A stretch of 64,000 nucleotides of DNA, taken from assembly GCA_029882975.1 (NCBI GenBank), contig JAOUJW010000005.1, positions 124,001 to 188,000 on the forward strand, in the 5' to 3' direction. Positions within the stretch are counted from its first letter, which is position 1; the number at the start of each line of letters is the position of its first letter. This document shows, piece after piece, positions 1 through 64,000 of the stretch. Origin of the DNA: Gammaproteobacteria bacterium (lineage in GTDB: Bacteria; Pseudomonadota; Gammaproteobacteria; SZUA-152). The notes below the pieces were generated by a model. The model searched no databases and had not been told where the DNA came from. It was given only the letters and a program-made list of their open reading frames with translations. The position numbers and the translations under genes are program-made.

Positions 1-527
1 CTTAACAAGCGCAAATCCGCTTCGACTATTGCGCGTATTCCCGGTCGGCGAATTTTAAGTACCACATCCTCGCCACCGGGTAATTGTGCTTCATATACCT
101 GGGCGATAGAACCGGCGGCCAAAGCCTCAGTATTGAGGTTTGTAAAAATGTTTTCGGGTTTATCCCCCAGGTCTTCTTCGATTTGGGGGCGGATTAGCTC
201 GAAATCCTGTGCCGGTACCGTATCTTGTAGTTTTTCAAACTCCCGGATCCAGTCCTGAGGAAAAATATCTACCCGAGTAGCTAATATCTGCCCCATTTTG
301 ATAAATGTAGGTCCCATTTCTTCACAGGCATGGCGAATCCTTTCCGCTGAGTGCATGCGGGCAATATTTTCCGCGTCTTTCCAACGCAGAACTTTACCTG
401 CCTGTTCCAACATACGCCCCATCCCCAGTCTTTGCACAACATCCCCGAATCCATATCGGATAAGTACCGAAGCGATTTCGTGCAAGCGACCTATATCTCG
501 AGCGACTTTTAGCGTTTCCCACAACAT
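1..527 (-). CDS. UbiB/AarF (ABC1) family kinase-like protein, N-terminal part
   Basis: N-terminal 175 residues only; the gene runs off the left edge of the window. ABC1/UbiB proteins are atypical kinase-fold ATPases that support ubiquinone biosynthesis or lipid homeostasis at the membrane. The family KxGQ motif is seen as KMGQ at residues 77-80, and the alanine-rich nucleotide loop as AAGSIAQ at about 137-143, followed by VVLKIRRP with the expected ATP-binding lysine. The start is the ATG at 525-527, 21 bases after the stop of the upstream helical protein; no clear ribosome binding site is seen, which fits translational coupling. The catalytic C-terminal half is not visible, so whether it is UbiB itself or an AarF paralogue cannot be settled. 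The neighbours are not ubi genes, which favours a paralogue. Confidence 0.88.
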   Translation of the reverse strand, partial: MLWETLKVARDIGRLHEIASVLIRYGFGDVVQRLGMGRMLEQAGKVLRWKDAENIARMHSAERIRHACEEMGPTFIKMGQILATRVDIFPQDWIREFEKLQDTVPAQDFELIRPQIEEDLGDKPENIFTNLNTEALAAGSIAQVYEAQLPGGEDVVLKIRRPGIRAIVEADLRLL

Positions 528-548
528 AGCGGAATATCAGTGCCCAGG

Positions 549-1199
549 TCAGGACTTTGGTTGATCGTCGTTGGATTTCAATTTATCCGATAGTGCTTGT
601 AGAAAACCGCTGGCTGCCTGGGCCACGTCTGCTGAAAAGGATTTGGCTGCGTCACTTACTGCAGTGACTCCGGCTTCACTGACATTGAGAATTTTTTGTT
701 TAAGCTCAGCAATGTCGTCACTGGTTCGTTTCCCCACTGCGGTTCCCGTATTTTTTGCATGAGTTGCCAAGTCCTGAATGGTTTCTTGTAATAACGATTT
801 ACCCGTTTTGGCGGCCTCCTCCAGTGTCTCTATAAACATTTCCTCAAGACTGTGTAATTGATCCAGTGTGTGTTTAAAATCTTCTTCTTTATAGTCCTTT
901 ACCCGGGCTACGGTTTCCTCTATAGCCAACTTGGTGGCCTGAGCGCTTTTTTCCAAAGCCGCATCCAAGCCTGCAGCCACATCGTCCATGGATTTCTTAA
1001 CGTCAGCGGTATCAACATCCAAACCGGTTTTTGCACCATCCACCACCGCCTTGGCTACAGCTTTGACTCTGTCCATATCCAGGGTGCGGTTGCTTAAAGC
1101 TTCCAGGGTAATATCCCGGATTTCATCTCGAACGTTCCCGCCTTTTTTCACTGCCTCTTCTGCGGCGGCTTTTACGGATTCGGTGTTTTCATCATTCAT
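549..1199 (-). CDS. Helical phasin-like protein (DUF6781-like)
   Basis: A 216-residue soluble protein rich in Ala, Lys, Glu and Asp, with no signal peptide or membrane segment. It is almost wholly predicted helix with long amphipathic stretches, for example residues 80-130, reminiscent of phasins and of the DUF6781 family. It lies between the patatin gene upstream (2132-1269) and the UbiB-like gene downstream (21-base gap), so the three probably form one transcript. A ribosome binding site AAGGAG precedes the ATG at 1199. Phasins coat polyhydroxyalkanoate granules, but no PHA synthase gene is in the window, so a granule role is only a guess. The family name is given from memory of composition and context, not from a search. 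Confidence 0.7.
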   Translation of the reverse strand: MNDENTESVKAAAEEAVKKGGNVRDEIRDITLEALSNRTLDMDRVKAVAKAVVDGAKTGLDVDTADVKKSMDDVAAGLDAALEKSAQATKLAIEETVARVKDYKEEDFKHTLDQLHSLEEMFIETLEEAAKTGKSLLQETIQDLATHAKNTGTAVGKRTSDDIAELKQKILNVSEAGVTAVSDAAKSFSADVAQAASGFLQALSDKLKSNDDQPKS

Positions 1200-1268
1200 A
1201 ACAACTCCTTACAAGGCCCGTTTTTTCTGTTCTTCATGTCAATTCTAGTCTTTCTATTACCATATGCA

Positions 1269-2132
1269 TTATTTCAGCGAAGAAAAAGCTTTTTTTGTCG
1301 AGGTATAGCCTAACTGGATCAATTCGTTTGCGCGGTCAAATTCGTAAAATGAACAGGTATTGGCGGGAATGGTGACAGTAATATCCGGTGTGTACGCTGC
1401 TAATTGCAACCGGGTGATTCTTGCCTGCATAGTTTCCATGGAGCGGAGCATAATTCCATAAAACGACAAACTGGTGTCTGAACGGGCAATACCAACTGAT
1501 GTTTTGGGCCAGAATTGACGGACGAATTCCTGATATCCGTTTCTGCTTTCGTTGATCGCAGGTGTAATGTGTCGGTGGTACCTGCCGTTCAAGTCCACCG
1601 CCACCGTTAAGTCGGTAGTATCTTTGAGCGTAGGCGCTATTGGCACCGGGTTTACCAAGCTACCATCCAGGAATTGTTGGCCCAAATAGTTATGTGGTGC
1701 AAATATCGTGGGGATAGAGATGGATGCTCGAATGGCATCAAACAACGGTCCGCTATTTAACCAAACTTCCTTTTGTGATTGCAGATTTGTCGCAACCGCA
1801 GTGAACGATAAGGGTAAAGATTCTATGTTTCGATCCCCGATCATTTCTTTGAGCAAGCTAATTATCTTTTCCCCCTTGAAGAGACCCTGTCGCCGAAATG
1901 ACAAGTCGAGTAATCGCAGAATGTCGATTTTTTCAAGGTTGGTGACCCATTGAGCATAGACATCCAGCGCTCCGGCCGCGTAAATCCCTCCTACAAGAGC
2001 GCCAATAGAGGTGCCCGAAATGGACCGGATCACATATCCTTGCTCGATGAGCCATTGAATGACTCCTATATGGGCCAGTCCCCGAGCCCCTCCACTACCT
2101 AATACCAGCGAGATTGTTTTTGGTGACGCCAC
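1269..2132 (-). CDS. Patatin-like phospholipase (RssA/YchK type)
   Basis: A 287-residue bacterial patatin. The oxyanion-hole glycine loop is GSGGARG at residues 12-18, the nucleophile elbow is GTSIG with Ser42, and the dyad aspartate is Asp156 in DGS. These are the Ser-Asp dyad residues of patatin lipases that hydrolyse acyl esters of phospholipids. There is no signal peptide and it is likely cytosolic or membrane-peripheral. Length matches the small RssA-type family. It is first in a likely three-gene minus-strand unit with the helical protein and the UbiB-like gene. All catalytic residues are present, so it is probably active; the substrate is unknown. Confidence 0.9.
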   Translation of the reverse strand: MASPKTISLVLGSGGARGLAHIGVIQWLIEQGYVIRSISGTSIGALVGGIYAAGALDVYAQWVTNLEKIDILRLLDLSFRRQGLFKGEKIISLLKEMIGDRNIESLPLSFTAVATNLQSQKEVWLNSGPLFDAIRASISIPTIFAPHNYLGQQFLDGSLVNPVPIAPTLKDTTDLTVAVDLNGRYHRHITPAINESRNGYQEFVRQFWPKTSVGIARSDTSLSFYGIMLRSMETMQARITRLQLAAYTPDITVTIPANTCSFYEFDRANELIQLGYTSTKKAFSSLK

Positions 2133-2248
2133 TGAAGCCCGCCCTCCTCCTTATAAGTATAACGTGCCCTTGGGAGGATGTTAGAATAAGTAAATATTAC
2201 ATATTTATCTATATGATATGTTATATAGTTAAAGTGATATGTTCTCAT

Positions 2249-2274
2249 GGAAACGGGCTTCGGTGCCCGTTTCC
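2249..2274. terminator. UUCG-loop hairpin between patatin and Spy-like genes
   Basis: A perfect 10-bp inverted repeat (arms 2249-2258 and 2265-2274) with loop TTCGGT. It lies 44 bases beyond the stop of the Spy-like gene on the minus strand and upstream of the patatin gene. There is no T-run on either side, so it is a weak intrinsic terminator at best; an mRNA-stabilising stem is equally possible. Confidence 0.5.
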
Positions 2275-2279
2275 ACTAC

Positions 2280-2320
2280 TGTGTTTCAATTAATGTGTTT
2301 CAATTACTGTGTTTCAATTA
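2280..2320. repeat. Three tandem copies of a 14-bp unit
   Basis: The core TGTGTTTCAATTA occurs three times at exact 14-base spacing (2280, 2294, 2308). The last copy supplies the stop codon of the Spy-like gene on the minus strand, and each copy carries the same TAA. It looks like a small slippage expansion at the end of the gene. Confidence 0.85.
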
Positions 2321-2764
2321 AAAACGATGATGTCTTTCTTTGTGCTCCTGAATTTTTTCCCGCAACGATTGCTGCTGTTTCGGATTGAGGCTGTCATAGA
2401 AGTTACCCAGAGCCGTTATGACAGCCGGAGCATTGTCGTTCACATAGCGGGTTTTTTGATTGACCAAATCCAGAGCTGTTCCTTGATTGAAGGTCGGTTC
2501 CTTTATCAAAGACATTACTTTATCCATGTGCGCCACTTTATCTCCATGTAGATCATAATGTACACGTAGTATTTCGTCCTTTAGCTGGTTTAACTGGATC
2601 TGCTGTTGCTGATTCAGTTCCAGTTTGTCATTAAGCTTTTCCACTACCGCATTGGCGTGTTGCTCTGGTGTTTGTCCATGTTTATGCATGACGCCGGCTA
2701 CGACTGCGCCTGATAATGATACAAAAGCGACAAGGCCTAATATGAGTTTATGAGATCGTTGCAT
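2318..2764 (-). CDS. Periplasmic Spy/CpxP-like LTxxQ protein
   Basis: 148 residues from the ATG at 2764, chosen over the longer frame (to 2830) because AGGAGA stands 7 bases before it and an N-terminal signal peptide then begins at once (MQRSHKLILGLVAF). The mature protein is helical and rich in Gln and His. LTxxQ-like repeats are visible as LELNQQQQIQL and LNPKQQQSL, typical of Spy/CpxP and of metal-responsive periplasmic relatives. Spy-type proteins are envelope chaperones or negative modulators of stress kinases. It ends in HKERHHRF, a His-rich tail that might bind metal. No Cpx pair is adjacent, so the stress it serves is not shown. Confidence 0.75.
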   Translation of the reverse strand: MQRSHKLILGLVAFVSLSGAVVAGVMHKHGQTPEQHANAVVEKLNDKLELNQQQQIQLNQLKDEILRVHYDLHGDKVAHMDKVMSLIKEPTFNQGTALDLVNQKTRYVNDNAPAVITALGNFYDSLNPKQQQSLREKIQEHKERHHRF

Positions 2765-2903
2765 AGCTATTCTCCTGTTTAGTTTTAGCCAAAATGGCAT
2801 AGATGTAGAATAGCTATTTATCGGTTGCATAGCCTTTCAGGGCAGTAACGTTGTGTAACGACATGTAACAGTGATTTTCAATGTTTAAGGGGTTTACAAA
2901 AGA

Positions 2904-3224
2904 CTATGCAAACCCAACACCCGCTTTGAGCAGTTTCTCCAAAACGGCAATAGCTTGACTGGTTTTTTTTATGGTGTCCGCAATTTTTTCCACGTCTTTC
3001 TTGGATTTCTTGGCGGAATTTGCCGCCCCTTCCAGTGCTATAATGGCTGTTTCAAAATTCCGGTTGATTATTTCCCGTTCTTTCTCTACCACGGTCTCCA
3101 GCATATCATACAGTATTTGGGCTTTTTCCCGAATTTGGTTTTTTTCGTGTTCGGGAATATTTGTATTCAACAGTGGATGCAACTGATCTATGGCGTCAAT
3201 AAGGGACTGTCTCAATGCGTTCAT
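2904..3224 (-). CDS. Small helical protein of unknown function
   Basis: 106 residues, no signal peptide, almost all predicted helix with heptad-like charge pattern around residues 45-100. It follows the lipoprotein gene at 4197-3286 on the same strand after a 61-base gap, so co-transcription is likely. I do not recognise a family. The end is hydrophobic (AVLEKLLKAGVGFA), which could be an amphipathic membrane anchor. Confidence 0.6.
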   Translation of the reverse strand: MNALRQSLIDAIDQLHPLLNTNIPEHEKNQIREKAQILYDMLETVVEKEREIINRNFETAIIALEGAANSAKKSKKDVEKIADTIKKTSQAIAVLEKLLKAGVGFA

Positions 3225-3285
3225 TGCAAAAGCCTCAAATGGATATTACTAATCACGGTTGTTACCGGTAAATTAGTCGTGGATC

Positions 3286-4197
3286 TCACGGGTCATAATT
3301 CAAACCTTTATAGTGAATGCGTAAATGATCTCCCAAACTTCTCATTGTCCCCACTTCCTGGGCCAGACGAGCACTGGAAAACTGATCCTGTAACACCGTA
3401 TCAGCCATGACTTGATGGGCGGTTTTAACTTTTTCAGTTGCAGTTTTGGCATCTTGGAATAAACTCGGCAACTTTTCTATATCAACGGAATAAAGACTGA
3501 TGGTTTTTAGTGCCGCCACCTTTTTATCCAAACTATAACGTTGATAGGATTTTTTATAAGCCTCTATGCGTTCGCGCATCATTCGGTCCAGGTTAATCCT
3601 GACCAAATCCATATCATTGCCGATATTGGCAATGATTGCATCGCACAATTTCTGCACGTGGGGATTGGCTTCAAGTATAATGGCTTTCATTGCCTCACGT
3701 CGTTTGGCTTCAATTAGAGATAATCCGATAGCATCGAATAAGGTAGCGATGGCCGCATAATTTTCCTGTTTTATTCCCAAGTCTTTACCTGTTATTTCGT
3801 TATACTGCGTCGACATGCGATTCAATGCGCTGTACAGTTTTTGGCTCGCCAAGTCCACTTGGGGACGATAGTCTGCGCTACTCAACATTCCCAAGGCTTC
3901 CATATATGTTTGTACCGCATGGATGGCCTTTAGTAGCGGGGATTTTTCTTTATCAATATAGATGCCACGCACGTTTGAAAATTGTTCGACGGACAGGGTA
4001 TTAACACGATCCGGTGGCAAGGTCGCAAGCGCATACAATTTTCGATTAATGGTGGACTCATTTACCGAGTTCAACACCTTTTGAGTCATTTCGATTAAGC
4101 GGGCGCTGGAATCTGAAAATGCCTTTATGTGGTTGGCGGAAGGCGTGGCACATGCGTTGAGGAGCATGGGCAACAAGCACAGCAGATATACTCGCAT
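3286..4197 (-). CDS. Unknown lipoprotein, mostly helical
   Basis: 303 residues. A short signal ends in a lipobox, LLNAC at residues 12-16, so Cys16 should be lipidated. The rest is predicted alpha-helix with no recognised motif. The start ATG at 4197 follows AAGGAAACGCC, a good ribosome binding site. The gene is followed by the 106-residue helical protein. Residue 17 onward (ATPSANH) lacks Asp at +2, so outer-membrane sorting is expected if Lol rules apply. Function unknown. Confidence 0.7.
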   Translation of the reverse strand: MRVYLLCLLPMLLNACATPSANHIKAFSDSSARLIEMTQKVLNSVNESTINRKLYALATLPPDRVNTLSVEQFSNVRGIYIDKEKSPLLKAIHAVQTYMEALGMLSSADYRPQVDLASQKLYSALNRMSTQYNEITGKDLGIKQENYAAIATLFDAIGLSLIEAKRREAMKAIILEANPHVQKLCDAIIANIGNDMDLVRINLDRMMRERIEAYKKSYQRYSLDKKVAALKTISLYSVDIEKLPSLFQDAKTATEKVKTAHQVMADTVLQDQFSSARLAQEVGTMRSLGDHLRIHYKGLNYDP

Positions 4198-4503
4198 GGC
4201 GTTTCCTTGTTCCTTATCCTTTTGTTTTATATAGTTTAATTACAGATAGATAAATGTAAAATTGTGAAAAGGAGTGGCTGTTACCTTAGCATAGTGTAAG
4301 CTACAAAACACCATCGTCTTATATCTTATAGTGGCCCTGGAGGTAGACTTTGGTAACTGTAGATGGGTTGGCATCCTCTCATTCCTCCTCCCGGGATTTT
4401 CCCCAACTGCGGTTTGAATTTGTAACAGGTAAATATTTCACATGAATCCCAATCGTACATCGGGTAAAATTTGTACTCTTTGCATCAAAAATAACAATGA
4501 CGT
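4198..4503. other. Divergent intergenic region, 306 bp
   Basis: Lies between the divergently transcribed lipoprotein (minus) and ketosynthase-like gene (plus), so it should hold both promoters. I see no clear sigma-70 pair, no strong hairpin and no supported small gene. Confidence 0.5.
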
Positions 4504-5649
4504 ATGAGTAATTCAGAGCCAAAATTGGCAATAACGGCAATGGGCATGGCCACTTCCCTAGGTAGTGCAGATATGGGAAGTCGTGCTGCTCGAGCCGGCT
4601 TAAGCTTAATTCAGGAATTGCCAATTGCGGTGGAAAACCACGGTGTTTTGGCGAAAGCTTATCCAAACAGCGCGACAAAGGGTCACCCTTACCATAACTA
4701 CACGAACGGTAAAACCGGCCTGGACCGACTGCTCTGCCTGGGACAAGCCGCTTTTGAAGATATGCTGGAATCAGCAAAAGGGCTCCGGGACCTGAGCAAA
4801 ACCGCCTTGATTATCAATCTCAGTGATGGATTTCATAGTACGATTTGTGAACTCTTGGCTGTGGAGAATCAAGAAAACCCTACAATTGACCCGAAACAGT
4901 CTAAACTGGCGCAGCAGCAAGCAAGTTGCCAACAAGAATTAATAGCTCAATTATTATCCAATTTTCCCGGCGCCTCGCCGTTTTTCAGCACCATCGGTTT
5001 TGGTGGTAAACCCGGTATAGTGAATTCCCTGATGCTGGCTCAAAATCTATTGCAACAGGGCCAAGTGGATTCGTGCATTATCGGAGCAATTGAATCCTGT
5101 TTGGAACCCGATTATTTACAGGACTGTAATCAGCTGGAAATTCTAAAAACCGATTTGTTTTCTGACGGTTTTATTCCCGGTGAAGCCGCCGCCTTTTTGT
5201 TGTTGGAAAATAATTCATCCCTTACCCAACGACCGGTTTTAGCAACGGTAGACAGTTATCAACTATCCCAGTGTGCTTCACAACGTTTTGTACAAGAAGA
5301 CAGCGCCGTGGATCAGGCTCAGGCACTGACAGATTCCTTGAGTGCTTGTCTAACGGAATCCCTTCCAGCCGATATGGTTCTGTATTGCGATTTCAGCGGT
5401 GAAAAAGACCGAGCAAAAACTTGGTCCTATAGCCAAACCCGCATGAGCCAACTGCTGCAGCAACACCCCATCAGGAAATCCTTGTATCCGGCAATAAATT
5501 TTGGTGAAGTGGGTGCCCCATTTGCGTATGTGGCAACTATAATGGCTTGCCATGCTTTTGACAAAGGCTACGCAGACAGCGACACTGCTGTAATTTGGAC
5601 ATTATCGGATAATGGTGTCAGTGGCTCGCTGGTATTGAAAAAACCCTGA
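4504..5649 (+). CDS. Beta-ketoacyl-synthase-fold protein without catalytic residues
   Basis: 381 residues with the thiolase-like fold of ketoacyl synthases. The C-terminal part of the N domain is recognisable as DGFIPGEAAAFLLLE (about residues 220-234), matching the DGFxxGEGAG signature of KAS enzymes. Where KAS enzymes carry the nucleophile in ACSS, this protein has GFGGKPG (residues 165-171, no Cys). Where they carry the second active-site His in KSxxGHxxGA, it has NFGEVGA with Glu335. It is therefore very unlikely to condense acyl chains and may bind a partner or an acyl-ACP. No ACP, reductase or dehydratase gene is adjacent. Similar orphan KAS-like proteins are known near type VI secretion and polyketide-like loci, but none is here. 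No obvious ribosome binding site precedes the ATG. Confidence 0.7.
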   Translation: MSNSEPKLAITAMGMATSLGSADMGSRAARAGLSLIQELPIAVENHGVLAKAYPNSATKGHPYHNYTNGKTGLDRLLCLGQAAFEDMLESAKGLRDLSKTALIINLSDGFHSTICELLAVENQENPTIDPKQSKLAQQQASCQQELIAQLLSNFPGASPFFSTIGFGGKPGIVNSLMLAQNLLQQGQVDSCIIGAIESCLEPDYLQDCNQLEILKTDLFSDGFIPGEAAAFLLLENNSSLTQRPVLATVDSYQLSQCASQRFVQEDSAVDQAQALTDSLSACLTESLPADMVLYCDFSGEKDRAKTWSYSQTRMSQLLQQHPIRKSLYPAINFGEVGAPFAYVATIMACHAFDKGYADSDTAVIWTLSDNGVSGSLVLKKP

Positions 5650-5666
5650 CAAGCGTGCAAACCGGT

Positions 5667-5789
5667 TTAGTTGAGTAACAACACCGCTACGACTAGAAGT
5701 GTGGACGTGAGTAAACCCACCCCCATCCCTGCTGCCAGTCCCAATGCGGTGTCGCGTAAAATACAATATGTTGCCAATTGCCTCTTCAT
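5667..5789 (-). CDS. Small single-pass membrane protein, 40 residues
   Basis: Forty residues beginning MKRQLATYCILRDTALG and ending in a hydrophobic segment (about residues 16-39) that would span the membrane once. A very good ribosome binding site, CCAGGAGAAAACA, stands directly before the ATG at 5789, which is the main reason to accept it. It is divergent from the PdsR-like regulator and convergent with the ketosynthase-like gene (stop 17 bases away). I know no family. It might be an accessory membrane peptide of the adjacent signalling system. Confidence 0.55.
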   Translation of the reverse strand: MKRQLATYCILRDTALGLAAGMGVGLLTSTLLVVAVLLLN

Positions 5790-5856
5790 TGTTTTCTCCT
5801 GGATGGTGTTCCAGCGTGCCATCCGTGGCTTCCCGTTTTCCTTGTTTGCGCCGGAT

Positions 5857-5918
5857 AAAGGGACAGAAAACCAAAGAAGTCCGCTGGAATCCGTTTCAGT
5901 TCGGTTTTTCTGTCCTTT
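5857..5918. repeat. Inverted repeat upstream of pdsR-like gene
   Basis: Imperfect 16-bp arms at 5857-5872 and 5903-5918, AAAGGGACAGAAAACC against GGTTTTTCTGTCCTTT, separated by 30 bases. It lies in the 313-bp gap between the small membrane protein and the response regulator. It may be a dimeric regulator site or a stem in a leader transcript. Apart from a TATAAT at 6015-6020 with no convincing -35 partner, I see nothing else in this gap. Confidence 0.5.
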
Positions 5919-6102
5919 GAGTCTATTAAAGCTGTTAAAAATGACACTACAAGGGGACCGTGCTGACCAATCCCGGCTCAATTCTGACGAAATCTGATAA
6001 TTTTATAATTGGGCTATAATTCAAAAGCTTATATGCTATTGTTAGTACGGGTGGCAGGCCCGTTTGTAATGCCCGTTTTGGATTGTTTTGAAGGAGATTA
6101 AT

Positions 6103-6792
6103 ATGGCCAAACGCATTGCCATTGTAGAAGACGAACCGGCGATTCGCGAAAACTACGCCGATGCCTTGCGCAAACAGGGGTACGAAGTGGAAATGCTGGG
6201 CAACCGGGAGCAAGCCTTAAAGGCCTTCAAGCGTCAATTACCGGATTTGGTGCTCTTGGACATCGGTCTGGAAGATGAAATTGATGGCGGTTTCGAGGTA
6301 TGCCGGGTGCTACGAAGCATTTCCAAAACCTTGCCCATTATTTTTCTCACCGCCAGAGACAGTGATTTAGACGCTATTTCGGGATTACGTTTGGGGGCGG
6401 ATGATTATTTAACCAAAGATATAAGTATCCCCAATTTGTGTGCTCGTATCTCAGCTTTTTTTCGACGGGTGGCGGCTTCTCAAGAACCGCCGGAGAGCGA
6501 AAACATCCTTGAACGGGGACCTTTGTCTCTGGATATGAACCGTTTTGCAGTGACTTGGAATAAAAGTCCCATCGATTTAACTTTAACCGAGTTCTGGTTG
6601 GTACATACTTTAGCTTTACGTCCCGGGCATGTGAAAAATCGCGAGCAATTAATGCAGGACGCTAAGATTGTAGTAGATGATGCCACGATCACTTCGCACA
6701 TTAAACGCATTCGCAACAAATTCATTGCCGTGGATAAATCCTTCGACTGTATCGATACGGTATACGGTATGGGTTATCGTTGGGTTGAATAA
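6103..6792 (+). CDS. pdsR: Response regulator of dedicated-sortase type (PdsR-like)
   Basis: 229 residues: receiver domain (about 4-120) with phospho-acceptor Asp53 and acidic pocket Glu9-Asp10, then a winged-helix DNA-binding domain (about 140-228) of OmpR type. The start at 6103 is chosen because GAAGGAG lies 6-12 bases before it; an in-frame TTG at 6088 would bury that site. Sequence features (an EDEIDGG insertion after the aspartate, ending in YGMGYRWVE) match my recollection of the proteobacterial dedicated sortase system regulator. The cognate kinase gene starts 6 bases downstream. In known systems this pair sits beside a class-specific sortase and its VIT/VWA substrate, neither of which is present here. 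Confidence 0.75.
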   Translation: MAKRIAIVEDEPAIRENYADALRKQGYEVEMLGNREQALKAFKRQLPDLVLLDIGLEDEIDGGFEVCRVLRSISKTLPIIFLTARDSDLDAISGLRLGADDYLTKDISIPNLCARISAFFRRVAASQEPPESENILERGPLSLDMNRFAVTWNKSPIDLTLTEFWLVHTLALRPGHVKNREQLMQDAKIVVDDATITSHIKRIRNKFIAVDKSFDCIDTVYGMGYRWVE

Positions 6793-6798
6793 ACGTCA

Positions 6799-9033
6799 AT
6801 GGGAAATGTGTGGCGCCTATTTAAAGAATTGCTTGAATCCACAATTAACCGGGTCTATATCAGTATCCGCGTTAAACTGGTATTGGTTTCTCTAAGTTTA
6901 TTGGCCATCCCGTTTATTGGTTATCAATATGTCCAGGAAATGGAGCGCTATTTGCGCACCGACCTGGAAACGGCCTTGCTGGAGAACGCTCGGATTATTG
7001 GGACCGTTTTGGAGGATTATCCCAATATATTCGAGCATTCCAAGCCTGCAATATCCAACGAAACACCTGCTTCTGCGGATGAAGCGGATACCAATGTTAG
7101 TGCTGTAGCGCCGGCTGGTCGTAATCATTTATTCATCCGCTCATTGCGCTCCCCTATTCTACTGGATGGTTATGCTGAAGACTGGATCAGTTACAACGAC
7201 CGTGTTCAACGTTACCAAGACTCCAGCGGCAATAATGATCCTTTAAGCTATCGATTTTCCGTAGGTACGTATCAGCGCTATTTGTATGCCTTGCTACAAG
7301 TGAAAGACAGTCACGTCATATACCGTAAAGCCAATAGCAGCGCCATAGACGCCAATGATCATATACAAATTGCCTTATTGGACCAAAAAGGCCGCCCTAA
7401 ACGTTACATTCTATCCTCATATACCCAAGGAAATATGTCGGTGCATAGAGTTGTGCAACACAGAAGGGATACCAATTTGTTTTTGGAATCTCGCATAGGA
7501 GCCTATTGGTTAAAAACCCGGTCCGGATATAATGTGGAAATACGTATTCCATTATCCATGCTCGGTGATCGTTTAAGCTTTGGTGTTGCTGACGTGGACG
7601 ATCCTCATTCCCGGGAAATCATCAGCCTGGTCGGTACCAACCATCAGAGTACCCTGGAGCAGATAAGTACTATTAGTATCGCCTCGGCAGAGGTGGAAAA
7701 CCTGCTGTCCCGCATCAAACGCAGTAACACTCGAATTTGGGTAGTGGACGGTGATAGCAATATATTGGCGCTATCAGGTCATTTAACCGACGATGATGCT
7801 GCCGATTCAATGGAAGAGTTCGATGAAATCAGTGTGGGAGACGCGGTACTGGGAATTGTCCGCTTGTTTTATCGTCTGATATTGCGCCAACCGGCGCGAG
7901 AATTTCAAGACGATTTATCCGCTGTTTCTCACCTGGATAGTCGTGAAGTAGGCTTTGCCTTAAACGGCAAGAGCACCACGCAATGGCGCTTAACTCCTGA
8001 TGAGAGAGTAAATATATTAATGGCAACCGCTCCGGTGAGCATCAAAGGTAAAATTGTAGGGGCTGTCGCTATTGAAGAAACCAGTAATAGTATTTTGTTA
8101 TTGCAAAACCGCGCAATTGAAATCCTTACAAATCTAAGCATAGTCACCTTATTTGTCGCCATTGTTATCTTGTTGGGTTTCGCTACACGTCTATCCATAC
8201 GAATTCGACAACTGCGCGACCAAACGGAAAACGCAATTGGGGAAGACGGACGGATTCTGGGAAAATTGAAAGCCACAAAAGCAGCCGATGAGTTAGGTGA
8301 TCTTGGCCGAAGTTTTTATGACATGCTCAACCGGCTCGCCCAATACAATCGATATTTGGAAACCATGGCAGGTAAACTGTCGCATGAGTTTCGTACGCCA
8401 ATCACGGTAGTTAAATCTTCTCTGGACAATCTTGAACTGGGTAACCTGGATAAACAGTCCTTGGCATATACCGAACGTGCCCGCGAAGGCATAGAACGTT
8501 TGAACAATATCCTTACCCGAATGAGCGAAGCCACTCGCTTGGAACAAACTCTACAAAGCGAGGATTGCAGTCATTTTGACTTGGAAAAAGTCGTTTCCGG
8601 TTGTGTCAAAGGGTACAGTTTGGCCAAACCATCTCAGCAATACAAGTTTAGACTGGACAAAATAAACGACAAACCCTTACAAATTTATGGTTCGCCGGAT
8701 CTAATTGCCCAACTGTTGGATAAACTGGTGTCCAATGCCACCAGTTTTGCGTTACCTGACAGCACGATTGAAATTGCGTTGCAGCAATACGAACAAGGTA
8801 TCGAACTAAGCGTCACCAACGCCGGCCCCTCTCTGCCCGAGGAAATGCAACATACTTTGTTTGAATCGATGGTTTCCATTCGAGACAAAAAAGGCGATGA
8901 ACCTCATTTAGGTTTGGGTCTTTACATTGTCAGGCTCATTGCCGAATTTCATAACGCCGGACTCCAAGCCCAAAATCTCAGTGATGGTACCGGCGTTTGC
9001 TTTAGTGTGCTGTTTACGCCGTCAGCATCATAA
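6799..9033 (+). CDS. pdsS: Sensor histidine kinase of dedicated-sortase type (PdsS-like)
   Basis: 744 residues. One membrane segment near residues 24-43, then a large periplasmic region that includes a carbohydrate-binding-like (CBM9/DOMON-type) module starting at LDGYAEDWISY (about residue 121). A second membrane segment lies at about 440-460, followed by a HAMP-like linker, HisKA with His529 in SHEFRTP, and a HATPase domain ending near residue 740 (GLGLYIVRLI glycine box). The architecture matches the marine dedicated-sortase kinase. The sensor module suggests that it reads a surface glycan or ligand. Its 3' end overlaps the convergent TonB receptor gene by 6 bases. Confidence 0.75.
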   Translation: MGNVWRLFKELLESTINRVYISIRVKLVLVSLSLLAIPFIGYQYVQEMERYLRTDLETALLENARIIGTVLEDYPNIFEHSKPAISNETPASADEADTNVSAVAPAGRNHLFIRSLRSPILLDGYAEDWISYNDRVQRYQDSSGNNDPLSYRFSVGTYQRYLYALLQVKDSHVIYRKANSSAIDANDHIQIALLDQKGRPKRYILSSYTQGNMSVHRVVQHRRDTNLFLESRIGAYWLKTRSGYNVEIRIPLSMLGDRLSFGVADVDDPHSREIISLVGTNHQSTLEQISTISIASAEVENLLSRIKRSNTRIWVVDGDSNILALSGHLTDDDAADSMEEFDEISVGDAVLGIVRLFYRLILRQPAREFQDDLSAVSHLDSREVGFALNGKSTTQWRLTPDERVNILMATAPVSIKGKIVGAVAIEETSNSILLLQNRAIEILTNLSIVTLFVAIVILLGFATRLSIRIRQLRDQTENAIGEDGRILGKLKATKAADELGDLGRSFYDMLNRLAQYNRYLETMAGKLSHEFRTPITVVKSSLDNLELGNLDKQSLAYTERAREGIERLNNILTRMSEATRLEQTLQSEDCSHFDLEKVVSGCVKGYSLAKPSQQYKFRLDKINDKPLQIYGSPDLIAQLLDKLVSNATSFALPDSTIEIALQQYEQGIELSVTNAGPSLPEEMQHTLFESMVSIRDKKGDEPHLGLGLYIVRLIAEFHNAGLQAQNLSDGTGVCFSVLFTPSAS

Positions 9034-10905
9034 TCCCGAATCCGATACCGTGATGGACAATCGAATCGTTCGTCCTGCAGCGGGATTTCCAATAGTTTCC
9101 TGATAGTCCCGGTCCAATAAATTTTGAATTTTAAATATAAAACGCAGGTGCTTGTCTCTGCGCCAAGTCAATGCGGTATCCCATCGCGTGTACGATGACA
9201 ACCAGAGGTCATTGGTGGCGATAGAGGAATCCAGAATTTGTCCCACATATAACATCGTCCCATGAGCCGTCAGGGACCGGGAAAACTGATATTCCAAATC
9301 CCAATTCGCCTTGTGCTTAGGCCGCTGTAGTAGTGGCTCTTGGGAATTTTGGTCAACAGTCTTATTGTACGTAGCATTGAAGCGGTTTTTTATTTTAGTG
9401 TTGTAAACGTGGTTCACTGTCAACTCCAGACCTTCCGACACCACGGAACTGCGATTTACCATGGTTCCAGCATCAAAATCCACCAAATCCCTGTAGTCGG
9501 TTTTAAAGAGACTGAGTTCCATTTGCCCCTTTCCTTGCCCTTCTCCGTGAGAAAAAGGCCGTGACAAGCGCAATTCCCAATAGTGACTTCGTTCCGGCCG
9601 CAATGAAGTGTTACCGACTATGGGATGATAAAGTGCGTAGAAACTGGGCAGCTTGTATCCTTTACCCCAGTTGAAAAACAAGCGGGTTTTGTCGCCCAGC
9701 CCAAATCCCAGATTGGGACTAAACACTGTGCCCCCCTTATCGGGATCATCCAGGCGTAACCCTGCTTGAAGTTTGAGTGTTTCATAGGGATTTAACTGTA
9801 GTTCGGAAAACACTCCGGTATTATGGCGATTTTCAGCGTAGCTGCCGGAAAAAGCAAAGGCACCGAAAAAGGCACTTTGACCTTCGGCCTTCTCCCTTAC
9901 ATAATCCAGCCCTCCGCTCATTGCCAAGTGTGGCGATTTGAAACTGCTGAACCACGTAAGATATTCGCGTTGTATAGTGTCATCACTGGTGTTGGCGGGA
10001 ATGCCAAAAGGATTTCGAATGCCTGGTGCGATCCCGGGAGAATCCACCTGCGATTGTTGTTTCATCCAGCTGCTTTGAAATTGATGTACCCAGAGATTTG
10101 AGATCTGTTTCACATTTACCGACAAAGCGTATTCTTCGGAATCGTTTTGTTCCAGATCCCGTAGAACGGCATAGTCCAGTCCGCCACTGTCGTCCGGAAA
10201 GGCTTGCGCGCTGGAATTGCGATGATGAGCTTGTAACTGCAACAATCCTGAACCAAAACGCCAAGCACTATCTAAGTGTTGATTGTAGCCTTGGTAATTA
10301 CCTCCCGTACGCGTCGTTTCGTTCACAAAAGCCATTTTTAGTGATGAACGTATCGTCGCAGTGCTAAGCGAGTACTGCCCTGAGGCTTCCGAGTAATCCG
10401 GGGAACCGAAACTCACTACGGCTCCATTGCCCCCCGAGGAACTGCGCGTGATGATGTTAATAACACCGCTTAAAGCATCGGAGCCATAGATCGCCGATGA
10501 ACTGCCTTTGAGAATTTCAATACGTTCGACAGCGTCAAGGCTGAGACGAGAAAGATCGTAGGATCCCCCTCGATTATTGGTCGGGTCGTTCATTCTGACG
10601 CCGTTGATCATTATCATCACATAGTTGGGGTCGCCATTGCGCATGAACAAAGAACCGTGCCCCCCGCGAGAACTTTGTGTCACATGAAGTCCGGCTTCGG
10701 AGCGCAACAGTTCCAAAACATTGGTAGCCTGGCGTGATTCTATTTGTTCCCGGGTTATGACTGTGACATTGGTCACGGTTTGTGCACTGGGAATACGCGT
10801 AGCCAACACCGTCACATTGGGCAACTGGAGGGAATTGTCTATTTCAGTGTCAGCATACACCGGAGTAACAACGAGAGGCAGACCCAAGAGAAACGCTTTT
10901 TTCAT
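9028..10905 (-). CDS. TonB-dependent outer-membrane receptor, BtuB-like
   Basis: 625 residues. Signal peptide (residues 1-18, cut after VYA), a plug domain (about 30-150) with a typical ITREQIE...LLRSEAGLHV run and the ERIEILKGSSSAIYGSDALSGVINIIT signature seen in pieces, then a 22-strand barrel ending in an aromatic-type terminal strand. Size and plug sequence are closest to the small cobalamin/heme receptors. TonB-dependent receptors pull scarce ligands across the outer membrane using the proton motive force. No cobalamin riboswitch is visible upstream and no ABC transporter or TonB gene is adjacent, so the ligand is unknown. Confidence 0.85.
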   Translation of the reverse strand: MKKAFLLGLPLVVTPVYADTEIDNSLQLPNVTVLATRIPSAQTVTNVTVITREQIESRQATNVLELLRSEAGLHVTQSSRGGHGSLFMRNGDPNYVMIMINGVRMNDPTNNRGGSYDLSRLSLDAVERIEILKGSSSAIYGSDALSGVINIITRSSSGGNGAVVSFGSPDYSEASGQYSLSTATIRSSLKMAFVNETTRTGGNYQGYNQHLDSAWRFGSGLLQLQAHHRNSSAQAFPDDSGGLDYAVLRDLEQNDSEEYALSVNVKQISNLWVHQFQSSWMKQQSQVDSPGIAPGIRNPFGIPANTSDDTIQREYLTWFSSFKSPHLAMSGGLDYVREKAEGQSAFFGAFAFSGSYAENRHNTGVFSELQLNPYETLKLQAGLRLDDPDKGGTVFSPNLGFGLGDKTRLFFNWGKGYKLPSFYALYHPIVGNTSLRPERSHYWELRLSRPFSHGEGQGKGQMELSLFKTDYRDLVDFDAGTMVNRSSVVSEGLELTVNHVYNTKIKNRFNATYNKTVDQNSQEPLLQRPKHKANWDLEYQFSRSLTAHGTMLYVGQILDSSIATNDLWLSSYTRWDTALTWRRDKHLRFIFKIQNLLDRDYQETIGNPAAGRTIRLSITVSDSGL

Positions 10906-11170
10906 AGAACGCGTATTTGTATTGTTGTAAAAATGTGCAGTCTATCAAAAAAATGGAGCACCGTCCCAACATAGCTTACCTCGGTCACACTACAAACCGG
11001 TCAAGCATCACAGATCAAAACGACCGCCCTAAGCTGTTTAGCTATTGTATCGATAATAAAGTTGATAGTTTTTTGTACAATTTTTCTGGAACGTTTACCC
11101 TTAGTGGTATGTGTCATGGTTGAAGGTCGTACTAAGGTTCAGCCAGGGTTGCGTTCAAAGGGGTTTGATC

Positions 11171-11707
11171 ATGTCGCACCACATCGATTTAGAGCTGAAC
11201 CGGCAACTTTCAGCGATTAAGCGGAAAAAACATTTTGGTGAATTATTAACACCGGAAGACCGTAAGTTTTTGATCGACCACGGATTGGTATACCAGGCCA
11301 AAAGCGGGACTATATTGTGCCAGCAGGATAAAGTCGGAGACGATTTATTTATTATTCTTCACGGGGAAGTCGAAGTCTCGGAAAACGCCGGCGAAATCCG
11401 AAAAGTGCTGGGAAAACTCAGCACCGGGGAACTGTTTGGAGAAATATCGGCTCTGTTTGCCGTGCCAAGAATAGCAACGGTTTCCGCGCATAAGCCCTCG
11501 GTCATCCTGGAAGTCGCCCGGGATGATTTTGTGGAATTGTTGGATCATACCCCTAATTTGAAAGATCTGGTGTATGAGCGATTGTATGAGCGATCCCTGG
11601 AAACAGCGCTGCGTACATGGCCTTCCAATAACATCGCTCTTTCGCAAATCCCCATGGACGACTTATCCATGTTATTAAGTTGTTGGAAGCCTGAGAATAT
11701 CAACTGA
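11171..11707 (+). CDS. Cyclic-nucleotide-binding domain protein without DNA-binding domain
   Basis: 178 residues from the ATG at 11171, preferred over an in-frame start at 11111 because AAGGGG precedes it by 9 bases. One CAP_ED-type beta-barrel (about residues 25-140) with the LFGEISALFAVPRIATVSA phosphate-binding-cassette region, where FGE and R are the cyclic nucleotide contacts. No helix-turn-helix follows, so it is not a Crp/Fnr transcription factor. It may act as a cNMP-responsive partner. It is divergent from the TonB receptor and not in an operon with any gene. Confidence 0.8.
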   Translation: MSHHIDLELNRQLSAIKRKKHFGELLTPEDRKFLIDHGLVYQAKSGTILCQQDKVGDDLFIILHGEVEVSENAGEIRKVLGKLSTGELFGEISALFAVPRIATVSAHKPSVILEVARDDFVELLDHTPNLKDLVYERLYERSLETALRTWPSNNIALSQIPMDDLSMLLSCWKPENIN

Positions 11708-11747
11708 TGACTGCGCAATTACGCAGATAAAGTAGTGCCGTGTCACT

Positions 11748-11778
11748 CCGCGTACTCTTTTTGTCATAGGGTACGCGG
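11748..11778. terminator. Hairpin between convergent genes
   Basis: Perfect 8-bp stem (CCGCGTAC / GTACGCGG, arms 11748-11755 and 11771-11778) with a T-rich 15-base loop, placed between the cNMP-binding gene and the convergent 884-residue gene. A smaller stem CTGCG/CGCAG lies at 11711-11726. Position suggests a bidirectional stop, though no terminal T-run follows. Confidence 0.45.
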
Positions 11779-11804
11779 ACATTTCAATTTAAGTTACTAA
11801 ACCA

Positions 11805-14459
11805 CTATTTGTTATTGCGTTTAAAATCGTAGGCCAGTTGATCCAGAGATTGCGCCAGTTCCACCACCAATTTCGTGGGTTTGCCATGAACATCGGCGAT
11901 CAACAAGGTATAGCCTTCTTTACGATTTTTAGGATAGTCCAACTTGGGGAAATTGGCTTTTATTTCCCGATCTTTTTCATCGATGCCGTAAACATTAACA
12001 ATCCTTTCTTTGTCTCCGTAGATGCGAATATAGTGCGCTTCCGGGCCGAACCCTTCGTAGACCAATTTTAGACCGGATTTTGTATATACCACTTGGCCGA
12101 TGTTGTTGGTATCCAGGGTTGCCTGTTCCAGTTTCTTTACCAAATTCACCAACAGTCTGCCCTTAACCGCCTTAACCGCCATTTCTGCCGGCTTCACCCC
12201 CTCCGGTGCGGGGAAAATGATTTGCGGTGAACTTTTGTTACCCGTACCGGATAAGGTAAAATTAGATACTTGTTTACCCATTATTTCATGAGTTTTCACT
12301 TCCCCTTGGGCATCACTCAAAGCCACCGAGTTCAGCACAAAAGTCACCGCGGATAGATTGTTGCTAATTTCCGGCGTTATTGGTCCCAACAGTTCGAACA
12401 CCCCTGAATAGCTGGTTTCATCCCAGGCCTGGAACGGATACTTGATGCACAAAAGAAATGGTTTCATTTCTCCCTTACTGAGTTCAATCTCGGTTTCGCT
12501 GCATTTATCCGAGCTTACCGGATTGAATTTATTTTTACTAAAATCCTTTGCATTTGATAGAGTAATATCGTTTTTCACATAAGAAGGAATTAACTCATGA
12601 CGATTGAGACTATTAATTTCAAATGTGTAAGATTCCGATATTTTCTTGCCCGCAACAACCAATTCGATACTCTTAGGTACACCGGCAAAATCCCAGGCGC
12701 CAATTTCACCTCCATCAAATAAACGTTGCATGGAAATTGCGCCAATGCGTTTTAAATACTCATCATTTGCGTTTTTTCCGCGAACATCAACCAGAAGGCT
12801 TTTATCACCGCCAACTTCGTAGTTCACACTGCTGCCGTTAAACTCCGTGAGTTTTAGACGGAAAGCACCATTGCTGTAGGTGGCACTATCGCCCTCCGGT
12901 AACATTTGCACCACATCGACTTGATCCGGGACGTGCAAATCCAACACTCCCTTAATAGCACTGATTTCATTGGCTTTGACACCTTGTTTCAAGGGAACCG
13001 ATACCGAGGACTGAGCCACTTCCAGGGTTGCATTGTTTCTACCGAATTCCACATCCAGACTGATATTGCGGAAGGTCGGACGAAATTTGGCGTGATTGTC
13101 AGTGTTTTTCACCGCGCAATCTTTATTTTCCAACAGGGTTTTACCCTCTTTGTCCATCACATCTTCAAAGCGGATACTACCTACACCTTTTGGGTTAACA
13201 TCTTCAAAAAACAGATTAGGAATCGGTGCGCTGATCATGCCGACGTTTACTTCTGCAGAGCCACTCTCCGAAATACGGACACCATTTAGATAAGCGGCAA
13301 ATGGACCGGTAATTACCGCATGACTCAATTTTTCCTTAGATTCCTTTTTAAAAATAGGAATGCTATCGATCTCAACCTTCGCCAGATATTTTTTAATCTC
13401 CGACTTTTCCAACGTCTCTTCTTTCACTTCACCCGGGTTCCGGCTGGTAATTTTAGGTACATAAACGCTAAAGAACTGCTTTGGTATGTTCTCCAGTGAG
13501 TTCACCTGTTCTAAATTAAGATTTGTACTGACGGTCAACTGACCTGCATTTGGGGAAACGGTCACTATGTCCATCAGGGTCTTTAAATCCGCATGCTTGT
13601 TAATTTCTGCTGCATGACTGGCTTTCCAACTATTGTATCCATTGACAACACCATTGGCCCATTGATCATTTTTATGCCTTGCCACTGACACCAGTTGCAT
13701 AGACGGCGGTGATACGGCCAACTGTACTTCCAGATCTATGGAGCTTAAAGGATCTGCGTGCTTGGCAGCTTGATCCAACATAATGGCTAAGGCTCCGTCA
13801 AATCCTTTGCTGAGTTTTTTCGGTTGAGTAATACTGCCAACCGCCAGCTTGTAACGGTGAATCGCTGATCCTGCTGCACCTTTATTGTTTAATGCAGCAT
13901 CCAATAGCTTGGGGAAATACCACTTGGACCCGATAAGAAGCAATTGGTTGTTCCAAAAATAGCTGACGGGTTGCTCGTAGCGGCAGGTTTCCTCATTGTA
14001 TGCCGTTACCTCCCAGTAAGTTCTGTTATTGTGTTTCTGTTCCTTAATCTTGTATTTATTTGATTCCAGCCGCTTATTCATATTTGCCAAATTAAACTGA
14101 CCAAACATTGCAATCGCGTATTCCGGGGTGTCATCCGCGATCACCCCGGCTACCACATAATCCAATTGATCGTTCAAGTTTAAACCGGAGTTCTTTAATT
14201 GGTAGAAAAACAAACCGTAGTCTTTTTGCAGATTTTCCGTAATTACCTTTTTGGGTTCCTGAAACAATAGATACTTTTCCAGCTTTTTGGCAAATTCCAG
14301 GTTGAGAAACCCAACAGCAGCCGAATCCAGTCTCAATTGAGATTCAACCGCTTTTACCGCTACCGGTAGATGTTTTGGTGCCATGTTATTTTCATACCAC
14401 CAGTACCCTCCTGCGGCGGCGGCAACTAACAATAGTATAAAGAGAACGAGAGCTTTCAC
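11805..14459 (-). CDS. Large unknown envelope protein with one N-terminal membrane segment
   Basis: 884 residues, GTG start at 14459 preceded by GAGGCAAAACC. Residues 3-23 form a membrane anchor or uncleaved signal, followed by WWYENN and a long periplasmic part. Cysteines are few and scattered, which would allow disulphides. Its C-terminal half is rich in short strands (for example around residues 600-860). I recognise no family. It stands alone between convergent (cNMP) and divergent (DUF6351 hydrolase) neighbours. Confidence 0.7.
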   Translation of the reverse strand: MKALVLFILLLVAAAAGGYWWYENNMAPKHLPVAVKAVESQLRLDSAAVGFLNLEFAKKLEKYLLFQEPKKVITENLQKDYGLFFYQLKNSGLNLNDQLDYVVAGVIADDTPEYAIAMFGQFNLANMNKRLESNKYKIKEQKHNNRTYWEVTAYNEETCRYEQPVSYFWNNQLLLIGSKWYFPKLLDAALNNKGAAGSAIHRYKLAVGSITQPKKLSKGFDGALAIMLDQAAKHADPLSSIDLEVQLAVSPPSMQLVSVARHKNDQWANGVVNGYNSWKASHAAEINKHADLKTLMDIVTVSPNAGQLTVSTNLNLEQVNSLENIPKQFFSVYVPKITSRNPGEVKEETLEKSEIKKYLAKVEIDSIPIFKKESKEKLSHAVITGPFAAYLNGVRISESGSAEVNVGMISAPIPNLFFEDVNPKGVGSIRFEDVMDKEGKTLLENKDCAVKNTDNHAKFRPTFRNISLDVEFGRNNATLEVAQSSVSVPLKQGVKANEISAIKGVLDLHVPDQVDVVQMLPEGDSATYSNGAFRLKLTEFNGSSVNYEVGGDKSLLVDVRGKNANDEYLKRIGAISMQRLFDGGEIGAWDFAGVPKSIELVVAGKKISESYTFEINSLNRHELIPSYVKNDITLSNAKDFSKNKFNPVSSDKCSETEIELSKGEMKPFLLCIKYPFQAWDETSYSGVFELLGPITPEISNNLSAVTFVLNSVALSDAQGEVKTHEIMGKQVSNFTLSGTGNKSSPQIIFPAPEGVKPAEMAVKAVKGRLLVNLVKKLEQATLDTNNIGQVVYTKSGLKLVYEGFGPEAHYIRIYGDKERIVNVYGIDEKDREIKANFPKLDYPKNRKEGYTLLIADVHGKPTKLVVELAQSLDQLAYDFKRNNK

Positions 14460-14637
14460 GGTTTTGCCTCAAATGATCGTTGTTTAACCAAAACTGAAAT
14501 AGAATTTATTTCATTGTAATAACGGCTGCTTACAGACACTTTTTGGGTGGGCTATACTGTAACTGAGCCCAAAATATTGTTTAACAATGCACATATTGTT
14601 CCTGCAAAACCTGTTACTGCTTATGGAATGATGGACC

Positions 14638-16839
14638 ATGACCTCAATGTTAATCCGGTCGTTTTTGTTTGTTTTCTCTATCACACTGCTCGGTATCCTG
14701 ATCACTATAGGCTCTGCCTACACTCATTTTCCGCGGTTATATTCTCTGAACTCACAACAGAATCCGCACCAGAGGTACGCATTTTGGATTGGCGATACCG
14801 GTCCCACCGGACCGTTGTTTTCCGGTGCCTGGCAATACCCGTTTATCTGTACCGGCATGCTCAATGGTTTGGGGCAAGCATTGGTGGATAATGAATCCCG
14901 AGGCACCGCGATTTATCCGCAATTGGGTCCCATCCCCTTGACTATGCTCAAGCCCATTGGGTATAGCGAAGCATGTAATATCCCTACACGCGTGGAATAT
15001 TTTTACTTTAATAAGAAAGAGCAGCGTTTCCTGCCATTACCAGGCAAAACCCGACAGCCTCCGCATTTGGATCACATGAACCTGAACGGAAAAAAATACC
15101 CGTTTATTATCCGAGTGGAGCGTGGAACCATAAATCGGTTTTTATACAGTATTGCGATGCCGGCCCCTTTTCAGGAGTCATTGCATTCCCCTGCTGGTTT
15201 AAATAATTCTGCATGGAACGGCCGACTGATTTATAAGTTTCAAGGGGGTATCGGTATCGGACGGTTCCAGGGAAAAATGAGTTTTAATAAAAAGCACGCC
15301 TTATATTTGGCCGCATTGCAAAGAGGTTACGCTGTGGCCTATTCCACGGGGACAAAAACCGGAACTCACTACAATCTGAAGTTGGCGGAAGAAACTGCAG
15401 TAATGTTAAAAGAACACTTTGTGGCAACCTATGGTAAACCTGAGTACACCATCGGTTTGGGGGCATCCGGTGGCGGGATACAGCAATACATCATGGCCCA
15501 AAATCGTCCCGGCCTGCTGGACGCTGCCATACCACAAGCTTCCTATCCCGATATGATCACCCAAACTATATTTGTGGGGGACTGTGAATTGTTGGAACGC
15601 TATTTCGATGCACAATTTCGCAACAACCCCGATAGCCCCTGGAAAGATTGGCACCAACGCCACCGGGTGGAGGGGCTCAATTTCAGTGAAACCGCAGTTC
15701 AAGGGAAATGGAACAACCGTTTCAGTCCCCGTCCCGGAAACAACGGATGTATCCAAGGTTGGCGCGGTTCTATTCCTCTCATTTTCAACCCTAAATGGGC
15801 CCCTGGCCCCTATGCCCAAGGTTTGAAACAATCCGGATTCCCACAGAATCTGGAGATAAACTGGAGTCATTGGGGAGATTTAAGCAATATCTATTCTGAG
15901 GGTAAGAACGACATTGTAAACAACAGTTGGGATAACGTCGGCGTTCAATACGGTTTAAGTGCCTTGCGTTCTAAAACAATTTCAATCTCCGCGTTTTTGG
16001 ATCTAAACGCCTGTGTGGGTGGTTGGAAATCTCCCAAGGATATGGTTTTAGGTGATTTTCCTTGGGATCCCTCTAAAACTCGGGAAGATCCCTGGGATCA
16101 ACGAAACATGAGTTTAACCTCCGATTGCCTCGCTGGAAAACCCGCCCCGCGTTCCCATGCCTCCATTGATTCAATAAAAAGGGCTTTTAACTCCGGACAG
16201 GTTTTTACCGGCCGGCTTACCATTCCCACCATCGACGTACGCTGGTATCTTGAACCGGTGTTGGACAAACACCACAGCCTGGCCTCTTTTTCTGCCCGTG
16301 CCCGAATCACTAATCCGGAGCAGCGAAAACTGCATAGCATTTGGATAGTCGAATGTTCTCAAATTGATGGCCGGTCCCTGCAATTTAAATGCGATTTCGA
16401 TCCGGTGAGTAAGGCTTTGGATGTGTTAGAACAATGGTTTATCAACAAGCAAAAAAATCCTCTGTCCACGGTGCCTGAGCTGGCTCCCGAGCAAGCAGTG
16501 GACAGTTGCTTTGACAGTCGAGGGGATGTGATCTATTCAGGTAATAATGCGTGGGGAGATATTTTTTCCAAAACATCCCCTTCACCTTGCAGTGCCCGCT
16601 TCCCTATTTACACCACGCCGCGATTGGAGGCCGGAGATGAGCTGTCCGGAATTCGATTCAAATGCGCCCTCAAACCCGTCGACACTGCCTTGCAGGACAA
16701 CACCTATGCTCAAGTGCGGTTTTCTCCCGAGCAGATCATTCGCCTGAAGAAAATATTTCCAGAGGGTGTTTGTGACTATACCAAACCCGGTTTGGGTAAT
16801 CCTTTGGATTTTGCCGAGCTAAGCAACTTGCGTCTATAG
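14638..16839 (+). CDS. DUF6351-type secreted alpha/beta-hydrolase-like protein
   Basis: 733 residues with an N-terminal signal or anchor (about residues 5-28). The nucleophile elbow of an alpha/beta hydrolase is seen as GLGASGGGIQQYI, whose Ser would be the nucleophile. This and the repeated aromatic and Cys-containing blocks in the second half match my recollection of DUF6351, relatives of tannase-like esterases and 3HB-oligomer hydrolases. Likely periplasmic or secreted. Several Cys in the C-terminal half suggest disulphides. Divergent from the 884-residue protein; the substrate is unknown. Confidence 0.7.
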   Translation: MTSMLIRSFLFVFSITLLGILITIGSAYTHFPRLYSLNSQQNPHQRYAFWIGDTGPTGPLFSGAWQYPFICTGMLNGLGQALVDNESRGTAIYPQLGPIPLTMLKPIGYSEACNIPTRVEYFYFNKKEQRFLPLPGKTRQPPHLDHMNLNGKKYPFIIRVERGTINRFLYSIAMPAPFQESLHSPAGLNNSAWNGRLIYKFQGGIGIGRFQGKMSFNKKHALYLAALQRGYAVAYSTGTKTGTHYNLKLAEETAVMLKEHFVATYGKPEYTIGLGASGGGIQQYIMAQNRPGLLDAAIPQASYPDMITQTIFVGDCELLERYFDAQFRNNPDSPWKDWHQRHRVEGLNFSETAVQGKWNNRFSPRPGNNGCIQGWRGSIPLIFNPKWAPGPYAQGLKQSGFPQNLEINWSHWGDLSNIYSEGKNDIVNNSWDNVGVQYGLSALRSKTISISAFLDLNACVGGWKSPKDMVLGDFPWDPSKTREDPWDQRNMSLTSDCLAGKPAPRSHASIDSIKRAFNSGQVFTGRLTIPTIDVRWYLEPVLDKHHSLASFSARARITNPEQRKLHSIWIVECSQIDGRSLQFKCDFDPVSKALDVLEQWFINKQKNPLSTVPELAPEQAVDSCFDSRGDVIYSGNNAWGDIFSKTSPSPCSARFPIYTTPRLEAGDELSGIRFKCALKPVDTALQDNTYAQVRFSPEQIIRLKKIFPEGVCDYTKPGLGNPLDFAELSNLRL

Positions 16840-16876
16840 CTCAACCCGACACGCTAATTTACTGATGCAGCGATCC

Positions 16877-17533
16877 TTAGAAATCACCTCGGTATTGATC
16901 TCGAACCCGAAACAGCACGGAGATATTGATAAACGAACTGATGCTGTTCGTTTCGACATCATTGGTATTACGGGTTAGCCCGGATGGATTCCAAGCGACG
17001 TAGTCTCCAAAATATTCCATCGCAAGAAATCCTGTAGTAATGGAGAAAGTGGCCACCCTGGGCAGATTAAAATTAAACCCAACTACCGGACCTATGCCAA
17101 AACCCGTTACTGAACCGTAGGTATCCACGCCATTGGGAGAACCTACTCGCTCCAGATCGTCGTATACCGCCAGTTTGACCCTGGGCCCCACCCACATGCG
17201 AAAAGCACGTTTACGCACCACAGCGAAGCCAAAATCGTTATTTAAAGCCATTCCGCTCATATATAAGCCATCGCCATCGTCGACTACGTTATTGTCTTCC
17301 GACACAATGGAGAGCCGATAATTGAAAATTGTAGTTTTGGCAACGGCACTGTCAATAACAAAACCAAAATGTGACAGTTCGCGATCACCGCTATGATTGT
17401 AGTCATTTCCCAGACCCCATGTGTCTTCCCAATCCTCTGTCCCCGAACCCACGGTCATACCCAGACCTAAGGAGAAGCCGGACACGGGGATTAGTAACAG
17501 AATCGTCGAGATCACAATGGCTTTGAGTTTCAT
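16877..17533 (-). CDS. Outer-membrane beta-barrel protein, OmpW/OMP_b-brl-like
   Basis: 218 residues from the ATG at 17533, six codons inside the longest frame, because AAAAAGG stands about 9 bases upstream and the signal peptide (MKLKAIVISTILLLIP, cut after GFS) begins there. The mature part alternates hydrophobic and polar residues with many Gly and aromatic residues, as in small 8-stranded barrels. No enzymatic motif. Convergent with the DUF6351 gene. Function unknown; a porin-like or surface role is likely. Confidence 0.7.
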   Translation of the reverse strand: MKLKAIVISTILLLIPVSGFSLGLGMTVGSGTEDWEDTWGLGNDYNHSGDRELSHFGFVIDSAVAKTTIFNYRLSIVSEDNNVVDDGDGLYMSGMALNNDFGFAVVRKRAFRMWVGPRVKLAVYDDLERVGSPNGVDTYGSVTGFGIGPVVGFNFNLPRVATFSITTGFLAMEYFGDYVAWNPSGLTRNTNDVETNSISSFINISVLFRVRDQYRGDF

Positions 17534-17674
17534 ATCTACAACCTTTTTCATGTTGTTGGGTTATCAGACTATATACATGTAGTGTAGTGGATAGAGATAA
17601 GCTTGGAAATAACACCATCGGGTTAGTTCCAATGGTGGTAGGGCTGATGGGTGGATCCGGGTTTGGCCGAATTT

Positions 17675-17700
17675 TAAAAAAAAGGGCACTTACGTGCCCT
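17675..17700 (-). terminator. Rho-independent terminator of the PAS kinase gene
   Basis: Read on the minus strand, a perfect 7-bp stem (AGGGCAC at 17683-17689, GTGCCCT at 17694-17700) with a 4-base loop is followed by eight T. It stands 20 bases beyond the stop of the histidine kinase gene. Confidence 0.9.
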
Positions 17701-17719
17701 GGAGTCAACAAATGGAGAA

Positions 17720-19027
17720 CTATTGAAGATAAACTATTTTAGGGTCGGACTCTCTATGAGGTACGGTTATTTGGAAATATGCTCCTGCCGCTATTTTCTG
17801 TGGAATGCAGGCGATGTTGCCACTCAGATTTCGGTCAATTAAGTTACGAACAAAATACATACCCAAACCACTGCCGCCATGCTTACGCCGGGTAGTGTAA
17901 AATGGCTCGAACAAACGGGTAACATCGGCCTTGGATATTCCCTTACCGTTGTCTCGGTATGTAAAGGTTAATTCCTTACCAATTTTCTCAACAACAATAT
18001 TGATATTGCCTACGATGCGTCCTTCAAATCCGTGTATAACGGAATTCATAATTAAGTTCTTGAAAACCTGCTCGTAACTGTCTTTTGCGCCAAATTGATA
18101 TATATCATCGGGACACTGAATATCGATAGCGTAATGCCTGCCTTCCAGCTCTGGTTTGAGATTATCAACTATGTTCTGCAAATGGGTTTGTAAATGAAAT
18201 CGTTGTGGTAGTTCCTGGGATGAACTTTTTTCTGTGCGACGTAAAAATTCTGATGCACGGTTCAAATTTTTCAGGATCAAGTCGGTAAATTCCTCCACAT
18301 ATTCGCTAAGTAGCACCAGTTCCTCTTGGGCATGTTCTGTATCAGCATAATCTATGTGCCGGGACTTATTCCTCAGATGCGACGTCGCCGTTATTGCCAC
18401 CCCAATGGGTGCATTGACTTCACTGGAAACAGACTCAACCAACTGATTTAATGTAGTATTTTTCTCCGATTGGACAAATCGATACTGCGCAAACTGAATT
18501 TGTTCCAAGGACTTTCGCAATTTAAAATTTTCCAATTCCAACTCAGATGTTCTTTGTTGTACCAACAGTTCCAATTCCTGTTTTACCAATTCCAGTTCCA
18601 TATGGGCTTTTTTAAAAGCGCTGATATCTTGCATATATCCCACCATGCGGATCGGGTGTTCGTCCTTGTCAAAAACTGTTTCACCCCACTCTCGCATCGT
18701 TTTGATTTCACCGGATTTGAGAACCAACCGATACTCGATATTGTAGGAGACGGCCTTCCTCATGCTCAACTCGATGGAGTTCATCAAAGCAGATCGGTCA
18801 TCAGGATGAACCATAGATATGAACACCTCGGCGTCTGGCTTAACTGTTTCACCATCCAGCCCCAATAACCGGAAGTACTCATCAGACCAGAACAATGTAT
18901 TTTCCTCAATATTCCAATCCCACATGCCCATTTTGGCAACCGACTGAATCTTGTTTACCAAAATCTCCGGATCGTAAGTTTGGCTGGGTGTTGATTGGCA
19001 TAGATGTTTTATGTCAGCAGTTGCCAT
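17720..19027 (-). CDS. PAS histidine kinase lacking the phospho-acceptor histidine
   Basis: 435 residues, soluble. PAS fold with PAC motif at about 30-140 (WDWNIEENTLFWSDEYFRLLG), coiled coil at about 140-185, a HisKA-like helix at about 190-250, and a HATPase domain from about 290 with N-box NLIMNSVIHG, G1 DNGKGIS and G2 GGSGLGM. In its HisKA helix the family pattern AHExNxPIG reads SSEVNAPIG: codon AGT (18422-18424) puts Ser202 where His should be. ATP-binding motifs look intact. The response regulator gene lies upstream on the same strand (stop 127 bases before this start). It may act through another kinase or as a phosphatase. Confidence 0.85.
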   Translation of the reverse strand: MATADIKHLCQSTPSQTYDPEILVNKIQSVAKMGMWDWNIEENTLFWSDEYFRLLGLDGETVKPDAEVFISMVHPDDRSALMNSIELSMRKAVSYNIEYRLVLKSGEIKTMREWGETVFDKDEHPIRMVGYMQDISAFKKAHMELELVKQELELLVQQRTSELELENFKLRKSLEQIQFAQYRFVQSEKNTTLNQLVESVSSEVNAPIGVAITATSHLRNKSRHIDYADTEHAQEELVLLSEYVEEFTDLILKNLNRASEFLRRTEKSSSQELPQRFHLQTHLQNIVDNLKPELEGRHYAIDIQCPDDIYQFGAKDSYEQVFKNLIMNSVIHGFEGRIVGNINIVVEKIGKELTFTYRDNGKGISKADVTRLFEPFYTTRRKHGGSGLGMYFVRNLIDRNLSGNIACIPQKIAAGAYFQITVPHRESDPKIVYLQ

Positions 19028-19154
19028 ATTTCCTCACTTGGTTTGTCTTCCCAAGTAGTTACGGCGTGCGGGGAAAAAACACGATGGTGGATTGCAGGTA
19101 TTTTTCAGGAACCCAGCTACGTAAAAATACGTAGAAGTTCTTTTATCTTATTGA

Positions 19155-19814
19155 TTATTGACGAATTATACTTTGTGTCTGATATTTATAAAAAAAACGC
19201 AGAATTTGGGAAAAACTACTGACTTCCATTTTTTTTAGGATATTAGCACGGTGTGTTTCCACAGTTCGAACACTTAAACTCATGTTTTTTGCCAGATCCT
19301 TATTGGACTGTCCCCCAATTAACGACTCCAATATTTGTTTTTCACGTTTGGTCAGGCACTCCAGCCGCGTGTTGAAGGATTCCTTTTCCTGCTCCCGCAG
19401 TTGTTGTTCGGAAGCTAATGCCAGGGCTTTACGCACTATGCTGATGAGTTCCAGTGTGGCGACGGGTTTCTCCAGTAAATCCAATGCTCCCTTTTTAAGG
19501 GCGGTTTTGGCCATGGAAACATCGGCATGTGCCGTCATAAAAACCAAGGGCATATGGATATTTCGATCCTGCATGATTTCCTGCAGTTCCAACCCGCTTT
19601 TATCGGGCAACACAACATCAGAGAGTACACAAGCAGGACGAATATGATCGTGGTTATTCAGAAAATCCGTTGCCGATTTAAAGCAAACCACATCAAAATC
19701 CGCGGACTTCAAAATAGCCGTCACATACTCTGCTTGCAAACGATCGTCCTCTATCACAAACACCAGTGGAGATGTTTGCAACGGCGGGGATTTTACAACG
19801 GGTTGGTATAACAT
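19155..19814 (-). CDS. FixJ/NarL-type response regulator
   Basis: 219 residues. Receiver domain (about 16-135) with acidic residues Glu22, Asp23 and Asp24, phospho-acceptor Asp66 and the conserved Thr and Lys (MTAHADVSMAKTALKKGALDLLEKPV). A LuxR-type helix-turn-helix follows (about 150-205) with LTKREKQILE and SVRTVETHRANILKKM. It should bind DNA as a phosphorylated dimer. Upstream of, and co-directional with, the PAS kinase. Since that kinase lacks its histidine, the phosphate source for Asp66 is uncertain. Confidence 0.88.
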   Translation of the reverse strand: MLYQPVVKSPPLQTSPLVFVIEDDRLQAEYVTAILKSADFDVVCFKSATDFLNNHDHIRPACVLSDVVLPDKSGLELQEIMQDRNIHMPLVFMTAHADVSMAKTALKKGALDLLEKPVATLELISIVRKALALASEQQLREQEKESFNTRLECLTKREKQILESLIGGQSNKDLAKNMSLSVRTVETHRANILKKMEVSSFSQILRFFYKYQTQSIIRQ

Positions 19815-19942
19815 AGCAGTGCCTTATACTTTGACCGGTAGTACTTACATCGACCGCGGTACAACGCTCTTGAATGGGAACTCATATAGAGTTGTGAACA
19901 ATTACCCTAAGAGTATAAATTTAACAATTTAGTCACAGTCTA

Positions 19943-21472
19943 TTATCCAGTCATTGAATCCGGAAAAATCACCGACTTTAACCAATGCAACTGCTCTGAA
20001 TGAATGTCATCCGCCCCATACTGCATGCGCTGTAAAGCTGACATGGCCGTGTAAAATACAGATTTGTCTTTAGCTTTGTCGATTGCGTATTGTTGCCACT
20101 GCAATAACGTCAGGTTCTTAGGCCAGTGGTGGGCGTCGGCATAGGTTCGCATGGCGGTGCGTACCTCTATTAGAGAGTGGGCTTGTTCGAGTTGCCGCCG
20201 CGCTTTATCAATAAGTAAACGATATTCTTTGCGAGTTGATCTTGCATGTAACAACACCACAACAAATTTAAAAGAAAAAACCAAGAAAACACAGCCTAAG
20301 AGGATAGAACTGACAACCAGAGTTATAGAATTTAAAACAAATATGGTAACAGAATCCACCCTGGTTCCTGCCAATTCTCCGCTGGCGGCATCAAAATAGT
20401 TGAGATCGAGTTTTGGCAGTTGATAAAATCCCATGCCGTCACTAGAGAAATTCAACGTATAATGACGAGAGCCCTGTAAACCAAATATATCGAGTTGATT
20501 TTGCTCTCTAATGTTTGGCTCATATAAACGGATATCGGAACGTAAGCGCTCTTGCATATGGTTAAACAAGGGAGGTAACCACTGAGCGGGAACGCCAAAG
20601 GCAGTCAATTGTATTGACAATGACACGATTTCTTCAGGCTGATAAAAAAGCCTGTCCCCTAATTCGTAATTTGCATTCAATTTACCTTTTCGAATAACAG
20701 GAACCGAAGGATTTACGTACACAGGTAGTTTTTGCACACGCAGAACAACAGGTAATGGGTAAAACAGATATTCGTCCCGGCCGCCCTGTTGATACACCAC
20801 AGGTGGTAATTTTAGTTCCATTTCCCCTTCTTCAAGTGGAAACAAAATTAAGCCTACGTCATGACGAATACTATTTTTGCCGTTGTAAACGGTTGGCTCT
20901 TTGGTATGGGCAATTTTGTGAAACACATAACCCGCTGAATTGGGCCTGTCCCATTTCAAGCTGATGTATTTATCCGAGCTTATGACTGAATAGCGTAAAA
21001 CCAGTTGTTCTCTTTGCCAAAGTTGAATGTCTTTAGTATCCGGCTCCAGAAAAGTGATATTTGTAGGATTGGCAGTCTGTTCTATGTTCAACGTGTTGTA
21101 GTTAACAGAGGCCAGGTGGGCAACGCCTTGAGCATCAACCCAAACCAATTTCGGAACCGTCAGTTTACCAATACGATATGGATACAAACTCAGTTTCCAC
21201 TTGTGAATCTGTTGAGTTCCATTTCGCAGCAATTCCTTTTCCAGTTCCAACACTCTGAAATGTTGCTGCAGAGGCTTTAGAAAATCCACGAACTCCGGCA
21301 AAGACAGGGTCGGGTCTGATGGGGCAGTTAGAGCAGGAAGAACTACTGTCATAGTCGTGCCAATGGGTTTACCCAACATGACTTGGTTCGTTGAAAAATC
21401 CAGCGTAATTTCATTTGCCACGCCGTTAACTTGCCACAGCATCATTAAGCAGGCCCACCATCGAATCACCAT
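19943..21472 (-). CDS. BatD-like oxygen-tolerance protein
   Basis: 509 residues. Signal peptide (about 1-20), a periplasmic beta-rich region of repeated immunoglobulin-like modules (about 25-370), one membrane span near 380-405 (ITLVVSSILLGCVFLVFSF), and a cytoplasmic tail. This is the layout of BatD in the aerotolerance (Bat) operons. It is last in the six-gene unit and its start overlaps the stop of the VWA-TPR gene by 7 bases. The Bat proteins are thought to form a membrane complex with MoxR acting as chaperone; the client is not known. Confidence 0.8.
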   Translation of the reverse strand: MVIRWWACLMMLWQVNGVANEITLDFSTNQVMLGKPIGTTMTVVLPALTAPSDPTLSLPEFVDFLKPLQQHFRVLELEKELLRNGTQQIHKWKLSLYPYRIGKLTVPKLVWVDAQGVAHLASVNYNTLNIEQTANPTNITFLEPDTKDIQLWQREQLVLRYSVISSDKYISLKWDRPNSAGYVFHKIAHTKEPTVYNGKNSIRHDVGLILFPLEEGEMELKLPPVVYQQGGRDEYLFYPLPVVLRVQKLPVYVNPSVPVIRKGKLNANYELGDRLFYQPEEIVSLSIQLTAFGVPAQWLPPLFNHMQERLRSDIRLYEPNIREQNQLDIFGLQGSRHYTLNFSSDGMGFYQLPKLDLNYFDAASGELAGTRVDSVTIFVLNSITLVVSSILLGCVFLVFSFKFVVVLLHARSTRKEYRLLIDKARRQLEQAHSLIEVRTAMRTYADAHHWPKNLTLLQWQQYAIDKAKDKSVFYTAMSALQRMQYGADDIHSEQLHWLKSVIFPDSMTG

Positions 21473-23310
21473 GGTCTCACCCCTTCAAGTACAACAGGTT
21501 TCTCCAATGGAGCTTGAAAATCTTGCTCAAGTTCAAACAGTCTCTTCCAAAGAGAGAAATCATGAGTGGTCTCGCTGTTTAGTATTCCCATTAATTGTTG
21601 CGTATCACTGATTCGAAAGTGCTGTTGGGTACTGTTTAAGTCCTTATTCTGTGCCGCCAGTTTCGCGTATTGAATACCTCTGTTCACCCAATTAGCGGGT
21701 AACACTGAGAGTTTTTGCACTTTTTTTTCCGGTGGAGGTTCAGTATCATCCAGCCGGATTCGACCTCGTGGTTCAGTTCCGTCGGCAACAGCCGCAGCCC
21801 GAGGGCCTCGTGACCCAAACAACATTTGCTGTTTTTCCATTTCACGTCGTACTTGTTTGAACAACTCGACAGCAAAACCCAGATTAATTCTTGCGCTTTT
21901 ATCTTCCGGTCTGTATTTCAACACATCATTGTAAAGTCGTACGGATTCTTCATAGTTTCCAATACTGAAATAGCTGTTAGCAAGATTAAAAACCGCGTCG
22001 GCCCGTCTATTGCTGTCTTTTGCAGCCAAAACGGCACCGGAATAGTATCTTGCCGCTTGACTATAATTCTTCCTGATATAAGCGACGTTACCCAAGCCAA
22101 ATAATCTGCTGTACCCGTCGAGCTTGGAAAATAGCTGCTCAGCGTTTTTGTAGTCTTTTGCAGCGTATGCTTTCCAGGCATGACGATAAGTAACCGTTAC
22201 GTCCTCTGCATAACTGCTTGGTGTATAAAATACGTGACCCAAGCCAACTAATATCAATATGCCTAATAACTGCCCACTTTTTCCGGTACCATACTCATTA
22301 CGTCGTCTGCTTTGGACACGACGGCTGACACCTAAGAAATAGAGAACTAAGGCAGGAACCAGCGCCCATGGATACAATTCTTTCCAAACGGTAATTTTTC
22401 CGGAGAGGCTGTCGTCGTCACCGGGATCCACCCACTGACGTAAGCTTGTGTGCATCCAATCTAAACGGGATTGATCCGGCTTACTGTAACTACCCTTGCC
22501 GATACCGGCTAACATTTTTAATGTCGATTCATTCAGTTGTGTCAGTACCGGTTCATGTTTATGGCTAAGCCAAGGCTCATCGATACCCGGAATGGCACTA
22601 CCCTCTGATCGCCCTACCCCCCAAGTATGCAACACAATATCACTTCGATTGAACAGTAGCGTAATCCGATCTTCAGGAACGTCTTCACTGCTAAAATCTC
22701 CATCACTAAGCATTATCACATGTTTCGTTACTGCCGTTCTATTATGAAAACTGCTAATTGCCTGCTCTAGAGCAGGAATGACTCTTGAACCCTTGCTGGG
22801 CAGGACATTTACATCCATTTGCTGCAAGGCGAGTAACACGGCTTCTTTATCAGACGTTGGAGGTACGACTATATGAGCCTGAGCAGAAAAAACCACGAGC
22901 CCGTAGGCTATTCCAGCGCTGTTTTGTATAAAATCTTTGATCGCTATTTTCGCCCGCCCCACTCTGTTCGGACTTATATCAATAGCCCCCATAGAATGAG
23001 ATACATCCAACACAAATACAAATTCTGACTGTATTACAGCACTTCCCTGGTATTGGTGATCTATTTGACGGGGGCCGGCCAAGGCGACGCAAAAAAAACA
23101 CCACGATAGTGTTAGGATAGTATTTCTGAGGAGTATATTTCTGTTAATGAGTGACGCGGGGTATAGAATCCAGGGACGCAGCGATTTATCCGCAAATGTA
23201 TCGTCATCCTGAGTCGAGAATTGCGACACCAACAGCGTCATGAAAGGCAATAAACATAATAACAACCACAACGGTTCTCGAAATGTCAGATTAACTACGC
23301 TATTAAGCAT
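21466..23310 (-). CDS. VWA-TPR membrane protein, BatB/BatC fusion type
   Basis: 614 residues. Two N-terminal membrane spans, a von Willebrand A domain (about 95-270) with an intact metal-binding motif DVSHS beginning at Asp102 and a second acidic site in MLSDGDFSSED, a further span at about 310-330, then TPR repeats (about 385-475) with YFSIGNYEESVRLYNDVLKY-type units. In other species BatB (VWA) and BatC (TPR) are separate genes; here they are one polypeptide. Overlaps its upstream neighbour by 8 bases. Confidence 0.85.
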   Translation of the reverse strand: MLNSVVNLTFREPLWLLLCLLPFMTLLVSQFSTQDDDTFADKSLRPWILYPASLINRNILLRNTILTLSWCFFCVALAGPRQIDHQYQGSAVIQSEFVFVLDVSHSMGAIDISPNRVGRAKIAIKDFIQNSAGIAYGLVVFSAQAHIVVPPTSDKEAVLLALQQMDVNVLPSKGSRVIPALEQAISSFHNRTAVTKHVIMLSDGDFSSEDVPEDRITLLFNRSDIVLHTWGVGRSEGSAIPGIDEPWLSHKHEPVLTQLNESTLKMLAGIGKGSYSKPDQSRLDWMHTSLRQWVDPGDDDSLSGKITVWKELYPWALVPALVLYFLGVSRRVQSRRRNEYGTGKSGQLLGILILVGLGHVFYTPSSYAEDVTVTYRHAWKAYAAKDYKNAEQLFSKLDGYSRLFGLGNVAYIRKNYSQAARYYSGAVLAAKDSNRRADAVFNLANSYFSIGNYEESVRLYNDVLKYRPEDKSARINLGFAVELFKQVRREMEKQQMLFGSRGPRAAAVADGTEPRGRIRLDDTEPPPEKKVQKLSVLPANWVNRGIQYAKLAAQNKDLNSTQQHFRISDTQQLMGILNSETTHDFSLWKRLFELEQDFQAPLEKPVVLEGVRPW

Positions 23311-24376
23311 AAAATCCCCGCAGTAGTATCTGACATTGCGGTATTATCAGAAGTATCAGCAGTAGAGACAAGGGCCATTGATACAAAGGGTCTTTTACAA
23401 ACTGTTGTTGTTCACCACCCGTATGTGTCTCTGCTTTTTGAATTTCCAGTATTGCTTCAGATAGCGAGTCGGCGTTTTTTGCCCACACAAAACGACCGCC
23501 CGTGGTTTTAGCCATGTTTTGCAAAAGTTCAAAATCGGCTGGTTGATACACAAGCGTGTTTAATTCTTTTTCCTCTGCCTCTAGTGTAGCTGCACCTATT
23601 GCTATGGTATGCAATGTTAAAGACTGTTGTTTCAGAAGTGTCGCCGCTGCAACCGGGTCTATATCAGTCACCGGTCGCCCAACGCCGGAGAGTAAAACCA
23701 AAATGGGTTTGGGAAGTGGTGACGTTGGGCTATTTTTCGGATAACTATGTTGCTGTAGCAGCAAATTTTGTTTCAAACTTTTCAGGGTTTGTAACAAGGC
23801 ATTACCCGGGTCGCTCATACGTCCGGTAACTCCTACTTGAATTCGCTTAATCATAGCTTGAATCAATTGATGATCCTGGGTCAGTGGCACTAAAGGGCCG
23901 CTTTGTTCAGAAAACAAAACGATACTCATCCGGTTGCCTTTTAGGTTTTTTGCTAAGTGACTGAGTACGCCTTTAACCATGGACATTCTATCCACACGAT
24001 TGCCATCGACAATATAATCCCGCAACAACATATTGACTTCCGTGTCCACAATAAATACTACATCACGAAACTCAGGCGGTGCCGGTAGTTGTTGTCCATT
24101 CCGGTAGGGATGAGCTAATGCAAGAAACCCCAACACAGTGACTCCGATCACAATGAATAGATTCTTTTTACCGGTATTTCTTATGTTGGAATCCGCTGCT
24201 TTCAATTGTCTGAGTTCCTCAAGGCGCGGATGAAAATAAACATAACGCCGTTCTAAGTTCAGTACAAATGGAGAAGCTATCAATAGCTTTTTAGAAATCC
24301 AGGCCAAAACAATAAGTACAACGACAAACGGCAAGATTAGCAACCATTGAGGATACATAAAGTAAATCGTACTCAT
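23303..24376 (-). CDS. VWA membrane protein, BatA-like, degenerate metal site
   Basis: 357 residues. Two N-terminal spans (about 10-30, 74-90), a VWA domain (about 105-300) and a C-terminal span (about 335-355). The metal-ion-dependent adhesion site that should read DxSxS is DTEVN (Asp111, Glu113, Asn115), and the later LTDG-type aspartate is replaced (LLSGVG). Metal binding in the usual way is therefore unlikely, in contrast with the partner VWA-TPR protein. ATGA-type overlap with the upstream gene suggests coupled translation and equal amounts. Confidence 0.82.
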   Translation of the reverse strand: MSTIYFMYPQWLLILPFVVVLIVLAWISKKLLIASPFVLNLERRYVYFHPRLEELRQLKAADSNIRNTGKKNLFIVIGVTVLGFLALAHPYRNGQQLPAPPEFRDVVFIVDTEVNMLLRDYIVDGNRVDRMSMVKGVLSHLAKNLKGNRMSIVLFSEQSGPLVPLTQDHQLIQAMIKRIQVGVTGRMSDPGNALLQTLKSLKQNLLLQQHSYPKNSPTSPLPKPILVLLSGVGRPVTDIDPVAAATLLKQQSLTLHTIAIGAATLEAEEKELNTLVYQPADFELLQNMAKTTGGRFVWAKNADSLSEAILEIQKAETHTGGEQQQFVKDPLYQWPLSLLLILLIIPQCQILLRGFYA

Positions 24377-24840
24377 GGTCTGGTTCTACGCTCGAAATTG
24401 ATCATACTTTGTTGATGCCAAGCTAAAAACAGCCAATAGATGGCTTTGGCGATCAGTTTGCTATTATGTGCATTGCTCGTAATGGGGCCATAACTGAAAG
24501 CATATACCTGCTGCAGAAATACGCCCCAACCTTGGTTTCTTTGAAAGAGCGAATAATTTTGCAGATTATGACACTGCAATCCTCTGCGTAATTGTGAGCC
24601 AATAATTCTGGCCAGGTTTCGATTGTCTTTTCTCGAAAAAATCACCAGACATCTCAGACTTAACAAACGCAATATGGCTCGAAATTGCGTGTTATAAATC
24701 AGCACATAAACAAGTACCAGGAATAGGACGAGCGGAATGGACAGAACGGTATACTCCACCCCAATGTCTTCTATAGGGGGGCTGATAATATCAACCCATT
24801 GCGGTATAACGCCGGCGGCGTTTTCGTTAGCGTCCAGCAT
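24373..24840 (-). CDS. DUF4381-like single-span protein of the Bat operon
   Basis: 155 residues with one membrane span (about 30-50) and a basic cytoplasmic tail ending in ERRTRP. Genes of this size with one span and a helical tail, often annotated DUF4381, occupy the same slot between DUF58 and the first VWA gene in other gammaproteobacterial MoxR operons. It starts 24 bases after the DUF58 stop. Family assignment is mainly by position. Confidence 0.6.
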   Translation of the reverse strand: MLDANENAAGVIPQWVDIISPPIEDIGVEYTVLSIPLVLFLVLVYVLIYNTQFRAILRLLSLRCLVIFSRKDNRNLARIIGSQLRRGLQCHNLQNYSLFQRNQGWGVFLQQVYAFSYGPITSNAHNSKLIAKAIYWLFLAWHQQSMINFERRTRP

Positions 24841-24864
24841 GGAATTATACCCGAAGAAACTGTC

Positions 24865-25836
24865 TCATAAAAACAGGCGGTCGTTGGTGAATATTTGTTG
24901 GAACTGAATACAACCATCGTCACAATGTTGCTTCAATACAGCAATCTTTTCCCGCATCATTTCATGATAACCGGTATAAAGCTCCTCATTGGAACAGTCC
25001 AATTCCAGCTCGCTGCTTTGAGGCTCACTGCGAAAACAATATATTCCCGATTTGGGTAAATGTAACTCAGCAGAATCCAACACCTGAATGATTGACAAAC
25101 CGAATTTTTGTTTTAGTTGCAGCAGAAGTTCATTGTGCGATTCCGTATAGTCGCAAAAATCACTAATGATGATCAAATCGTTACCTCTGGGCAGCGTCGT
25201 TAAAGCATATTTAAATACATCCTCAATAGAAGCAGACACTTGGGAATGTGCCCGACTTGGTACGCTCTCGCTGGTACGATTTAATGCCATCATTAGGGGA
25301 GCCAGAGCGGATTCTTGCAGGCCGGGTGAAAAGCCATGAATACCTCCATCAAACAGAATACCGGCAACCGGTTTTTGCTGTTGTAACGATTGAAATAGAG
25401 AGTAAAAAGCAATGCTCACTGCTTGTTTTATCTTTAGTTGATGACGAGTGCCAAACCACATACCGGATCTGCGATCTACCATCACAGTGGAGACAGACCG
25501 TTTCTCTTCAATATACAGTTTGGTGTACATATCACCCGTTTTAGCGGCCGCCCGCCAATTAATCCGTCTTAAATCATCGCCAGGTTGATATAATCGCTGC
25601 TCGTCATAGTCCATTCCCGAGCCTTTTTTTATAGAATCATTATTTCCCAGGTATGGTAGGTCGCATTCTTTATGGTCCACAAACGGACCTGGATTCAATC
25701 GGGAATAGGTTTTTATGGAAAGTATTTCTTCAGGATCCAGCAGATAGGTTGAAATAGCATGTACGGCTAAGGACCTGCCGCCCAGTCGCTGTCCAGGGGA
25801 AAATAAGGATAACAGTTTATCCATTGTATTCATCAA
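24865..25836 (-). CDS. DUF58 family protein
   Basis: 323 residues, soluble. The DUF58 signature is seen as YQPGDDLRRINWRAAAKTGD at about residues 85-104. A VWA-like Rossmann portion follows. DUF58 proteins are constant partners of MoxR ATPases. The start overlaps the stop of moxR by 4 bases. Confidence 0.88.
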   Translation of the reverse strand: MMNTMDKLLSLFSPGQRLGGRSLAVHAISTYLLDPEEILSIKTYSRLNPGPFVDHKECDLPYLGNNDSIKKGSGMDYDEQRLYQPGDDLRRINWRAAAKTGDMYTKLYIEEKRSVSTVMVDRRSGMWFGTRHQLKIKQAVSIAFYSLFQSLQQQKPVAGILFDGGIHGFSPGLQESALAPLMMALNRTSESVPSRAHSQVSASIEDVFKYALTTLPRGNDLIIISDFCDYTESHNELLLQLKQKFGLSIIQVLDSAELHLPKSGIYCFRSEPQSSELELDCSNEELYTGYHEMMREKIAVLKQHCDDGCIQFQQIFTNDRLFL

Positions 25837-26795
25837 GGCACGGGAACCTCAGCCAATATGCCTTGCAACAGTGCTTCCCTATCGATGTTATCCGCCTGTG
25901 CTTTAAAACCGGGAATGACACGATGCCGTAATACGTCCACCGCCACTTCCATAACATCGTCCGGCGTTACAAAATCTCGTCCGTTAATATAGGCCAAAGC
26001 ACAGGCCGACCGGAGCAAGGCAATACTGGCTCTGGGAGAGGCACCGGTTTGTATATACCCGTCCCATTTTGGTATGAGACTGCCAATATTCCGGGTTGCG
26101 CTAACAAGAGATACTACATAGCGCTCCACGTCAGGTTCAGCATGTGTTTCAGCTGCCTCGCGACGTGCTTGCAGAACTAAAGCAGGAGATAAGGGGGTTT
26201 CTTCTTGTTTTTGATCGGTTCCGAAATGCGTATTTCGATCGCGTTGGAGTATGAGAAGCTCCTCGTCATACGAAGGGTAATCTATACAGACATGAAACAA
26301 AAATCGGTCCAGTTGCGCTTCCGGCAAAGGATATGTTCCCGCTTGTTCCAATGGATTTTGGGTTGCCAATACCATAAACAACTCCGGTAACACATGTGTT
26401 TTACCCCCAACGGTTACTTGACGTTCTTCCATGGCTTCCAGTAAGGCAGCTTGCACTTTGGGTGGCGCACGGTTTATTTCATCCGCCAGAATGATTTCAT
26501 GAAATAACGGGCCGGGGTCAAAACGAAAATGGGTGGATTTGGGATCAAATACGTCACTACCGGTGATGTCCGATGGCATAAGATCCGGGGTGAACTGCAC
26601 GCGTTGAAAACCCGCTGCCACGCCTGCCGCCAACGCTTTCACCGCGGTGGTTTTAGCCAGGCCGGGAGCACCCTCTAACAGTACGTGACCTCCTGTTAAC
26701 AGGCCAAGCATTAAGCGATCCATAAGCCGAGTCTGGCCAACAATAGCTTGTTGCAAATGCTTGCGTAAGGAAAGAAATTCCGCCTGTGTTTGCAT
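25833..26795 (-). CDS. MoxR-family AAA+ ATPase
   Basis: 320 residues. Walker A GAPGLAKT (about 40-47), Walker B ILADEINRAPP (about 100-110), sensor 1 ATQNP and a C-terminal lid domain. MoxR ATPases act as chaperones that help assemble complexes, often activating metal-containing enzymes or VWA proteins. First gene of the operon leading to BatD, with all later junctions overlapping or within 25 bases. Confidence 0.93.
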   Translation of the reverse strand: MQTQAEFLSLRKHLQQAIVGQTRLMDRLMLGLLTGGHVLLEGAPGLAKTTAVKALAAGVAAGFQRVQFTPDLMPSDITGSDVFDPKSTHFRFDPGPLFHEIILADEINRAPPKVQAALLEAMEERQVTVGGKTHVLPELFMVLATQNPLEQAGTYPLPEAQLDRFLFHVCIDYPSYDEELLILQRDRNTHFGTDQKQEETPLSPALVLQARREAAETHAEPDVERYVVSLVSATRNIGSLIPKWDGYIQTGASPRASIALLRSACALAYINGRDFVTPDDVMEVAVDVLRHRVIPGFKAQADNIDREALLQGILAEVPVP

Positions 26796-27184
26796 GAAAG
26801 CTCATCCGGTTGCTCAAACGATATTAAAGTATACCGGAAAGCAGCATAGCGTTAAAACAGATAAAACATGCCTTCATAAGTACAACAGTAAAAAGACCAC
26901 GCACAAACTTAGGGTGCTGAAGGTTCTCCAAAGTAGGAACAGGCACTGTTTTAATTGAGTAAAATCCATCAGGGATGCTCCTTCTCGAAACTATTTTTTA
27001 CACAGAGATTTACAACATAGCATCCCAACATGACAAAACCGGGATTGGATTATGATAATAAAATGACAAAGTAGTGATAGAATATGGCTCGAAGAATAAG
27101 CCGGTCCGGGGTGGACGTTCGGGTTCTATGATAACACAAACTCATAACGCCAGGGAGAGATTTAATAATTATTAAAACCGTTTA
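26796..27184. other. Intergenic region upstream of the moxR operon, 389 bp
   Basis: Lies between the helical periplasmic protein (minus) and moxR (minus). A 7-bp inverted repeat GGGATGC / GCATCCC is at 26972-26978 and 27020-27026. I find no supported gene or known riboswitch; it should contain the moxR promoter. Confidence 0.45.
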
Positions 27185-28054
27185 TTATCCAGGAATATAA
27201 ATGCCGGCGGCCCGTATGGCTCGAACAATTTGTGCTGTGGAATGCTCCAGGGTTTTTAAAGCGGATTCGTAGTCGCCTTTATCAGCAAGTTGTTGTGCCT
27301 CTTGTTTTAATTGTTCAGACATCTGCAACGGTTTTTCCATCAGTTTGACAAATTTGGGATCCTTGAGTTTTTCTGTTAATAAAATGTCCACTAAGACCCG
27401 ATGCGTCTTATTTCTATTCACTTCATAGCGATACTCTTCTTCTACATTGGCGAAATGAAGTTCCCGCACCAAAGTTTCACCGTCACGCAGGCCTTTGATC
27501 GTTAGCTTTATCGACAAATAGGCTTTTTCTATAGTAGAAATGGCTTCATCCATGCGCCCTGATTTCACCAGATCCTGAGACTGTTTCAGGCTGTCCTTGG
27601 CGCGTTGTTCCACATCACGAGTGTGTTTTTGAGATTTCTTTTGAGTACTTACTTCATGTAAAGCACCAAGCAAGGCATTAACGCTTTTGTGTAGATGGTC
27701 GTATTTCCTTTGCTTCCCGTTTTTAACCACACCGTTACCCACCAAGCGTATCGCGGCAAAAAACTGTCGCTTGGCCTGAGTTAACTTTTCTTTGGCGGTA
27801 TTGCTGTCACCCTTTTGATGTGCCGCTTTCGCCTGTTGCAACAAGTCCAGGGCTTTTTTCTGTTCTTCTTTAGCTTCTGCACTATGACTGGAATTGACTT
27901 TTTTTGCAGATACTGAGTCTACAAGCAAACGCTCAGTGGCTTCAATGGAGTTACCCAAATTGTCTGCTGCAACATTGGTTACGCCCACCAGTAACACAAG
28001 CAGAATAAAACCTTTTAAGCAATCATATGCCTGCATCCAGGCCGGTTTTTGCAT
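27185..28054 (-). CDS. Periplasmic helical (TPR-like) protein linked to cytochromes
   Basis: 289 residues. N-terminal hydrophobic signal (about 13-31, cut near AAD), then alternating charged helices with two tandem segments of helical-repeat type (about 60-110 and 150-190, QKKALDLLQQAKAAHQKGD; KSGRMDEAISTIEKAYLSI). Start codon overlaps the stop of the upstream cytochrome gene (TGATG), so translation is coupled. I do not recognise a named family. Likely a periplasmic partner or scaffold of the two triheme proteins. Confidence 0.7.
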   Translation of the reverse strand: MQKPAWMQAYDCLKGFILLVLLVGVTNVAADNLGNSIEATERLLVDSVSAKKVNSSHSAEAKEEQKKALDLLQQAKAAHQKGDSNTAKEKLTQAKRQFFAAIRLVGNGVVKNGKQRKYDHLHKSVNALLGALHEVSTQKKSQKHTRDVEQRAKDSLKQSQDLVKSGRMDEAISTIEKAYLSIKLTIKGLRDGETLVRELHFANVEEEYRYEVNRNKTHRVLVDILLTEKLKDPKFVKLMEKPLQMSEQLKQEAQQLADKGDYESALKTLEHSTAQIVRAIRAAGIYIPG

Positions 28055-28665
28055 CAGCGTTTCTTGTTAGGTTTTTTTGTCGATTTTTTTACGGCCTTTT
28101 TATTTACCGAATGACAACGTCGGCACTCGGTTACCGGAAATGCCACAGAACCGTGACACACCCCGCATTTTTGCCCCAGCATAATCTCCGCCATACTCAT
28201 GGGATTAGCGCCTTTCTTTGGGATAAAAATATCGGTATGGCAGTTGGCACATTCCAATAATTGCGTGTGGGTTTTGTGCGGAAATGATACGTCCGGCATC
28301 GTACCTTTGACTTGCATTTCTATATGTAAGTCCATAGGTAGAGCTTGTTCGGATTCGTCCAAATGATTATATTTAGGTGTAAATTTTTTCTTATCCTGGG
28401 ACTTTACCCAATCCACGGCATTCCCGGACCTGCCTTTGACTAAAGGTTTGAATGCATCTTTTGGCTCCTGCAACATGGATAATCCGGGGTTTTCCTTATC
28501 ATGAATACCATCATTTTTCAGGCTGTCGATGTTTTTTCCGGGTGGCTTGAAAATTCGATTGAATTGGTTGGGGTCATCCGCAGCCCACGCAGTACTACAA
28601 AATAGTACACCCAAACCAATACCGTATGTGATTGCTAACGTCCGCTTCTTCATTGACATAGTCAT
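28054..28665 (-). CDS. Triheme c7-type cytochrome, second of two
   Basis: 203 residues. Signal peptide (to about AWA, residue 28), a 100-residue region without heme sites, then three CxxCH heme sites: Cys139-His143, Cys167-His171 and Cys181-His185. FPHKTHT before the first site supplies extra His residues (130 and 133) for bis-His ligation, as in cytochrome c7/c3. Lys-rich C terminus (KKAVKKSTKKPNKKR) could dock to an acidic partner. It should carry electrons in the periplasm. Follows the first triheme gene after 32 bases. Confidence 0.88.
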   Translation of the reverse strand: MTMSMKKRTLAITYGIGLGVLFCSTAWAADDPNQFNRIFKPPGKNIDSLKNDGIHDKENPGLSMLQEPKDAFKPLVKGRSGNAVDWVKSQDKKKFTPKYNHLDESEQALPMDLHIEMQVKGTMPDVSFPHKTHTQLLECANCHTDIFIPKKGANPMSMAEIMLGQKCGVCHGSVAFPVTECRRCHSVNKKAVKKSTKKPNKKR

Positions 28666-28697
28666 ACTCTTGTGTGGAGTTTTAGAGTTCTTTTCAG

Positions 28698-29108
28698 TTA
28701 TTTTTTGGTTTTGTTTTCCAGCGGTGACATGAGTAACTCTAAAGTACTCTTATGCGCCTTCGTAGGAGTGCCGGGTTTGGCTGAGTGACACAAATCACAG
28801 TTTTCAGTCGCCCAGGCAATTTCGCCGTTATGGCACGCGCCGCATTGTTCGCCGTTCACGATATTCAGCATATTGATATCACTGCCGCCGGCTTTGAATT
28901 TGAAACCCAGATTGCTGTGGCAAGCTTTACATGCGTAGCGAATTCTATGAAACCAGTGTGGAAAAATCACCGGCCTGACTCCGGTTTGGTCTGAATAGTT
29001 ATTGAGCACAATATCTCCGTACTCTGCATATGCCACATTTTGTGTAGAAGATGCGGCCATGACTACTAAACCGGCAAATAGCATAAAAAACAAACGAGCC
29101 TGCTTCAT
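28698..29108 (-). CDS. Triheme c7-type cytochrome, first of two
   Basis: 136 residues from the ATG at 29108, preferred over the longer frame because AAAAGGAAACAAG precedes it and a signal peptide starts there (cut near AYA, residue 28). Three heme sites: Cys60-His64, Cys89-His93, Cys104-His108; FPHWFH at 49-54 gives distal ligands. First gene of a three-gene unit ending in the helical protein. No terminal reductase, quinol oxidase or NapC-type gene is adjacent, so its redox partners are unknown. Confidence 0.88.
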   Translation of the reverse strand: MKQARLFFMLFAGLVVMAASSTQNVAYAEYGDIVLNNYSDQTGVRPVIFPHWFHRIRYACKACHSNLGFKFKAGGSDINMLNIVNGEQCGACHNGEIAWATENCDLCHSAKPGTPTKAHKSTLELLMSPLENKTKK

Positions 29109-29408
29109 CTTGTTTCCTTTTATTGTGCAGTACACTGTCAAGAAAGATCAGCTTTGAAGTGGCATTTTCCTCTTTTGAACAAAAGAATCAAGCACAGCAG
29201 CACAACAAGATACCTCAAGTTTGCTCTACGTCAATTACTCTGCGGAACAATTTGCCAAACGGTATTAAATGCGTTCTTATTTTCAGGCCACATAATTAAC
29301 CCACGCTTTACATTGTTTTTACAGATGGCAGAAAAAAACCTCTAATATTTTTTGTTTCGTGGACGAAAAGCAATTCAGCAGCAGCAATAAATTCAGGTAG
29401 AAGCAGTA
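29109..29408. other. Divergent intergenic region, cytochromes/hemerythrin
   Basis: 300 bp between the divergent cytochrome operon and hemerythrin gene. A 7-bp inverted repeat, TCTTTTG-AA-CAAAAGA (29171-29186), stands 63 bases upstream of the cytochrome start and could be an operator. No gene is supported. Confidence 0.4.
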
Positions 29409-29777
29409 ATGAATTCGAGTCACTTAGAAGTGGATGAGCAACACCACCACTTAATCAGTATGCTAGATGGGGTAAAATACGCCATTGAAGAACATATCTC
29501 TGCCAGTGAACTGGAGCAGTTAACTGCAACACTTCAGGATTTGTTTATAACTCATTTTTCCGCGGAAGAGCGTGTTTATGCGCACCACCACTATCCCGAC
29601 AGTGCCGCATTGAAACGGGATCACAAGAGCATTCTCAATGACCTTGCACGTTTGAAATCCTCCTTGTCCTGTAGCAGTTGGCAGGCTGCACTGGAATTAT
29701 TGGATACCATTAAATTTACATTTTTGTCCCATGTTACAGAATTTGATGATCGCTTCGCACCCGATATATACGGTTGA
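29409..29777 (+). CDS. Bacteriohemerythrin
   Basis: 122 residues, one hemerythrin domain. Diiron ligands are visible in order: His in VDEQHHHLISMLD, His/Glu in THFSAEERVYAHHHYP, His in KRDHKS, and His/Asp in LSHVTEFDDRF. Such proteins bind O2 reversibly at a non-heme diiron site and may store, deliver or sense oxygen. Length is that of a stand-alone domain. Divergent from the triheme cytochrome genes, which suggests shared response to oxygen, but this is inference. Confidence 0.85.
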   Translation: MNSSHLEVDEQHHHLISMLDGVKYAIEEHISASELEQLTATLQDLFITHFSAEERVYAHHHYPDSAALKRDHKSILNDLARLKSSLSCSSWQAALELLDTIKFTFLSHVTEFDDRFAPDIYG

Positions 29778-29991
29778 TACATAAACGATTAATTAACCCC
29801 TATTACTACTGAGGGATTCTTCCTCACCTTTCAAGCCCCCTGCCGCCATTCACTTCGCTTATTACCGTCAGGATTTTATCTCGGCTTGTATATTATTTAA
29901 TCATATATACATAATATTTAAGTGGATAATCTTCCACGATACAATTATTCTGAAACCACGTCCTATAAACGTCAGCATTTGGGGGTAAGCA

Positions 29992-30267
29992 ATGGACGAA
30001 CGTTTCGTCAGTATATTAATGGTCAAGTGTAATGAAACAGCGTTAGACGCGGCAAAAAATATTTGTCGCCATTCCCGCCAAAAAGGTGTGGATTTCGCCA
30101 CCATCACACAGCAGTTTCAATCTCTACTTCCTAAGGTTAAGTTTAAACCGGTTTACAATTGGGTCGAAGCCGAACAGGTGATTGCCAAGGCATATTACGT
30201 CATTCAATTAAAGTTGCTTGCCCGTAAATATTTTTTGGAAAAGGAATTGGATGCGATGTTTTCCTAA
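29992..30267 (+). CDS. Small protein of unknown function, 91 residues
   Basis: Soluble, mixed alpha/beta composition, with two Cys near the N terminus (KCNETALDAAKNICRHS). A GGGGGTAAGC ribosome binding site stands just before the ATG. No family recognised. Stands alone, 215 bases after hemerythrin. Confidence 0.55.
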   Translation: MDERFVSILMVKCNETALDAAKNICRHSRQKGVDFATITQQFQSLLPKVKFKPVYNWVEAEQVIAKAYYVIQLKLLARKYFLEKELDAMFS

Positions 30268-30300
30268 AAAAGCCTCCTCCTTAAGCAATGCGCGAGGAGG
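30267..30300 (-). terminator. Rho-independent terminator reading on the minus strand
   Basis: 7-bp stem (CCTCCTC at 30273-30279, GAGGAGG at 30294-30300) with the T-run on the minus-strand side (six A at 30267-30272 on the plus strand). It would stop a transcript coming from the right. No minus-strand gene is recognised there; alternatively it simply ends the 91-residue gene without a T-run. Confidence 0.5.
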
Positions 30301-30696
30301 ACGGATAAAGAAACCTACAACGCTTCCCGGTTTAATTTACTTATTTACACCCAGTCTCTATTGAGTCCTGGTTACTTCTACGGCTGGATCATCTGGAACG
30401 GCCATAGGGTGTTATGGCGGTTTTCGCATACATCATTCACGGGTGCAGAGCAGATTCTGCATCCGGTCATATAATCGCAATCCGCGACCATACCGGCACC
30501 CGTATCTCTAGCAAGCAGATGAAAGCTTGCCATCATGGGCCCAATCGATATCCAGCTTGGGGTCAACTCAAACTAACCAAGAAATACCTGTTTGCGACCG
30601 TGACACTCATAACTCTGTACCAAGTAATTGGCTGTGACGGTGGAATGTCAAAGTTGTGTAAAATCTCTACTCATGTAGTGTGAATGTAAGGTGAGA
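30301..30696. other. Region without recognised gene, 396 bp
   Basis: Short frames on both strands lack ribosome binding sites and family features. One hairpin around 30445-30465 (TGCAGA/TCTGCA). With the minus-strand terminator at its left edge, a minus-strand small RNA is possible. The right end should hold the promoter of the binding-protein gene. Confidence 0.35.
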
Positions 30697-31638
30697 ATGA
30701 TTTATTCTATTTACTGTAGCCTCAATTGTATAAGTTTAATGGATATAAGACAGTGGTTTGTACTAGCTTTTTGTGCGTCAACTGCACTTGGATGTAGCGA
30801 TAAAGACGCCTCCATCAATATTACCCATCACGCTCAACAAAACGACGACAAACCGGTATTTTATTTCGGATTCGATCTACGCTCCGCACCTCAGGAAGAC
30901 GCCAAACAATACATTCCTTTTCTGAAGTACCTGAACAAAACCACCGAGCACCGTTTTGAACTACGGTTTACCGGAAAGGGAAAAAACATTGTGGACCAAT
31001 TGGGTAAGGGTGAACACCATTTTGCCGCTCTCGGCGCCACTAGTTATATTCTTGCCAGAGAAAAATATGATGTAAGGGCCATCGTACGCGGAAAGAACTC
31101 ACAAAACAAAGCAGAATATCGCTCTTATCTGGTGGTTAAATCAGATAGTCCGATTACTCAGTTAAAAGACATCATTGGTAAACGCTTTGCGTTTGGAAGT
31201 GAAACCTCAACACAGGGACATTTGATTCCTAGAATCATTTTACAACAGCAGGAAATTAAACTAAGCCAACTGTCGGGATACGATTACTACGGTTCACATT
31301 TGAAATGTGTTGAAGCCGTTATTTCAAACAAAGCAGATGTCTGTGGTATGCAGGATACCATGGCAGAAGAACTGAGTAAAAAGGGTTATGTTCGCATTAT
31401 TTACAAATCGGATTACTTTCCTTCAAGTGGTATTGCAGCCAATGGCAAAGTACCTGAAGAAGTTATACAGCGGGTCAAAACTTCCTTGCTGCAATTTGAC
31501 CCCACCGGCAGAGAAAAACCGGATTTGTATAATTGGCACAAAACCGAGATGCCCTTGGGGTTCGTTGCGGCCAATGAGTCTGACTATGATAGTTTACGAG
31601 ATTGGATGAAGATGTTAAGTTTTCTGAAGGGTATCTAG
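30697..31638 (+). CDS. PhnD-like periplasmic binding lipoprotein
   Basis: About 313 residues. The start at 30697 follows AAGG by 5 bases; an ATG at 30739 gives a more typical lipoprotein signal (MDIRQWFVLAFCASTALGC), and either may be right. Lipobox ALGC. The remaining protein is a type 2 periplasmic binding fold of the phosphate/phosphite/phosphonate (PhnD) class: FGFDLRSAPQEDAKQY opening, FAALGATSYILA, FAFGSETSTQGHLIPR, and DVCGMQDTMAEEL. No permease or ATPase is adjacent. The stop abuts the start of the hybrid kinase, so it probably acts as the ligand-sensing subunit of that kinase rather than as an uptake protein. Confidence 0.8.
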   Translation: MIYSIYCSLNCISLMDIRQWFVLAFCASTALGCSDKDASINITHHAQQNDDKPVFYFGFDLRSAPQEDAKQYIPFLKYLNKTTEHRFELRFTGKGKNIVDQLGKGEHHFAALGATSYILAREKYDVRAIVRGKNSQNKAEYRSYLVVKSDSPITQLKDIIGKRFAFGSETSTQGHLIPRIILQQQEIKLSQLSGYDYYGSHLKCVEAVISNKADVCGMQDTMAEELSKKGYVRIIYKSDYFPSSGIAANGKVPEEVIQRVKTSLLQFDPTGREKPDLYNWHKTEMPLGFVAANESDYDSLRDWMKMLSFLKGI

Positions 31639-33603
31639 ATGTTTAAGCTGTTACAAAAAAAAGACTCACTCTCTAAAAAAGTTATAGCAATACTTTTTGT
31701 CAACGGTCTGCTCATCGCATTATTCAGCGTAGTCATTATTCATTACAACTTACGTCAACAGTTCCAGCCATACGATATTCAATGGGTTAAAACGTTCAGC
31801 ACCACCATGGCAGAGACTCTGAGTGAGTATACGATTAGTGGTGAAAAAATACGTACACAAAACATACTTACCAATATCGTTACACAAAACAAAAATGTCA
31901 GTTACGCGTATATTGTCGATTTCAACGGAGAGATTTTTACCCATACTTTTTCAGGTGCATTCCCATCGGCCTTTCGACCCGTTATCGACAAAATCAGCAC
32001 CGAAGAATTATCTATTTCGCAGGTCAATCTCAATCAACAGTTGATTCAGGATGTGGCTTACCCTTTGATCAAGGGTTTACCCGCAAGTATACACCTGGGA
32101 CTTAATCAGAATAGCATTGATGCACTATACACTAAAATATACGAGGGGCAATTGATCATATTTTTGATTTCTTGCCTGATAGCATTTGTGTTGGCTTTTG
32201 TATTTACTGACAAGATATTAAAACCGCTTTTAGTGCTAGTGCATTATATGAGTGAGTATGCCAAGGGAAATAGAAAAGACACTGTTCCAAGTAGCAATAA
32301 AGGCGAACTGAAACAAGCCATAGAAGCGTTCAATAATGTAGTGGAATCTCGTAATCACATAGAGCTCCAACTGGAGCAACATCGTTCCCAGTTAGAAGAA
32401 ATCGTAAACCAACGTACCTTTGAGTTACAATCCGCATTAGAAGCGGCAGAAAAAGCCAGCAGGGCGAAAACCGATTTTCTCTCCCGAATGAGCCACGAAT
32501 TACGCACTCCCATGAATGCAATTCTAGGGTTTAGTCAGCTTTTGGCCGGCGGCTACGGTGGAAGTCTCTCTGAAGAACAAGAAGATTACCTTAAAGATAT
32601 CAACAATGCCGGGAATCATTTATTGAATCTCATCAATGAAGTATTAGAACTATCTCGCATAGAATCCGGGAAAATCCAGATATCCATCGAAACAGTTACT
32701 ATACATCAACTCATTCGCGAAACCTGTGATTTAGTACAGCCGCTTATGGATTCCCGCGAACTCAGCCTGGGAATAGACTGCCCTGCCACATTAGCTGTTA
32801 AGGCCGACCGAGTACGTTTAAAACAATCCCTGCTGAATCTGCTATCCAACGCAATCAAGTACAACAAAGTTGGAGGACAGGTTCTTGTAAAGTCGGAGGA
32901 ACTAACCACTATGGTTCGATTAACAGTAAGCGATACCGGGCACGGCATTGCCGAAGATAATCTACATAAACTATTTTTGCCCTTTGAACGTTTAAACGCA
33001 GAAGGAACCGATATCGAAGGTACCGGCATTGGCTTGGCTTTAACTCAACGCTTCGTGAATCTTATGGGGGGAAACATCAGCGTGGAAAGTCAATTGGGTT
33101 CAGGAAGTCACTTCCACATTGAATTACCCAAAGATTGTAATGCGGTTTTGGAAAATATAGATATAGATGTTGAAAAACCTTTTAACGATAAAGGCTTAAC
33201 CATTCTGTATGTCGAAGACAATCCAACAAATTTACGTTTAGTCAAAAAAGTACTAAGTAAAATTTCCGGAACGAATTTTATATCCGCTCATACTGCCGAA
33301 CTTGGTCTGCAACTGGCAATCGCCCATAAACCCAAGCTTATCCTCTCGGATATTAATTTACCCGGATGGGATGGATATGAGTTGCTACACAGACTGCAAC
33401 ATACCCCGGAGTTGGCTCGTATTCCGGTAATTGCCATCAGCGCCAACGCCATGCCGTATGATATAAAAAAAGGACTGGATGCCGGATTCAAAGAATATTT
33501 GCCTAAACCTATCAATATTCAGAGATTGGAACAACTGGTGCTGCAATATGTTCCAGATACCGCCTCTATTCGAATCGACGATAATCGTCCTTCCTTACAT
33601 TAG
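31639..33603 (+). CDS. Hybrid sensor histidine kinase with C-terminal receiver
   Basis: 654 residues. Membrane spans at about 15-36 and 172-195 flank a periplasmic domain of about 135 residues; then a HAMP-like linker, coiled coil, HisKA with His286 in SHELRTP, HATPase with GTGIGLALTQRFV, and a receiver domain (about 518-635) with Asp571 in LSDINLPGWDGYE. There is no DNA-binding output and no separate regulator gene nearby, so the receiver either passes phosphate to a distant HPt protein or feeds back on the kinase. Starts one base after the stop of the PhnD-like gene. Confidence 0.88.
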   Translation: MFKLLQKKDSLSKKVIAILFVNGLLIALFSVVIIHYNLRQQFQPYDIQWVKTFSTTMAETLSEYTISGEKIRTQNILTNIVTQNKNVSYAYIVDFNGEIFTHTFSGAFPSAFRPVIDKISTEELSISQVNLNQQLIQDVAYPLIKGLPASIHLGLNQNSIDALYTKIYEGQLIIFLISCLIAFVLAFVFTDKILKPLLVLVHYMSEYAKGNRKDTVPSSNKGELKQAIEAFNNVVESRNHIELQLEQHRSQLEEIVNQRTFELQSALEAAEKASRAKTDFLSRMSHELRTPMNAILGFSQLLAGGYGGSLSEEQEDYLKDINNAGNHLLNLINEVLELSRIESGKIQISIETVTIHQLIRETCDLVQPLMDSRELSLGIDCPATLAVKADRVRLKQSLLNLLSNAIKYNKVGGQVLVKSEELTTMVRLTVSDTGHGIAEDNLHKLFLPFERLNAEGTDIEGTGIGLALTQRFVNLMGGNISVESQLGSGSHFHIELPKDCNAVLENIDIDVEKPFNDKGLTILYVEDNPTNLRLVKKVLSKISGTNFISAHTAELGLQLAIAHKPKLILSDINLPGWDGYELLHRLQHTPELARIPVIAISANAMPYDIKKGLDAGFKEYLPKPINIQRLEQLVLQYVPDTASIRIDDNRPSLH

Positions 33604-33655
33604 GTCCCTCTATTTATATATGGTAATGACACGACTCCTTGACGGGGTGTCTATC

Positions 33656-34211
33656 CAGGTAAGTTTGGGTTTATTTGCGATACTATCAAGGAAAAGATGG
33701 TGCCCGGGGCCGGAGTCGACAATTCTGTCTGGAACAGAATTGGACGCACGCAGTGCGCCCGAAGGGTGCAAACCAGGGATGGTTTGCATCCACCGGCACG
33801 AATCCGTGACGGTTCGTTTTTCCAAGTAAGACTAAGTTGGGTTTGTGTTCGGTCTATAAGGGGAAAGATGGTGCCCGGGGCCGGAGTCGACAATTCTGTC
33901 TGGAACAGAATTGGACGCACGCAGTGCGCCCGAAGGGTTCAAACCAGGGATGGTTTGCATCCACCGGCACGAATCCGTGACGGTTCGTCTTTCCAGGTAA
34001 GACTAAGTTGGGTTTGTGTTCGGTCTATAAGGGGAAAGATGGTGCCCGGGGCCGGAGTCGACAATTCTGTCTGGAACAGAATTGGACGCACGCAGTGCGC
34101 CCGAAGGGTGCAAACCAGGGATGGTTTGCATCCACCGGCACGAATCCGTGACGGTTCGTCTTTCCAGGTAAGACTAAGTTGGGTTTGTGTTCGGTCTATA
34201 AGGGGAAAGAT
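33656..34211 (-). repeat. Three 171-bp tandem repeats of the tRNA-Leu 3' end, plus a degenerate fragment
   Basis: Three near-identical units begin at 33699, 33870 and 34041, each exactly 171 bp, ending at the tRNA-Leu gene where the same motif occurs a fourth time (34212). Each unit carries a 21-bp exact copy of the 3' end of tRNA-Leu including CCA (for example 33699-33719). A shorter, diverged piece (33656-33698) closes the array on the far side. Units differ by only a few bases, such as a G-to-T at about 33939 in the middle unit. Read in the tRNA direction each unit holds four consecutive stem-loops. The plan is the same as that of the E. coli tyrT spacer repeats, known to yield rtT RNA. 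Confidence 0.93.
33699..33869 (-). ncRNA. Candidate structured RNA unit (rtT-like), distal copy
   Basis: Inferred RNA of one repeat unit, co-transcribed with tRNA-Leu. Predicted stems on the minus strand: ACCG.CACG/CGTG.CGGT; TGCAAACC/GGTTTGCA; an 8-bp stem GGGCGCAC/GTGCGTCC with a 3-base loop; and CAATTCTGT/ACAGAATTG, followed by the tRNA-like 3' end. The two other copies are at 33870-34040 and 34041-34211. Processing by tRNA enzymes at the CCA-like end is plausible but unproven. Confidence 0.45.
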
Positions 34212-34298
34212 GGTGCCCGGGGCCGGAGTCGAACCGGCACGGATTATTCATCCGAGGGATTTTAAGTCCCTTGCGTCTACCAATTTCGCCACCCGGGC
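34211..34298 (-). tRNA. leuZ: tRNA-Leu (anticodon UAA)
   Basis: 88 nt with encoded CCA. Acceptor GCCCGGG/CCCGGGC with discriminator A, anticodon loop CTTAAAA with UAA, a long type-II variable arm, and T loop GGTTCGACTCC. Third of the three tRNA genes after pgsA, as leuZ is in E. coli. Its 3' 21 bases are repeated downstream. Confidence 0.96.
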
Positions 34299-34441
34299 TA
34301 CGAAGGAGTGGCATTATAACCACTTTGATTTTATTTTGGAAATGGGGAATTTTGCAAAAGCTTCACTGACGCCCGTGTGAACCACAAAACCAAACCAAGT
34401 CGCCGGTATTTTCCACAGGGGGTAACAGGGTGGGAAGAATT

Positions 34442-34515
34442 TGGAGGCCGGTGGCGGAGTCGAACCGCCCTCCAAGGATTTGCAATCCTCTGCCTAACCG
34501 CTTGGCTAACCGGCC
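34442..34515 (-). tRNA. cysT: tRNA-Cys (anticodon GCA)
   Basis: 74 nt with encoded CCA. Acceptor GGCCGGT/ACCGGCC, discriminator U, anticodon loop TTGCAAA with GCA. Middle gene of the Gly-Cys-Leu cluster. Confidence 0.96.
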
Positions 34516-34642
34516 GTAGTAACAAAATCCTGACTTTGCAGGCCGCTGCATAGTCACTCGGCCGTTATAGGTCGTCGGACAGGGATATGGTAAGTCCCAA
34601 CTGCTGCATTCCGCTTTAACCGCTTGAATGAGCAAGGAAAAT

Positions 34643-34718
<76 letters not shown>

Positions 34719-34788
34719 TGCGTTCCAAGGCCACGTATTCTACTGGTAAGGACTTGGCTGTCAAGCTAATTTTACATCGATTTTACTT

Positions 34789-35355
34789 TTACTTGCTCAG
34801 GACGGGCCAGGATGCTTTTAAATAGATAAACATGGACCAAATGGTCAGAATTGCCGATAAATAAATGAGCACCAAACCGGTCATGGTAATGGGCATACCA
34901 TAAATTGGTTGAGCATATAGCAAAAATGGGATGGCGAACATTTGCGCCATGGTCTTCACCTTGCCGATAATGGACACTGCCACATGGGCGCGATGGCCCA
35001 GCTCAGCCATCCATTCCCTTAAGGCGGATATGACTATTTCCCTGCCGATGATGACGCCGGCGGGAATGGCCATAACATATCCGGGGTAATGAGTGGGATT
35101 TCGGTCCACCAGCAAAACCAACGCACAGGTAACCATGAGTTTGTCCGCCACCGGGTCCAGAAAAGCGCCGAAAGCTGAAGTTTGCTGCCATTTACGCGCT
35201 AAATATCCATCAAGCCAATCCGTAATGGCTGCAACGCAAAAAATGACAGTGACGATCAGGTTGGACCACCACACGGGTATGTAAAACACCACTACGAAAA
35301 CCGGTATGGCGACAATGCGCAACAGAGTCAGAAAAATAGGTATGTTGAAATGCAT
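34789..35355 (-). CDS. pgsA: CDP-diacylglycerol-glycerol-3-phosphate 3-phosphatidyltransferase
   Basis: 188 residues with about five membrane spans. The CDP-alcohol phosphatidyltransferase motif DG(x2)AR(x8)G(x3)D(x3)D is seen as DGYLARKW...GAFLDPVAD at about residues 48-69. The enzyme makes phosphatidylglycerophosphate, the committed step to phosphatidylglycerol and cardiolipin. Lies 18 bases after uvrC and before the three tRNAs, the order found in E. coli. Confidence 0.95.
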   Translation of the reverse strand: MHFNIPIFLTLLRIVAIPVFVVVFYIPVWWSNLIVTVIFCVAAITDWLDGYLARKWQQTSAFGAFLDPVADKLMVTCALVLLVDRNPTHYPGYVMAIPAGVIIGREIVISALREWMAELGHRAHVAVSIIGKVKTMAQMFAIPFLLYAQPIYGMPITMTGLVLIYLSAILTIWSMFIYLKASWPVLSK

Positions 35356-35373
35356 AGTTGTTGTTATCTTCCT

Positions 35374-37212
35374 TTATCCCTCAGGGTGTAGGGTATCATA
35401 TACTCGCTGTGCCAACTCAGTACTTATACCCTGAATTTTAGCAATATCTTCCACGCCCGCCCGTTTGAGTTCCTGGATACCGCCAAACTGCTTCAGTAAC
35501 TTCTGGCTGCGTTTTGGACCCAGGCCGGGAATATCGGCCAACACTGACCGGGAGCGGGTTTTCGCCCGCCGCTGCTGGTGCGAAGTGACCGCAAACCGGT
35601 GTGCCTCATCCCTGACTTGTTGAATCAAATGCAGGGCTGGGGAATGGGCAGCTAAATGCACCGCCTGTTCACGACCACTGATAAACAGGGTTTCCAAACC
35701 AGGTTTGCGTTTTTCTCCCTTGGCAATGCCGATGAGAATTACATCCTCGATTTGCAGTTCTTCCAACACTTTTTCCGCTTCCCCCAACTGGCCTTTGCCG
35801 CCGTCAATAAACAAAATATCGGGAATCTTACCCTCCCCCTTCTTCAAGCGGGTATAACGCCGGGTCAGGGCCTGACGCATCGCTGCATAATCATCCCCGG
35901 GCGTAATCCCTTCAATGTTAAAACGACGATAATCGGATTTACCGGCACCATTGCTGTCCAATACCACACAGGATGCCACAGTGGCCTCTCCCGAGGTATG
36001 GCTGATGTCAAAGCATTCCAAACGTTGCGGCAGGTTTTCCAGCTGTAGAGCGTCCTGTAGCGCCTCAAACCGCTTGAGCAAATTGGTTTTACTGGAGAGT
36101 TGAAAATCCAGTGACACCAGGGCATTGGATTCGGCCATTTGCAGCCAGCGGGCCCTCTCTCCTTTAATGCGGCATTTGATTTCCACTTTGTGACCGGCGT
36201 TTTCGCTCAACCCCTGCGCCAACAAGCCCCGGTCAGGAAAATCCACATTACTGAGTAATAACGGCGGAATAAACCCCCCTCGCTGTGGTGAGAGGTAAAA
36301 CTGCGGTATAAAAGCATTAAGCACCTGCTCCGCCGACTCGTCTTTGGCCTGCTTGGGAAAGTAGGATTTGTTGCCCAGATTGAGTCCCGAGCGCACAAAA
36401 AACACTTGCACACAGGCTAAGCCGTTTTTGATCACTACGGCCAGAATATCCATATCCCCGGCTTTGCTGCTCACTCGTTGAGTGTCCTGAATACGACGCA
36501 AATTGGCAATTTGATCGCGGTAATAGGCGGCTTTCTCAAAATTCAAGGCTTCGGAGCAGGTCTCCATTTGCTGTACCAGTTCATCAACCAATTGGGTGCT
36601 TTTGCCCTGCAGGAACATACGCGCGTGACGCACATCCTCGGCGTAAGGCGCTTTATCTACCAGACCGACGCAAGGTGCCGCGCAGCGTTTGATTTGGTAT
36701 TGCAAACAAGCACGGGTACGGTTGCGGTAAAAGCTGTTTTCACATTGGCGTACCAGAAAAATCTTTTGTAGCAGATTAAGCGTCTCTCGCACCGCGCCCG
36801 CACTGGGGTAAGGACCGAAATACTCGCCCTTGCCTTTCTTGGCACCCCGATGAAAAGCCAAACGGGGAAAATCCTCATGGGAGGTCAAATAGATATAGGG
36901 ATAGCTTTTGTCATCTCGCAACAGGATGTTGTAGCGGGGTTTGAGCTGTTTGATAAGGTTGTTTTCAAGCAGCAGGGCTTCCACTTCATTGGCCGTGGTG
37001 GTGATCTGAATATCGGCAATTTGTGCCACCATGGATCGGGTTTTGGCATTGCCCTCATGACTTTTAAAATAGCTGGCTACTCTTTTTTTTAAATCCCGGG
37101 CTTTTCCCACATAGATCACCTCCCCGGCGGGGTTGAGCATACGGTAAACCCCAGGCTTGTGGGTGAGTTGCTTTAAAAAGGCTTTGGAATCAAAAGAGCC
37201 GGCTTGGAACAT
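35374..37212 (-). CDS. uvrC: Excinuclease ABC subunit C
   Basis: 612 residues, the usual length. N-terminal GIY-YIG nuclease (PGVYRML...VIYVGKARDLKKR, residues about 18-50) for the 3' incision, a Cys-containing cluster region near residue 150-175, a UVR motif (about 205-240), the RNase-H-like endonuclease domain for the 5' incision, and a C-terminal helix-hairpin-helix pair (IPGLGPKRSQKLLKQFG). Completes nucleotide excision repair with UvrAB. Begins 3 bases after the uracil-DNA glycosylase stop. Confidence 0.97.
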   Translation of the reverse strand: MFQAGSFDSKAFLKQLTHKPGVYRMLNPAGEVIYVGKARDLKKRVASYFKSHEGNAKTRSMVAQIADIQITTTANEVEALLLENNLIKQLKPRYNILLRDDKSYPYIYLTSHEDFPRLAFHRGAKKGKGEYFGPYPSAGAVRETLNLLQKIFLVRQCENSFYRNRTRACLQYQIKRCAAPCVGLVDKAPYAEDVRHARMFLQGKSTQLVDELVQQMETCSEALNFEKAAYYRDQIANLRRIQDTQRVSSKAGDMDILAVVIKNGLACVQVFFVRSGLNLGNKSYFPKQAKDESAEQVLNAFIPQFYLSPQRGGFIPPLLLSNVDFPDRGLLAQGLSENAGHKVEIKCRIKGERARWLQMAESNALVSLDFQLSSKTNLLKRFEALQDALQLENLPQRLECFDISHTSGEATVASCVVLDSNGAGKSDYRRFNIEGITPGDDYAAMRQALTRRYTRLKKGEGKIPDILFIDGGKGQLGEAEKVLEELQIEDVILIGIAKGEKRKPGLETLFISGREQAVHLAAHSPALHLIQQVRDEAHRFAVTSHQQRRAKTRSRSVLADIPGLGPKRSQKLLKQFGGIQELKRAGVEDIAKIQGISTELAQRVYDTLHPEG

Positions 37213-37215
37213 GGC

Positions 37216-37866
37216 CTATACGCTGACAGCCTCGATTCTCTCCCGTGCCAGGGCAAATACCTGATGAAACATGGCCTCAGTGAGTCGGCGTGTTTGAGTG
37301 TTGTAACGACTACAGTGGTATGAATCGATGATCCAGGGGCCGGCTTCCGGTTGGTGTACTCGAGCGTGGCCAAAAGGATAATCCTTGGCTTTGAGGTTCA
37401 GTGCCTTGATGATGGCGCTATGAGCGACGCTGCCTAAAGCGAGCAGCCCTGCCTGTTGGGGTAATGAGGCGATTTCGGCCTGCAGAAATGTGTTACAGGT
37501 AGTGACTTCCCCGCCAGTGGGTTTATTCTGCGGTGGCAGACATTTAACCGCGTTGGTTATCCGGCAATGCTTAAGCTTTAATCCATCGTTCAAGGATTCT
37601 GATATGGATTTGCTGGAAAACCCATATTTGAATAGGGTTTCGTATAAAAGTACACCGGCGTAATCACCGGTAAAAGGCCGACCTGTTGCGTTGGCGCCAT
37701 GCATACCCGGAGCCAGTCCCACAATGAGCAATTTGGGGGTTTTCACCCCAAAAGGCTCTACCGGGCGGGCGTGATAGTCGGGATATTCCCGCCCCACCTC
37801 ATCCAGGAATTGACTCAATCTGGGACAGCGGCGGCAATTCAGGTCAAATAATGGATTTTTACTCAT
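37216..37866 (-). CDS. Family 5 uracil-DNA glycosylase (UDGb type)
   Basis: 216 residues. Four cysteines for the iron-sulphur cluster: Cys11 and Cys14 (NCRRCPRL), then Cys in VKCLPPQNKP and in TTCNTFLQAE. Motif A is GLAPGMHGANATGRPFTGD, whose Ala-Asn pair and the lack of an acidic residue match family 5 rather than family 4. It removes uracil and some other damaged bases from DNA. It heads the operon with uvrC, linking base and nucleotide excision repair in one transcript. Confidence 0.88.
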   Translation of the reverse strand: MSKNPLFDLNCRRCPRLSQFLDEVGREYPDYHARPVEPFGVKTPKLLIVGLAPGMHGANATGRPFTGDYAGVLLYETLFKYGFSSKSISESLNDGLKLKHCRITNAVKCLPPQNKPTGGEVTTCNTFLQAEIASLPQQAGLLALGSVAHSAIIKALNLKAKDYPFGHARVHQPEAGPWIIDSYHCSRYNTQTRRLTEAMFHQVFALARERIEAVSV

Positions 37867-38055
37867 TAGAAAAAATTATCCCTGTTTAAACAAAACCAGT
37901 GCATGGCAAGCTTGTGTAATTATCCTGGTTGAGCGATCATATATTAATAGTTCCTTATAAACCAATGCGGTTATATCCTTTTGGCTCTATAACATCACAA
38001 AAAATAATTATTTGATTTATAAGTTGTAATTATTGCATTAAATATATTCAAGGTA

Positions 38056-38084
38056 TTGACGATAAATAAGCTAGAACCTATACT
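38056..38084 (+). promoter_or_regulatory. Sigma-70-type promoter of iscU
   Basis: TTGACG (38056-38061), 17-base spacer, TATACT (38079-38084); each hexamer matches 5 of 6 consensus bases. Predicted start near 38091, leaving a leader of roughly 145 bases. Confidence 0.75.
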
Positions 38085-38104
38085 TGACTAAGTTGGTTGG
38101 TTAA
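38080..38104 (+). promoter_or_regulatory. IscR type-1-like operator over the iscU promoter
   Basis: Twenty of 25 positions agree with the E. coli type-1 IscR consensus as I remember it, including a perfect left half ATACTTGACT. The site covers the -10 element and start point, as expected for repression by the cluster-loaded form of IscR. iscR itself is not in the window. Confidence 0.5.
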
Positions 38105-38236
38105 TTGTAACGAAATTGCCGAATTAATGTATTTCAAAGGCTATTAATTTCGTATATGAACCAGTATTATTCCGACATTCTATACTAAGTCAGTAAAGCA
38201 TTATACGCATTCAAGTTAGATCGGAGATTCTAAACA

Positions 38237-38647
38237 ATGGCATACAGCGACAAAGTTCTCGACCACTATGAGAATCCTCGGAACGTTGGCAGTTTCGAGA
38301 AAGGAGACCCCACTGTAGGAACAGGAATGGTCGGAGCCCCCGCATGCGGTGATGTGATGCGTTTACAGATCAAAGTGGGTGAAAACGGTATTATCGAAGA
38401 TGCCAAGTTCAAGACCTACGGTTGCGGTTCAGCCATCGCATCCAGTTCCCTGTTGACCGAATGGGTACGGGGAAAGACCTTGGATGAAGCCCGAGCCATT
38501 AAAAACACCGACATCGCTGAAGAGCTGGCACTGCCGCCGGTTAAAATCCACTGCTCGGTTTTGGCCGAAGACGCGATCAAAGCTGCCATTGAAGATTACC
38601 AAAGCCATCAGGTAGCCAAAGACGAGACCCGCAAAGCGAACGCTTAA
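38237..38647 (+). CDS. iscU: Iron-sulphur cluster scaffold IscU, without adjacent isc genes
   Basis: 136 residues. All key residues are present: Cys37 and Asp39 in PACGD, Cys63 in GCGSAIASSS, His105 and Cys106 in KIHCSV, and LPPVK (99-103) for HscA binding. It builds 2Fe-2S and 4Fe-4S clusters with IscS. The isc operon partners (iscR, iscS, iscA, hscBA, fdx) do not flank it: the divergent neighbour is the glycosylase and the next gene a lipoprotein. The C-terminal tail (QSHQVAKDETRKANA) is a little longer than in E. coli. Confidence 0.96.
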   Translation: MAYSDKVLDHYENPRNVGSFEKGDPTVGTGMVGAPACGDVMRLQIKVGENGIIEDAKFKTYGCGSAIASSSLLTEWVRGKTLDEARAIKNTDIAEELALPPVKIHCSVLAEDAIKAAIEDYQSHQVAKDETRKANA

Positions 38648-38675
38648 ATCTGATTTAAAACACTATCAAAAAAAG

Positions 38676-38700
38676 TGCCCTCCCAGTGAGGGCATTTTTT
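38676..38700 (+). terminator. Rho-independent terminator after iscU
   Basis: Perfect 7-bp stem (TGCCCTC / GAGGGCA) with 5-base loop, followed by seven T and preceded by seven A, so it could work both ways. Confidence 0.92.
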
Positions 38701-38804
38701 TGCCTTGCTGAGGCGATGTAGAACCCTTCCACCAACGTTCAAACCTGAAAATGAGACACTAAGCCCGGAAAAATTCTGGTCAAGTACTACAATTTTATTG
38801 GATA

Positions 38805-39809
38805 ATGAATTTTTTCAATCGTTTGGGTCGGTTCATGTTTGCCAGTTTGATGCCACACACAAAATGCGAAATGGGCAACTTTCGCTCGATCGTCTTGCTG
38901 GTTTTGCTAGTTATGGGGTTGAGTGCTTGCGAAGGCCTGTTTGGCGATATTGATCAAAACAAGGGACGCTTTAACCGCAGCACGGACTATTTGGTTTTAT
39001 ATGGCGATGGCGACTGGGTCGAATACTCCGTAGAAGTTTTTGATAACAACACCCCCACCGCTCCCTCCTTGCTGGGCACTTTGAGGGTGGCATGGCATAA
39101 CGATACGATCAAACAACCCGAATTTGCCGGTGGGCAAAACATTAGCGTTTTGCGCGAAGTGAGCACTCTGGATGTGGAAGGCAGTGTCCATACCCGTGTG
39201 CGCTATATCACCCAAAATAACGATGACCTCGCTCTGCCCAATGCACAAACGGGGACGGTATCAGTCCACGCTTACCAGGACCCCACTAACACCGATATTA
39301 ATACCCTTAATCGTACCTATTATTGGGTAAGCACCAGCGCGGATCCGAGTACGATCAACAGTCAGGTAAGCTTGATCTCCCCAATGAATCAAATTGAAAC
39401 CAGTGATAATCATATTGGTGATTTCAATCTATTTGCAGCTTGTGACGGCAACGGTAAAACAGTTTGCGGCAATATGAGTCAGACCGTATCCCATACCCAG
39501 TTCTTTTCCGGCGTCTCATTGGATCAAGTGGAAACCGAATTGGGCATTTTTCAACAACTCTCCAAAATCGTCTACAATTTTTCCGAATCCGGAATTAATG
39601 CCGGTATCGTACCACCGACACTCGCCAATATATGGGAATTCTGTGATCCGTCCTTAACAAATTTTCCGGCGCTTAACGGCATAACCGCGTGGTATCACCC
39701 ACTCATCGGCATGATAAAAACGGAAGGGGTGTGTCAAAGTACGACCAGTAACATGAGGTTTAGAGCGGTGGTTCGAGCGACGAATCTGACCTTGCCGGAC
39801 GTGATTTAG
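38805..39809 (+). CDS. Unknown lipoprotein beside the flagellar operon
   Basis: 334 residues from 38805, or 312 if the ATG at 38871 (MGNFRSIVLLVLLVMGLSAC) is used; the second gives a standard lipoprotein signal with lipobox LSAC, but neither has a strong ribosome binding site. The rest is a beta-rich extracytoplasmic domain with Thr/Asn-rich stretches. It is convergent with flgL, 2 bases from its stop, leaving no room for a separate terminator. No family recognised. Confidence 0.65.
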   Translation: MNFFNRLGRFMFASLMPHTKCEMGNFRSIVLLVLLVMGLSACEGLFGDIDQNKGRFNRSTDYLVLYGDGDWVEYSVEVFDNNTPTAPSLLGTLRVAWHNDTIKQPEFAGGQNISVLREVSTLDVEGSVHTRVRYITQNNDDLALPNAQTGTVSVHAYQDPTNTDINTLNRTYYWVSTSADPSTINSQVSLISPMNQIETSDNHIGDFNLFAACDGNGKTVCGNMSQTVSHTQFFSGVSLDQVETELGIFQQLSKIVYNFSESGINAGIVPPTLANIWEFCDPSLTNFPALNGITAWYHPLIGMIKTEGVCQSTTSNMRFRAVVRATNLTLPDVI

Positions 39810-39811
39810 AT

Positions 39812-40714
39812 TTACAAATAGTTAAACAAACTGAGATTTTGTACTTTAGTAAACGCTTGCTGGGACGCTTGCAGACCCACCAATTGCAAATTGAGCCGAC
39901 TCACCGCTTCCGCTATGTCCAAATCTTGAATCTCCGATAGAGATTTTTCACCCTGAAATTTCAACTCCTCGTTGATGACATTTTGTGTATCAATTGAGTT
40001 TAAACGTGATCCGACACGGGCTCGAATGGTGGACACGTTGTCAATGGCGGCATCAATATTTGCCAGTGAATCTTGGTCAATGTTATTGGCTTCAAACGTG
40101 GCGGCCAGCGTATCCAGGGTCGAAAATATATCTTGAAGTCCACCGCCCACTGCCGGTATGTCCATAAACACATCGTTACCCGGATCACCCACAGCGATTT
40201 GCCGGGTTTCGCCGATTTGCAAAAACCGTTGTCCTGTATCTCCGAAATAGGAATAGCTTCCGGGAGGACTCTCAACAAACGGTTCGGTACGTACGGCGTG
40301 ACCGGCAAACAAGTAATCACCGTTGGTGTCTTTAGTGTTGGCCAGGCCTTTAAGAGTTTCAATGCCTTGACGAATCTCCATAGCCACCGCAGTACGGTCG
40401 GGTTGCGACAGAGTGTCGTTGTTTCCCCGAATAGCGAGTTCCTTCATGCGAATGAGGACGTCGTTAACGCCATCCAGGGTTCGGTCTTCCAGATCCAGAC
40501 GCGCTTCCCCTACTTGAGCATTTTTAACGTATTGCTGATTCTTCTCAATAATTTCCTTCAACGGCATAATTTGAACTGTGCCTACAGGATCATCAGAGGG
40601 ATTCAATATCGCACGTCCGGTGGCAATTTGTTGTTGTGTATTGGACAAGTCGGCCTGTCGGTCCAGCATTATATTGATGGCGCGAAATTGCATTAATTTG
40701 TTAGTGACACGCAT
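39812..40714 (-). CDS. flgL: Flagellar hook-filament junction protein FlgL (HAP3)
   Basis: 300 residues with the flagellin-like N-terminal coiled coil (TNKLMQFRAINIML...QQIATGRAILNPSDDP) and matching C-terminal helix (LNLQLVGLQASQQAFTKVQNLSLFNYL). It sits between FlgK and the filament. Last gene of the flagellar operon. Confidence 0.96.
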   Translation of the reverse strand: MRVTNKLMQFRAINIMLDRQADLSNTQQQIATGRAILNPSDDPVGTVQIMPLKEIIEKNQQYVKNAQVGEARLDLEDRTLDGVNDVLIRMKELAIRGNNDTLSQPDRTAVAMEIRQGIETLKGLANTKDTNGDYLFAGHAVRTEPFVESPPGSYSYFGDTGQRFLQIGETRQIAVGDPGNDVFMDIPAVGGGLQDIFSTLDTLAATFEANNIDQDSLANIDAAIDNVSTIRARVGSRLNSIDTQNVINEELKFQGEKSLSEIQDLDIAEAVSRLNLQLVGLQASQQAFTKVQNLSLFNYL

Positions 40715-40747
40715 AAAGATGACCTCTATATAACTTCTGCTTCCGTG

Positions 40748-42397
40748 CTAGCGGTTGACCGAATTCAATAATGTTTGAAATAGGGAATCCACCACAGAAA
40801 TCACCTGCGCAGCAGCTTGGTAGGCCTGCTGGTAGCGTAACAGGTTAACGGCTTCTTCATCCAAATTAACTCCGGATACGGATTCTTTGGCATCATAGGC
40901 CTGATCCATTAATGCCTTTTGTGCCGATGCATTGATCTTGGCCTGACCGGTTTTAACCCCAATACGGGCTACGGAGTTACCATAGGCATCCATCACAGTA
41001 GACGTACCATTATCCATGAATGTCGACGTACGAACACCGGCCATTAACAAGGCATTGCTGTTGTCTCCTACATTATTACCCACTTGCGCAGCTGCGATAC
41101 TGGCAGGATCCGTTACTGCCATCCCTATTTGTTCCGCCGCATAACGCGTCGGCCGAACCAGAAAACTGTCACCTGAGTTGATACCGCCGGCCATATCCAG
41201 TGTAAACCCCTCACCGCTTACGGCTCTGGGTAAATCCGCTGAGGTAAAACTATCGACCAAGGTGTCATCCGACAATCGCAGAACCGAATAGTTGGTACCG
41301 TCAAAATTGACTCGATAATCACTGGCTTTCAGTTCACCTATTGCATTAATGGTTACGGTCATATTGCCGCTGGCAGGATTATTGTCCGAACTGGGTAAGG
41401 CAGCTACAGCTGTCTGATCCACCGGTGTGAAAAAGTTTAAACCGGTACTGCCATTCAAACCTTCACCCAAAACATGTTGACTGTTAAACACATTGGCCAG
41501 TGAGGCTGCGATACGACCCAGCTCCATTTGCGCCGGCTCCAGTAAATCGTCTTTTACACTAAGTAACCCCCCCAGCTTGCCACCGGTTAGCTGTTCGGTA
41601 ATGGGTACTGAACCTGAAGGTGTAACCAAAGAGATACGTTTGTTTAATGGATCAAATTCGCCGTTACTCACTTGCAGACGCCCCGCGGACACATTCAATA
41701 CGAGGGATTGCCCTGTACCCACATACACATTAACAGCGCCGTTTTCCTGGGCTACAGTGGTCACGTTGGTAATTTCAGATAATTCATGAATTAACAGATC
41801 CCGTTTGTCCAGCAGGTCATTGGGCGGTTGGCCGCCGGCCGCACCCGTTTGCAATACGATTTGTTCATTTAATGAGGCGATAGAAGCCGCAAGGTCATTC
41901 ACCTGCGTCACCACGACACCAACCTGGGAATTCACACCGCTCTTTATTTGTTCCACCTGACGGTTAAGAGTGTGAAATGTCTCAACCAGATTTTCCGCTT
42001 CGGAAATCATTACCTGACGTGCCGGCGTGGAAGTGGGGTCGTTGGATACTCCATGAATGGAGTTAAAGAATCGGTCCAGAGCCGGGCTTAAACCGATACT
42101 GGGATCGGCAAATACCGACTCCACTTGAGATGCAATCTGCGCATAGGTATCGGATTGACCATAGTTCGCGGTACGTGTATTGAGTTGGTTCAACAGGAAT
42201 TGGTCATATACCCGGTCAACTCCGGTGACCTGTACACCCTTACCGATAAAACCATTGGCGGCACGCTCGGGTTCACGCGTTGCCAAATTGACGCGTTGAC
42301 GTGAATACCCTTCAGTGGTGGCATTGGAGATATTGTGACTGGTTACATCCAATGCCCTTTGAAAGGCCAGTAATCCGGAAACTGCTGTATTTAACAT
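40748..42397 (-). CDS. flgK: Flagellar hook-associated protein FlgK (HAP1)
   Basis: 549 residues. N-terminal rod-type motif (LLAFQRALDVTSHNISNATTEGYSRQRVNL) and C-terminal SGVNLDEEAVNLLRYQQAYQAAAQVISVVD that form the D0 helices; the central region is the variable D2-D3 part. First junction protein above the hook. Follows flgJ after 35 bases. Confidence 0.96.
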   Translation of the reverse strand: MLNTAVSGLLAFQRALDVTSHNISNATTEGYSRQRVNLATREPERAANGFIGKGVQVTGVDRVYDQFLLNQLNTRTANYGQSDTYAQIASQVESVFADPSIGLSPALDRFFNSIHGVSNDPTSTPARQVMISEAENLVETFHTLNRQVEQIKSGVNSQVGVVVTQVNDLAASIASLNEQIVLQTGAAGGQPPNDLLDKRDLLIHELSEITNVTTVAQENGAVNVYVGTGQSLVLNVSAGRLQVSNGEFDPLNKRISLVTPSGSVPITEQLTGGKLGGLLSVKDDLLEPAQMELGRIAASLANVFNSQHVLGEGLNGSTGLNFFTPVDQTAVAALPSSDNNPASGNMTVTINAIGELKASDYRVNFDGTNYSVLRLSDDTLVDSFTSADLPRAVSGEGFTLDMAGGINSGDSFLVRPTRYAAEQIGMAVTDPASIAAAQVGNNVGDNSNALLMAGVRTSTFMDNGTSTVMDAYGNSVARIGVKTGQAKINASAQKALMDQAYDAKESVSGVNLDEEAVNLLRYQQAYQAAAQVISVVDSLFQTLLNSVNR

Positions 42398-42432
42398 ATG
42401 ACTTTTTCACCTCAAAGTGGAAGAACCGCTGC

Positions 42433-43467
42433 TTAATCCACTGCGTCTAGTTTGCTTATCGTCGAGCCTTTAGATAGCTTTATAGCCTGCTGCATTTCCT
42501 CCAGAGCCTGCTGCATGGAGGAACTGTCCTTAATCTTCATGATCTTATGAGCGTATTGTGGATCTGTAGCATAACCGGCGCTTTGCAAATTGTTTGTGAA
42601 CTCCTGCGCGCTTGCGGATTGTCCCACGTGTTTGTAACGAGGATTGCTTTGCAACAGGCGCACATAGTCATCAAAGCTTTCATCATAGGAATGATAACTT
42701 TTGAACCGGCTATGTTGTTGCTGTAATCCGGCTTCAGTATATTCCAAGGCGTGCAGGTTCACCGTGTCACCGTCCCAGTCCGAACCGGCTTTTATGTTAA
42801 ACAAATTGTAACTGCCGGTACCGTTTGCGTGCCGCAAAATGTGCTTACCCCAGCCGGTTTCCAGAGCCGCTTGCGCCATTAAAGTATCGGGTGTGATGCC
42901 CAGGGATTTAGCCGCTCGCTGCGCCATTGGCCACAACCGGGTTACGAATGCCGTCGGGTTTTCAAACCTGTGGGAGTTGTTCTCCTGCCGTTCGGAACGC
43001 TCTTGGAAACGGGTTTCGATTGCAGTAGTATCGGACTCCGGTGTCGTGACCGTTGCCGCTTCGCTATTCACTGATGAGGAGTTTGGATTTGTCGGGAACT
43101 CCCCTGTTAAGTTCAATGGGTCTTTCTCTACGTTGCTTTCCGGGACGCGGTTCGATGGCACCAACCCGTTTTGTTGCAATTGCCGGGTAATCATTTCCGC
43201 CAAACCCAAACTATTGGTTTGCGCCAAATTGATAGACAACTGCTTATCGAGAAGATCTTTATAAAAATCCCCTTCGTCACTGTCGAACAAGCCTTCGCCC
43301 AATTGCGCCTCACGCATGCTTTTAAATATTTGTTGCAGGAACAATGCTTCAAACTGGCGTGCGACCGCATGTAACGCCTCGTTTGAATCTGTATCTGCTT
43401 GTCTTTTCAGGTCAGCAAACCCTTTGAAATCGGTGTAAACACCTGCCTGATCCAGTTTGATACTCAT
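42433..43467 (-). CDS. flgJ: Rod-cap and peptidoglycan hydrolase FlgJ
   Basis: 344 residues, the bifunctional form. N-terminal rod-scaffold domain (about 25-95, RQFEALFLQQIFKSMREAQ) and C-terminal glucosaminidase/muramidase domain (about 170-325, MAQAALETGWGKHI with the catalytic Glu). It caps the growing rod and opens the wall for it. It is separated from flgI by an unusual 335-bp gap. Confidence 0.95.
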   Translation of the reverse strand: MSIKLDQAGVYTDFKGFADLKRQADTDSNEALHAVARQFEALFLQQIFKSMREAQLGEGLFDSDEGDFYKDLLDKQLSINLAQTNSLGLAEMITRQLQQNGLVPSNRVPESNVEKDPLNLTGEFPTNPNSSSVNSEAATVTTPESDTTAIETRFQERSERQENNSHRFENPTAFVTRLWPMAQRAAKSLGITPDTLMAQAALETGWGKHILRHANGTGSYNLFNIKAGSDWDGDTVNLHALEYTEAGLQQQHSRFKSYHSYDESFDDYVRLLQSNPRYKHVGQSASAQEFTNNLQSAGYATDPQYAHKIMKIKDSSSMQQALEEMQQAIKLSKGSTISKLDAVD

Positions 43468-43802
43468 AGACGTTCCTGTTGGTGACTTATCCTGCTCACG
43501 ATTGTTCAGTTTTTGCTAAATACTACCCGTATAAACACGACCCAGCTAAAACGGCAAAATACCGCGCGGGTAACCATCGGTCCAAGAAAACCCTCTCGGC
43601 GGATGAATTCGGCTACGCCCCAGTAACACTCGCTCACGATCCTTGTGAGCCGATTCCACAATCTATCCGTGATTGTGAAAATTCTTGGATTCATCCTTGC
43701 GATCCCTCAGGAGATAAACTGTCCTTAGTCTCTCCACTGCCAAGAGGGCTTACTTCGACAAACGGTTCTATTTCTACCCCTTTAATCCATACTTGCCCAA
43801 CA
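43468..43802. other. Unexplained 335-bp gap between flgI and flgJ
   Basis: flgI and flgJ normally touch. This gap holds two neighbouring perfect hairpins, GCTCAC/GTGAGC (43632-43650) and CACAATC/GATTGTG (43657-43677), and broken protein-like frames on the minus strand. No intact gene, no insertion-sequence ends. It could be a dispersed intergenic repeat or an RNA leader for flgJKL. Confidence 0.5.
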
Positions 43803-44903
43803 TTAAATTACGATCAAATTTGCTCTTAAGGCTCCGGCTTCTTTCAATGCCTCCAGTATGGCGACCAAATCACCCGGAGCTGCACCCACTTGGTTAATGG
43901 CTTTAACGATCTCATCCAACGAGATACCGGGTGCAAATTTAAACATGCGTTTGTTTTCCTGTTGCACTTCCAGTTGTGATTGCGGTACCACCACGGTTTC
44001 ACCTTCAGATAAGGCGTTAGGCTGACTCACCTGCGCGCGTTCTGTTATAGTGACGGTTAAACTGCCATGGGTAACAGCCGCCGGAGCCACTGTAACGTGT
44101 TTTCCAATGATGATGGTCCCGGTACGGGAATTCACAATAATCTTCGCTGCACTATCCGCTGGTGAGACTTCGAGATTTTCCAACTCAGACAGATAAGCCA
44201 CTTTTTGCGATACATCTATTGGCGCCCGTACTCGTATGGAAGTGGAATCCAGTGCGTAAGCCGTGTCGGCCCCAAACTTATTGTTAATTGCCTGTAATAC
44301 GCGGTGAGCCGTTGTAAAGTCACCTTGATTCAAGCGAAATTCTATAAAATTGCTGTCGGTAAACGTGGTGGGTACGATACGCTCTACCGACGCGCCGCCG
44401 GGTATTCGACCGACGCTGGGTACATTAACCGTAATACTGGAACCGTCTGTTCCGGTGACACCAAACCCTCCCACAATAACGTTACCCTGAGCGATGGCAT
44501 ACACATTTCCGTCAGCTCCTTTTAGAGGCGACATGAGCAAAGTTCCTCCACGTAGACTTTTGGCCTCACCGATGGAAGACACGGTAACATCGATGGTTTG
44601 GCCCGGTTTAGAGAACGGCGGTAAAGTGGCATGTAGTGATACGGCAGCCACGTTTTTCGATTTCAAATCCACATTACTGGGTACGGTAACTCCTAATTTG
44701 CCCAGCATGGAACGCAGGCTCTGAATAGTAAAGGCGGTTTTATCTCCGGTCCCGTCCAAACCCACCACAAGCCCATAACCGATGAGCGGGTTATCGCGAA
44801 TACCCGCTACAGAACTAATATCTTTTAATCGTTCCGCTTGCGTTGTGCCGGTCATGGCAAGACAAAGCAGTAAACCGGGTAATGTGATATTAATTTTATT
44901 CAT
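43803..44903 (-). CDS. flgI: Flagellar P-ring protein FlgI
   Basis: 366 residues from the ATG at 44903, where a signal peptide begins ([23 protein letters not shown]); the longer frame would extend into flgH. Mature start [31 protein letters not shown] is diagnostic. Forms the bushing ring in the peptidoglycan layer. Start overlaps the end of flgH. Confidence 0.96.
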
Positions 44904-44917
44904 AATCGCTGACATCC

Positions 44918-45592
44918 TCAAAACGGCCACCAGGCGCTGTCGGTGATACGTTGCAGCCAACCCTTTTTGTTACTCTCAGCTATTACACCTTCTCCACCAT
45001 AAATGATTTTGGCATTGGCCAATTGACTGGAGCGAACGGTGTTATCCGGAGTGATATCGCCCGGTCTGACAATACCGGACAAACGAATATGTTCCTTACC
45101 CTGATTCAGGGATAACATCTTTTCACCACGCACTACCAGATTACCATTTGCCAATACTTCCGATATGGTGACCGATATGGTCCCGCTGAGGCTGTTGCTT
45201 TGACTGCTATCACCCTGACCGGCAAAAGCTCTTTGAGCATCCAGTTGAGTATCCAGAATATTGACTCCGCCTTTGGTGATACCCCGTCCCAAAAAAGTAG
45301 GGATACCGACATCCACCTCACCATCTTTAGACGTGGTCGTGGAGGCAGATTTAGATGCATTGGTGTTTTCCTGTAAAATGACGGTCAGTATGTCACCCAC
45401 ATGCTTTGCTTTAGTATCTTCGAACAGCTTGATCTCATAACCGCTCTTATAAATGGAACCGGTTTTCATGGGCAGCGGTTTGCTATACGTCGGTCGCACC
45501 GTGGCGAATTGAATATCGGCATCGTTGTTCAACGATGCACAACCGGTCAGTAGTGACGACATGACCAACCACGCTAAAAGCACAAAACGCAT
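44918..45592 (-). CDS. flgH: Flagellar L-ring lipoprotein FlgH
   Basis: 224 residues with lipobox LLTGC (Cys18) and the conserved [17 protein letters not shown]-like block (here [19 protein letters not shown]). Forms the outer-membrane ring with FlgI. Ribosome binding site GAGGGA 5 bases before the ATG. Confidence 0.96.
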
Positions 45593-45604
45593 TTCAATCC
45601 CTCG

Positions 45605-46390
45605 CTACACGTTGTTATTCAGATACTGCAACATTTGATCAGCAGTACTGATAGCTTTGGTATTGACTTCATAGGCTCGCTGGGTCTCTATCATGTCCAC
45701 CATTTCCTTGACTACATTTACGTTGGACGACTCCAACTCACCCTGCAATAAGCTGCCAATACCGTTCAAACCGGGTGTGCCCACCTGAGGAGCACCACTG
45801 GAACCGGTTTCCAGATACATATTTTCACCGATGGGCTGCAAACCACTGGCGTTGATAAACTCCGCGATTTGGATATTACCCACTACGGTAGGCGAAGTAC
45901 TGCCTGCGGTGACAACACTGACTGTACCGTCCGCGCCAATGGATGTGGTCAGGGTATTCGCCGGCAAGGTAATGGCGGGCTGTAAAGGCAAGCCACCGGA
46001 GGTAACCATTTGTCCGCTGGAATTGACTTGAAACCCGCCGTCACGGGTATACCCAATCCCTCCATCCGGACGCAGTATTTGAAAAAACCCCCGACCGGAA
46101 ATAGCGATATCCAACGGTTTGTCGGTTTGAATCAAATTACCTTGGGAATGTATTTTCTCCGTCGCCACGGTTCGAACTCCTGTGCCCAAGGAGAATCCGG
46201 ACGGCAGTTCGTTCACATCGTCCACCTGGGCACCGGCTTGGCGTACGTTTTGATACAGAAGATCTTCAAATACCGCTCTGGATTTTTTGTAACCGATAGT
46301 GTTCACGTTGGCCAGATTGTTGGATATCACTGACAACTTGGTCTGTTGTGCATCCAAACCGGTTTTTGCTACCCATAATGCTGAAGTCAT
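45605..46390 (-). CDS. flgG: Distal rod protein FlgG
   Basis: 261 residues, the exact length of E. coli FlgG within one. N-terminal [32 protein letters not shown] and C-terminal [26 protein letters not shown] motifs are complete. AAGGA precedes the ATG. Confidence 0.97.
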
Positions 46391-46447
46391 AATAAGTTCC
46401 TTTTAATAGCCAATCCGTGAAACCGCAGTAACAAAGCCGATAAATGA

Positions 46448-47182
46448 TTACGATAATTTCAACAACTGATCCGTTGCTGCATCCATCTCCTGGGCTTCTT
46501 TCATAACTTTTACCTGAGTCTCGTAAGAGCGAGCCAGGCTGATCATATTCACCATCGCTTCAACCACGTTTACATTGCTGCTCTCCAGCGTACCGCTGGC
46601 CACCCTGATAGAGGCATCCGCTTGTAAGGCAATACCATCTTTATGCCGAATCAGGCCGTCCAAGCCTTTTACCAAATCCTTGGGCTCCCCTTTCACCAAA
46701 CGAATTCTATCCACTACGGCCAAAGTATTACTGCCGGGGGGACGAATGCTGATACTTCCGTCATTACCAATAGTGATGGATTCGCCGGGAGGAAGAATGA
46801 TTGGACCGCCGTTACCCAATACCGGCAAACCGGTGCCGGTCACCAGCAGGCCACCCTGCTCCAGTCTGAGATCTCCGGCGCGGGTGTAAGCTTCGCTACC
46901 TTCTTTGGATTGAACGCTGATCCAGCCGTCGTTGGATACGGCAATATCCAACTCCCGGCCTGTGCTTATCAGCGCCCCTTTCTGGAAATCCACACCGGGT
47001 TTTTCGGTAATGGCAAATACCCGGCTGGGATAACCTTCGCCAAAGGCTTGCATGGAGCGAAACGCATTGAGATCACTCAAAAACCCCGTGGTACTGACGT
47101 TTGCGAGGTTATTGTTGTTAGCCTGTTGTGCCAGCAGGGTCTGCTTGGCACCAGACATGGCTACATAAAGAACTCTATCCAT
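46448..47182 (-). CDS. flgF: Proximal rod protein FlgF
   Basis: 244 residues, begins MDRVLYVAMSGAKQTLLAQQANNNNLANVSTTGF and ends with the [24 protein letters not shown] helix shared by axial proteins. One of the four rod subunits. Confidence 0.96.
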   Translation of the reverse strand: MDRVLYVAMSGAKQTLLAQQANNNNLANVSTTGFLSDLNAFRSMQAFGEGYPSRVFAITEKPGVDFQKGALISTGRELDIAVSNDGWISVQSKEGSEAYTRAGDLRLEQGGLLVTGTGLPVLGNGGPIILPPGESITIGNDGSISIRPPGSNTLAVVDRIRLVKGEPKDLVKGLDGLIRHKDGIALQADASIRVASGTLESSNVNVVEAMVNMISLARSYETQVKVMKEAQEMDAATDQLLKLS

Positions 47183-47223
47183 ACTTTTTCACTCCAGCCT
47201 TTCCAATGACACTAAACCGCTTA

Positions 47224-48480
47224 CTAAATATTTATGATGGTTTGAGTGATGGTGTCAGCAGTGCTTATCACCTGGGCATTAGCCTGGAAGTTTCTCTGTG
47301 AGGTGATCAACGACACCAGAGATGCGGCGATATCCACGTTGGATGCTTCTAAGGCACCCGATTGTAACAAACCCAAACTGCCGGTCCCCGGTTCCCCGAG
47401 TATCACAGAACCCGAATCAAAAGTTTCCGCCCAATTGGTTTGACCCAGTTCACGCAAACCTTCCGGATTGGCAAAGTTGGCCAGGGCCATTTTACCCAAG
47501 GCAGAAGATTGACCATTGGTATAACGGGCAAAAATCACACCTTCGTCGTCTATATCCAAGCCACTTAATCGTCCTGAAGCATAGCCATTCTGATTCAGGG
47601 TGTTAATGGCAAATTGACCGCCGTACTGGGTGGTAGATGCGTAGTTGATATTAAGCGACATGGGTGCAGCTCCCGTCCCCAATGCGGCCGAGGATATGGG
47701 CGCGTATTGCATGGAAATCGGAGTTGCTAAAGTGCCATCGGTATTAAATGTCAGGGTAATGGGCGAAGCCGCAGGCGGGACGGCTGCCGCATCAGTGGCT
47801 ATCTCATTACCGTCCACGTACATGTAGGATTCCCACTGGTTGGGAACTGCGGTTTTCACATAGTACAACGAAGCCGTGTGCTGAGATCCAAGAGAATCAT
47901 AAACCACTAAGGAGGTTGAACTGTTGTAAGTTGTTGGATCCGTGGCATCAAAGGGCACAATGACCGGCGGAGTTGCCGACGCATCCAGGTTAAACCCTGC
48001 GGTAATGTCCTGGGTCGCATTTGGCGGCCCATTGGTTGTAGCCAATTGTAAATCCGTTAACATACCGGTGTTGAAAATGGCCGGGATGTTGTTACCTACC
48101 ACAGGGAACACTTGCAAACGCTGGTTATGATTGTTGATTACTGTACCGTCGGAAGAAACATGAAAACTACCGTTACGGGTATAAGCCCGGCCACTGGCAT
48201 CGTCTACGACAAAAAACCCCTGGCCGCTAATGGCTACATCCAAGGAACGATCGGTAAAATCAATGCTTCCTTGGGAAAACTGTTGATTCACTGTACTGAC
48301 TCGAACACCGTTACCGGTAGAGGCATCGGTGGTACCACCGAAGGAAACCGCATAGACATCAGCAAACTCGGCACGGGATCGTTTGAATCCCACCGTTGCC
48401 GCATTGGCAATATTGTTTCCGGTAACCTTTAGTTCGGTTGAAGCGGCGTTTAAACCGCTAAGCGCTATACGAAATGGCAT
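47224..48480 (-). CDS. flgE: Flagellar hook protein FlgE
   Basis: 418 residues from the ATG at 48480 (MPFRIALSGLNAASTELKVTGNNIANAATVGFKRS), chosen because GGGAG lies 8 bases before it. C terminus GALEASNVDIAASLVSLITSQRNFQANAQVIS is canonical; the central region is the exposed, variable hook domain. Confidence 0.97.
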   Translation of the reverse strand: MPFRIALSGLNAASTELKVTGNNIANAATVGFKRSRAEFADVYAVSFGGTTDASTGNGVRVSTVNQQFSQGSIDFTDRSLDVAISGQGFFVVDDASGRAYTRNGSFHVSSDGTVINNHNQRLQVFPVVGNNIPAIFNTGMLTDLQLATTNGPPNATQDITAGFNLDASATPPVIVPFDATDPTTYNSSTSLVVYDSLGSQHTASLYYVKTAVPNQWESYMYVDGNEIATDAAAVPPAASPITLTFNTDGTLATPISMQYAPISSAALGTGAAPMSLNINYASTTQYGGQFAINTLNQNGYASGRLSGLDIDDEGVIFARYTNGQSSALGKMALANFANPEGLRELGQTNWAETFDSGSVILGEPGTGSLGLLQSGALEASNVDIAASLVSLITSQRNFQANAQVISTADTITQTIINI

Positions 48481-48524
48481 GACGACTTCTCCCTGCAAAA
48501 ACGACTGAACATACTTCTAACTCT

Positions 48525-49199
48525 CTATCGAATTTCTCTGACATCGGAGAAATTGATGGACCCCATATCTTTTAAATTCAGAACAATACCCTGGCCTGCG
48601 CCGCCCATGAGGACACTCTCCACGGAGGCATTAACCAACGTGCCCGCGCGATATTGGCCGTTGTCACCCTGGACTTCCGCTACTATTTCATAGTAATCCG
48701 GGGGAACACGATTGTTCTCCGAATCCAGGCCATTCCAAGTGAAAGGTGCATCTCCGGCCTGCCGCGGTCCCAGCTCCATGCGTTTAATTAACTCCCCGCG
48801 ACTGTTTTGAATAGTGATGGATACATTCATGGTATTTTCCGCCACATCTATTACGCCGTTGACCTCACCGTTTTCGTTCAGTGGGGCCACACTGGCGGGA
48901 ACCAAGACCGAACGGCCAACCAAAGTGGACGCTTGCAAAGCCTGATTGGACTGTAAAGACGTGGCCAGTTCATTGAAGGAATCTTTCAGTTCCGTCAGAC
49001 CGGTTACGGCACTGAATTGCGCCATCTGGGCAATGAAGTCACCATTTTCCAACGGTTTGAAAGGATCCTGATTGCGTAGCTGCGCTACCATCAGATCCAG
49101 AAACTCCTGTTGCCCTAACTCTGTATTGCGTTTGGTTTCTTTTACTTGTGGCCCCAGTTCTTTATACAGTTCACTGGATTTAATATCATTTACGCTCAT
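48525..49199 (-). CDS. flgD: Hook-assembly scaffold FlgD
   Basis: 224 residues. N-terminal FLDLMVAQLRNQDPFKPLENGDFIAQMAQFSAVTGL is the FlgD signature; a central FlgD Tudor/fibronectin-like beta region follows (about 85-210). It caps the hook during polymerisation. Confidence 0.96.
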   Translation of the reverse strand: MSVNDIKSSELYKELGPQVKETKRNTELGQQEFLDLMVAQLRNQDPFKPLENGDFIAQMAQFSAVTGLTELKDSFNELATSLQSNQALQASTLVGRSVLVPASVAPLNENGEVNGVIDVAENTMNVSITIQNSRGELIKRMELGPRQAGDAPFTWNGLDSENNRVPPDYYEIVAEVQGDNGQYRAGTLVNASVESVLMGGAGQGIVLNLKDMGSINFSDVREIR

Positions 49200-49233
49200 A
49201 GTCTCAGTTCCGTTTGCTTTTCCTTAACTGCCC

Positions 49234-49650
49234 TTAGGCATCACCCAGAGCCAGGGTTCGCATTAACATTTGTTTAGACGTATTTACCACTTCCACATTG
49301 GTACGGTAAGAACGAGAGGCAGAGATCATATTGGCCATTTCTTCCACCAGATTCACATTGGGGAAAAAAATGTAACCTTCCTGATTCGCCTTAGGATGGT
49401 CCGGGCGATACTCGCTACGCAGTGGTGTAGCGCTTTCCACAATACCATCCACCTTCACCCCTACTCCGCTGGAGGCGTCGCTGAAATCGTTCACTAACGC
49501 AGAAAACACCGGATGTCGGGCCCGATAGGTTTTCTCCACGCTACTACTCACACTGTTTGCATTGGAAATATTGCTGGCCGTAGTATTTAGACGCAGTGTT
49601 TGCGCACTCATACCGCTGGCAGCAATATCAAAGATTCGATACAAAGACAT
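49234..49650 (-). CDS. flgC: Rod protein FlgC
   Basis: 138 residues, IFDIAASGMSAQTLRLNTTASNISNANSV at the start and NLVEEMANMISASRSYRTNVEVVNTSKQM near the end. Follows flgB after 2 bases. Confidence 0.97.
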   Translation of the reverse strand: MSLYRIFDIAASGMSAQTLRLNTTASNISNANSVSSSVEKTYRARHPVFSALVNDFSDASSGVGVKVDGIVESATPLRSEYRPDHPKANQEGYIFFPNVNLVEEMANMISASRSYRTNVEVVNTSKQMLMRTLALGDA

Positions 49651-49652
49651 GT

Positions 49653-50054
49653 TTATTCACCTTTTAATGCGGTTTTGAGAGTTTTAATCTTGCCACTGAG
49701 GAACATAAGGCTGGCCTGATACTGCAGCGCATTCTGCAAAAACTGGGATTTTTCGACTTGGGAATCCACCGTATTGCCATCAACAGAAGGTTGCATGGGT
49801 GAGCGATACATCAACTCGGCACCATTGATGCTATCGGATGTACGGATGTGTTTCGCATGGGTTGTTTTCATACCGGATGAAATTCCGGTATCCGTCATAG
49901 CTTGTTGCATGGCCTGTTTGAAATCGAAATCGCGGGCTTTAAACCCCGGTGTGTCGGCATTGGCCAGGTTATTTGCCAGAATTTCCGCACGCTTGGAGCG
50001 TGTGGTCACCGCTGTGGCGTGTACACCCAAATAACTGTCTATATCGAATCGCAT
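49653..50054 (-). CDS. flgB: Rod protein FlgB
   Basis: 133 residues from the ATG at 50054; a TTG-initiated longer frame to 50066 would cover the ribosome binding site GGAG. Motifs ATAVTTRSKRAEILANNLANADTPGFKARD and C-terminal FLQNALQYQASLMFLSGKI match FlgB. First gene of the eleven-gene operon. Confidence 0.97.
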   Translation of the reverse strand: MRFDIDSYLGVHATAVTTRSKRAEILANNLANADTPGFKARDFDFKQAMQQAMTDTGISSGMKTTHAKHIRTSDSINGAELMYRSPMQPSVDGNTVDSQVEKSQFLQNALQYQASLMFLSGKIKTLKTALKGE

Positions 50055-50112
50055 CCTATGCTCCAAACTGCGTTCTTACTTCAACCCAAACGGGTTCTCC
50101 CGGTTTGATTAG

Positions 50113-50128
50113 AGCAATCTCTGTGCCA
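50113..50128 (-). promoter_or_regulatory. Sigma-54 promoter of flgBCDEFGHIJKL
   Basis: On the minus strand TGGCAC-N5-TTGCT, a full match to the sigma-54 consensus with the required GG-N10-GC spacing. Predicted start about 50102, some 48 bases before flgB. It indicates class II control by a FleQ/FlrA-type activator with FlrC-like input. Confidence 0.88.
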
Positions 50129-50332
50129 CTTTGTATTTGGCATATAATACAGATAGTTACGGCATTTTCTCGAGCTTAAATCGGAACCGGCGGCAACACT
50201 TATCCCTGTGAGCGGCAAACGGAGCGCCACGCTATAGCGCAGGGAAGTTAACAAGATCGGAAGTGGCATGTTGAAATCGTCTCTATATCAGCTAATATAT
50301 GCAGCCTTTACCAACACCAAGGCAATACTTCC

Positions 50333-50920
50333 ATGTGGGACCAACGTTACAGCGTCGAAGAATACATTTACGGCAAAGAGCCCAATGAATTTTTGGCCGA
50401 ATCGGTAGGAAAAATACCCAAAGGTAAAGTTCTTTGTGTTGCCGAGGGCGAAGGTCGCAATGCGGTATTCCTGGCACAACAGGGTTACAATGTCCTGGCA
50501 GTGGATTCCTCGGCAGTCGGTCTGGAAAAAGCTCGTAAACTGGCTCAGGAAAAAGGAGTTGAAATCCAAACCCTGATCTGCGATTTGGCCGAGCTGAAGA
50601 TTGAACCCGAGAGCTGGGACGGTGTGGTTTCTATTTTTGCCCATGTACCCCCTATGGTACGAAAGGAACTGCATACGAATATCACCAAGGGCTTACGCAG
50701 TGGCGGAGTATTGGTACTTGAGGCTTACCGTCCCAAACAACTACAGTATAAAACCGGTGGACCTCCGGTCGAAGAATTGATGATGACGTTGGACGCTCTG
50801 CAACAGGAGTTACAAGGATTACATATAGACTACGGTATGGAATTGGATCGAGATATCGTTGAAGGAGCGTTTCATACCGGCAAAGGCGCTGTCGTACAAA
50901 TTATCGCTACCAAACCCTGA
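50333..50920 (+). CDS. Class I SAM-dependent methyltransferase (TehB-like)
   Basis: 195 residues. SAM-binding motif I is VLCVAEGEGRNAVFLAQQG (about 35-53), with VLAVDSS at the end of strand 2 and an LICDLAELK acidic loop. N terminus MWDQRYS matches the methyltransferase 25/TehB type used in tellurite or thiol detoxification. Single gene, divergent from flgB; substrate unknown. Confidence 0.88.
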   Translation: MWDQRYSVEEYIYGKEPNEFLAESVGKIPKGKVLCVAEGEGRNAVFLAQQGYNVLAVDSSAVGLEKARKLAQEKGVEIQTLICDLAELKIEPESWDGVVSIFAHVPPMVRKELHTNITKGLRSGGVLVLEAYRPKQLQYKTGGPPVEELMMTLDALQQELQGLHIDYGMELDRDIVEGAFHTGKGAVVQIIATKP

Positions 50921-51400
50921 GTCACCAGTTCCTGAATTGTTTGGACTCAGTTCCCACAAGAATTGTGGAAATTCGTCTTTTTCGAGATAGGCGTATCTCG
51001 AAGAGTTAATGCTCACGCTTGCAATTCTTTATCAGGGTTATACCGGGTTCCTGCAGACCTTTATTCGGACTACATAACGTTGTAAACTACGCCGATTAAG
51101 TTCTTGTCGGTTCGCGCCAAACACACCGTTGCGCATTCCATCTTCTACAACAATTTTCTACAACGACAAAAGGGATTGGGTCTTCGGTATGCAATTTGCT
51201 TCTCTTAATTTTCTTGAGCCGCTTAATCTAAAATTATTTTCGTTCTGATTTTGTTTATCGACTGTGGACAGATACCGAAACAGGTTCAGAAAAATCGGAA
51301 TAGTCCTGAAAAATACTGTTTTAACTGCACCAGTATGAAGATTAATCATTATTAACCAGGGGACATTGACATCCCTACTTATTACCAGTAGCTGACTATA
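50921..51400. other. Intergenic region with two hairpins, 480 bp
   Basis: Two perfect stems close after the methyltransferase: CCACAA/TTGTGG (50954-50968) and a 9-bp stem TTCGAGATA/TATCTCGAA (50981-51002), either of which may end its transcript although no T-run follows. The remaining 400 bp holds no supported gene and presumably the promoter of the permease. Confidence 0.45.
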
Positions 51401-53386
51401 GTGAATACGATAACTGATAACGCCACCGCAAGCCCAACCTCTTCGTTTAATCGAAAACAACTGATAGCTGCCCTGATATTTGCTGCCATCGCCATGGCCG
51501 TGGCGACGGTTGTACCCACCGTTTCCATTGCATGGGTCTGTGCCATATTATTGTTCACCATCTACCTGTTCGCCTTTGAGGTGGTGGGAGTGGATGTTGC
51601 GGCAACCACCGTCATGATCTTGCTTGGAATCACCACCTTGGCAGCTCCCATCATGGGATTGGATAAAGGTTTGGTAGACCCCAATCACTTGTTTGATGGA
51701 TTTTCCTCAAATGCTGTCATATCTATCATTGCCGTGATGATCATCGGCGCCGGTCTGGATAAAACCGGCATCATGAGCCAAGTGGCTTCTTTTATCCTTA
51801 AAGTCGGTGGCGTTAGTGAAGCCCGAATCATTCCCATCATATCCAGCACAGTTGGAGTAATTTCCTCTTTTATGCAGAACGTGGGCGCTGCAGCCTTGTT
51901 TTTACCGGTCGTATCCCGAATTTCTGCACGGTCCGGTTTGCCCATGTCTCGATTGCTCATGCCCATGGGGTTTTGCGCTATTTTGGGCGGAACTCTAACC
52001 ATGGTGGGTTCCAGTCCGCTGATTCTACTCAACGATTTGATCTTGACCTCCAACCAAGCCTTGCCCGCTGATCAGCAAATGCATACCTGGTCCTTGTTTT
52101 CGGTAACTCCCATAGGATTAGCTCTGGTGTCCACAGGCATTATTTATTTTGTGCTGGCGGGTAAATACGTATTGCCAAGCCACACCAATACCGCTGACGG
52201 CAGCAGCGCAGCCAACACCATGAGCTATTTCCAACAAGTGTATTCGCTAAACTATGAGCTGTATGAAGTCGTGGTTCCGGAAAACAGCCCAATTATCGGC
52301 TCACAGTTGGATGACATTGAACATTCTAATCGAATTCGAGTTATTGCCGAACATACCGGAAGTAATGATTTGCGTATTGGTCCCGGCAGTTTAGCTCGGG
52401 ATTTGGGCATACAAGCCGGTACTATACTTGGGATACTGGCGGCACCAAAGAATTTAATAGCCTTTGTCGAAAAGTTCGGCTTGGAGCTTAGAAAGGATAT
52501 CGAAACATTTACCGATGCTTTGGCATCAACAAAAGCGGGTATTGGTGAAATTGTTATCCCGCCCCGCTCCAGTCTCATTGGTAAAAGCGCGCGCGATTTG
52601 TGGATGCGGAAAGTCTACGGAATTGCGGTTGTGGCACTACATCGCAACGGAGAAACACTTCGAGAAGGTGATGGTATTCGGGATTTGCCCTTTCAAGCCG
52701 GCGATACCCTCATTGTGCATACCAGTTGGGATGCCTTAGCTCGATTAGAAACCGACCGCAACTTTGTGGTCATGACGACGGAATACCCTCACGAAGAATT
52801 ACGTCCCCATAAAATCGGTTATGCCTTGTTCTTTTTTGGCGTTGCACTGAGCCTGATACTGATGACCGACTTGCGTTTATCCATTGCTCTATTCGTCGGG
52901 GCTATCGGTATGATTTTATCAGGTGTTCTCAGTATTGAAGAGGCCTACGATGCCGTCAGTTGGAAAACCGTTTTTCTTCTAGCCTCTCTTATACCCTTGG
53001 GCTTGGCTGTGGAAACCAGTGGTACCGCCAAGTGGATTGCTGAACAGGTTTTATTGGTGGTGGGTCACATGCCCATATGGGTCATTCAAACCGCTGTGGC
53101 GATACTGGCCACTTTTTTCACCCTGGTTATGTCCAACGTCGGAGCCACCGTACTGTTGGTTCCACTGGCAGTCAATATTGCTATCGGCGCCGGAGCCAGC
53201 CCCGCCGTTTTTGCTTTAACCGTCGCAATAGCCACATCGAATTCTTTCTTAATCCCAACCCACCAGGTGAATGCCTTGATCATGGGGCCGGCAGGCTATC
53301 GTGTCATTGACTTCATGCGTGCCGGCGGTATCATGACTGTAATGTTTTTAATTGTGGCCATGTCTGTGTTGACCTTACTGTACTAA
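51401..53386 (+). CDS. SLC13-family permease with two TrkA-C domains
   Basis: 661 residues. About eleven membrane spans in two halves (residues 15-255 and 455-660) around a cytoplasmic insert with two TrkA-C/RCK-C modules (about 285-360 and 370-445, each starting near EVVVPENSPIIGSQL and EIVIPPRSSLIGKS). The family (YbhI/SdcL/ArsB-like fold) carries dicarboxylates, sulphate or similar anions with Na+ or H+. GTG start; no ribosome binding site is obvious, so the start could be a little different. Convergent with the copper genes. Confidence 0.85.
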   Translation: MNTITDNATASPTSSFNRKQLIAALIFAAIAMAVATVVPTVSIAWVCAILLFTIYLFAFEVVGVDVAATTVMILLGITTLAAPIMGLDKGLVDPNHLFDGFSSNAVISIIAVMIIGAGLDKTGIMSQVASFILKVGGVSEARIIPIISSTVGVISSFMQNVGAAALFLPVVSRISARSGLPMSRLLMPMGFCAILGGTLTMVGSSPLILLNDLILTSNQALPADQQMHTWSLFSVTPIGLALVSTGIIYFVLAGKYVLPSHTNTADGSSAANTMSYFQQVYSLNYELYEVVVPENSPIIGSQLDDIEHSNRIRVIAEHTGSNDLRIGPGSLARDLGIQAGTILGILAAPKNLIAFVEKFGLELRKDIETFTDALASTKAGIGEIVIPPRSSLIGKSARDLWMRKVYGIAVVALHRNGETLREGDGIRDLPFQAGDTLIVHTSWDALARLETDRNFVVMTTEYPHEELRPHKIGYALFFFGVALSLILMTDLRLSIALFVGAIGMILSGVLSIEEAYDAVSWKTVFLLASLIPLGLAVETSGTAKWIAEQVLLVVGHMPIWVIQTAVAILATFFTLVMSNVGATVLLVPLAVNIAIGAGASPAVFALTVAIATSNSFLIPTHQVNALIMGPAGYRVIDFMRAGGIMTVMFLIVAMSVLTLLY

Positions 53387-53400
53387 ACACATATATCTAC

Positions 53401-53550
53401 TCAGTGCGTGTGATCATGGGCATCGGCATGGCGTATTCCCTCGCCAGCCGATTCTGACAGTGTCTTGGAATCTTGGTTTTCACTGCCGATCTGGTGTTCA
53501 TCCTCCAGCACAACTCTGAAATGAATAAATACCAGGATAGTTTCAAACAT
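53401..53550 (-). CDS. Possible His-rich 49-residue peptide after copB
   Basis: A frame beginning ATG at 53550, 13 bases after the copB stop, and ending at TGA 53401. It encodes an acidic peptide that finishes HADAHDHTH, a plausible metal-binding tail. No strong ribosome binding site; coupling to copB would be needed. Too short to recognise, and it could be chance. Confidence 0.35.
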   Translation of the reverse strand: MFETILVFIHFRVVLEDEHQIGSENQDSKTLSESAGEGIRHADAHDHTH

Positions 53551-53563
53551 CTGTTAATATTTC

Positions 53564-54550
53564 TCAAAACCAAAATCGCATACCGGCAACCCATTGGGTT
53601 TCCCGAGTATCTTCTCCGGCAAGCCGGGCAAAATCAGCCGATGATCCAAACGTGCCTTTCCACTGCAAACCAAGATATGGAGCCATTTCCCGGTAGAATT
53701 CATAGCGAACTCGAAACCCGGCCTGTATCAGGGATAAACCGGAGCCGATTTGCCGTGTCGCATCGTCCTTGCTCTGCAACACGACCTCAATTGTCGGTTC
53801 CAGAACCAGCTTCTGAGTCAGCAACAATTCATAGTCCAATTCCAAATTCAAAGCCACATGCCCGGATTCGCCAACATAGGCATTTGCCTCCACCTCGAAC
53901 CAATAAGGGGCCAAACCTTGCAAACCCAACGCCAACCTGACTTGCGGATCGTCCCCACTTTCATACTGCAATCCCAATTGTGAGTTCCAAAATGCGGAAA
54001 CTGCATGTCCCCACAATAAGTCAACATTACCTTCTTCCAACTTGTTTTTGTAAACCTCACCATCTAATTTGAGCACAACTCGATTGTAATCTCCCCCATA
54101 CCACATTTGTGCATCAAGCTTGGTAGTGCGCACATTATCGTGACGTGCGACCTCCAAGCGGTCAACCCATAATGCGCCCAGCGTATGTTCGTCAGCCAAA
54201 CGTAACCGCTCTGTTCCCATAAGTGCGTATTTCCCGCTGCCCCTTGAGTACCCCCCTGAATAGGCATGGGGATCACGGGCATCGGGTGGAGCAGAACCGC
54301 CTTGCATTCTGCTTTGACCGGATCCTCCCATCCCGGTCACTCCACCATGGTTCATTGATACCCCGTGATCCATATCGTGATCGATTTTATGGTCCTGGTT
54401 CTGTGAAGGGTTCCCATGATGCTCGGAATCCTGGTGCGTTCCCTCCATGTTGTGGTGCTCTTGGGACATGGCATCAGCCCCAATTTCTTCTGCAAATACG
54501 CCGGCCTGGAATATCGCGACCATTGCAGTAAACAATATAAATCTATTCAT
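53564..54550 (-). CDS. copB: Outer-membrane copper resistance protein CopB/PcoB
   Basis: 328 residues. Signal peptide cut after VFA (about residue 20), a His/Met-rich stretch (about 25-95, with HHNME, HHGN, DHDMDHGVSMNHGG) that would bind copper, then the beta-barrel CopB domain with DRLEVARHDNVRTTKLDAQMWYGGDYN and terminal aromatic residues (RFWF). Normally co-transcribed with copA, as here (25-base gap). Confidence 0.93.
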   Translation of the reverse strand: MNRFILFTAMVAIFQAGVFAEEIGADAMSQEHHNMEGTHQDSEHHGNPSQNQDHKIDHDMDHGVSMNHGGVTGMGGSGQSRMQGGSAPPDARDPHAYSGGYSRGSGKYALMGTERLRLADEHTLGALWVDRLEVARHDNVRTTKLDAQMWYGGDYNRVVLKLDGEVYKNKLEEGNVDLLWGHAVSAFWNSQLGLQYESGDDPQVRLALGLQGLAPYWFEVEANAYVGESGHVALNLELDYELLLTQKLVLEPTIEVVLQSKDDATRQIGSGLSLIQAGFRVRYEFYREMAPYLGLQWKGTFGSSADFARLAGEDTRETQWVAGMRFWF

Positions 54551-54575
54551 ACTCTCACCTGTGTATCCTGCTCAC

Positions 54576-56354
54576 TTACGCCACCACAACTTCGCGGAAC
54601 ATTCCCGCATCCATGTGGTAAAGCAAATGACAATGCCATGCCCAACGTCCAATCGCATCCGCAGTGACTAGAAAACTGATTCGCTGTGCCGGTTGAACAC
54701 TAAGAGTGTGGCGTCGGGCCAGAAAATTGCCTTCAGAGTCTTCTAATTCGCTCCACATTCCGTGTAGATGCATGGGATGAGTCATCATCGTATCGTTATG
54801 TAAGATAACCCGCAGTCGTTCACGGTGACGAAAATGTATGGGGGTGGATCTACCGAATTCCAGGCCATCAATAGACCAAGTATATCGCTCCATATTGCCT
54901 GTCAGATGTAACTCCACATCTCGCTCCGGTTTCCTCTTGTCCTTAACGCTATCCACCGAACGGATGTCCGCGTACGTGAGCACTTTACGGCCGTTATTCC
55001 TCAATCCGATCCCGGGATCATCCAGATTGGTGCGTGGACTATCCACGCGCATATCCACGCTGGGTCCGTATTCAGTTTTCGCGTGTCTAACACGTACCGG
55101 TTTCTTCCCTGCGGGATTAGGGTTGTTGTGGTGCATATGATTTCCCGGATTGCTCCCCATGGTCCCCTCACCAGCCGAGTGATCCATAGCACCCATCATG
55201 TCGGTCATTTCCAACCAGATCTGTTGATCCAATTCCGGTACCGGAGCGGACAAACCGGATTTAACTGCTAAAGTGCCACGAGCGTAGCCGGTTCTATCCA
55301 TGGACTGGGCGAAGATGGTATAGGCATCGTCTTTTGGTTGTACAATAACATCATAGGTTTCGCCCGGACCACAGCGAAATTCGTCAACAGTGACCGGCTC
55401 AATATCTTGACCGTCCACGTGTATTACGGTCATTTTTAATCCGGGAATTCGCACATCAAAGTAACTTTGGGTACCACCGCTGATAAATCGCAGCCGTACC
55501 TTGTCACCACGACGAAACAAACCGGTCCAATTCCCAGCCGGGGTGCTGCCATTCATTAAATAGGTATATGTGTATGCAGATATGTCGGATAGATCCACCG
55601 GACTCATGCGCATCTGATTCCACATACGACGTTTTTGAAGCGCCGCAGAAAAACCGAATTGTGACACATCGCTGACAAATCCGCCGACGGTCGGTAAATT
55701 GAAATTATAATAATCCCCTTGTGTTTTCAATTTGGCAAACACACTGGAGGGATCTTCGTCGGTCCAGTCGGACAGTAGCACTACATAATCCTTGTCTGCT
55801 TGAATAGATTTCCGAGCCGGATCAATGATAATGGCACCATACATGCCGGTTTGTTCTTGAAATCCACTGTGCGAATGGTACCAATAAGTGCCGGCTTGCT
55901 GAACCTGAAACCGATACGTAAAGGTCTGTCCCGGCGCAATTCCGCTAAAACTCACACCAGGGACACCGTCCATTTGATAGGGAAGAATCAGACCGTGCCA
56001 ATGAATCGATGTTGGTACGTTCAATCGGTTGGTAACCCGAAGTGTGACGGTTTCCCCTTCACGCATGCGTAGTGTCGGTGCCGGTATGGATTGATTGATC
56101 GCCGTGGCCGTACGTATTTGTCCCGTAAAGTTGACTGGCATTTCCGTTACCGTCAAATCAAACTCAGGCCCATGCAGTACAGGGGCGGATGTTACCGGCT
56201 GACCGGCAACAGCGGTGGAAAATCGCGGTCCTGCCGCAACCAAGAGCCCACCAGCTGCTAAACCCTGAATAAAGCGCCGCCTGGAATGATCGGGCAAATA
56301 TCCCTTTCCAGAGTCAATAACTTTCATACCACTTTTCCTCATCTTTAAATTCAT
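54576..56354 (-). CDS. copA: Periplasmic multicopper oxidase CopA/PcoA
   Basis: 592 residues. Twin-arginine signal SRRRFIQGLAAGG (about residues 24-36). Four copper-ligand blocks are present: HWHG, YHSHSG, HPMHLHG and WHCHLLYHMDAGM, which carries the type 1 ligands. A Met/His-rich segment (MTDMMGAMDHSAGE...HMHHNN, about 385-420) is typical of copper-resistance oxidases. It oxidises Cu(I) in the periplasm. Divergent from copR, across a 36-bp palindrome. Confidence 0.95.
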   Translation of the reverse strand: MNLKMRKSGMKVIDSGKGYLPDHSRRRFIQGLAAGGLLVAAGPRFSTAVAGQPVTSAPVLHGPEFDLTVTEMPVNFTGQIRTATAINQSIPAPTLRMREGETVTLRVTNRLNVPTSIHWHGLILPYQMDGVPGVSFSGIAPGQTFTYRFQVQQAGTYWYHSHSGFQEQTGMYGAIIIDPARKSIQADKDYVVLLSDWTDEDPSSVFAKLKTQGDYYNFNLPTVGGFVSDVSQFGFSAALQKRRMWNQMRMSPVDLSDISAYTYTYLMNGSTPAGNWTGLFRRGDKVRLRFISGGTQSYFDVRIPGLKMTVIHVDGQDIEPVTVDEFRCGPGETYDVIVQPKDDAYTIFAQSMDRTGYARGTLAVKSGLSAPVPELDQQIWLEMTDMMGAMDHSAGEGTMGSNPGNHMHHNNPNPAGKKPVRVRHAKTEYGPSVDMRVDSPRTNLDDPGIGLRNNGRKVLTYADIRSVDSVKDKRKPERDVELHLTGNMERYTWSIDGLEFGRSTPIHFRHRERLRVILHNDTMMTHPMHLHGMWSELEDSEGNFLARRHTLSVQPAQRISFLVTADAIGRWAWHCHLLYHMDAGMFREVVVA

Positions 56355-56407
56355 ACAGGTGCACTTCGCACAGGATAAACTGTAACCATATAAGGCTTAC
56401 GATTCTG

Positions 56408-56443
56408 TGACCGGAACATTACATTCTTGTAATGTTCCGGTCA
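56408..56443. promoter_or_regulatory. Perfect palindrome between copA and copR
   Basis: Arms of 16 bp (56408-56423 and 56428-56443) are exact complements around a 4-base centre. It lies 53 bases before copA and 62 bases before copR. Its core ATTACA-N4-TGTAAT resembles copper-regulator boxes, so it is the best candidate CopR operator serving both directions. A further inverted repeat CTACAC/GTGTAG lies at 56457-56473. Confidence 0.6.
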
Positions 56444-56505
56444 TGTTGTTGGAATCCTACACATGTAGTGTAGAATAAATAAATAGGGTTATTTGTGATT
56501 AAGAC

Positions 56506-57189
56506 ATGAAGCTATTGATTGTTGAAGATGAGGTGAAAACCGGCGAATACCTGCGCCAGGGGCTTACCGAATCTGGATTTGTGGTCGATTTTGCCAGAAA
56601 TGGAATGGATGGTTTCCATATGGCGATGACAGAATCGTACGATTTGATCATCCTGGATGTTATGTTACCCGATGTGGACGGATGGCGAATTTTGCAATCG
56701 CTGCGTGAAGCCGGGATCATAGTTCGAGTATTGTTCCTTACCGCTAAAGACAGTATAGATGACCGAGTAAGAGGTTTGGAACTGGGGGCAGATGACTATC
56801 TGATCAAACCCTTCGCGTTTGCCGAGTTACTGGCCAGAGTTCGGACTTTGGTACGGCGGAGTATCGGCCCCGACATGGATACTACACTGGTGGTCGCTGA
56901 TTTGGAGCTGGATTTAATGCGCCGCCGTGCATGCCGTGCGACTCAAAAAATCAGCCTAACCGCAAAAGAATTTACACTGTTGGAACTGCTGATGCGCCGC
57001 CGCGGTGAAGTTCTACCCCGGTCATTAATCGCATCTCAGGTATGGGATATGAATTTCGACAGTGATACAAATGTCATTGATGTGGCAATTCGCCGATTGA
57101 GAGCGAAGATTGACGATGGTTTTGATAAAAAGCTGATACATACCATAAGAGGTATGGGTTACATGCTCGATGTAACGGATGAGGAATAA
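56506..57189 (+). CDS. copR: Heavy-metal response regulator CopR/CusR
   Basis: 227 residues. Receiver domain with phospho-acceptor Asp51 and the CusR/CopR-typical [25 protein letters not shown] opening, then an OmpR-type winged helix (about 130-225). Should activate copAB on copper stress. Its stop overlaps the kinase start by one base (TAATG). Confidence 0.93.
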
Positions 57190-58552
57190 TGCAGCCCCCC
57201 CCTTCGCTTACCTTACGATTGACTTTGTTATTTAACCTGACCTCAGCAATCGTGTTTTCAACATTCGGTTGGATAACAGAACGGTCTTTAATGATGCATT
57301 TTCAAAATGAAGACAAAATTGAACTCAAGCTTATTTCAAGAACGGTTTCCCAAGCACTGAGCGAATGGACCGACACCAAAGACAAGGGTGCCCTGGAACA
57401 AAGGTTTAATGATATTTTACTGGGTCACCATGGAGCCGTATTATATGTTTGCGACGTAAATGGTAAAGCACTATTCGCCAGTCCGGGAGGACCCAATCTT
57501 TCCGATGTCACTATGGACAATGCCTTTCACGATAAAGTGTACGACTGGAGTGATACCAAGCACACGTATCGAATTTAACCTCATCCAATAACGGTACGGT
57601 ATACAGGACGTCCGTCGCTGTCGTCATTGATTATCATCTTCGTTTTCTTCAGAGTTTTCGATATACCATGTGGGTAATGATTATCGCCGGAATTTTGGTT
57701 ATGGGGCTGGTAGGTTGGATTTCGGTTAGAAAGGGGCATGCCCCCTTGCGCGACATCGTCGAGCAAATTCACCGAATCAGTGCCAGTCAGCTGAATAGCC
57801 GATTATCGCCCGATAATGTACCGGTGGAGTTAACCGATCTTGCGGTTTCCTTTAACGATATGTTACAGCGGGTGGAGGAATCGTTCCTACGTCTTTCCAA
57901 TTTCTCAGCAGATATTGCCCATGAATTGCGAACGCCAATGACAAATCTATTGACTCAAACCCAGGTTGCCTTGTCTCAAAATCGCTCTTCAGAGGAATAT
58001 CGAGAAGTACTCTATTCCAGTATTGAAGAATACGAACGCATTACACAAATGATCAGTGATATGTTATTCCTCGCCAAAGCGGATAACGGTCTTTTTCATC
58101 TGAACAATGTTACCATCAATTTGGAAACGGAGATCAATCAACTATTCGAATTTTACGAAGCCTGGGCGGAGGAGCACGGCGTAGCCCTGACCCTGGAAGG
58201 TAGTGCCTCCGTTTCGGGAGATCAACCCATGTTGCGCCGGGCTTTAAGCAATTTAGTGTCAAATGCAATCAGACACACCCCAAGAGGAAACACCGTAAAG
58301 ATTACACTGGAGCACAACGCCGAAAAGTCCATAGTCATTACTGTGGATAATCCCGGCATCAGTATTCCACCCGAACACTTGAGTAAGGTATTTGACCGCT
58401 TCTACCGGGTAGATGCCTCTCGACAACGGGAAGGAGAAGGAGCCGGTCTGGGACTGGCTATTACCAAATCCATCATCGAAATCCATCGCGGGACCGTAAC
58501 ATCGCTTCCAAAGGATGACGGTGCACGATTCCAAGTCATTTTGCCGGGGTAA
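57189..58552 (+). pseudogene. copS: Heavy-metal sensor kinase CopS/CusS, split by a one-base deletion
   Basis: Two frames that together make one CusS-type kinase. The first (57189-57578) holds span 1 and most of the periplasmic sensor and stops early at TAA 57576. The rest, in the -1 frame, continues without a gap as LTSSNNGTVYRTSVAVVIDY-type sensor sequence and then span 2, HAMP, HisKA (AHELRTPMTNL) and HATPase (GAGLGLAITKSI) to 58552. Adding one T to the run at 57574-57576 restores the full protein of about 454 residues, near the family length. It is either a real frameshift or a homopolymer sequencing error. A GTG or ATG restart near 57668 would give only the kinase half. Confidence 0.85.
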
Positions 58553-58633
58553 GCACCTATGGCAAACAAGATATTCTTCAATTCTAGATAATCTATCGTA
58601 TCCCGATGGATTCTCAGCAGGCGGGAAGTAGTA

Positions 58634-59281
58634 ATGAAGCAGCTGTTTCGTTTATGTATGGTGATTACAATTTTTACTCTGGTAGCATGCGCCGAAGAAC
58701 AACACAAGCAGCTATCGCCGGAAATGCAGTCGGTACATTGGCTAAACCAAGCCCATGAATATTCCACCACCGGACAACACGATAAAGCTATCCCCCTATA
58801 TGAAAAAGTCCTGAACGAAGAAATCCTCCGATCGGGAAGCAATAATCCCAAAGTATCTGTGTATTGGAATAACCTGGGTATGGTATGGGAAGATAAAGGG
58901 CAATTCGACAAAGCCATTGAGTACTATAAGAAAGCGATTGATAGCGCTCTGGAGAGCTTAGGCCCCTCACATTCTCAAGTGGCCGTCTATTGGAACAATC
59001 TGGGTAAATCCTGGAAAAAAAAAGGCCGCCTGGACAAGGCCATTGAATATTTTGAAAAAGCCCTAAACAGCGATATCAATAACTACGGCCCCTTGGATTC
59101 CACAGTGAGTAATCGCTGGTCGGCTTTGGGTGAAGCATGGTTCCAAAAGAAAAACTACTCCCAAGCCAGATATTATTTTGAAAGAGCCTTAGTTGTGCGC
59201 CGTGCCATTTTTGGCGAAAACCACCCCAGTACAGTTGCAGCAAGAGAGTGGCTGGACAAGACAATCAAACATCTTGAGTAA
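58634..59281 (+). CDS. TPR-repeat lipoprotein
   Basis: 215 residues. Lipobox LVAC (Cys20) after a short signal, then three or four tetratricopeptide repeats of kinesin-light-chain type (NLGMVWEDKGQFDKAIEYYKKAID; NLGKSWKKKGRLDKAIEYFEKAL). It should be membrane-anchored in the periplasm and mediate protein contacts. Convergent with cheR. Confidence 0.85.
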   Translation: MKQLFRLCMVITIFTLVACAEEQHKQLSPEMQSVHWLNQAHEYSTTGQHDKAIPLYEKVLNEEILRSGSNNPKVSVYWNNLGMVWEDKGQFDKAIEYYKKAIDSALESLGPSHSQVAVYWNNLGKSWKKKGRLDKAIEYFEKALNSDINNYGPLDSTVSNRWSALGEAWFQKKNYSQARYYFERALVVRRAIFGENHPSTVAAREWLDKTIKHLE

Positions 59282-59298
59282 CTGTATATTGCACACAG

Positions 59299-60162
59299 TT
59301 ACTTTAGTTGGTAAATGAGCCCGTTTTTCCAGCGTACCAATTCGAAGCGTTCAGTTAAACCACTGATTGATTCGGCCCCTCCCAGGATCAGAAAACCGCC
59401 TGGATTCAACGCTTGAGTCATGCGATTGACGATATCCACTTTAAGTTCCGGGGTAAAATAGATTAAGACGTTGCGACAAAATATTATGTCGAATTTGCCC
59501 AACAGCAAGTAACTGTCTTTCAAATTAAGTTCTCGAAAACTCACACGGCTTCTTACTTCTTCTATGACTTGTGATTTGGTTCCGGTACTTTTGAAAAAGC
59601 GTTGACGCCTTTCATCGGACAGGCCACGAATTAAGGCCAGGGATTCGTATTCCGCATTTTGCGCCTGCTTTACAACGGAGGATGAAAGATCCGTCCCCAA
59701 AATCCGTACGGAGGTTGACGACAAGGTTCCCGGGTTTCTGCTGAGAAATTCAGAAACAATCATGCTGATGGAATATGGCTCCTGGCCGGTGGAACAAGCT
59801 GCAGACCAAATCCGGATTTCGCGTTTTTTTTGTTTACCAAATTCCGCTAATAGTTTTTCATACAAAACTTCATAGGGATACTTGTCGCGAAACCAGGAAG
59901 TCTCGTTGGTGGTCATAGCATCTAAAACCAATTGACGAAAAAACTTACTGCTTTGCATTTTCGGAACAAGTTCCGAAAAACAACGAATCCCATTCTGCGA
60001 CATAATACTGTTCAATCGACTGCTGACCAGGTACTCTTTATTCGCACCCAAAGTGATACCCGATTCTCTCTCCAGATAGGAACAGAATGTTGCGTAGTCT
60101 GCCGATTTTAACGTCGGGGCTTGGTTCGAGTCTTTATTAAAATTGTTTTTTGCCGGTTGCAT
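59299..60162 (-). CDS. cheR: Chemotaxis protein methyltransferase CheR
   Basis: 287 residues. N-terminal helical domain and SAM-binding domain with IRIWSAACSTGQEPYSI, DIFCRNVLIYF-like (FDIIFCRNVLIYF) and GGFLILGGAES. Methylates glutamates of chemoreceptors. Starts 6 bases after cheV. Confidence 0.96.
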   Translation of the reverse strand: MQPAKNNFNKDSNQAPTLKSADYATFCSYLERESGITLGANKEYLVSSRLNSIMSQNGIRCFSELVPKMQSSKFFRQLVLDAMTTNETSWFRDKYPYEVLYEKLLAEFGKQKKREIRIWSAACSTGQEPYSISMIVSEFLSRNPGTLSSTSVRILGTDLSSSVVKQAQNAEYESLALIRGLSDERRQRFFKSTGTKSQVIEEVRSRVSFRELNLKDSYLLLGKFDIIFCRNVLIYFTPELKVDIVNRMTQALNPGGFLILGGAESISGLTERFELVRWKNGLIYQLK

Positions 60163-60168
60163 AAAACC

Positions 60169-61107
60169 TTACCCTGCCTTTTTAAGTTGCATCGTGGATT
60201 CCACGCCTTCTATAATTGCTTCAGCTAATTCTCTTTGATTGAACTTTGGAATAAACTTGTTGGCCCCTACTTTTTCAACCATGATTTGATTGAACACACC
60301 GCTCAGTGAAGTATGCATAATGACATACAAGTCCTTTAATTGAGGGTGTTGCCGAATCCTGGTAGTGAGTGTGTAGCCATCCATATTGGGCATTTCCACA
60401 TCGGTGATGATCAAGTCCAATTCGCCGATGGTACCGTTCTTACACTGTTCTTCCAGATACTTTAAACCATCCTGACCGTCTGTAGCTAAGGCACAGGATA
60501 TGTTCAACTTCTCGAGGGTGCGTTTGATTTGATTGCGCGCTACACTGGAATCATCCACAACTAATATTTTTATCTTATCGAATCCTTTCGCGCGTTCATC
60601 CGCTACATACTCTTCCCGGTCTGCGGTTCCGGTAACTTCTTCCAGGACTTTTTCAACATCCAGAATACCAATTAGCTGATTGTCGACTTTCGTAACTGCT
60701 GTAAAGTATGAAGACCCGGCAGCGCCTTTAGGCGGCGGTAATATTTCAGACCAATTCATGTTCACTATACGTTGCACACCCTTAACCAAAAATCCTTGTG
60801 TTTTGCGGTTGTAATCTGCAACCACAACATAGCAGGCATTGTAATCTTGTTTTGGCGTGGCCGGCATTTTCAACGCTCGGGCTAAGTCAATCACGGGAAT
60901 GGTTTTATCGCGCATATTGGCGATACCCACTATGGTCGGATGAGAATTGGCTACCTTGGTAAGATTTGGACAGCGGATCACTTCCTGCACTTTAAACACA
61001 TTGATGCCAAATGTTTGTCGTCCATTAAGATTGAACAACAGCAGCTCCAGCCGATTCGCACCAACCATTTGGGTACGCAAATCGATTCCTTTCAACATTT
61101 GTGACAT
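60169..61107 (-). CDS. cheV: Chemotaxis coupling protein CheV
   Basis: 312 residues: CheW-like domain (about 15-160, VFKVQEVIRCPNLTKV) joined to a receiver domain (about 178-305) with acidic VVDDSS and Asp in IITDVEMPNMDGY. Couples receptors to CheA in a phosphorylation-dependent way. First gene of the cheV-cheR pair. Confidence 0.95.
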   Translation of the reverse strand: MSQMLKGIDLRTQMVGANRLELLLFNLNGRQTFGINVFKVQEVIRCPNLTKVANSHPTIVGIANMRDKTIPVIDLARALKMPATPKQDYNACYVVVADYNRKTQGFLVKGVQRIVNMNWSEILPPPKGAAGSSYFTAVTKVDNQLIGILDVEKVLEEVTGTADREEYVADERAKGFDKIKILVVDDSSVARNQIKRTLEKLNISCALATDGQDGLKYLEEQCKNGTIGELDLIITDVEMPNMDGYTLTTRIRQHPQLKDLYVIMHTSLSGVFNQIMVEKVGANKFIPKFNQRELAEAIIEGVESTMQLKKAG

Positions 61108-61151
61108 GTGTTACAACTCCAGAAACTTTTTATATATTCGGTGCTTATTGC

Positions 61152-61178
61152 TTATCGACATTCTTGATCTTTACTTGA
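61152..61178 (-). promoter_or_regulatory. Candidate sigma-28 promoter of cheV-cheR
   Basis: On the minus strand TCAA-N15-GTCGATAA, 7 of 8 in the -10 box and 3 of 4 in the -35. Start would lie about 37 bases before cheV. Confidence 0.5.
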
Positions 61179-61200
61179 ATAGGATCCCGTGCCGCAGAGT

Positions 61201-61216
61201 TGGTACAAATATTGCT
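61201..61216 (+). promoter_or_regulatory. Sigma-54 promoter of flgA
   Basis: TGGTAC-N5-TTGCT with correct GG-N10-GC spacing; one base from consensus. Start about 61228, so a leader near 190 bases. Same class as the flgB promoter. Confidence 0.72.
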
Positions 61217-61415
61217 CAAATACACCTGTAGGTAGTGAACGGAGATCCGAAACCGGCACAAAGCAACTGCACCGGATACATTACCTACTTATAATCAGAT
61301 ACTTGCAAGCAATGCGAGCAAGTGTGAAACAGTCGGTATTTTGACTGTTGGGGGGTAAAGTGGATAATACAGGCTATTATGCAATGGAATTACTGTGTGC
61401 GTCAGGACGACCGCT

Positions 61416-62150
61416 ATGAAATGTTTACAAATTTCATACATTCTTCGTGTAGTTGTAGCAATCCTGTCTACAAGTTTTTCCTGTTCCCCGTCAGTCCATG
61501 CGAAATCTTCTGATCCACAGTATCACAAACTTGACGATATCTCCCTGGCTGCAGAACGCGCCGTGCATCAACATATGGCCCAAGGGGGAAAAACGGATTA
61601 TGAGTTTGAGATTTACAAACCCAATACCCGCTTAAAGTTACGGCTTTGCTCCAAAGCGTTAGTGGCGGAAGTTGCCGGCCGGGAGCTAACCGGAAAAGCC
61701 ACTATAAAGGTGCAATGCAAGGACAATAAGCCTTGGAAGTTATTTGTCTCCGCTGAAATCGCCTACTATGAGCTCGTCCCGGTTAGTACTACCGGAATAG
61801 CCAGGGGCCAACAAATTTCTGCAGCTCAGATTGAAAACGTGCGGGTTCGACTCACAAACGCGAATAAGAATGTATTGTCGTCCGATGCTGCTATTATTGG
61901 AAAAGTAGCCAAACGATACATAGCTAAAGGCAAGACCTTCAGTCCTCAACTATTGGCGGAACCCAAGTTGGTACGGCGCGGCCAACAGGTGGTGTTGATA
62001 GCCAAAAATGCAGCTCTTGAAGTACGTATGTCAGGCAAAGCACTTGCTGATGGTGCCAGAGGCGATATTATTAAGGTACGTAATAATTCCAGCAACCGGG
62101 TTGTGGAAGGAATTGTGACTCGGTTAGGAATTGTACAAATTCAGATGTAG
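61416..62150 (+). CDS. flgA: Flagellar P-ring assembly chaperone FlgA
   Basis: 244 residues from the ATG at 61416, before which AGGACGACCGCT stands; the longer frame starts at 61395. Signal peptide cut near VHA, SAF domain in the C-terminal half (ARGQQISAAQIENVRV... GKTFSPQLLAEPKLVRRGQQVVLIA). Helps FlgI polymerise in the periplasm. Confidence 0.93.
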   Translation: MKCLQISYILRVVVAILSTSFSCSPSVHAKSSDPQYHKLDDISLAAERAVHQHMAQGGKTDYEFEIYKPNTRLKLRLCSKALVAEVAGRELTGKATIKVQCKDNKPWKLFVSAEIAYYELVPVSTTGIARGQQISAAQIENVRVRLTNANKNVLSSDAAIIGKVAKRYIAKGKTFSPQLLAEPKLVRRGQQVVLIAKNAALEVRMSGKALADGARGDIIKVRNNSSNRVVEGIVTRLGIVQIQM

Positions 62151-62176
62151 CTTAGGAGTGGGCTTATTGTTGTAAT

Positions 62177-62250
62177 GGGTAGACCGAATTGGTAGTTTTT
62201 GTACGCTAAATTTGCTTCTTCTAGACGTCATTCACGAAATTGGTCTACCC
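62177..62250. repeat. Long-spaced inverted repeat between flgA and flgM
   Basis: GGGTAGACC at 62177-62185 and GGTCTACCC at 62242-62250, perfect 9-bp arms 56 bases apart, with partial matching continuing inwards. Lies just upstream of the flgM promoter. Possibly a looped regulator site or a large stem ending flgA. Confidence 0.55.
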
Positions 62251-62253
62251 ATA

Positions 62254-62280
62254 TTAAGCTTTTAACGTTCTATCCGATAA
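62254..62280 (+). promoter_or_regulatory. Candidate sigma-28 promoter of flgMN
   Basis: TTAA-N15-TCCGATAA: 7 of 8 bases of the -10 box. flgM is commonly read by sigma-28 in addition to an upstream promoter. Start would lie about 20 bases before flgM. Confidence 0.6.
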
Positions 62281-62308
62281 ACTTATTGTCAAGCTAAGGA
62301 GATAAGGC

Positions 62309-62638
62309 ATGGCCGTAGATACAGTGGAATCTCGGGAAGTACAGAAAGTACAGAAGGCACGAAAAAACAGCGGACTTAGCAGGACCAAACAACTGCCCGG
62401 TACGCAGGAAACCAAGCAACCCGGCAAAGTTCGCACTGATACTGTTTCAATAACCGGTTCCGCAGAACTATTGCAAACGTTGGAGCAAAAGTTGTCCGTA
62501 TTGCCCGTAGTCGACAAAACAAAAGTTGAAAGCATAAAAAAGGCGATTGCATCCGGTCAGTATACCTTTAATCCGGAAAAAACTGCTGAAAAATTTATGC
62601 AATTGGAGTCGGCATTAACCCCGAAAAAGCTGTCTTAG
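62309..62638 (+). CDS. flgM: Anti-sigma-28 factor FlgM
   Basis: 109 residues, disordered N-terminal half and conserved C-terminal sigma-binding helices (VDKTKVESIKKAIASGQYTFNPEKTAEKFM). Holds FliA until the hook is finished, then is exported. AAGGAG lies before the ATG. Confidence 0.93.
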   Translation: MAVDTVESREVQKVQKARKNSGLSRTKQLPGTQETKQPGKVRTDTVSITGSAELLQTLEQKLSVLPVVDKTKVESIKKAIASGQYTFNPEKTAEKFMQLESALTPKKLS

Positions 62639-62653
62639 GGGGAACACATCGCC

Positions 62654-63112
62654 ATGAATCCTGCAAAAGCGGCTGAAATTCTCAACTTATATATCCGGCA
62701 ATCTCACGAACTGCTAAACGCTTTGCGTGCCGAATACGCTTCATTTCGTGCCAATGATATCAGCGGATTTGAAGCAGCCACTAGTCTGAAACTGGATCTC
62801 AGCGCTACCATACAGACTACAGAACGCCAGCTTTATCAGACCTTGGAACAAGACGGCTACCCCGCCGATCAGGCCGGGTTAAACCAATACGTCGATGGCC
62901 TCGGTTTGCAAAATAAGTACAAAATACTAATGGCCACCGCTAAAGATTGCCAAAAACAAAATCAAATTAATGCCCGTATGGTTAATCTTGCTACAGTACA
63001 AACTCAACAGTTTCTTAATTTATTGCAAGGCCGGGAACCGGGCACCAGCTTATATTCCGCCGCTGGAAAGTTAGTGGATAACGGCTCCTGCAGCGATACA
63101 AAGACCGCTTGA
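62654..63112 (+). CDS. flgN: Export chaperone FlgN for FlgK/FlgL
   Basis: 152 residues, helical, with the FlgN-type central region (LLNALRAEYASFRANDISGFEAATSLKLDL) and a GLQNKY block. Binds the C-termini of FlgK and FlgL. Starts 15 bases after flgM. Confidence 0.88.
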   Translation: MNPAKAAEILNLYIRQSHELLNALRAEYASFRANDISGFEAATSLKLDLSATIQTTERQLYQTLEQDGYPADQAGLNQYVDGLGLQNKYKILMATAKDCQKQNQINARMVNLATVQTQQFLNLLQGREPGTSLYSAAGKLVDNGSCSDTKTA

Positions 63113-63131
63113 TCCTATTAGGGCAACTTCC

Positions 63132-63836
63132 GTGAGCAGCGCTTTTGAGACCATTTCCACTGCTGCCAGGATTTATACCCTGCTGAAGCCAATTACCGGA
63201 AAAGAATTGTCTATAAAAGCCCATACGGTTGCAGGACAGACAGTCGCATTTAATGCGTTGATTTTTGAAGTCGCCTACCAAAAGCAACGTCTGGTGATTC
63301 TAAAAAAATCTCCTACCAATACAGATGCCGGCGTACCGGAAATTTCCTCCGATATGAGCTTTGACATTGTTACCGAATATAACGGTGCAGAAATCCGTTT
63401 TACCACTCAAATGGCAGAACAAAATGAAGAGGACATACAGCTTCTGTTTCCAGAGTCTGTTCAGTATTTACAAAGACGCATGGCGCATCGAGAACATGTC
63501 AGCTACTCTCAAAATATTATTTTAACGCTTCCATACAAGGAAGAAACCGTCACCGCTACGGTTCGTGATATATCGGCAGGGGGTTTACGCCTATTCATTG
63601 ACAAGCCCAAAGTGGAATTACATTTTAAAGATGTAGTAGAAGATTGCACTTTGACACTCAGCAGTGACCTGCAGTTGTCCTGCACCTTAGAAGTGCGACA
63701 TGCACATCGTGGTAAAAATAATCAGCTAACACTTGGCGTTCGCTTTTTGAATCTGGATAAAACCGGGAAACGGATACTGGCACGTTTCATTATGGATTTG
63801 GAACGTCATCGCTTGAAAAATAAACGCAATTCCTAG
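63132..63836 (+). CDS. PilZ-domain flagellar brake protein (YcgR-like)
   Basis: 234 residues, GTG start with AGGG about 8 bases before. N-terminal YcgR-type beta domain (about 20-110) and PilZ domain with the c-di-GMP signature RRMAHR (115-120) and DISAGG (146-151). It should slow or bias the motor when c-di-GMP is high. Last of the flgA-flgM-flgN string, 19 bases after flgN. Confidence 0.88.
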   Translation: MSSAFETISTAARIYTLLKPITGKELSIKAHTVAGQTVAFNALIFEVAYQKQRLVILKKSPTNTDAGVPEISSDMSFDIVTEYNGAEIRFTTQMAEQNEEDIQLLFPESVQYLQRRMAHREHVSYSQNIILTLPYKEETVTATVRDISAGGLRLFIDKPKVELHFKDVVEDCTLTLSSDLQLSCTLEVRHAHRGKNNQLTLGVRFLNLDKTGKRILARFIMDLERHRLKNKRNS

Positions 63837-63858
63837 CTTCTCCATTAATATTGGTTTT

Positions 63859-64000
63859 CTAAGCAATTAAGCTTTGTTCTAGTGCCTGCATTAGTGGCGC
63901 ATCGACCTGGTTCTGCAAATACCGCCAAAGCCGGGTCACATCCTCCGGACGATCCACGTCCCAACATTCCGTTAAGCGTTGCCAATGCCATCCCAGTTGT
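63859..64000 (-). CDS. TIGR04282-type glycosyltransferase, C-terminal end
   Basis: Only the last 46 residues, ending at TAG 63859, are in the window. The phrase CWDVDRPEDVTRLWRYL is the hallmark C terminus of the TIGR04282 (CofC/DUF2064-like) nucleotidyl/glycosyl transferases. The rest lies beyond the right edge. Convergent with the PilZ gene. Confidence 0.7.
   Translation of the reverse strand, partial: QLGWHWQRLTECWDVDRPEDVTRLWRYLQNQVDAPLMQALEQSLIA

Follow-up and report, generated by a model that had tools for sequence, protein, structure and literature searches.

The closest described counterpart of the locus studied here is the set of tandem repeats at tyrT-tyrV of E. coli K-12, represented in Rfam by RtT (RF00391). 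A role in the stringent response has been proposed for RtT, and to our knowledge the origin of the tyrT repeats has stayed unexplained since their discovery. The four E. coli copies read GGATGAGAAGC...AAGGTTCGA, followed by hairpins, TAATCC and the tail. RtT-family matches at tRNA genes have been annotated as expressed small RNAs and read as regulatory in Actinobacillus and Thioalkalivibrio (PMC4986893, PMC8092127), and the 3′ETS of the E. coli operon glyW-cysT-leuZ is an sRNA sponge that pairs with RyhB (PMC6191717). Among small palindromic elements, the CGTC-tagged REPs are single 8-9-bp stem-loops with a 4-5-nt loop and a length of 20-40 bp, as described in the accessible part of Di Nocera et al. 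2013 (PMC3733652), and the GTAG REPs and REPtrons, which are associated with the IS200/IS605-like RAYT, place hairpin DNA beside a short fixed tetranucleotide.

A tandem array behind tRNA-Leu(UAA)

The window, a stretch of 64,000 nucleotides from a Gammaproteobacteria bacterium (contig JAOUJW010000005.1), has on its minus strand, at 34211-34718, an operon of tRNA-Gly, tRNA-Cys and tRNA-Leu(UAA), adjoining pgsA and uvrC, with a sigma-70-like promoter (TTGACA-16-TAGAAT, 34764-34737) upstream of tRNA-Gly. The same tRNA order beside pgsA-uvrC is found at E. coli leuZ, and the sequence of interest occupies the same place directly behind the last tRNA; in this comparison, made by position only, E. 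coli has a short, terminated 3′ ETS as its spacer where the window has a repeat array. No obvious terminator was seen between tRNA-Leu and the array, and the gene beyond the array encodes a sensor kinase. Along the tRNA strand, the features are as follows, with bit scores from the covariance models R1 and R3 described below.

34643..34718, minus strand: tRNA-Gly(GCC), first gene of the operon (ARAGORN, Rfam)
34442..34515, minus strand: tRNA-Cys(GCA) (ARAGORN, Rfam)
34211..34298, minus strand: tRNA-Leu(UAA), intact; its T-loop-to-CCA portion, 34211-34232, is tail copy 1 of 4 (ARAGORN, Rfam, sequence comparison)
34151..34210, minus strand: unit 1 spacer (sequence)
34134..34150, minus strand: unit 1 left tRNA-Leu fragment CACGGATTCGTGCCGGT (direct sequence comparison)
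34062..34133, minus strand: unit 1 three-hairpin element, GGATG...AATTG (R1, R3)
34040..34061, minus strand: unit 1 tRNA-Leu tail, TCGACTCC...CCA (sequence)
33980..34039, minus strand: unit 2 spacer (sequence)
33963..33979, minus strand: unit 2 left tRNA fragment (sequence)
33891..33962, minus strand: unit 2 element (R1 95.5 bits; R3 77.7 bits)
33869..33890, minus strand: unit 2 tRNA tail (sequence)
33809..33868, minus strand: unit 3 spacer (sequence)
33792..33808, minus strand: unit 3 left tRNA fragment (sequence)
33720..33791, minus strand: unit 3 element (R1 99.3 bits; R3 83.2 bits)
33698..33719, minus strand: unit 3 tRNA tail (sequence)
33630..33697, minus strand: diverged spacer copy past the last tail (blastn, about 73% identity, E 7e-6)

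TRF reported a single array at 33693-34232 with a period of 171, 3.2 copies and 98% matches, and the three full units (33698-33868, 33869-34039 and 34040-34210) differ pairwise at 1-3 of 171 positions (98-99% identity). The exact 171-base spacing and the near identity of the units, both reported by a first-pass annotation of the sequence, were thereby borne out, although its unit starts (33699, 33870, 34041 and 34212) proved to be off by one. That annotation had also correctly placed a tRNA-Leu tail including CCA in every unit, but gave it 21 bases; the tail common to tRNA-Leu and the units is 22 nt long (TCGACTCCGGCCCCGGGCACCA), and the exact match extends to 27 nt. What had been taken for a decayed fragment at the far end turned out to be the diverged spacer copy at 33630-33697 and not a decayed tRNA tail; it is probably the original sequence 3′ of tRNA-Leu.

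Read along the tRNA strand, each unit runs from a 60-nt spacer through the tRNA fragment CACGGATTCGTGCCGGT and a 72-nt element to the tail TCGACTCCGGCCCCGGGCACCA. The left fragment, overlooked in the first-pass annotation together with the position of the element inside a split T-loop, matches in its last 9 nt the tRNA-Leu sequence up to the GGT of the T-loop. The intact tRNA-Leu reads ...CGTGCCGGT directly followed by TCGACTCC..., whereas in the unit the tRNA fragment ends with CGTGCCGGT, the 72-nt three-hairpin element follows, and the tRNA sequence resumes with TCGACTCC...CCA. The element thus sits in a partial duplicate of the tRNA, whose T-loop it splits at GGT^TCGA. An assembly artefact is an unlikely source of the array, because the copies, all on one contig, are distinguished by point changes, further loci exist in the same genome, and single-contig genomes show equivalent arrays.

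The array folds strongly (z = −3.3), and a search of phage and plasmid collections with the unit gave no match. On the plus strand, an open reading frame of 227 aa (33697-34380) spans the array, within which the repeats read MVPGAGVDNSVWNRIGRTQ; since 171 is divisible by 3, the repeats leave its frame open, and it was set aside as a gene, being probably a spurious tRNA-antisense frame.

A family of three-hairpin elements

When relatives were searched by BLAST with the 171-bp unit, a check that the first-pass annotation had proposed, the middle part of the unit was recovered at other loci, many of them beside other tRNA genes. Eleven element cores obtained in this way align as three hairpins, with two-sided compensatory changes in 19 of 26 pairs. 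Over 104 matches, such changes were found in 23 of the 26 pairs, and 91.8% of cells were paired, versus 29-43% with slid partners, in an alignment that was fitted to the covariance model and therefore favours structure. Across the family the element measures about 72-78 nt (72 nt in the window), begins with TGATG or GGATG and ends with TTG, directly followed by TCGA. Its loop and linker motifs CATCCCTGG, CCCTTCGGG and TTCCAG are conserved across unrelated genomes, and the third hairpin has CGTC(C) just before it and an 8-bp stem starting with AATT. Scarcity of G-U pairs was considered as a mark of pairing at the DNA level, not the RNA level, and dropped, since G-U pairs are just as scarce in the acceptor stems of the tRNAs at these loci.

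Three covariance models were used, all with rough E-values: R1, whose training set includes unit 2 of the window; R2, trained on 34 tRNA-linked copies; and R3, whose training copies came from R1 searches only, without an RtT search and with both E. coli and the window left out. Unit 1 was matched by R1 at 34057-34133 (99.3 bits, E 4e-21) and by R3 with 83.2 bits, and the window copies together score 77.7-83.2 bits with R3.

Genomic sites of the element

R1 detected the element in 57 of the 143 class genomes in the sample and in 15 of 24 genomes of the family; in a wider sample of 200 genomes from the phylum, which took in other classes, 45 were positive. The genome that contains the window has 13 copies at five loci, four of which lie beside intact tRNA genes.

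Window array behind tRNA-Leu(UAA): three copies
After tRNA-Arg: two copies, spacing 176
tRNA-Ser(UGA): two copies
tRNA-Ser(GCU): one copy
Behind a tRNA-Phe-like 3′ fragment (L077): five head-to-tail copies, period about 77-78

Elsewhere, the hosts are tRNAs for Ser, Gln, Arg, Glu, Phe, Lys, Met, Asn, Val and Tyr as well as tmRNA, and both orientations occur. The tRNA-linked elements sit between T and TCGA of the T-loop in a partial duplicate of the neighbouring tRNA, following the junction rule GGT^TCGAnTCC on the same strand as the tRNA or GGAT^TCGAACC on the opposite strand; copies of tRNA-Ser also contained insertions at TCGA in the D-loop and in the anticodon loop (L079, L085). Altogether 49 of 115 R1 matches are tRNA-associated, a fraction that is no population estimate since the 115 loci are the top of ranked lists and not a random sample, and by our estimate about 1% of a genome lies within 300 bp of a tRNA. 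TCGA abuts the right end of the element in 38 of the 49 tRNA-associated copies versus 7 of the 66 others. About half of the copies are located away from tRNA genes, with other flanks.

Most tRNA-linked copies lie on the strand opposite to the tRNA, whereas the window element shares the strand of the tRNA. Among 30 opposite-strand loci, 19 have a terminator-like hairpin that separates the element from the tRNA. At most loci the first element lies about 65-95 nt past the tRNA 3′ end, an oddly uniform distance. Upstream of opposite-strand elements we also noted an inverted copy of the local T-arm, GGATGAGAACC, in which TTCGA is changed to TGAGA (L086-L089, L092, L012 and, in E. coli, L097); this inverted copy with TGAGA recurs across unrelated genomes and tRNAs. 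At two loci (L096, L157), the element lies in the loop of an unrelated palindrome, GGTAACTTTT...AAAAGTTACC.

Copies of the element also occur in protein-coding genes: one lies in frame in a full-length DnaE that keeps all its Pfam domains (L220), and others lie in frame in PglZ and SNF2-helicase genes (L081). The latter locus (G158:C1:1265000-1275000) has nine copies within about 5 kb, most of them in frame in PglZ/SNF2-helicase genes of defence-island type, where they encode peptides like NLPGADLDSRQAGPEGAASRDG. Elements were found in open frames in 29 of 67 cases versus 275 of 372 control windows, which is no enrichment and indicates that coding insertions are tolerated and not favoured.

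Tandem arrays are recurrent, with units of 140-217 bp (L078, L084-L089, L100), and where an array lies 3′ of a tRNA, each unit extends from one T-loop to the next. Multiplication of a single block of spacer, tRNA fragment, element and tail by recombination between tails would produce this layout. At the locus of the window itself, one relative (G012, L198) has a tRNA-Leu 3′ fragment behind the intact gene, without the element. In the other relatives whose sequence 3′ of tRNA-Leu could be read, the array was absent, and it is therefore specific to the lineage of the window.

In its way of working the element resembles the known small palindromic elements, from which it appears to be set apart by size, tag and target. 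Like the Rickettsia palindromic elements and the CGTC REPs, which according to the accessible part of PMC3733652 are short palindromes lying between genes and in frame within genes, DnaE included, with no dedicated transposase known, it combines intergenic with in-frame sites. The CGTC REPs described there consist of a single hairpin with a CGTC tag, whereas our element comprises three hairpins in about 72-78 nt and enters tRNA T-loops; the accessible part of the same paper makes no mention of tRNA-gene targets. With the GTAG REPs the element shares the arrangement of hairpin DNA beside a short fixed tetranucleotide, but this is TCGA, and no GTAG tag is present at its ends. No target duplication was seen at the tRNA junctions.

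Relationship to RtT of E. coli

The covariance model of RF00391, against which the first-pass annotation had proposed to check the repeats, gave no match in the window, nor in the rest of its genome at E ≤ 0.01, and by the Rfam membership cut-off of 45 bits the window array is not a member of RF00391. In the class, the same model had matches in 32 of 143 genomes, 7 of them above the cut-off, at various tRNAs. R1 placed the four E. coli RtT copies at ranks 1, 2, 4 and 5 of its matches, with weak scores of at most 10.5 bits (best E 0.02), and since a 10.5-bit match was judged insufficient alone, the comparison was repeated with R2 and R3. R2 scored the E. coli copies at 35.6, 33.6, 32.0 and 24.8 bits, and R3 at 30.0, 28.3, 26.9 and 18.4 bits (E 9e-8 to 1e-4 for 2 kb), the next best match reaching 4.4. 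Moreover, at all 18 of the 18 loci matched by both RtT and R1, R1 and RtT match opposite strands, and the edge of the R1 match is 17-18 nt away from the 3′ end of RtT, as in E. coli. In view of the R2 and R3 scores and this constant register, the window repeats are homologous to RtT in sequence and structure, and on these sequence-based grounds E. coli RtT is a diverged form of the window's element. The likeness to the tyrT repeats proposed in the first-pass annotation is consequently stronger than it had claimed, in that the hairpin part is homologous and not merely similar in plan; its statement that no sequence resemblance existed was wrong, as R3 matches all four E. coli copies.

The two loci have in common the three-part hairpin core ending with TCGA(A), the split T-loop of a tRNA tail copy with the tail from T-loop to CCA beside the tRNA gene, and a tandem unit of comparable length (178 bp in E. 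coli by RtT coordinates, 171 in the window). They differ in the tRNA, which is Tyr in E. coli and Leu in the window, and in orientation: the E. coli layout is that of the opposite-strand members such as L088, and the copies carry an upstream inverted T-arm (GGATGAGAAGC), unlike the window, where the element is oriented with the tRNA strand.

Origin of the array

These findings make it likely that the array consists of three copies of a mobile palindromic three-hairpin element, belonging to the family of RtT and lodged in the T-loop of a tRNA duplicate. The 3′ part of tRNA-Leu and the downstream spacer would have been duplicated in tandem, leaving a non-functional tRNA fragment, as suggested by the tRNA fragment on the left of the element, the tail and the spacer copy at the far end; the partial tRNA-Leu duplicate without the element in the relative (L198) supports this duplication-first order. 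The element would then have inserted at T^TCGA in the T-loop of the fragment, with the intact tRNA unharmed; the T-loop junctions are seen directly, and from them we infer the act of insertion. Recombination between the 22-27-bp tRNA tails would finally have multiplied the block to three units, to which the 98-99% identity and the exact period point. The element would target hairpin loops, above all the T-loops of tRNA copies, and the copies in dnaE (L220), PglZ and helicase genes show a mobility-like spread. An enzyme encoded elsewhere than in the element probably moves or copies it in the form of folded single-stranded DNA. A Y1 (IS200/IS605-type) transposase was considered as the obvious mover; Y1 is somewhat commoner in element-bearing genomes (43 of 57 element-positive versus 51 of 86 element-negative genomes), but the association is weak and some bearers, G141 and G084, have no Y1; this comparison among the 143 class genomes revealed no transposase linkage. 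The weak Y1 association and the copies away from tRNA genes, with their other flanks, speak against the mobile-element account.

The first-pass annotation had framed the repeats as either a selected RNA or an accident of tRNA 3′-end recombination. That processing of the operon transcript releases repeat RNAs selected for the stringent response or for sponging of sRNAs has in its favour the place of the array directly behind tRNA-Leu on the transcribed strand, with a promoter upstream and no obvious terminator between, the strong fold (z = −3.3) with covariation, the RyhB-pairing 3′ETS at the same operon position in E. coli (PMC6191717), and RtT matches reported as expressed in Actinobacillus and Thioalkalivibrio (PMC4986893, PMC8092127). 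However, the window element, oriented with the tRNA, is the reverse of E. coli RtT and of most tRNA-linked copies, so that the RNAs of the window element and of E. coli RtT would be complements. This free orientation, the terminator-like hairpins before the element at 19 of 30 opposite-strand loci and the copies inside coding genes disfavour a conserved RNA role, and the array is absent at the same locus in relatives; present evidence thus gives the selected-RNA alternative no support, and we regard it as unlikely. Under the mobile-element reading, the RNA released by tRNA processing would be a by-product, whether or not a lineage came to make use of it; some RtT-family copies may be functional, as published matches were annotated as expressed (PMC4986893, PMC8092127).

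Pure recombination of tRNA 3′ ends, with the hairpins as ordinary local sequence, would account for the exact tail-to-tail period and the near-identical units, and the relative with a partial tRNA duplicate but no element (L198) is in line with it. It is contradicted as a complete account by a covarying hairpin part common to dozens of families, to different tRNAs and to E. coli RtT, and we hold it to be highly improbable; it survives only as the step that sets copy number by tail-to-tail recombination, the recurrence stemming from a common mobile element. The 3′ ends of tRNA genes are classic att sites, and the units might be stacked att sites at tRNA-Leu left by a tyrosine-recombinase island, an idea to which an integrase-like candidate ORF after tRNA-Leu in a relative (L190) lends something; yet no integrase lies beside the array, where the next gene is the sensor kinase, and att stacking predicts no 171-bp units with a conserved element that also occurs at D-loops, at anticodon loops and in genes, which makes such a remnant barely credible. 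It is equally hard to credit that template switching at tRNA hairpins creates the element anew each time without a mobile donor: the inverted T-arm copies GGATGAGAACC near many opposite-strand elements suggest hairpin-guided copying and no mobilising enzyme was found, but the occurrence of CATCCCTGG, CCCTTCGGG and TTCCAG in unrelated genomes requires common descent, and the protein-gene copies have no tRNA nearby.

As to the wider family, we lean modestly towards a previously unrecognised family of mobile three-hairpin DNA elements, spread over Pseudomonadota, that specialises in the T-loops and other TCGA loops of tRNA duplicates. E. coli RtT, with tpr, would be a surviving relic of such an element; it would then not have arisen at tyrT as a regulatory RNA peculiar to that locus. 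In the openly searchable literature we found no account of elements that target T-loops, nor any that treats RtT as such an element. Placing the tyrT repeats in a broad, structure-conserved element family would give a testable answer to their origin, and Rfam RtT matches would then be read as insertion marks in tRNA gene copies, for which a common regulatory function should not be assumed. The family would also show a route by which a cell's most conserved genes can be parasitised unbroken, by landing in a broken duplicate, and would widen the range of palindromic elements by a class that has no known transposase so far and enters essential genes such as dnaE in frame.

Some minor observations were made in addition. 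In the relative L190, a short ORF resembling the start of an integrase follows tRNA-Leu(UAA), and from this integrase-like look the end of tRNA-Leu(UAA) may also be used as an island attachment site. In the window, a 14-bp tandem repeat, GTTTCAATTAATGT, is present in 3.8 copies at 2269-2321, and two adjacent small secreted-looking proteins with several CxxCH haem motifs are encoded on the minus strand at 28054-29141.
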